Shown here piece after piece: positions 1 through 23,292 of a DNA stretch of 23,292 nt. Position numbers and translations under genes: made by a program. The stretch covers positions 1-23,292 of the IMG/VR virus record IMGVR_UViG_3300042520_001283, one strand, 5' to 3'. Each line of letters begins with the position of its first letter. The first letter of the stretch is position 1. This DNA is from a virus. The notes beneath the pieces were generated by a model. The model saw nothing but the letters and a program-made list of their open reading frames with translations, made no database searches and was not told where the DNA came from.

Positions 1-675
1 AAGAACTGAAGTTCCCGGCCCAGCCCCAGCCTCTTGCGCCCCAGATGAAGCGGCAGCGGCAGTTCCGCCAATTGCGGTCTGCTCGATTGGCTTTTCGCCC
101 ATAAATCTAAAAATCTTTCCAGCCCTTTCAGGTATTTTTGGTATTTCTCCTGCTGCCTTAAATGCAGCCGCCGATCCACCAGCCCCAGAAAGACCTTCAG
201 TAACAGCCTCAGTAATTCTTTCTGCTGCCGTATCTGGTTTTGGAGTTCCAAGTGAATCTAAAAGTTTTGTTATAGCTCCACGGGATGTTTCAAAGTCAGT
301 TCCAAAATAAGAATTAACGCCTTCAATTGCCAAATCCCCTAATCCAAACGCTAATGGGCCAACAGCAGCTCCAGCCATCATTCCGGGGGGGCCAGCAACA
401 GCTCCAACCGTCATGCCAGCTAATGATTGAGCCGCAGGAACAGTAAGTCCGCGAGTAACAGCACCAGTCATTCCACGAACATCAGTCTCTGGCTCAACTC
501 CAATGCTTTCTTTTGGCGCAGATTTAACTTGAGTAAGCCCAGCTTGAGTAGAAGATATTCCTGCGCCTGTAAGGCCATATCTAGCCTTTGTTTCTTCTAA
601 AATTTTATCAACCTCGTCAGGCTCTGGCGTTGGCTGCGGCGTTGGCTGCGGCGTTGGTGCTTTGGGGTCTGCCAT
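1..675 (-). CDS. Putative large internal/ejection virion protein, N-terminal 225 residues (runs off window)
   Basis: An open frame of 225 codons starts at 675 and continues past base 1 without a stop, so the C terminus is missing. The protein opens with a Pro/Thr/Gln stretch (PTPQPTPQPTPEP, residues 8-20) and then a short charged helix. Residues about 75-115 are Gly/Ala/Met-rich and hydrophobic, able to insert in or cross a membrane; the last visible residues are again Gly/Ala/Ser-rich. This layout is common in internal virion proteins of short-tailed phages that are ejected with DNA. The start follows the 593-residue gene by 11 bases and has an A/T-rich leader without a Shine-Dalgarno sequence. 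No catalytic domain (for example a transglycosylase) is visible in this part. The function is inferred from composition and position only; a scaffold or other structural protein is possible. Confidence 0.7.
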   Translation of the reverse strand, partial: MADPKAPTPQPTPQPTPEPDEVDKILEETKARYGLTGAGISSTQAGLTQVKSAPKESIGVEPETDVRGMTGAVTRGLTVPAAQSLAGMTVGAVAGPPGMMAGAAVGPLAFGLGDLAIEGVNSYFGTDFETSRGAITKLLDSLGTPKPDTAAERITEAVTEGLSGAGGSAAAFKAAGEIPKIPERAGKIFRFMGEKPIEQTAIGGTAAAASSGAQEAGAGPGTSVL

Positions 676-686
676 TTTATTAAATT

Positions 687-2468
687 TTACTCAGTTGGAA
701 AAACTCTATTATTGAATGCATCAATTCTTGCTGATTTATCAACAAGGCTCTTAAATCTTTTAAGGTCTTTCTTGTATTGTGCTGATTCTTTATCTGTTTC
801 AGATTTAAGGGTTGACATTAATGAATTTAATTCATTTGCTTCATTCGGATTCATTTCAAGAATTGGCAAAGTTTGAATTGGAACATATTTAGGCTCCACT
901 TCCCTAATTTTCATAAACGCATTGCCAGAAGACTTAATTACTCCACTTCTCATGTCGCTCAGTCGAGACAATAGTATTTCTGCACTTTGCGCTTGTTCAA
1001 TACTTCCTTTTGTAGATTGGAGTGCTTTTCTTTCGCCTTCCGTAAGGGAACCAAGTCCAGATGCACCTGTTGGAGAAAGTGATTTAAGTTCACCAAGTTT
1101 TTCAAATCCAATATTAGATTTCACAGATTCTAACGCTTCTGCAACATTAAAAATATCTTGTAATCTTTTTTCTGAAGGCTTGTATCCTGCAAGTGCAAGA
1201 AATTGTTGCCAACCAGCAACATCCCCAATAATTGGAAGAGGTTTCCCTGATTGATAACTTTGTGTAATAATACCAACAGCCTCTGGATTTGTATTTATTA
1301 GAGATATTGCTTGATCTATTAGATCAATATTTACAAGCGTATCATCAAGCTTTGTTTTTTGAGCATCCAAATATTGTCTATCGTCTTTTAGCTTTTTAGT
1401 TTCAGCATCAAGCCTGTCTCGATCAGCTTTTTCTCTTTCAATGGCTTGTTTGTTTTGAGCTAAAATAAGATTTTCTTTATCTATTCCACGCTTTTCTACC
1501 TCTCCGCTCGTGTCTTCTGGGCGCAAACTCCATTTAAAAGTTCTTGGATTTTGTTCTGGAATAAGTTTCCAGTATGCAGTGGAAAGTTTAGCGGCAGCAT
1601 CATAGGCTTTTGCTGATTCGCTTGGCTCAAACTCAATTCCAGCAACATTTCTTGGAGCTTTAATATCAGTTGGTTGCTCTGGCAATTTGCCAATTGCTTG
1701 AACTTCAGCTAATGGGGGCGTTGGAGCGGGAGCTGCCTCTGGCTGAACTTGAACGCCAGTTAATGCAGTTCCTTGAGTTGATACACGCTGAACACTTGGC
1801 ATTATATCTGGCTCAGGAATTATATCTGGTGGAGTGCCAACAACTATTGGAGATGGTTGCTGAATTGGAGATGGTTGCTGAATAGGTGCTGCTTCTGGAG
1901 GTGGTTCTGCTATATTTACTTCTTTTGCGGGTTCCCAATCGCCAACAGGAGTAGCGTCTGGAAGCACTGATTCGACTGGTGTTGGTGTTACAAAATCTCT
2001 ATCAATATTTGTTTTTCGAGGACTTGGTTTTACTACTGGAGTATTTCCAGATGGATTTACCATACCAAGTCTTTTAGCAGCCTCTCTGATTCCACTTATT
2101 CTTTCAGGCAAGTCCGCTGACAAACCTTCTTCTGCGGTAGTTTTTAGAATTAGTTCATCAATAAATTGCTTATTTTTTGTCTGCTGCTTTGCTTCTTCAA
2201 GAAGTAGTTCATATCCATATTTACGTTTCTCTTTCTCCTTTTCCTCTTCCTTCTCATACCTAGCGGTAATTCCACCAAGCGCACCCTTTGCAATATTGCT
2301 AATAGCACCAGCAATACCTTCAGTAACAAGCTCTGGTCGAGAAGACTGAATTTCAATTTTATCAAGTGGACGAAACTGAAGATTTGCACCGCGAGTTACA
2401 TCAATTGCAGGCAAAGGTTGCAAACCAGATAGGTTAGCGAATTGAGGATTGAAAGAGTAGTCAGCCAT
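687..2468 (-). CDS. Coiled-coil, Pro-rich probable internal virion protein (593 aa)
   Basis: I recognise no named family. Residues about 70-105 are very rich in Glu and Lys and should form a helix or coiled coil. Residues about 140-275 are low-complexity and Pro-rich, including a repeated IQQPSP unit near 196-207. A second strongly charged coiled coil spans about 325-375. The C-terminal third is helical and contains LKSLSPTGASGLGSLTEGER (461-480), a segment of a type I associate with phage structural proteins near the ejection genes. The start codon at 2468 overlaps the preceding stop (TAATG), and GGAGG lies 6 bases upstream inside the preceding gene, one of the few clear Shine-Dalgarno sites here. 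The context (between Gln/Ala-rich proteins and a large membrane-active candidate) suggests a virion component delivered with the DNA or lining the tail channel. Existence as a gene is near certain; function is inferred. Confidence 0.8.
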   Translation of the reverse strand: MADYSFNPQFANLSGLQPLPAIDVTRGANLQFRPLDKIEIQSSRPELVTEGIAGAISNIAKGALGGITARYEKEEEKEKEKRKYGYELLLEEAKQQTKNKQFIDELILKTTAEEGLSADLPERISGIREAAKRLGMVNPSGNTPVVKPSPRKTNIDRDFVTPTPVESVLPDATPVGDWEPAKEVNIAEPPPEAAPIQQPSPIQQPSPIVVGTPPDIIPEPDIMPSVQRVSTQGTALTGVQVQPEAAPAPTPPLAEVQAIGKLPEQPTDIKAPRNVAGIEFEPSESAKAYDAAAKLSTAYWKLIPEQNPRTFKWSLRPEDTSGEVEKRGIDKENLILAQNKQAIEREKADRDRLDAETKKLKDDRQYLDAQKTKLDDTLVNIDLIDQAISLINTNPEAVGIITQSYQSGKPLPIIGDVAGWQQFLALAGYKPSEKRLQDIFNVAEALESVKSNIGFEKLGELKSLSPTGASGLGSLTEGERKALQSTKGSIEQAQSAEILLSRLSDMRSGVIKSSGNAFMKIREVEPKYVPIQTLPILEMNPNEANELNSLMSTLKSETDKESAQYKKDLKRFKSLVDKSARIDAFNNRVFPTE

Positions 2469-2962
2469 TAGGAGCCTCCAAAAGTAAGATTAGATGTAGA
2501 AGGAAGTTTGAACAGATTAGCAGGTTGACCAGTTCCAGCAGCACCGACATTAGCCGCCATTGCAGATCCGGGCATAACTGGAGCGGGAGCAACTGCACCA
2601 GCACCACCAATACCCATAGAAGCTGCTTTCTGAGCTTGAGTAGCCTGTCCTGCACCACCAGCGATTGCGCTAGAGCCAGTGGCAGATTGAGCCTGTTGTG
2701 CAGCGGAAAGTGATGCTTGGTCTGCAATTTGTTGTTGAGTTCCATACTGACCTAGTTGCTGACGAGCAGCGGCCTCGCCTTGTTGTGCCGCAGCACTGGC
2801 TTGTTGTTGTTGACGCTCAATTTCAGCCCTTTTGCGAGCCTCTTCAGCGGCACGAGCTTGAGCTTGTTGCATCGCAAACATCGCAGCCATTGGGTCTGGC
2901 CCAGATGGTTGACTAGAGCCTCCGCCCTCGCCTCCGCCGCTTGATTTTTTGCTTCCACCCAT
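2468..2962 (-). CDS. Gln/Ala-rich small structural protein, type A paralogue 2, C-terminal TFGG (164 aa)
   Basis: The N terminus is Gly/Ser/Lys-rich and disordered-looking (MGGSKKSSGGGEGGG), followed by SGPDPM at about 20-25. Residues about 27-95 are Ala/Gln/Arg/Glu-rich and should be helical or coiled coil. The rest is Gly/Ala-rich and ends in LTFGGS. It is a paralogue of the next gene upstream (2964-3452): both share the MGG start, SGPDPM, a QGE.AA.Q.L core, a Gly-Ser-Ala-Ile-Gly-Gly stretch and the LP.T..LTFGG end. Neither resembles an enzyme. The stop TAA overlaps the next ATG, and the codons of the TFGG motif supply GGAGG for that start. GGAGG also precedes its own start by 8 bases. The likely role is a small virion or ejection component, inferred from neighbours. 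Confidence 0.8.
   Translation of the reverse strand: MGGSKKSSGGGEGGGSSQPSGPDPMAAMFAMQQAQARAAEEARKRAEIERQQQQASAAAQQGEAAARQQLGQYGTQQQIADQASLSAAQQAQSATGSSAIAGGAGQATQAQKAASMGIGGAGAVAPAPVMPGSAMAANVGAAGTGQPANLFKLPSTSNLTFGGS
2475..2479 (-). promoter_or_regulatory. Shine-Dalgarno GGAGG inside the end of the 164-aa gene
   Basis: GGAGG lies 6 bases before the ATG at 2468 and is made by the codons of the terminal Phe-Gly-Gly-Ser. Most starts in this window have nothing comparable, so this site supports coupling of the 593-residue gene to its upstream neighbour. Confidence 0.55.
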
Positions 2963-2963
2963 A

Positions 2964-3452
2964 TTATTGTCCTCCGAATGTCAGACCTTTAGTTTGTGGA
3001 AGATTAAACATATTTGCTGTCCGACTCTTTGGCCCCATGTCTGTAGTATCAGAATCCATGCCATAATATGGAAGACCACCCATTGGAATATTTCCAGTTC
3101 CAGCTAGATTAGCGGCTTGTTCTCCGCGAGCCTTGCCAATATCGAATCCTCCGCCAATAGCGGCAGAACCAGCGGAGCCAAATGCTTTTTGCTGGGCTTC
3201 AGATGCTGCCATATCTTGTGCTTTCTGCATTGCTCCAGCCTGAGATAGCGTTTGCTGTGCAGCCATTTCACCTTGACGGGCGGAAGCGAGAGCAGATTGA
3301 CGCTGAGTTTCAAGCATCGCTTCTTCCTGCGCCTTTCGAGCAGCTTCAGCCTGTGCAGCTTGTGCAGCCTGCATTTGAGCCAAATATGCCATCATTGGAT
3401 CTGGCCCAGATTGTTGTTTAGATTTTCCGCCTCCGCCTTTGCCTCCGCCCAT
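2964..3452 (-). CDS. Gln/Ala-rich small structural protein, type A paralogue 1, C-terminal TFGG (162 aa)
   Basis: The protein begins MGGGKGGGGKSKQQSGPDPM and continues with a predicted helix rich in Ala, Gln, Met and Glu (about residues 20-90). A Gly-rich middle follows (GSAGSAAIGGG, about 92-102), and the last residues are LPQTKGLTFGGQ. The sequence aligns over its length with the 164-residue product next downstream, so this is a tandem duplication with marked divergence. It has no Shine-Dalgarno sequence; the leader reads TTTAATAATATG. Its own stop is one base from the downstream start, and GGAGG in its last codons lies 8 bases before that start. It begins 4 bases after the YkgJ-like gene ends. 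No enzyme motif is visible. A virion role is inferred from location between probable ejection proteins. Confidence 0.8.
   Translation of the reverse strand: MGGGKGGGGKSKQQSGPDPMMAYLAQMQAAQAAQAEAARKAQEEAMLETQRQSALASARQGEMAAQQTLSQAGAMQKAQDMAASEAQQKAFGSAGSAAIGGGFDIGKARGEQAANLAGTGNIPMGGLPYYGMDSDTTDMGPKSRTANMFNLPQTKGLTFGGQ
2971..2975 (-). promoter_or_regulatory. Shine-Dalgarno GGAGG inside the end of the 162-aa gene
   Basis: GGAGG lies 8 bases before the ATG at 2962, again within the codons for the terminal TFGG motif. It supports the chosen start of the 164-residue protein and translational coupling of the two type A paralogues. Confidence 0.55.
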
Positions 3453-3456
3453 ATTA

Positions 3457-3762
3457 TTAAATAAGTTGAGTGTTAATGTTTAGTTTTTTTCTTGCCTCAT
3501 GGCATAACTCGCCATTTGGTTTAAATTGCCTACAAGAATCAGGTCTGTCAAAATAAATTGAACAGGAAACGCAACTTCCAACAATTCCTTCAAGGGCAAT
3601 GCATCTATTGTTTTCAGTTTTCATTAAAGGATAATCCATTCTTTGCATTTCTTTAGGGATCTTTTCGCAATCCGATCTATCTCGTCTAAGAACAGGCCAA
3701 GACCATTTATAAGAGCAACAAGCACCACATGAAATACAATCATTTTCAGTTACTTCTTCCAT
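3457..3762 (-). CDS. YkgJ-type zinc/iron-binding cysteine-cluster protein (101 aa)
   Basis: The N terminus carries CISCGACC (Cys9, 12, 15, 16), the CxxCxxCC signature of the YkgJ-like putative zinc- or iron-chelating family. Further cysteines at about 32, 54, 64, 67, 77 and 87, including CVSC and the SCRQFKPNGELC stretch, are also as expected for that family, whose members are thought to bind metal through these residues but whose biochemical role is poorly defined. The length is near a minimal family member. The start at 3762 lies inside the PAPS-reductase-like gene and the two overlap by 13 bases, so the pair is probably produced together and may work together. Both are surrounded by virion genes. 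A metal- or Fe-S-related maturation or modification role is an inference. Confidence 0.85.
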   Translation of the reverse strand: MEEVTENDCISCGACCSYKWSWPVLRRDRSDCEKIPKEMQRMDYPLMKTENNRCIALEGIVGSCVSCSIYFDRPDSCRQFKPNGELCHEARKKLNINTQLI

Positions 3763-4586
3763 TCAATAGGACGAAATCCCAAGTCATCAATAACAATGTC
3801 TTCATATGGGGCCATGTCGCTGATATTTGTGATTGTAGCATTGAGTTTAGGGCAGTGGACATGACGATCTAAATGGCGATTAACGCAATTAAAACAAGTT
3901 GGGTAGAAATCAGCATTGAGTGACTTATCTGGATTGTTTTTCCAATTCTGATTTTCTTTAATGTATCGAGTAGGATCAGGCTCAATCCCGTTATCTTCTA
4001 AATACCAGAAGATTTCCTCATCTGTCCAGTCACGCATTGGATAGAGAGATACGGGAGATCCGTCAACAATCCTGATGTCTTGAGCTAATGGAACATGTCC
4101 CTTAATCAAATCCGTATCCTCAAACTTTGTTCCAATATAGACAGCACCCCAAGGCCAGTTAAATGTTCCAGTAGGACGTTGTAAGAAGTCAGTCACTCCA
4201 CATAGAAATTTCTCTCCTTCTTTTGGCTTTTCAGTTCCAAGCGACAAAATCACGCAATCTCGGCCCCATTGGAAGTAGTGAAGCATGTCAAAACGAACAT
4301 CGCCAGTATTGACATCTGGCCCATCTGCCAATGCTACTTTCATTGGAGGATATTCATATACCTCAAGATTCCACTCTTTGATGAGGTAATCAGAATAGGC
4401 ATATCGCTCACGGAATTTTGGCTGACGATATTGAATAACAGGAACATCAATCTCTGCTCCGTATCGGATAAGGTGAAGCAATGCCGTAGAGTCTTTCCCT
4501 CCGCTCCACAAAACAACTGCTCTAGGCCACCTTTTATTCCATTCCTTTATTTTATTTATTGTTTTATTTATTAGGTGTTGTCTCAT
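3750..4586 (-). CDS. PAPS reductase / ATP pyrophosphatase family protein (278 aa)
   Basis: The PP-loop SGGKDST is at residues 28-34, after a short helical N terminus, and marks the adenine-nucleotide alpha-hydrolase fold shared by PAPS reductases, ATP sulfurylase small subunits and thiolation enzymes. PMRDWTDEEIFWYLEDNGIE (183-202) matches the family's conserved Trp-Thr helix. The C-terminal part holds Cys231, Cys234 and Cys245 (CFNC and HC), a possible metal site. I do not see the ECGLH-type C-terminal catalytic motif of assimilatory PAPS reductase, so sulfate reduction is not assured; nucleic-acid or nucleotide sulfur modification or another adenylating reaction is possible. The start overlaps the upstream stop (TAATG), and the 3' end overlaps the YkgJ-like gene by 13 bases. 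Family membership is strong; the substrate is unknown. Confidence 0.88.
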   Translation of the reverse strand: MRQHLINKTINKIKEWNKRWPRAVVLWSGGKDSTALLHLIRYGAEIDVPVIQYRQPKFRERYAYSDYLIKEWNLEVYEYPPMKVALADGPDVNTGDVRFDMLHYFQWGRDCVILSLGTEKPKEGEKFLCGVTDFLQRPTGTFNWPWGAVYIGTKFEDTDLIKGHVPLAQDIRIVDGSPVSLYPMRDWTDEEIFWYLEDNGIEPDPTRYIKENQNWKNNPDKSLNADFYPTCFNCVNRHLDRHVHCPKLNATITNISDMAPYEDIVIDDLGFRPIEWKK

Positions 4587-5371
4587 TAAATAATAATCGC
4601 CGCACCAATCGCCGCACCAGCAACCGCTCCACCAGCCCCAATCATTTGTCCTGACATCGCATTTCCAGATGCAGCATTTTGAGTAGCATTGTTATACATG
4701 GCCTGCTCGTAGTTCTGCCTATTCTGTTGGGCAACATTATTGGCCTGCTGCAATTCTCCAAGGTTTTGATTGATCCAATCAGATGTAGATTGTTGCAATC
4801 TCTGACCTCCTGCAAGCACATTTTGCTGGTATTGCTGCATCGCTTGGAGATTAGCAGCTTTTGCTTGCATTTCAGCTTGAATCGCAGTAGCTGGATCTAG
4901 TCCCCCAATTGGTGCTGGAGTTTGAGCCAAATATCCTTGCTGTAGTGCCAATGCACGGAGACGAGCCTGACGACCAGCTTCTGTGCCAGCATCAAACATG
5001 GCAGAGCGTCCAATCGTTCCTTCAACTCCACTTGAATATCCAGAGCCAAGACCCTGCTTCATCGCCCAGTCTTTTGCACTTCTTTGAATAGCCTCCATGC
5101 TAGAAAGCTCTGCAACGCGACTTCCCATTTCATGCCGCATTTTAGCGGCTTCTGGATCAGTCAAACGCTCAAGTTCACGCGAACGAATGATATTCTCAAC
5201 GCCAAATTCAGCCGCTTCCTTTGATGTCCTTGCGGTATCAAATGTCTGCATTGCTGGAGGCATCTGTGAAGCCATTTTAAGCAACTCAGCTTGGTTCTGA
5301 AGATACCTACCGCCTGTTGCAGATTTAGCCGCAACCAAGGCAAACATTGAAGTGTCGTCAGGTCTATTCAT
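4586..5371 (-). CDS. Gln/Ala-rich structural protein, type B paralogue 2 (261 aa)
   Basis: This helical protein is a paralogue of the 286-residue product just upstream. The shared core includes P.MQT(F/Y)D (about 38-45), ENI.R.R.LE..T(D/N)PEA (about 59-75), and a QGL.S.Y..G....TIGR(S/A)AMFD block near 106-127. A QAPxGGL-like motif (PAPIGGLDPAT) and long Gln-rich helices follow. It ends in a Gly/Ala/Ile-rich hydrophobic stretch (about 240-261) that could insert in a membrane; the upstream paralogue instead ends in TFGG followed by acidic residues. There is no Shine-Dalgarno sequence; the leader is AACTTAATAAATG. Position and composition suggest an internal or ejection protein, but no named family is recognised. 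Confidence 0.78.
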   Translation of the reverse strand: MNRPDDTSMFALVAAKSATGGRYLQNQAELLKMASQMPPAMQTFDTARTSKEAAEFGVENIIRSRELERLTDPEAAKMRHEMGSRVAELSSMEAIQRSAKDWAMKQGLGSGYSSGVEGTIGRSAMFDAGTEAGRQARLRALALQQGYLAQTPAPIGGLDPATAIQAEMQAKAANLQAMQQYQQNVLAGGQRLQQSTSDWINQNLGELQQANNVAQQNRQNYEQAMYNNATQNAASGNAMSGQMIGAGGAVAGAAIGAAIII

Positions 5372-5374
5372 TTA

Positions 5375-6235
5375 TTAAGTTTCTTCGTCACCACCAAACG
5401 TCCATCCCTTCCCAGCTTGTCCGAGAGCAGTAAGGGAAGAAGATGCGACATCCCCACCAGCTTTAATCCATGCACCTGTAATTGCTCGCTGAGATGCAAG
5501 GTTCTGGGCTTGGTTCTCAAGCATTGCTTTCTGATAGCGCATTTGAGACTGCTGATTGGCTTGCTGGATTCCGCCAAGATTTGCAAATTGATTCATAGCA
5601 GACTGAAATCCAGTCTGACCAAATTGTCCAACATTTCCAAGCATTCCCTGCTTATATGCCTCCATGGAAGCTAGGTTTTGCGCTTGAGCAGCTTGTTTTC
5701 CAGCAATAGATGTCTCTGGAGATAATCCACCAACTGGAGCCTGCTGTGATGCAAGATAGGCTTGACGCTGTGCTGCAAGATTTTCTTCGTATGATTGTTT
5801 AGCAGCCAAAGCACGATCAAACATGGCGGCACGTCCAATCGTAGAATCACCAAGTCCAGTAGCGTATTGCGAGGGAAGTCCCTGCGTCCGCATATATTCC
5901 TTCATGTAGTTCTCTACATTCTGCTTATCAGTAAGGTCTTGAATCTCCTTAGACTGACGCTGCCTAAATGCTTGCGCTTCTGGATTTGTAATTCCTTCTA
6001 ATTGCCTTTGCCTAAAAATGTTCTCCAATCCCAGTTGTGCTGCCCTCTGAGATTGCTGTGACGCATCATAGGTCTGCATCTCTGGAGTCATTTTAGCATA
6101 TGCCTGAAGCATGGCAGCTTGATTTTCCATCTGCTGGGCTTGAGCTTGTTGCAATGCCATAGAAATAGCAATGTCACGCGACGGATCGCGTTTAGAGATA
6201 TAATCTTTTGCGTTTACTGTTGAAGCTCCACCCAT
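5375..6235 (-). CDS. Gln/Ala-rich structural protein, type B paralogue 1, C-terminal TFGG (286 aa)
   Basis: The protein starts MGGASTVNAKDYISKRDPSR and is then almost entirely predicted helix, very rich in Gln and Ala. It aligns with the 261-residue protein downstream through the MQTYD, ENIFR.R.LE.ITNPEA and STIGRAAMFD regions and the following QAPVGGLSPET. The C terminus is GWTFGGDEET, sharing TFGG with the two type A proteins, and all three of those TFGG proteins also start with MGG. The leader has no Shine-Dalgarno sequence (GACTTAAAATG). Stop and next start are separated by 3 bases. A virion role, probably in DNA ejection or the tail interior, is inferred from location after the nozzle candidate; nothing enzymatic is seen. 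Confidence 0.78.
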   Translation of the reverse strand: MGGASTVNAKDYISKRDPSRDIAISMALQQAQAQQMENQAAMLQAYAKMTPEMQTYDASQQSQRAAQLGLENIFRQRQLEGITNPEAQAFRQRQSKEIQDLTDKQNVENYMKEYMRTQGLPSQYATGLGDSTIGRAAMFDRALAAKQSYEENLAAQRQAYLASQQAPVGGLSPETSIAGKQAAQAQNLASMEAYKQGMLGNVGQFGQTGFQSAMNQFANLGGIQQANQQSQMRYQKAMLENQAQNLASQRAITGAWIKAGGDVASSSLTALGQAGKGWTFGGDEET

Positions 6236-6236
6236 T

Positions 6237-6626
6237 TTAAGTCAATGAATCGTAACTATAAATTTCCCTGTCCATTTTAGTCAATCCCAATTTATTCATT
6301 ACATCATTTGTAAATTTAGGACGATCATCAATTAACGGGACACCAATATATCCAAGACCACCAGAAAGTTGGGCGTGCGATCTCCAGTCACTCATAACTT
6401 GGATTACATCTTGCGGCCTAGTAAATTTCGGATGGAAAGCTGGATAAACAACAGGAAGGAAAACATGGTCAGAATAGCCAAACAGCTCGCCATTCCGATA
6501 ATGAGCGTAAACATTGATGTTCGGATGATTGTTAATCTTGTGGTCAAACGACTCAGCAAAGTCTTGTAGGTTTCCAAATTCAAATGAGTCTTTAGGGACA
6601 AGTCGATAATCTATCCGTGTCTTCAT
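6237..6626 (-). CDS. Unknown phage protein (129 aa)
   Basis: I do not recognise this protein. It is of mixed composition with many aromatic residues, no transmembrane segment and no cysteine pairs. It looks like a compact alpha/beta domain; segments such as GYSDHVFLPVVYPAFHP (about 50-66) and MNKLGLTKMDREIYSYDS (about 110-127) faintly recall the C-terminal part of a GNAT acyltransferase, but no clear acetyl-CoA loop is visible, so I do not assign that function. It lies 5 bases after the 84-residue Cys protein and 1 base before the type B paralogues, so it is part of the same transcript. The start codon has an A/T-rich leader (TTAATTAATAAATATG). Confidence 0.7.
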   Translation of the reverse strand: MKTRIDYRLVPKDSFEFGNLQDFAESFDHKINNHPNINVYAHYRNGELFGYSDHVFLPVVYPAFHPKFTRPQDVIQVMSDWRSHAQLSGGLGYIGVPLIDDRPKFTNDVMNKLGLTKMDREIYSYDSLT

Positions 6627-6631
6627 ATTTA

Positions 6632-6886
6632 TTAATTAAATCCAACTTTTGCATTGTTACCTGCAATATCGTTAGGAATATAATCTTTAAATCGGTTTGC
6701 CTGTTGTGCAATGATTTTTTTGCGATCAGCATAATTTCCACAAGCAGCGCAAGGAAGACATCCTTTCTCTGGATTGAATAAAGGAATGGAGGAATACAAT
6801 GGAACAACGGCATCATTTTTAAAAGGAGTGATGTATTTAAACGGGAAGCTAGTTACTTCTCTAGTTGCTGTTGTAATTGATGGCAT
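6632..6886 (-). CDS. Small CxxCxxC protein (84 aa)
   Basis: The start at 6886 follows the stop of the nozzle candidate by one base (TAATATG). This start fills the space between two firm genes without a long overlap; a start 13 codons earlier at 6925 is possible but would overlap the nozzle gene. The frame stays open far upstream, but that part runs antiparallel in logic to nothing and simply shadows the nozzle gene in another frame. The centre has CLPCAAC (about residues 43-49), a compact metal-ligand arrangement, followed by a basic helix (ADRKKIIAQQANRFKDYI). No known family comes to mind. A small zinc-binding virion or assembly factor is one guess. Reality as a gene rests on the tight fit in the operon. 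Confidence 0.6.
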   Translation of the reverse strand: MPSITTATREVTSFPFKYITPFKNDAVVPLYSSIPLFNPEKGCLPCAACGNYADRKKIIAQQANRFKDYIPNDIAGNNAKVGFN

Positions 6887-6887
6887 A

Positions 6888-9020
6888 TTAGCAAGGGTTT
6901 TGGGCCAGATATTGTTTCGCCGCATTGCTTGCTGCATTTTCAGCAAGAATGCCAGCTTGGTTTTTTGCATCAATTTGAGATATGCTAGAAAGAAAGCTCG
7001 CTGATGCTGTTGCTGAAATAGATTTACTTGGATTAGCAGTGCATGGAAGACTAACCGTTCTATACTCTTTAGCCCACCAAGATTTCTGAGATGTGTCAGC
7101 TTGCTCGTATGGGCTTGGCAGGAGATCAACGGTGAGACTGGTTCCATCCTGAGAAATAACACACGATTTGACTTCTGGAGAATTAGGAACACCCGTGCTG
7201 CGCTCGCTCCAAGGATCAAGGAATACCCTCAATGACTCAACGCCAAATTCACCGCACCACTCGATAAGCATGGAGAATGCCTTATCAATGTCGTTGGTCA
7301 GTTTTGATTCACAGGTAATATACGATGCCCTTCTGGTGGTGCTTTCAGTCACTAATCTGCGATATTGTGTATTCAGAAATCCAAGGCTCTCTATCTCGTC
7401 AGAAAAGTCTGTATTGACCCACTGATAATCGTCAGTAACTGCCAATATTTTTGTTTCAAGAATACTTTGATATGTCCCCTTCGATCCTCGATACGAAGCC
7501 TTGACATCCACAGTTCCACCAATTTCGCAAGCCTCAATTTCACCATACTGGAATTGCTTGAAATCAAGTCCATCTCCTAAAAGCCCAGTTTCCATCTGGC
7601 AGTAAATTCGATTGACTTTTTCAATGATTCCCCCATCTGGATCTATGTCAAAATAGGTATCAGCTCTGCGCTCAGTGAATGCCTCCCAGAGATGATTGTA
7701 TGAGCCATCATTTGTTGCTGAGTAGTCAACGGAAAAATGGAAGCAACGAGGCGCACCATCAATCACTCCAGAAATCCATTCAACGGGGCGAGTGCCAGTC
7801 CAAACGCCACACCATGCAGGAATCTTCTGTGTCCCCCACTCTGCCGCTGGAGCATAGTCAAGAACCATTGTAGCAGAGTTACAAGGCTCAAGATATGGCA
7901 CGGAATAGAGAAGGTAATTCTCAAATGTCATCGCGCAAATCTTAGACGTATCTCCAGCCATGTATGCCTTTACGCGAGCCATCTCAACGTCACGATAAAG
8001 TGACTCCGATGTAACATAGACTGACGCCGCAATGTCAGCAGATATTAGTCCGCCTTGGGAATACCACCAGATTTGTCCAGCTTGGAACGAAATAGATTTG
8101 CCAGCAACGCATCCGATAGTTGGATACAATGTGGTTTGAAAGTTAGCTGTGCTTGCCCACTGCGTTCTGTCGTAGATTCCGCTTGCTAGTGAGTATGTCG
8201 CACGGTCAGTGAATACAACCAGCTTTGTGTCGTTATCCTGACCAATGTAATTCGTCATTCCAGTGACAACGCGAGCAAACGCAAAGTCACCACGTCCAGT
8301 TCCAGTCAGCCTTTCAGTAAATGATGTCGGGTCGCCAAGGTCAGATGCCAGCACGATATTCTTCGCAGAAACCCAAAGACGATTACCGCTAAATGCCATC
8401 CAGTATCCAGTAGGAATAGAGGTTGTCTGAATACCAGTTTGGTTTGATCCATCCCAGTATGCAGGAGCAGAAATGCCATCTTGAATTACAATGATTCGAT
8501 GCGATGGAGTTACCGTTACATCGCCACCAGTTGAAACCTGTGCGGTCTGGGTTGCTAGAGTAAAAACAAACTGATCTACGCTTGGATCAAGCTGGATATT
8601 TTTGAGTCGAAAATCTTCCCAGCTTTTAGGTTGAGTCAATGGGAATGGAGAGTAATAAACGCTGCCATTTACAGCAAAAACGACATAAGGAATTTCATCA
8701 GCAACAACACTAGTTCCATCTGGATTGAAAATCTGTGCTGGAACAACTTTTGTTACTCCATTTTGGACTATCGACTCGGATGCGTTAGATTGCTTGTTTG
8801 AAGAAAACAAAATGCCGCCTTGAAAGTTGCCGGGAGGCAGAGAAAGCCTCATAGAGTATCCCGGCCTAGTCTGGACTACTCCACCGCGAACAGAGCAGTT
8901 TACGGCCCATTTGATTTGATTATCAGGCAATGCCCAAGGATTGCGAACTGAGTTCACGCCTAGAAGCCAGCCAGACGAAGCCTTGACTTCTCTTCCTGAA
9001 GTAATCTGTGCGCTTTTCAT
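6888..9020 (-). CDS. Probable tail nozzle / tubular protein B-like (710 aa)
   Basis: The N terminus contains GVNSVRNPWALPDNQIKWAV and, after a few residues, GGVVQTRPG (about 46-54). This pattern (named Pro, then 'Leu-Pro-Asp', then Asn, then Arg-Pro-Gly) is typical of phage tail nozzle or stabilisation proteins. NRLWVSAKNIVLASDLGDPTSF (about 213-234) resembles a beta-propeller blade motif seen in the same proteins. The last 50 residues are Ala/Ser-rich and helical. The ATG at 9020 overlaps the adaptor stop (TAATG); I chose it over an ATG 14 codons earlier because the earlier one lies inside the adaptor gene. Adaptor followed by nozzle is the usual order in short-tailed phages (compare T7 gp11-gp12). 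The assignment is by pattern and order, not by alignment, so the exact family is uncertain. Confidence 0.7.
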   Translation of the reverse strand: MKSAQITSGREVKASSGWLLGVNSVRNPWALPDNQIKWAVNCSVRGGVVQTRPGYSMRLSLPPGNFQGGILFSSNKQSNASESIVQNGVTKVVPAQIFNPDGTSVVADEIPYVVFAVNGSVYYSPFPLTQPKSWEDFRLKNIQLDPSVDQFVFTLATQTAQVSTGGDVTVTPSHRIIVIQDGISAPAYWDGSNQTGIQTTSIPTGYWMAFSGNRLWVSAKNIVLASDLGDPTSFTERLTGTGRGDFAFARVVTGMTNYIGQDNDTKLVVFTDRATYSLASGIYDRTQWASTANFQTTLYPTIGCVAGKSISFQAGQIWWYSQGGLISADIAASVYVTSESLYRDVEMARVKAYMAGDTSKICAMTFENYLLYSVPYLEPCNSATMVLDYAPAAEWGTQKIPAWCGVWTGTRPVEWISGVIDGAPRCFHFSVDYSATNDGSYNHLWEAFTERRADTYFDIDPDGGIIEKVNRIYCQMETGLLGDGLDFKQFQYGEIEACEIGGTVDVKASYRGSKGTYQSILETKILAVTDDYQWVNTDFSDEIESLGFLNTQYRRLVTESTTRRASYITCESKLTNDIDKAFSMLIEWCGEFGVESLRVFLDPWSERSTGVPNSPEVKSCVISQDGTSLTVDLLPSPYEQADTSQKSWWAKEYRTVSLPCTANPSKSISATASASFLSSISQIDAKNQAGILAENAASNAAKQYLAQNPC

Positions 9021-12000
9021 TAGAACATTACTGGGTCTGCACCATCTCCCTCTGCGTAGCAAACGGAATTTATCTGCGGAACAACCATGGCGTGTCCATC
9101 AATACTCTCTTGCTGATTCTTTAGATAAGCAAAAGCAATCTGCCAGTATCGAGCCGATTGATCTGCGAAATCTTTATCTTCCAAATCGCAAGCGTGAACA
9201 GCAGTAACAATTGCTCGCTCTTGCTCAAGTGGGATGAAGTCATAGACGCTGGTGATGCTTGGAGTCTGGATACGATAAGAAATCCTAGCCCAAGCACAAG
9301 GTTTGCCAATGCGAATCCTGCGATACTGAGGATTTACTTCAGAAGGATGATACTGACCAATTAAGGTCATGTCATTGCTGCGGCCATAGTCGTAAGCGTA
9401 AAGCGAAACGTAACCCTCAGTGATAGGCTTATCTACTTGATAAACAGACTTGACGAATGTTGGTGGAGTTACGGAGTCAATAATGAATGTAGATTCATTG
9501 GTATTGCCGCTAGTCGTGTAAGAAATACGACCAACTACCGAAGTCTCATTCCTTGCGTTATTAACAGTATTGTATAGCTCAAACGAATCATTATCTATCC
9601 TGCGAGCATAGTATGTCGTTCCAGCAGTCAAGCCAGTTGGAAGAACATCTCCCTCTTTAGCGCGAGGAACAACAGCATCTCCAGTGTTGAACTGAGCTTG
9701 ATACGCATCAATGCTAGTAGATGGCAGAACATTAAATTGACGAATAATATCAACGCTGAGTTGCCCAATGCCGGGGGTGGTTAGGCTCTGTAGTGTTGAG
9801 CCAAGATATACCTTGAACGAATTTCCAGATAACTTGATCGTATAATTGGTTCCAGCAAGAAGTGGAGATGGAAGTGTATTTGTAGTAGAGAATCTAACGA
9901 CTTCATCCTCGTTCAAATACTGAATGCCACTAGGAGTGATTAAGTCTCCAAATGGAAGTGACTGGAATGCTTTTCTAAGAGCATAGTAAGACTGACCAGA
10001 ACCAAAAGATGTAATAGTAATAAGTCCAGTAGAACCACCAGATATAGCATTTGCCTGAGAATTATAAACTCTTCCGGTCTCATCATTTATTTTATTTAGA
10101 TAAAACGGAGTAACGCCATTATCAATAGATGGATTTGTATTTGGAAGGAGGTAATCAGTTCCAAAGTAAATCCTTTGTCCAGTAGAAAGATTATTAAATT
10201 CGCCTTCCCAATTATTATTGAACGTGACGCTAAATGAACGCGAAAGAGAAACAAAGAGAGACCCAGTTCCAGAGGATGTTATATTTACATCACTAAAATC
10301 ACTATTCTTAACAGTAAAATTACCAGTAGATGTATTTAGTGGCGTTTCTGCTCTATACGCAGTTCCAGAAACAAGCGGAGACGGAAGGCTTCCTGTTGAT
10401 GTGAAACTAATAAAAACACCAGTTGAGGGGGTTATTATAACAATAGGAGTAGATGTATATCCACTGCCAGATGTTATTGCTTTAACTAGAGTAACATTTC
10501 CAGATGTTATAGTTATTCCTGCATTTGATGCAGTTCCATTTGGAGATCCAGTAGCTGCAAATGTAAATGTAAGTGCAGCGGGATTTGCAATATAAGACTT
10601 AGGACTTGATCCAAGAACAGGAGACGCAGATGTTGTTGTTATTGAAAATTTAAATGTTGTTGCATCAAACACATCAACAACAAATGGAATATTTGCATAT
10701 TGAGATGGAGAAACATCGCTAAATCTAATAACATCTCCAGTTGAGTAATTGTGGTTTGTTGATGTTACAACTGTTACAATATCAGAATCAACGCCTCTAG
10801 TCATTGAAGATATTGTTTTATTTATTATTGGAACAGATGTTATTGTTTTTTGACCATTTAAATATGTTGATAGCGGCCCAGTAACATTTGTTATTTCAAT
10901 AATCTGCCCAACATCAAATCCATGAGGAGTAGTTGATGTTACTGTGGCAACCTGAGAAGAAACTGCTATGCTACTAGCATTTAGTGTTGTGCTATTAACT
11001 TCAGCAACTGCTGTTGCTCCAGACCCGCCTCCCCCAGTAATCTTAACTTGTGGAGAAGTTGTATATCCATATCCTCCAGATATTTTATTAAAATGAGAAA
11101 CAAAAGATTTTGTTATGGTTGCAACAGCGGTGGCTTGTGATCCAGATATTTTTTGAGCTGTTATATCTGTGCCACCAGCAGGGCTTCCAAGAAGCGAGGA
11201 TACGGAATATGTAAATGTTTTTGCTCCAGCATCTACAGCAATAATTGTTTTTGTTCCATTGAATCCGCTTGGAGACGCCCCGTCTACTATTACAGTATCT
11301 CCAGCAATGTATCCATGCGTTTCATTGGTTGTTGCTGTCGCAATTGTTCCTATATATGCAGTAGAAATTATTGTTCCAGTTGCTGGACTTACTGTTATTG
11401 TTGAAAGAGTTGTATATGTAAATGTATCATTATCTATTTTGTTTATAGTAAATGTTCCATTGTAATAAGATGGACTTGCTCCGCTTATTGTAACAACTTG
11501 ATTGTCTGCATATCCATGATTATTAATAATGCAAGTTGCAGTAGTTCCAGAACCAGTAAGGTTTCCAGCAGAAATTGTTTCATTTGCTCCAACCTTTGTT
11601 ATTGATGATACAGTCAGCAACTGCTGAACTGGCTGATCTATTGTTACCGTTGGAGCCTCGGTATATCCAAATCCGGGATCAGTTATTACAATATTAAGAA
11701 GCTTATTATTTATAGTATCTCTTATTGAGTATCCAGATGCTGTTTTTTGCTGACCATACAATGGGCTTTCTTCTGGAAGTATTGGTGGACTTGAGAATGT
11801 GACATTTGGATCTGTAACATATCCACTGCCTTGAGAAATAACACGGACAGATGTTACCGACCCAACCGTTACGGCTTGGAAATTAGCTCCAGTTCCAGAT
11901 GGAGTATCAATATTCAATCCACTTGCGCTTATTTGCTGGCTTGTTCCTGTTATAGATGTTGCAGGGATTAGCTTTACAATAGAATTTGTTCCGCTACCAG

Positions 12001-13303
12001 AATCTTTAAGAACAATAGGATTAACAAGGCTAGTTGGAGTAGATGCAACAGCGTCAGCCTTGTTTTCGTGCAAAGAAACCGTAAATGGATCAATGATATT
12101 TACGAAGTAGTTCTGGTTTGCAATGAGTGGCTTTGGCAGGGTTCCGCTGGCAGTAAATGCCTGAACCTGATCTCCATTATTGTAGTAATGACGAACAGAA
12201 AATGTTAGGGTTGTCTGAGGGTCAATCTGTTTGCGAATATCTACTTCTAGCGTTCCGGGTGCAGGAGGCACAGGCCCAGTAGTTCCAGTAGTGTAAACTG
12301 GATTGATATTCTTTTTCGCATCATTCTCGCTCTCAAATACAGTCAGATGCGTTGCATCTTCAGCATTCGCATAGTAAATCGTTTCAGAATTAAGCGGAGA
12401 AGGCAAGGACTGTCCTGCTGGGAATGTAATTTGATTCGCCTCATCAAGCGTAAATGCAGGAGCAGAAGCCAATTCAAGGGCGGTTACAACTTGCGCTTCA
12501 CGGCTATCCTTAAACTCCAAATTCCCGGCACCAACGATGCTTTGCAGGTTGATCGGATACTGCAATGCCTCCGCATTCAGAGGATCGTTGAAAAGTTGAA
12601 CGGTGTAAGCATCAATTACTCCGATGTAGTATGTCTGACCATTCTCAAGAGCAACGGGGATCGTTCCAGTTATCGCAGTAACGCTCATTCCTTGACCAGA
12701 GGATAGGCCATGCTCAGTTGAAGACTCAAACAGGTTGATTGGAGTGATTGCAACGCTACGAGTCCTTACAGTCGCACCATCTGGAGTAATCGTTCCATAA
12801 GCAAAATCACTCTGTGAGTGAATTGGAACAAGCAAACCATCAACTCCAGTTCCGTTAGCAAGCTGGGAACGAATCGTTCTGTTGTTTTGATCCTTTCCAA
12901 GAACACGGATTGTCTTGCCAACATCATTCTCTAGTTCAGCTACAGCTACAAGTTGGGAAGGCTGAATGATGTCCATCAGCGTTGCAACATATCCTCGATC
13001 ATCCCACGCCCACTCAACGGAATTAAACATTCCGCCTTTATTTACATGATATTGAAATAGACGATTGCGGAAATATGTTGGAGAACCATCAATATTAACA
13101 GCAAGCGGCACATCAATTCCGCGAGGAAGAGTAACCGTGCATTTGTCCCAACCCGTGCAGACATCGACATCAGCAACTGAATGAGTCCAATGTCCAGACT
13201 CCATTAGAGTTGCTACTGCCTGCTGAATCTTGCGAAAGATTTTACTTTCGTCAGTTGTTCCTAAGATTTCAGCGCATTCTTCAAAGATTTGAGAGACAAA
13301 CAT
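9020..13303 (-). CDS. Adaptor-like protein with giant repeat-module insertion (1427 aa)
   Basis: The ends look like one split domain: residues 1-130 are a helical then beta region (FEECAEILG, IFRKIQQAVATLMESGHWTH), and 1295-1427 contain YRRIRIGKPCAWARISYR and a helical end (QERAIVTAVHACDLEDKDF). This recalls adaptor or tubular protein A-like proteins, usually only a few hundred residues. Between them lie about 1150 residues of beta-rich repeats of three kinds. LPSPL-x-xGTxYY units occur near 214, 299, 388, 972, 1143 and 1220. GxGYTxxPxVxI units occur near 492, 544, 744 and 946. HGYxxGDxVxIxGASPxxYNGT units occur near 596, 663, 794 and 851. The stop overlaps the nozzle start. The modules probably decorate the neck or bind carbohydrate, which is inference. 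The frame is uninterrupted. A tail-fibre-like role for the whole protein is the main alternative. Confidence 0.75.
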   Translation of the reverse strand: MFVSQIFEECAEILGTTDESKIFRKIQQAVATLMESGHWTHSVADVDVCTGWDKCTVTLPRGIDVPLAVNIDGSPTYFRNRLFQYHVNKGGMFNSVEWAWDDRGYVATLMDIIQPSQLVAVAELENDVGKTIRVLGKDQNNRTIRSQLANGTGVDGLLVPIHSQSDFAYGTITPDGATVRTRSVAITPINLFESSTEHGLSSGQGMSVTAITGTIPVALENGQTYYIGVIDAYTVQLFNDPLNAEALQYPINLQSIVGAGNLEFKDSREAQVVTALELASAPAFTLDEANQITFPAGQSLPSPLNSETIYYANAEDATHLTVFESENDAKKNINPVYTTGTTGPVPPAPGTLEVDIRKQIDPQTTLTFSVRHYYNNGDQVQAFTASGTLPKPLIANQNYFVNIIDPFTVSLHENKADAVASTPTSLVNPIVLKDSGSGTNSIVKLIPATSITGTSQQISASGLNIDTPSGTGANFQAVTVGSVTSVRVISQGSGYVTDPNVTFSSPPILPEESPLYGQQKTASGYSIRDTINNKLLNIVITDPGFGYTEAPTVTIDQPVQQLLTVSSITKVGANETISAGNLTGSGTTATCIINNHGYADNQVVTISGASPSYYNGTFTINKIDNDTFTYTTLSTITVSPATGTIISTAYIGTIATATTNETHGYIAGDTVIVDGASPSGFNGTKTIIAVDAGAKTFTYSVSSLLGSPAGGTDITAQKISGSQATAVATITKSFVSHFNKISGGYGYTTSPQVKITGGGGSGATAVAEVNSTTLNASSIAVSSQVATVTSTTPHGFDVGQIIEITNVTGPLSTYLNGQKTITSVPIINKTISSMTRGVDSDIVTVVTSTNHNYSTGDVIRFSDVSPSQYANIPFVVDVFDATTFKFSITTTSASPVLGSSPKSYIANPAALTFTFAATGSPNGTASNAGITITSGNVTLVKAITSGSGYTSTPIVIITPSTGVFISFTSTGSLPSPLVSGTAYRAETPLNTSTGNFTVKNSDFSDVNITSSGTGSLFVSLSRSFSVTFNNNWEGEFNNLSTGQRIYFGTDYLLPNTNPSIDNGVTPFYLNKINDETGRVYNSQANAISGGSTGLITITSFGSGQSYYALRKAFQSLPFGDLITPSGIQYLNEDEVVRFSTTNTLPSPLLAGTNYTIKLSGNSFKVYLGSTLQSLTTPGIGQLSVDIIRQFNVLPSTSIDAYQAQFNTGDAVVPRAKEGDVLPTGLTAGTTYYARRIDNDSFELYNTVNNARNETSVVGRISYTTSGNTNESTFIIDSVTPPTFVKSVYQVDKPITEGYVSLYAYDYGRSNDMTLIGQYHPSEVNPQYRRIRIGKPCAWARISYRIQTPSITSVYDFIPLEQERAIVTAVHACDLEDKDFADQSARYWQIAFAYLKNQQESIDGHAMVVPQINSVCYAEGDGADPVMF

Positions 13304-13312
13304 GGAGCGAAA

Positions 13313-13642
13313 TTATCGCATCGAACCTTCTTGTGCAATACTTTTTAGAAAATCTTCGTCAGCAGGCATTGGCATTTCTTCAGCCATAGCTTTTTCAGCG
13401 GCAGGAGCAGTTGCACCACCTTGTTTTTGGGCATCAATTTCAGCTTTAAGAGCATCAAGTCCAGAAGCGAGCTGATTGAATAAGGTGTAAAGATTATCAA
13501 ATGCATCAGATGGCATTTGAACCATAACTTTCCCACTATCAGCAGGAGCAGCCATTTCAGGTGTTGGTGCGGCCATTTCCCCCGGCATCGCTTCTGGTGT
13601 TGGAGTTGGAGCCTCAGTTGGAGGCATTGTTTTATCGGCCAT
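13313..13642 (-). CDS. Small Pro/Ala/Met-rich acidic protein (109 aa)
   Basis: I do not recognise the family. The first 35 residues are low-complexity (Pro, Thr, Ala, Met, Glu). A predicted amphipathic helix at about 45-72 (DAFDNLYTLFNQLASGLDAL and on) may oligomerise. The rest is again Ala/Glu/Met/Pro-rich, ending KSIAQEGSMR. It sits between an acidic protein and the adaptor-like gene, so a virion or assembly role is likely but unproven. The leader is AATTTTATG with no Shine-Dalgarno sequence. Composition alone would also fit a small scaffolding or linker protein. Confidence 0.65.
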   Translation of the reverse strand: MADKTMPPTEAPTPTPEAMPGEMAAPTPEMAAPADSGKVMVQMPSDAFDNLYTLFNQLASGLDALKAEIDAQKQGGATAPAAEKAMAEEMPMPADEDFLKSIAQEGSMR

Positions 13643-13646
13643 AAAA

Positions 13647-14051
13647 TTAATATTCGTTTTCTTCTTCGTTTTCTTCGCCTTCAGCTTCTTTCAAGCCTTT
13701 TTCAATAGCGTCCTCATCATCTTCCTTTTCCACTTCATCAGTAGAAGTCATTTCAGAGACTGATTCTGGCTTAATTCCGCAAATCTGAAGTTCAACGCAA
13801 TGCCGTTTTACTTCCTTACCATCACGCATCATGGTTTCTTTTTTTTCCATGACTTTTTTAAAGTGAATCATAGCAGTTCCTTCTTTAGGCAGCTTGCTCA
13901 ATCCTTCAGCGTTATCAAAGTAAAGAGAAGGGTAGTGAATGGATTCAGACTCCTTTACTTCCATTGCAGGCTTAATTTCCATGGATTGAACTTTTTCCCC
14001 AAGGTCAATGAATCCATCAGGAAGATCGGCTTTTTTATTGGTGTATGGCAT
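13647..14051 (-). CDS. Unknown protein with strongly acidic C-terminal tail (134 aa)
   Basis: Residues 1-100 form a compact mixed domain (MPYTNKKADLPDGFIDLGEK at the start, RHCVELQICGIKPESV near the end of the domain), and the last 30 residues are almost all Glu/Asp/Asn with no recognised motif. I do not identify the family; small virion proteins with a beta domain and an acidic tail exist among phages, but I cannot claim a match. It is the first gene of a new block after a 57-base gap that contains a TTGACA. The leader near the ATG has no Shine-Dalgarno sequence (AATCTAACCTTATG). The frame extends cleanly, and the next start follows 4 bases after its stop. Confidence 0.7.
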   Translation of the reverse strand: MPYTNKKADLPDGFIDLGEKVQSMEIKPAMEVKESESIHYPSLYFDNAEGLSKLPKEGTAMIHFKKVMEKKETMMRDGKEVKRHCVELQICGIKPESVSEMTSTDEVEKEDDEDAIEKGLKEAEGEENEEENEY

Positions 14052-14095
14052 AAGGTTAGATTTATAATGTTTTTTACTATTGTGTAAAAAGAAAT

Positions 14096-14101
14096 TGTCA
14101 A
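14096..14101 (-). promoter_or_regulatory. TTGACA box in the leader of the acidic-tail gene (possible -35)
   Basis: The 57-base gap between the anchorless beta-helix gene and the acidic-tail gene holds TTGACA, 50 bases before the ATG. It is followed by A/T-rich sequence but no convincing -10 box at 17 bases. Two similar boxes precede the collagen-like fibres, which raises its interest; on its own it is weak. Confidence 0.3.
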
Positions 14102-14108
14102 GAAAAGA

Positions 14109-14969
14109 TTATTTGACCTGCCAGTCTCTAATTACAATATTGTTTGGCTTATTTCCTTTAACAATATTGTTTGATGCAAGATCGTTTGGGTTTTCACTTG
14201 ATCCAAATGGTTTGCTGGTATCTCTTGTTTTAAATTTATTTCCAGCCATGTAAAAATATTTGATAAATTTTGACCTCGATCCAAGCCAAATAGCAGGATG
14301 AAGAATCTGATTCAATCTATCGGAAATAGCATTACTGTATTTGAATGTATTATTCAGAATCTTATTAAAACTAGGAGTCTGATGCCTGATTGTTCCTCCT
14401 TCTCCTAAATTCCTATAAAGATAGATTCCACCAAAATCAAGATATTCAAAAGTATTGTTTTGAATTGTATTGTATGCTGAACCATCAACAGCAATAGCTT
14501 CTCTTTTAGTTTTAGTTTTAAAGGTATTATTCTGAATTATATTGTATGCAGACTCGCAATCTAAATATACCGCAACAGATTCTGCCGATCCTGTTATCTC
14601 GCTATTTTGAAGAGTGATTCTTGTGCATCCCGGAGCAACATAAAATGGAGTTCTTTTATTTGCTTTGATCTTGATATTATCAAAAATAATATTTTTTGGA
14701 GCTACGGATTGAGCATGGTCTGTATGGTTTTTGTTCTTAGATGATTTTTTAACTAATTCAGCTTCTCCATTTGAACCTAATCCAATTATTCTTACAGAAC
14801 CATTAACAACAAAATTTTTGATTGTAATATTTTCTGGAACAAACCAGTTGTCTCCTTGCTGAATAGATTTTACCAACAAGCAATCGTTGCCTTCCAATAC
14901 TTTTCCATTACCATCTATTACTTGATTGTTAGCACTGCTACCTTCAATGATAAATGTAATATTACTCAT
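14109..14969 (-). CDS. Right-handed beta-helix protein without visible virion anchor (286 aa)
   Basis: The middle shows parallel beta-helix repeats: YNIIQNNTFKTK (near 141), YNTIQNNTFEYLDFGGIYLY (near 165) and FNKILNNTFKYS (near 201), as in NosD or pectate-lyase-like folds, and earlier coils such as ITIKNFVVNG and NIIFDNIKIKA. Such helices in phages usually form tailspikes or glycan-cleaving tail proteins. Unlike the next gene upstream, its N terminus lacks the TTARTLENRF and DFGAVGNG segments that commonly link spikes to the virion, and no C-terminal globular domain is evident. It may be a trimmed second spike, a spike-associated enzyme, or a protein that docks on the upstream spike. Catalytic residues cannot be assigned by eye. 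Two tiny frames precede its start in the 43-base gap. Confidence 0.75.
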   Translation of the reverse strand: MSNITFIIEGSSANNQVIDGNGKVLEGNDCLLVKSIQQGDNWFVPENITIKNFVVNGSVRIIGLGSNGEAELVKKSSKNKNHTDHAQSVAPKNIIFDNIKIKANKRTPFYVAPGCTRITLQNSEITGSAESVAVYLDCESAYNIIQNNTFKTKTKREAIAVDGSAYNTIQNNTFEYLDFGGIYLYRNLGEGGTIRHQTPSFNKILNNTFKYSNAISDRLNQILHPAIWLGSRSKFIKYFYMAGNKFKTRDTSKPFGSSENPNDLASNNIVKGNKPNNIVIRDWQVK

Positions 14970-15012
14970 TATCCGTCAATTTTTGTAATCATAAACTGAC
15001 TTTCATTTAAAT

Positions 15013-16716
15013 TTACATTGATTTTTCAATTAACAAATAACTATTTGTTAAATCTATATTTAGCGAACCGCCTGAATTTTGGAATGCAACTACATTGATA
15101 GAATTTCCAGCATCGCAATACATAACAGCACTTATATTAACGGTTGTTGGCGAAGATGCCGTTCCTTGAATACTTGAGTTATATTCGTTAATTGGGGTTA
15201 TTCCGTTTCTAGCTATTGTTATTCTGCGAAGACCTGTTGCGTTTGCTGCAAATTGAATATTTGCAGTAACCTTGTAATTACCCGGAGTTTTCACATAAAC
15301 ATCTGTATTGTTTATAGAAACATTATGTAACCTTTGCGGGTCGGAAATATTTTTATTAAATTGTATAAATGTCGAATCGTTATTAGGAATGCTTTGGTTT
15401 CCCGTTCCAGCAATTAAAGTTATATTTGGTCCAAAATTATTTGATGATCCATTGAATACAATTCCTTCAGAAGCACTACAATATTCAATTGTATTTGCTA
15501 TTGATTTATTATATCCGAATGTTGGATTTTCAGGAAGTGTTACATCGCAGCTATATGCATCAGTTGTTGTTTGCGGGGTATTAGTATCTGTTACTTCGCA
15601 ATTAATTATTCTAATACCATTAGGCCAAGGCGTTGTTGGATCATTATTCCCAACTAGTCTAAAACCTGTTCCTTTTGAATTAACAACTTTGCAGTTATTT
15701 ACATTTATTCTTGATGTATAATATATCCATTGTTTAGACGGGTCTAATGGAATTGCAAGCGACTGTGATCCAAAGAAAAATCCAGATAATCCCGGATTAT
15801 TTGCAATGCATCCAGTAACAATTCCATCGTGAGTTACATTCTTAAATGCAAACCCTAGTATTCCAGCATTATTTGCAGTGCATCCGCTAATTGTAAAGCG
15901 GCGGTTTCCCTCCATATATGATGGTGAAGAATCGCTAACCCCTCCAGAAAAATCATAACATTGATCCGTGCTAGTGCTATTACACCCAATAATTGTGCAG
16001 TCTCTAACTTCTGTAAATAGAAAGCCCCGACTCCATTTTATTATTGGTGTTCCAGCTATTACACATAAAAGATTATATGCATTACAATTGCTTACAATGA
16101 AATTAGCGCAATCCCCAATATCATACCCATTCATTATATCATTTGTAGGGTCTGGCGTGAATGCTGCTGTGCAGTTGTGGACAAGGCATCCATCTATAAC
16201 AAATCTTTTTGAATTATGCACTCGTATTCTGCTTCCATTTCCATCCCCTGTAACTGTAATATTTGATATACGGAAATTTTCATTATACGAACCAGCTACA
16301 TTATAAACTAGTAATGCGTTTTTGCTACTATCATCATCTGCTCCTGTGTTCTGGACATTGCCCATATCGAATGAGCAGTTCTCAATAAACCAATTATTAA
16401 GATTGTATATGCGCAATGTAGCAACACTTGGTGTGGTTGGGGCTAACTGAATAAAGTTAGCATTTTGTAATCCAACAATAGATGTAGGAGTGCAACTACC
16501 AGAGATTCCATATGTCCTTCCACCACCATCAACTGGCCTTCCGCTTTCTAATGCCAATTTAACTGCCGCTAAATCATTTGTAGTTCCATTACCAACAGCA
16601 CCGAAATCCAATGGGCTTACAAAGTCAGTAAAACGATTTTCAAGAGTTCTTGCAGTAGTTGATCCAGTTGCTGTAATTGGAGCAATTACATTTTGTGTTG
16701 CTTTAGTTAATGGCAT
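15013..16716 (-). CDS. Tailspike: anchor, pectate-lyase-like beta-helix, C1q-like C terminus (567 aa)
   Basis: The N terminus carries TTARTLENRFTDFVSPLDFG (20-39) and then AVGNGTTND, the widespread phage spike entry motif linking a virion-binding region to a pectate-lyase-3-type helix. Residues about 45-430 show repeated beta-helix coils rich in Asn, Cys and Gly (for example NFIVSNCNAYN, RFTISGCTANNAG, GIVTGCIANNPG, RINVNNCKVVNSKG, IRIINCEVTDT), with ladders of Cys/Asn. The last 135 residues read like a C1q/TNF-type jelly roll (TFIQFNKN, VKTPGNYKVTANIQFAAN, DAGNSINVVAFQN, YLLIEKS). The product probably forms a trimeric spike that binds or cuts a surface glycan. The leader is A-rich with no Shine-Dalgarno sequence. 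The active site cannot be placed by eye, so enzymatic activity is open. Confidence 0.85.
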   Translation of the reverse strand: MPLTKATQNVIAPITATGSTTARTLENRFTDFVSPLDFGAVGNGTTNDLAAVKLALESGRPVDGGGRTYGISGSCTPTSIVGLQNANFIQLAPTTPSVATLRIYNLNNWFIENCSFDMGNVQNTGADDDSSKNALLVYNVAGSYNENFRISNITVTGDGNGSRIRVHNSKRFVIDGCLVHNCTAAFTPDPTNDIMNGYDIGDCANFIVSNCNAYNLLCVIAGTPIIKWSRGFLFTEVRDCTIIGCNSTSTDQCYDFSGGVSDSSPSYMEGNRRFTISGCTANNAGILGFAFKNVTHDGIVTGCIANNPGLSGFFFGSQSLAIPLDPSKQWIYYTSRINVNNCKVVNSKGTGFRLVGNNDPTTPWPNGIRIINCEVTDTNTPQTTTDAYSCDVTLPENPTFGYNKSIANTIEYCSASEGIVFNGSSNNFGPNITLIAGTGNQSIPNNDSTFIQFNKNISDPQRLHNVSINNTDVYVKTPGNYKVTANIQFAANATGLRRITIARNGITPINEYNSSIQGTASSPTTVNISAVMYCDAGNSINVVAFQNSGGSLNIDLTNSYLLIEKSM

Positions 16717-16749
16717 AATTTTAGTTTTTTTATTTTAGTTATTTGTTTG

Positions 16750-18495
16750 TTAAGCTATTGATAGTGATATTATTGTTATTTCTGATCCCGATGGTATTGG
16801 TGTCGAGAAAGTTAATGTTCTTGGGATAACATTGTCAATTGTATAATTTGTTGATTTTTGATAAACTCCATCAATATGAACCAAGTAAGCTGGCGAAAGT
16901 ATAGACAATCCTCCAGTAATTGAAAATACTGTTTGAATTCCATCGCCAGTATATGCCCATGCGCCACCGAAATTTGTAGGCGGCAATACCCCAGTCGCGC
17001 CTGTCGAACCTTGGGTTCCAACTCCCGTAGCACCAGTAGAACCTTGCGTTCCAACGCCAGTCGCGCCTGTCGAACCTTGGGTTCCAACTCCTGTCGCGCC
17101 AGTTGCGCCTTGAGTTCCTATACCAGTTGCACCTGTCGGGCCACCACTTGGCCCAGTAGCACCTTGAATTCCAGTTGCTCCTGTTGCTCCACCGGGAGTT
17201 CCCTGCGATCCAGTCGCTCCAGTCAACCCAGTTGCACCAGTTGAGCCAACATCTCCAGTAGGTGCAATATACCAATATGCGTAAAATCCAGCACCTTCTA
17301 TTCGATCAACTTGAATTTTAACTTCTGTATTATTAACTTCTAAAACAACTCCTTCAACATAATCAAATGGATATGCAGAAACCGCCGTTGCCCTCAACCG
17401 AGTTCCATAATCCCATCCAACATTGGTTGGAACATAAGAAAATTCTTTTATTCCTCCACTAATATTATTTTGAGTAAAAGATACAACATTTAAAACTTCA
17501 GAAATTCCAGTTGCACCAGTGCTGCCCTGCAAACCAGTTGCACCAGAAATTCCGTTTAAAGAAATAATAACAATTTCTGATCCAGAAGGAACAGGTGAAG
17601 ACATTGTTAAGATTGCTCCGCTTATTGAGTAATTATTGGGGTCTTGAGTTACCCCATCAATATTTACTGAATAAGCTAATGGATTATTTGTAGTATTGCC
17701 AGAAATATTAAATACAGTATTATTACTTCCTGTGTATGCCCACCGGATTCCGCCGAAAGGCCCGGCAGAGCCTGCAACCCCAGTTGCTCCAGTCAATCCT
17801 GTAGCCCCAGTTGAACCCGCTCCAGTTGCACCAGTTGCGCCTCTAACTCCGGTTGATCCAATAACGCCCGTGGCTCCTGTAGAACCAAATCCTGTTGCGC
17901 CTCGCGGCCCAATCAAGCCAGTTGCTCCAGAAGCTCCAATTAATCCTTGAATTCCAGTTGCGCCAGTTGAACCAATAATTCCTGTTGCGCCTGTTGCTCC
18001 AGCCCTGCTGGAAAGTTCAACAACAACCATTTGCGTTCCAGTTGTGAGAGGAGTTGTTGAAGTAAGAACCCTTGGTAGAGTTGTCGAAATAGTATATGTC
18101 AATGGATCTTGAACAATTCCATTCCGAGTTACAATATATCCAACTCGATTTGGTTGATGCGCTCCCGGCAATGGGAATGTTGTTTGCCCACTTCCAGAAA
18201 ATCCCCAACGCAAAAATTCTCCACCAGACAAATATTCATCAAATAATCGAAGAAGATAACAAAGCAATCCTTCTCCCTCTTCTCTTGGAATACTATCTGC
18301 TTCGGCAGTATTATTTGGGTCGCAAGGAATATCCCAAACAACCCGTCCATTGACAACAGTCTTGTTAATGGTTCCATAAAGAGCGTAAACAAGATTTGAA
18401 ATAAGCGACGGAACACTTTCAGGCGAAACCTGAGGATATGGAGTGTCTGGGCAGCAGGTGTTGCTGTATGTGGAATTATTGCAATTGCAGGACAT
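16750..18495 (-). CDS. Collagen-like tail fibre with three copies of a ~70-residue module (581 aa)
   Basis: The N terminus is Cys-rich (Cys3, 5, 14, 15, later 58 and 79) and probably the attachment region. Residues about 94-163, 248-314 and 508-579 are three copies of one beta module (pattern W-x-Y/F-x-G ... T-x-F ... DG-V-x-Q-x-P ... Y-T/S-I ... SGSEIxIISL). Collagen-like Gly-X-Thr repeats (GATGATG type) fill 165-246 and 413-503, and a separate beta domain (about 330-412) lies between. Collagen-like Gly-X-Y stretches form trimeric stalks in many phage fibres; the modules likely bind receptors, which is inference. A 15-base leader element (TTGACAAAATAATTT) is shared with the other fibre. The second collagen block has a 35-base exact repeat. 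The frame is intact over its whole length. Confidence 0.85.
   Translation of the reverse strand: MSCNCNNSTYSNTCCPDTPYPQVSPESVPSLISNLVYALYGTINKTVVNGRVVWDIPCDPNNTAEADSIPREEGEGLLCYLLRLFDEYLSGGEFLRWGFSGSGQTTFPLPGAHQPNRVGYIVTRNGIVQDPLTYTISTTLPRVLTSTTPLTTGTQMVVVELSSRAGATGATGIIGSTGATGIQGLIGASGATGLIGPRGATGFGSTGATGVIGSTGVRGATGATGAGSTGATGLTGATGVAGSAGPFGGIRWAYTGSNNTVFNISGNTTNNPLAYSVNIDGVTQDPNNYSISGAILTMSSPVPSGSEIVIISLNGISGATGLQGSTGATGISEVLNVVSFTQNNISGGIKEFSYVPTNVGWDYGTRLRATAVSAYPFDYVEGVVLEVNNTEVKIQVDRIEGAGFYAYWYIAPTGDVGSTGATGLTGATGSQGTPGGATGATGIQGATGPSGGPTGATGIGTQGATGATGVGTQGSTGATGVGTQGSTGATGVGTQGSTGATGVLPPTNFGGAWAYTGDGIQTVFSITGGLSILSPAYLVHIDGVYQKSTNYTIDNVIPRTLTFSTPIPSGSEITIISLSIA
16987..17259 (-). repeat. 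Collagen-like coding repeat, second block of the 581-aa fibre
   Basis: Gly-X-Thr triplets, mostly GATGATG and [10 protein letters not shown] units, are coded here. The last four GVGTQG(S/A)TGAT units are 33 bases apart. A 35-base exact copy occurs at 16991-17025 and 17057-17091. Confidence 0.8.
16991..17091 (-). repeat. Exact 35-base direct repeat at 66-base spacing in the fibre gene
   Basis: Bases 16991-17025 and 17057-17091 are identical, while the intervening unit (encoding the same peptide) differs at several wobble positions. This suggests recent duplication, unequal exchange or gene conversion inside the collagen-like stalk. Confidence 0.8.
17758..18003 (-). repeat. Collagen-like coding repeat, first block of the 581-aa fibre
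   Basis: Codes for Gly-X-Y triplets with Thr often in Y (GATGATG, GSTGATG, GASGATG). It joins the first and second beta modules of the fibre and probably forms a triple-helical stalk. Confidence 0.75.
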
Positions 18496-18518
18496 AATTT
18501 CTTTGATTTAATTGTTTG

Positions 18519-18533
18519 AAATTATTTTGTCAA
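18519..18533 (-). promoter_or_regulatory. 15-base leader element TTGACAAAATAATTT, copy 1 (possible promoter)
   Basis: TTGACAAAATAATTT lies 38 bases before the ATG of the 581-residue fibre and is repeated exactly before the 622-residue fibre (23243-23257). TTGACA matches the bacterial -35 box; 17 bases later is TAAATC, a poor -10 box. It may be a phage promoter variant or a short homology used in module exchange. Confidence 0.4.
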
Positions 18534-18539
18534 AACATA

Positions 18540-18812
18540 TCAAGACATTTTTTCCATTTCTTCATAGCTTTCCGCCAGAAGCGTCCCCATGTCTTCGACT
18601 GCTTCCTCCTCAAGATCGGGGAATCTTGCATGAAGCAATTCATGGCACAAAACATTCAGCATTGACCTTTCGCATTTCGGATTGATGAAAATAGTCCGAC
18701 TTGCATAGTCACAAATTCCATCATTATCAACTCCGTTTGTCTTTCCTGCGTGACCTATTCGTATTTTCCATGTCTTCCCGTTTATTGATTTTTTGATTAT
18801 TTTCTTTTTCAT
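18540..18812 (-). CDS. Small HELLH zinc metallopeptidase-like protein (90 aa)
   Basis: LCHELLHARFPDLEEEAVED (55-74) contains the HExxH zinc motif (His57, Glu58, His61) and nearby Glu residues that could be the third ligand. The preceding strand region (KIRIGH, DGICDYASRTIFINP) is what is seen in SprT/ImmA-like minimal metallopeptidases encoded by phages. I chose the ATG at 18812 because MKKKIIKKSINGKTWKIR fits such a domain; an earlier in-frame ATG at 18845 would deepen the overlap. Even so the gene overlaps its upstream neighbour by 86 bases in another frame. No signal peptide is seen. It may cleave a regulator, process a virion protein or be structural; the substrate is unknown. Confidence 0.75.
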   Translation of the reverse strand: MKKKIIKKSINGKTWKIRIGHAGKTNGVDNDGICDYASRTIFINPKCERSMLNVLCHELLHARFPDLEEEAVEDMGTLLAESYEEMEKMS

Positions 18813-19035
18813 GGAATTTGTAATATGGAACGCTTCTAACCGCACCCCTTTTAACTATGAATTTTTTTTGAGTGACATAACCCAATTCTTTACCTTGCTT
18901 AATTCTTTTATGAACTAATGTTTTGCATGCATTCCATTTTTTCAATAAATCCTCAACGCAATACCATCCTTCGGGGATTTCCTCTACAAGACAGGTTTCT
19001 TGTTGAATAATTTTAAGAAAATCATTTGGCGTCAT
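18727..19035 (-). CDS. Small basic, winged-helix-like protein (102 aa)
   Basis: The likely start is the ATG at 19035 (MTPNDFLKIIQQ); the frame is open further upstream only over the phosphoesterase gene. Residues about 18-68 (GWYCVEDLLKKWNACKTLVH, then RIKQGKELGYVTQKKF and a strand RSVPYYKF) look like a helix-turn-helix with a wing. The last 30 residues are very basic and hydrophilic (KRED, NRSRRKDKRS), and this part overlaps the metallopeptidase gene by 86 bases. A DNA-binding or regulatory role is an inference from this pattern; no specific family is recognised. The 47-base gap after the phosphoesterase contains AAAAAAGGAAAT but too far upstream for a clear ribosome site. Confidence 0.6.
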   Translation of the reverse strand: MTPNDFLKIIQQETCLVEEIPEGWYCVEDLLKKWNACKTLVHKRIKQGKELGYVTQKKFIVKRGAVRSVPYYKFHEKENNQKINKREDMENTNRSRRKDKRS

Positions 19036-19082
19036 GAAAGCAGAGTTGTGTTGGAAGTTTATTTCCTTTTTTAATGTTATTT

Positions 19083-19847
19083 TTAAATTGGAAGTCTCCA
19101 CACATCTCCTTTTGCTCTTTGTGTGATTTGTAAAGATGATTGATGCAGCGACTCGCAATACTCTCCCCACAACCACCCCTGACACCAACTGAATGTGCTT
19201 CTGCGATTTTTTGCATACTCCAATGCTCCGCGAGCAGTCAGGGTTCCAATATTATAGCAAGTTCCTCCGTGATATGTTCTGGCATTTTGAATTGCCACAC
19301 GATGGGTATGCCCCATGATTATCTTGCGCCTGCTCCTATCGCAGTATTGCTCCGCCATGTCTCTAGCCGCTGATTCTCCATAGCAAGTTCCGTGAGTAAA
19401 ACCCATATCGGAAATATCAACAATTTGTTCGATTCCTGAATATGGAATGAGACGAGCCTTGAGTTTTTTTGATGTGTCCTCAATCGCGCAAACAATCTTG
19501 TGAGCGCAATATTGTGTTACAGCATTCTTACTATTTGTGAGCTTCCAAGCGCGATCTTCATGGTTTCCGCAAAGAATATATGGGTCTTTGCAACCAGCCA
19601 TGAGTTCCCGCAAGTGCATTAGTCCAGTATCAATGTCTGGAGTTACTTCATCTCCGTCATTTCCAGACCCCGCGCCATTACCCATTAGAGCTGACATATC
19701 AATAAAGTCACCAAGATGAAGTATTGTGTCTGGTTTATATTTTTCCTTAAATGACATTACTGCTTTCCACGCTTCGGAATCGCAATAACGGGCATGTGTG
19801 CAAGAAACTGCTAACACTTTTTTCCATCTGTGTGCAATATTAGCCAT
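19083..19847 (-). CDS. Calcineurin-like metallophosphoesterase (254 aa)
   Basis: Motifs of the metallophosphoesterase superfamily are in order: SCTHAR (15-20), GDFID (46-50), GNHED (94-98), FTHG (150-153) and GHTHR (179-183). The first motif is usually Asp-x-His; here it reads Cys-Thr-His, so one metal ligand is altered. The other ligands (Asp47, Asn95, His152, His180, His182) are present. The family hydrolyses phosphomonoesters or diesters of nucleotides, nucleic acids or proteins; the substrate here is unknown. It follows the endolysin gene by 12 bases with leader AATAAATATG and no Shine-Dalgarno sequence. Phages often carry such enzymes; a role in nucleotide or nucleic-acid metabolism rather than in the virion is probable. 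Confidence 0.88.
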   Translation of the reverse strand: MANIAHRWKKVLAVSCTHARYCDSEAWKAVMSFKEKYKPDTILHLGDFIDMSALMGNGAGSGNDGDEVTPDIDTGLMHLRELMAGCKDPYILCGNHEDRAWKLTNSKNAVTQYCAHKIVCAIEDTSKKLKARLIPYSGIEQIVDISDMGFTHGTCYGESAARDMAEQYCDRSRRKIIMGHTHRVAIQNARTYHGGTCYNIGTLTARGALEYAKNRRSTFSWCQGWLWGEYCESLHQSSLQITQRAKGDVWRLPI

Positions 19848-19859
19848 ATTTATTTATAT

Positions 19860-20375
19860 CTATGCGATACTTGGATTAATCCGAATCAAATCTTTTACAA
19901 GCGTTTTTTTTCTAGTTTTTTTCCATACGCCATCTCCGAATAGCGAATCCCTATCGCCTCTGCCATTGGTATTTCCCTCTACCACTTGAATAGATGAACC
20001 ATCATCGCTAATAACAATGCCAACATGGGAGAAGTCGAATGTGACAATATCACCGGGCATCGCTACATCTTTTTCAGTAAAAATCTTGGTTGTGTTTGGT
20101 TTGTTTTTTGCCCACTTTGTTAGGCCGTAAGCAAGGGCTGTTTTAGGTCGCCAGCTTTCAGGAGTGCTTTTCTTCAGATTCAACCATCGAATAGCTTGCG
20201 GGTTGTTTAGCCACTCTTTAATGCACCAATCAACAAAGGCTGCACACCAAGGCCAAGCGGCAGGAGCAAGTTCTGTTGCGGATTGATATTCGCGGATTCG
20301 ATCACCACGATTATTTCCTCCAACTTCACGGACTCCAACTTCGTTTTGAGCTATTTCAACTAGTTTATCAATCAT
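19860..20375 (-). CDS. CHAP-type endolysin / peptidoglycan hydrolase (171 aa)
   Basis: WPWCAAFVDWCIKE (41-54) holds the catalytic Cys44, and PGDIVTFDFSHVGIV (107-121) the catalytic His117, with VEGNTN (132-137) supplying the third polar residue. These are the hallmarks of CHAP amidase/endopeptidases. The short N-terminal helix (IAQNEVGVREVGGNNRG) is typical of phage and prophage members. No separate cell-wall-binding domain and no signal peptide are visible, so release probably needs a holin. It lies directly after small membrane proteins, as expected of a lysis cassette. AGGAGG is present 15 bases before the ATG, longer than usual spacing. A virion-associated wall hydrolase is the alternative. 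Confidence 0.87.
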   Translation of the reverse strand: MIDKLVEIAQNEVGVREVGGNNRGDRIREYQSATELAPAAWPWCAAFVDWCIKEWLNNPQAIRWLNLKKSTPESWRPKTALAYGLTKWAKNKPNTTKIFTEKDVAMPGDIVTFDFSHVGIVISDDGSSIQVVEGNTNGRGDRDSLFGDGVWKKTRKKTLVKDLIRINPSIA

Positions 20376-20377
20376 GG

Positions 20378-20572
20378 CTAAAAATCTGTTCCTCCTTTGA
20401 TGTTAATTTTTGGCGGGATCAACGAAATATCTTTTATTCTAATGCTAGAAATTAATCTAATGATGAATGATCTGTCATCCACTACTGGCAGAATTTTTAT
20501 TGTATTGTCTGGTATTTTTACTTCCTCGAAAGGAATATTTGTAACTAAAAAAGCTGCCAATAAAGGCATCAT
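20378..20572 (-). CDS. Unknown small protein in the lysis block (64 aa)
   Basis: Two adjacent ATGs (20572 and 20569) overlap the stop of the preceding gene in the sequence ATGATG, giving tight coupling. The first 14 residues are hydrophobic (MPLLAAFLVTNIPF) and could be a membrane anchor or short signal; the rest alternates Ile/Val with charged residues (IPDNTIKILPVVDDRSFIIR), suggesting beta strands. There is no lipobox cysteine, so a classic outer-membrane spanin subunit is not supported. The family is not recognised; an accessory lysis role is possible from position. Its final codons supply AGGAGG upstream of the endolysin. Confidence 0.6.
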   Translation of the reverse strand: MMPLLAAFLVTNIPFEEVKIPDNTIKILPVVDDRSFIIRLISSIRIKDISLIPPKINIKGGTDF

Positions 20573-20823
20573 GCTTTTTTAGCTTTGCGAACTTCAGCTT
20601 TAGGATTAAACGCACCTCCCGGCTTCGTCATCTTAATCTTTTTCCTAGCATTCATTCGCCCATAAACAGCCAGAAATGCACCAATCGCATCCATTGAGAT
20701 AATCACTATTTCTGTAATCTCATGGCTAACGATGTCAACATTAAAATGCCGTAATACTTGAGACAAGATCATCACAAAAATACCGATGATCGTGCGAGAC
20801 TGGAACCAGTATTTTTCTTCCAT
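20569..20823 (-). CDS. Putative holin, two membrane segments (84 aa)
   Basis: After a short N terminus (MEEKYWFQSR) there is a first hydrophobic segment (about 11-24, TIIGIFVMILSQVL) and a second (about 37-54, ITEIVIISMDAIGAFLAV). The C-terminal 30 residues are strongly basic. This layout, W-x-Q-S-R-T-I before the first segment and YGR after the second, recurs in small phage proteins placed before endolysins and annotated as holin-like. The start overlaps the stop of the preceding gene (TAATG). Holin function is inferred from membrane topology and from the endolysin two genes downstream. Confidence 0.65.
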   Translation of the reverse strand: MEEKYWFQSRTIIGIFVMILSQVLRHFNVDIVSHEITEIVIISMDAIGAFLAVYGRMNARKKIKMTKPGGAFNPKAEVRKAKKA

Positions 20824-21107
20824 TAAGAGCGAATTTTGGAAAGTGCCAATTCAATAGCAAGATTGATGGTTTGACTCCCCGCATCAATTCCTTCTTGAGT
20901 AGCAATAGTCTTGATTTTTCTAAACGCATCATGGCGTTTTTGCGCACCAGTCTTTTCATCATCAGTAGCAAGAGACTGGACAACTTCAAGGGCGATTGGA
21001 AGAACTTTAGAAAGAATATCAGCAACTGAATGCTGAAGGATTGGGCCAATAAACTCAAGAACAGTTTTGCTAGTTCCGGTTAGCCAGCCAATAATTTTCT
21101 TAATCAT
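20823..21107 (-). CDS. Small amphipathic protein in the lysis block (94 aa)
   Basis: The N-terminal half (MIKKIIGWLTGTSKTVLEFI and on to about 47) is amphipathic to hydrophobic; the second half is helical and charged (DDEKTGAQKRHDAFRKIKTI), ending in INLAIELALSKIRS. The pattern faintly recalls long-tailed-phage holins of the LL-H type, but I see no unambiguous transmembrane pair and do not assign a family. It sits between two membrane-protein genes, and its stop overlaps the next start. It may be a holin partner, antiholin or unrelated. Confidence 0.6.
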   Translation of the reverse strand: MIKKIIGWLTGTSKTVLEFIGPILQHSVADILSKVLPIALEVVQSLATDDEKTGAQKRHDAFRKIKTIATQEGIDAGSQTINLAIELALSKIRS

Positions 21108-21119
21108 GGTAGTTTTATC

Positions 21120-21311
21120 CTACTTATCTTTTTTCAGTTTTGCAAGCATTACATAAATGGAGACCCATGCGGCAATAATTGCACTAACTGAAGCTAAAAC
21201 CCTAAACCAAACATCTAATTCTGGGAGCATAGAGATCATTACAGCAAATACACTAAATACAGTGCCAGCATATCCAGTTCCATGTGATGCTATGTTGCTA
21301 TCGGGAGTCAT
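21120..21311 (-). CDS. Small two-segment membrane protein, holin-like (63 aa)
   Basis: Two hydrophobic segments (about 14-30, AGTVFSVFAVMISMLP, and 35-56, WFRVLASVSAIIAAWVSIYV) are followed by a basic tail (KLKKDK). The size and topology are those of small class II-type holins. It is the first full-size gene of the lysis block after the fibre. A 12-codon frame upstream ends in TAATG at its start. With the 84-residue protein it makes two holin candidates; which of them acts as the holin cannot be told from sequence. Confidence 0.6.
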   Translation of the reverse strand: MTPDSNIASHGTGYAGTVFSVFAVMISMLPELDVWFRVLASVSAIIAAWVSIYVMLAKLKKDK

Positions 21312-21349
21312 TAATTTATATTGTTTTGGGTTTCCATATTTTCGTTCAT
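21311..21349 (-). CDS. Possible 12-codon mini-ORF coupled to the holin-like gene
   Basis: The 42-base gap between the fibre stop and the 63-residue gene is almost filled by ATG...TAA (MNENMETQNNIN), starting 4 bases after the fibre stop and ending in TAATG on the next start. It may be a leader peptide for reinitiation. No other support exists, and chance is quite possible in such a short gap. Confidence 0.2.
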   Translation of the reverse strand: MNENMETQNNIN

Positions 21350-21353
21350 GATA

Positions 21354-23222
21354 TTATCCTACGATAATATAAATTGTATTTGCGTTGGGCGTTACGATTA
21401 AATCGTATCCAGCTTGCGTGATTTGAACGATATTAGAAAGTTGAGTCGCACCCGTAAGCCCAGTAGTGTCTGATAGAACAATATTTGCTGGCGTTACCCC
21501 AGTTGCTCCCGTCGAGCCTTGTGTTCCTACTCCCGTAGCCCCCGTAGCTCCATCTGCTCCCGCAACGCCAGTCGCGCCAGTCGCGCCTTGCGTTCCGACT
21601 CCAGTAGCTCCAGTTGCCCCCGTGCTTCCTTGTTCTCCAGTCAAGCCTGTTGCTCCCGTGGAGCCTTGACCGCCTGTAAGACCAGTAGCACCAGTCGCAC
21701 CCAACTGACCATACATTACTTGCGTTGCAGTAAGAATGACAGATGGAATTGCTGGTGCAGGAGCGAGAGCAGGAGCGTATTCAAGCGTAATTCCAAGGTT
21801 ATTGGTTTTCCAGAAAAGCTCAAGATATTCGCCAGCTAGAACTTTAAGAACATAGTTTACTGTTCCAATCGCCCGTCCATCAGACCCGCCATGAGATTCT
21901 ACAACACTCCACTGAGAATCGGTATCAGCGACATTCGTTCCATTTTTCTTGAGCCAGATATTTGCATCGTGGATTTGGTTATTTGAATTGTTCCACTGAA
22001 CAGAAAATGTGATGGAATAGACTCCAGTGTATTGGAAGGTAATTTGACTATTGGCAACAATTGATACGCCGATAGAATCTGGATCGGTATTGTTGTAAGT
22101 AATCGGATATCCAGTATTGATGGCAGTAGCGGATTGCGGTTGAGTTGACCAGAATGATCCCCAATATCCAGATGCTCCACCAGCACCAGTTAATCCTGTA
22201 GCTCCGACTAATCCCGTGGCTCCCGTAGCACCGCTTGCGCCAATGCCTGTAGCACCTGTAGCCCCATCAACGCCAGAGACTCCTGTCGCACCTGTCGATC
22301 CTGTAGCTCCATCTGCTCCAGCAATACCCGTGGCTCCAGTCGAGCCTGTATCGCCAATAACGCCCGTAGCTCCTGTAGAGCCAGTTGCCCCGACATCACC
22401 TTGTGTTCCTGTAGCTCCAGTCGCTCCATCTACACCAGCAATACCTGTAGCTCCTGTGGCTCCTTCAAGACCAGTTGCTCCAGTGGCCCCTCTAACCCCA
22501 GTCAATCCCGTAGCACCAGTCGCGCCCGTGGCTCCGAGATCGCCAGTAGCTCCTGTGGCTCCAACATCACCTTGGACTCCAGTTGCTCCTGTCGAACCAG
22601 TTGCTCCATTTGTTCCAGAAATTCCTGTCGCGCCAGTTGAACCAGTCGCTCCATCAAGTCCAGCTATCCCTGTTGCTCCCGTGGAACCAGTTGCGCCATC
22701 AACGCCAGAAATTCCAGTTGCCCCCGTCGATCCTGTCGCTCCCGTGGCTCCGTCTGTTCCAGAAAGACCAGTCGCACCTGTGGCTCCGTCTGTTCCTGCT
22801 GTTCCAGTAGCTCCCGTGGCTCCATCTGGGCCTGTAGCACCACCATCTGCCACTGGTGTCCATGAAGCATTTATTGAACCCGGTGTTGGAGGGTATCCGG
22901 GGTTAAGTGGGTTTCCCGTCCTGTAATAATAACCGCCTTGAAAAGTAACTGCCGCTCCAAGATTATAGGAAGCACCATTGTCATATACTGTCGCTGGCAA
23001 TGTCCAAGGTGTTGGCCCTTGGATTCCCGTGGCCCCTGTGCTTCCATCATTTCCTGCAACTCCCGTGGCCCCAGTTGTTCCCGCTCCGATTGGCCCCGTG
23101 GCTCCCGTAGCACCCGTTGGGCCTCCAGATGGGCCTGTGGCCCCAGTTGCCCCAATTGCTGCGGTGGATTGACTTCCAATGAAGTCAAGCTTTCCAGTAA
23201 ATGGGTTAAATGTGAGTGCCAT
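21354..23222 (-). CDS. Collagen-like tail fibre with C1q-like globular domain (622 aa)
   Basis: The N terminus [16 protein letters not shown] is a short conserved-looking entry often seen on phage fibres. Residues 22-70 are collagen-like. Residues 71-127 form a small module rich in Tyr/Trp ([20 protein letters not shown], then SINASWTPV) resembling carbohydrate-binding modules. Residues 128-349 are a long Gly-X-Y stretch with Thr at Y (GATGATG). Residues 352-505 look like a C1q/TNF-type jelly roll ([34 protein letters not shown]). A second collagen block (506-577) and a 45-residue beta tail follow. This probably forms a trimeric host-binding fibre, or a structural fibre. The leader has AAGGA 9-10 bases before the ATG. 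It ends the structural block before the lysis genes. Confidence 0.85.
21492..21707 (-). repeat. Collagen-like coding repeat, C-terminal block of the 622-aa fibre
   Basis: Codes for GATGATG and GSTGATG type triplets after the C1q-like domain. Placement of a collagen stalk after the globular domain is unusual, since such heads are commonly terminal. Confidence 0.75.
22176..22841 (-). repeat. Collagen-like coding repeat, main stalk of the 622-aa fibre
   Basis: About 74 Gly-X-Y triplets, mainly Gly-Ala-Thr and Gly-Ser-Thr with occasional Gly-x-Asp, are coded here. Wobble positions vary between units, so it is a protein repeat kept by selection more than a recent DNA expansion. The antisense frame gives an artefactual Pro-Val-Ala reading. 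Confidence 0.8.
23013..23159 (-). repeat. Collagen-like coding repeat, N-terminal block of the 622-aa fibre
   Basis: Gly-X-Y triplets ([18 protein letters not shown]) lie between the entry segment and the Tyr/Trp-rich module of the fibre. Confidence 0.7.
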
Positions 23223-23242
23223 ATTTTATTGTTCCTTTTTTT

Positions 23243-23257
23243 AAATTATTTTGTCAA
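23243..23257 (-). promoter_or_regulatory. 15-base leader element TTGACAAAATAATTT, copy 2 (possible promoter)
   Basis: This is identical to the element before the 581-residue fibre, here 35 bases before the ATG at 23222 and overlapping the upstream gene's stop codon. TTGACA fits a -35 box, but the -10 region (GAACAA or AACAAT) is weak. Confidence 0.4.
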
Positions 23258-23292
23258 GCAGTTATGTCAGGGCCAACAGGCCAAGATAAGCC
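23254..23292 (-). CDS. C-terminal 12 codons of an upstream gene
   Basis: Only the end is in the window: GLSWPVGPDITA followed by TGA. The frame is assumed from the absence of stops and from the tight gene packing elsewhere. Nothing can be said of its function. Confidence 0.4.
   Translation of the reverse strand, partial: GLSWPVGPDITA

Follow-up and report, generated by a model that had tools for sequence, protein, structure and literature searches.

A predicted head-to-tail adaptor with a giant internal insertion of beta modules in a short-tailed phage

The stretch of viral DNA analysed here (the window; 23,292 nucleotides, positions 1 to 23,292 of IMG/VR record IMGVR_UViG_3300042520_001283) carries on its minus strand an open reading frame from 13303 to 9020 that encodes 1,427 residues without interruption. 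We predict the product of this gene (9020..13303) to be a head-to-tail adaptor with a giant internal insertion, and we divide it into parts that all lie on the minus strand. The N-terminal adaptor part (residues 1-180; 12764..13303) is kept in all relatives and contains two helices (residues 3-14 and 19-35) followed by beta strands, as read from the structural model of the relative L080 described below. Next comes a constant outgoing limb (residues 181-510; 11774..12763) comprising three beta modules of the LPxPL type plus the first of the GxGY units; its length is nearly constant across the family, and its beta structure is seen in the same model. The variable centre (residues 511-957; 10433..11773) is built from GxGY units and four HGY..YNGT (E1_FCCH-like) modules, and a constant returning limb (residues 958-1286; 9446..10432) again holds three LPxPL-type modules. 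The C-terminal adaptor part (residues 1287-1427; 9023..9445) is conserved in the family and consists of a strand pair, RRIRI..ARISYRI, and two helices that are likewise found in the L080 model.

The gene order around this locus parallels that of the phage Mx8. There, the adaptor p51, a member of the Pfam family SU10_adaptor (2.3e-10), is followed by p52 and p53 and then by the virion structural proteins p54, p56 and p57. In the window, the 1,427-residue gene is followed by genes of 710 and 129 residues and then by candidates for internal proteins, i.e. the short-tailed order of adaptor, nozzle candidate and ejection proteins. The start of the 710-residue gene (6888..9020, minus strand) overlaps the stop codon of the adaptor gene. 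We consider it a nozzle candidate by its position, which is that of T7 gp12 and Mx8 p52, and by a weak match to a PHROG family of internal virion proteins; its fold prediction reached a pLDDT of 38. An ejection (internal virion) protein of 593 residues is encoded at 687..2468 (minus strand) and marks the phage as short-tailed. Indeed, its 571-residue counterpart in the related genome G001 (62 kb) matches Mx8 p56 (44% over 149 residues, 2e-29) and also Roseobacter phage CRP-901, Pam1 and P22-like DNA transfer proteins; Mx8, Pam1 and the P22-like phages are short-tailed. G001 also has an identifiable large terminase gene (phrog_2, 8.6e-12) and an 807-residue portal candidate; none of its ORFs examined was recognisable as coding for a tail tube or a tape measure. 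Judged by its genes, the phage of the window is short-tailed.

The original prediction had described six LPSPL, four GxGY and four HGY..YNGT units in one frame, and a motif scan returned the same counts. Together with reading of the sequence, the scan places the LPxPL-type units at residues 215 (degenerate, IPVAL), 300, 389, 973, 1144 and 1221, and the GxGYxxxP units at about 492, 545, 743 and 945, while the HG[YF]xxGD..V units of the scan start at 596, 663, 794 and 851, the last two being degenerate. The claim of a repeat-filled middle is likewise confirmed: many segments between residues ~181 and 1161 reach self-similarity z values of 6 to 10 against composition-preserving shuffles, and values near 0 are found in residues 1-140 and beyond 1260. 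From this comparison with shuffles, the repeats go beyond chance and the ends are non-repetitive.

One of the module types has a known relative. Residues 841-892 match the Pfam family E1_FCCH (PF16190) at 4.1e-10 with 40 bits, above the curated cut-off of 29.5, and the repeats in the L080 model align structurally with the FCCH barrel found in Uba1 and Uba6 (Z 6-7). The profile score and the small beta-barrel fold assign the modules, and not the whole protein, to E1_FCCH. Whereas the HGY-type modules share profile and barrel fold with this domain of ubiquitin-activating enzymes, here they form serial repeats in a virion protein and nothing points to ubiquitin chemistry; a ubiquitin-related function, whose sole ground would be the Pfam name, was rejected. 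A Foldseek search against predicted viral proteins returned module-rich virion proteins, including cyanophage baseplate and structural proteins, and showed that P22 gp10-like proteins from uncultured phages share the modules as well, while no PDB entry matched with an E value of 0.001 or below. A weak module copy was also seen in CRP-901 gp39, a 707-residue structural protein at the nozzle position.

Is this architecture peculiar to a single gene? Among 2.9 million viral contigs scanned, 183 stretches encode relatives, of which the best 80 were kept; 157 stretches were obtained when only the N end served as query, and 279 with only the C end. The relatives form a sizeable family from uncultured phages: we collected 82 distinct full-length proteins, 83 with that of the window, and these intact copies rule out a chimaeric or broken gene. 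Their lengths span 1,084-1,499 residues and form a ladder (1084; 1166-1178; 1230-1260; 1320-1345; 1422-1427; 1476-1499) that rises in steps of ~80 residues. None of the 83 is shorter than 1,084 residues or free of the insert, and therefore the ancestral insertion event is not seen. Scanned with the N end as query, bacterial and archaeal genomes yielded no relative, and tblastn of the ends, the portal candidate and the capsid candidate against 50,697 phage records gave no match.

The length differences are confined to defined places. From residue 511 to a conserved PSTGVF motif, relatives have ~110, 193, 268, 350, 437 or 497 residues, and outside this stretch the protein measures ~980 residues, or ~1,060 when a second site is used. 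In pairwise gaps, the unit gained or lost is an HG[YF]..YNG module of 75-82 residues, or two modules (136-164 residues), at three fixed sites (residues ~587-723, 773-934 and 1085 of the window protein), of which the site at about 1085 holds one extra HGY..YNG module in some relatives. Changes in copy number are restricted to the HGY..YNGT units, and across the family the numbers of GxGY and LPxPL units seem fixed. The ends are the most conserved part, with a mean column identity of 88% over residues 1-162 and 84% over the final 144, which bears out the conserved-looking ends of the original prediction. Among 233 pairs whose ends are at least 95% identical, both limbs are 88% identical and the variable centre 69%.

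How the module copies arose can be read in part from the DNA. A DNA tandem-repeat search found no tandem repeat in the 1,427-codon gene, and therefore the copies are old; as internal DNA similarity was not detected in the window gene either, a recent tandem duplication is ruled out. Inside one gene, module copies are at most ~70-80% alike, over short DNA stretches only. This low likeness makes exchange of modules between phages appear likelier than recent duplication.

We modelled the shortest relative, L080 (1,084 residues), from a 36-sequence alignment. The model has a mean pLDDT of 62, with values mostly below 50 at residues 40-263 and 921-1002, and shows helices at residues 3-14, 19-35, 1016-1030 and 1034-1058 with beta modules between them. 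Of 974 solved chains, the best match was chain 7z4b_DU of the SU10 virion, with a Z of 7.2 that lies below the tool's safe level (a Z below 8 can reflect a common arrangement, and the model ends are of low confidence), an rmsd of 2.6 and 76 aligned residues. The match spans model residues 1-1041 and thus takes in both ends, with ~980 residues between them. Entry 7z4b contains the 250-residue SU10 adaptor, and from the length of chain DU (222 residues), which is not known to fit any other SU10 chain, we take this chain to be almost certainly the adaptor. At this Z, the match counts as support for an adaptor fold and not as proof of it.

At the sequence level, the likeness to known adaptors is faint. 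No significant match to the ends emerged from profile searches in PDB, PHROGs and Pfam, and the SU10_adaptor profile (PF24175), which found the Mx8 and KPP25 adaptors, matched neither the ends nor anything in eight family genomes. Profile-profile comparisons of the family with T7 gp11 (Tube, PF17212; 196 residues) and with SU10-type adaptors remained below significance because the known relatives are too alike (Neff ~1.5), and for T7 gp11, to which no profile similarity was found, the family Neff of 1.46 limits the power of the comparison. The C ends, compared with SU10-type adaptors, score at least 45 in 9.1% of pairs versus 0.8% for shuffled ends; these matches are sub-threshold, and the best of them align in register. 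No excess similarity over shuffled sequences was seen between the N ends and known adaptors. With a combined adaptor profile (153 proteins and fragments), the N and C ends of the family fill most of the top places among those listed, a result that is not independent. In G001 and G004, none of the remaining ORFs has a convincing adaptor score.

These observations bear on the adaptor reading of the original prediction in two ways. In its favour are the short-tailed phage type, the Mx8-like gene order, the helix pairs at both ends, the match to the SU10 chain and the weak in-register similarity of the C end, while a significant profile match to any adaptor family did not emerge. We do not claim membership of SU10_adaptor (which includes SU10 gp11, Mx8 p51 and KPP25 gp15), with which the likeness lies in the layout of helices and strands, the gene order of Mx8, the top structural match of the ends and the weak C-end similarity. 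Rather, the protein probably works like an adaptor. That both ends together form the adaptor body is supported but not proven.

Could the protein belong elsewhere in the virion? Were it a tail fibre or spike, the conserved ends would be its anchoring and trimerisation parts; the same modules indeed occur in fibres and baseplate proteins, and such a protein would also fit the lack of an adaptor profile match. We consider this unlikely, however, since both ends are conserved and non-repetitive and meet on an adaptor-like chain in the predicted model, the gene order is of the adaptor type, four fibre-like genes are already present in the window, and the two genomes named above offer no other convincing adaptor. 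In addition, profile searches with the conserved C end matched no fibre or spike families, and homologues that place the ends in a tail fibre, which the original prediction had named as evidence against itself, were not found. Similarly improbable to us is another neck component, e.g. a head-completion or collar protein, with merely an adaptor-like layout. Helix-strand-helix layouts are common among connector proteins and GxGY repeats are also present in P-SSM2 gp14, a T4-type neck protein, but the short-tailed Mx8, with its related ejection protein, has its adaptor at exactly the same place, and there is no better adaptor elsewhere in the genome.

A more serious alternative accepts the adaptor and differs in the role of the insert, which would be a collar that docks and stabilises the fibres and spikes of the phage itself, with a module number that tracks these fibres. 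In SU10, the dock loops of the adaptor extend radially to hold the long fibres; the dock domain is missing from P22 and Sf6, two phages that have no such long fibres (PMC9509320). The window encodes, upstream, two collagen-like fibres and two beta-helix or spike-like proteins that a collar might serve. Against this, the centre diverges faster than the limbs, which is more in keeping with a tip that is exposed and interacting than with a fixed dock. We regard a collar as possible, though clearly not the favoured explanation.

The reading that we prefer, with a probability of about two in three, is that of a portal-ring adaptor whose fibre-dock segment became an out-and-back beta arm with a variable tip. 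The protein would sit as a ring beneath the portal of a short-tailed phage. Its adaptor body would comprise helices 1-2 and the strands of the N end together with the strands and helices 3-4 of the C end, and ~1,100 residues of small beta modules would be inserted between helix 2 and helix 3. The SU10 adaptor assembles as a dodecamer and comprises a helix bundle, a dock domain for the long tail fibres and an embracing loop (PMC9509320), and T7 gp11, which is encoded directly upstream of the nozzle gene, likewise combines a fibre dock with a helix bundle of helices 1-4 (PMC6702177). The insertion site here would be the place of the fibre dock in both. Lying between the helix pairs as the dock does, the insert should therefore point outward, and as it starts and ends at one place, it would form an out-and-back arm, with one constant LPxPL limb outgoing and one returning. 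The HGY..YNGT modules lie mid-insert in the sequence and hence probably at the far tip, where these barrels would be gained or lost one or two at a time.

The geometry, the copy number and the function of the arm are what we infer from these comparisons. Should the ring be made of twelve subunits, like those of T7 and SU10, up to twelve arms would surround the neck. Their most likely job would be to hold or assist the phage fibres and to contact the cell surface; an arm may bind the cell, dock the collagen-like fibres of the window or brace the neck. Binding to the cell surface is plausible, docking of fibres is possible and of equal standing, and binding to a capsule is speculation. Only tentatively do we suggest that the neck ring, with up to twelve beta arms and tip modules exchanged between phages, could act as a host-recognition corona of adjustable length. 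In this tentative picture, the two limbs may even fold together pairwise, because nearly every E1_FCCH match in the L080 model runs from ~264 to ~845 with only ~75 residues aligned.

Beta modules inserted in neck proteins are seen elsewhere on a small scale. P-SSM2 gp14 (head closure Hc2, phrog_460) is likewise split by GxGYxxxP repeats, which are absent from its counterpart S-PM2 gp14; however, P-SSM2 is a long-tailed contractile phage, the core protein is a different one and only ~180 extra residues are present. An Mx8-type adaptor from IMG/VR (L365; 53% identical to Mx8 p51 in the best segment) has ~105 inserted residues between its strands and C-terminal helices, a single, small insert in another loop than in the family described here. 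In marine T7-like gp11 relatives (L293-L296), helices 1 and 2 are separated by ~100 additional residues. These inserts thus provide a small-scale precedent. The new part is the size of the insert, ~750 to 1,200 residues in proteins of 1,084-1,499 residues compared with 219-250 residues for entire SU10-type adaptors, and its variable number of modules. Our search of part of the literature turned up no earlier account of an adaptor of this kind.

Adaptors usually serve as small, conserved plumbing that links the portal to the nozzle. If our reading is true, a ring protein has been enlarged five- to seven-fold and differs in module count between phages whose ends are almost identical, and display sites able to evolve would include the neck and not the fibres alone. 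This reading would also account for the failure of annotation tools to find the adaptor in such phages, and it predicts for the shape of the virion neck arms whose length would change in steps set by the number of modules. The same module families are found in T4-type neck proteins, in a protein at the nozzle position and in baseplate proteins, and their presence in several types of virion protein suggests that mobile beta modules are drawn from a common pool.

Additional segments are found in the neck proteins of other phages. An Mx8-type SU10 adaptor (L365:2992-4053) carries about 105 additional residues ahead of its C-terminal helices, and in four marine relatives of T7 gp11, each about 300 aa long (L293, L294, L295 and L296), an insert of about 100 residues separates helix 1 from helix 2. 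The GxGYxxxP motif, one of three repeat families in the insert of the predicted adaptor, recurs several times in the T4-type neck protein gp14 of P-SSM2 (L391:659-2071), whereas S-PM2 gp14 lacks these repeats.

The window also holds two collagen-like fibre genes, both on the minus strand (16750-18495 and 21354-23222). One further gene (14109-14969) encodes a beta-helix protein and another (15013-16716) a spike-like protein, the latter with weak matches to an endosialidase N-terminal and a BclA C-terminal region. A small cysteine-containing ORF with the motif CLPCAACGNY (6632-6887, minus strand), present in the related phage genome G001 too, lies in a different reading frame from the nozzle candidate and overlaps its end.

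Surrounded by virion genes, an SGGKDS-type gene, whose 278-aa product resembles PAPS reductases, adjoins a gene for a cysteine-rich protein of 101 aa (3457-4586, minus strand); the former occupies the same position in G001 and in a second related genome, G004, and the latter has a counterpart in G004. After the ejection protein, both genomes encode a giant protein of highly variable size, 2,131 to 3,483 aa (G001:C1:44424-50819 and G004:C1:11151-21602), which is possibly a large ejected protein.
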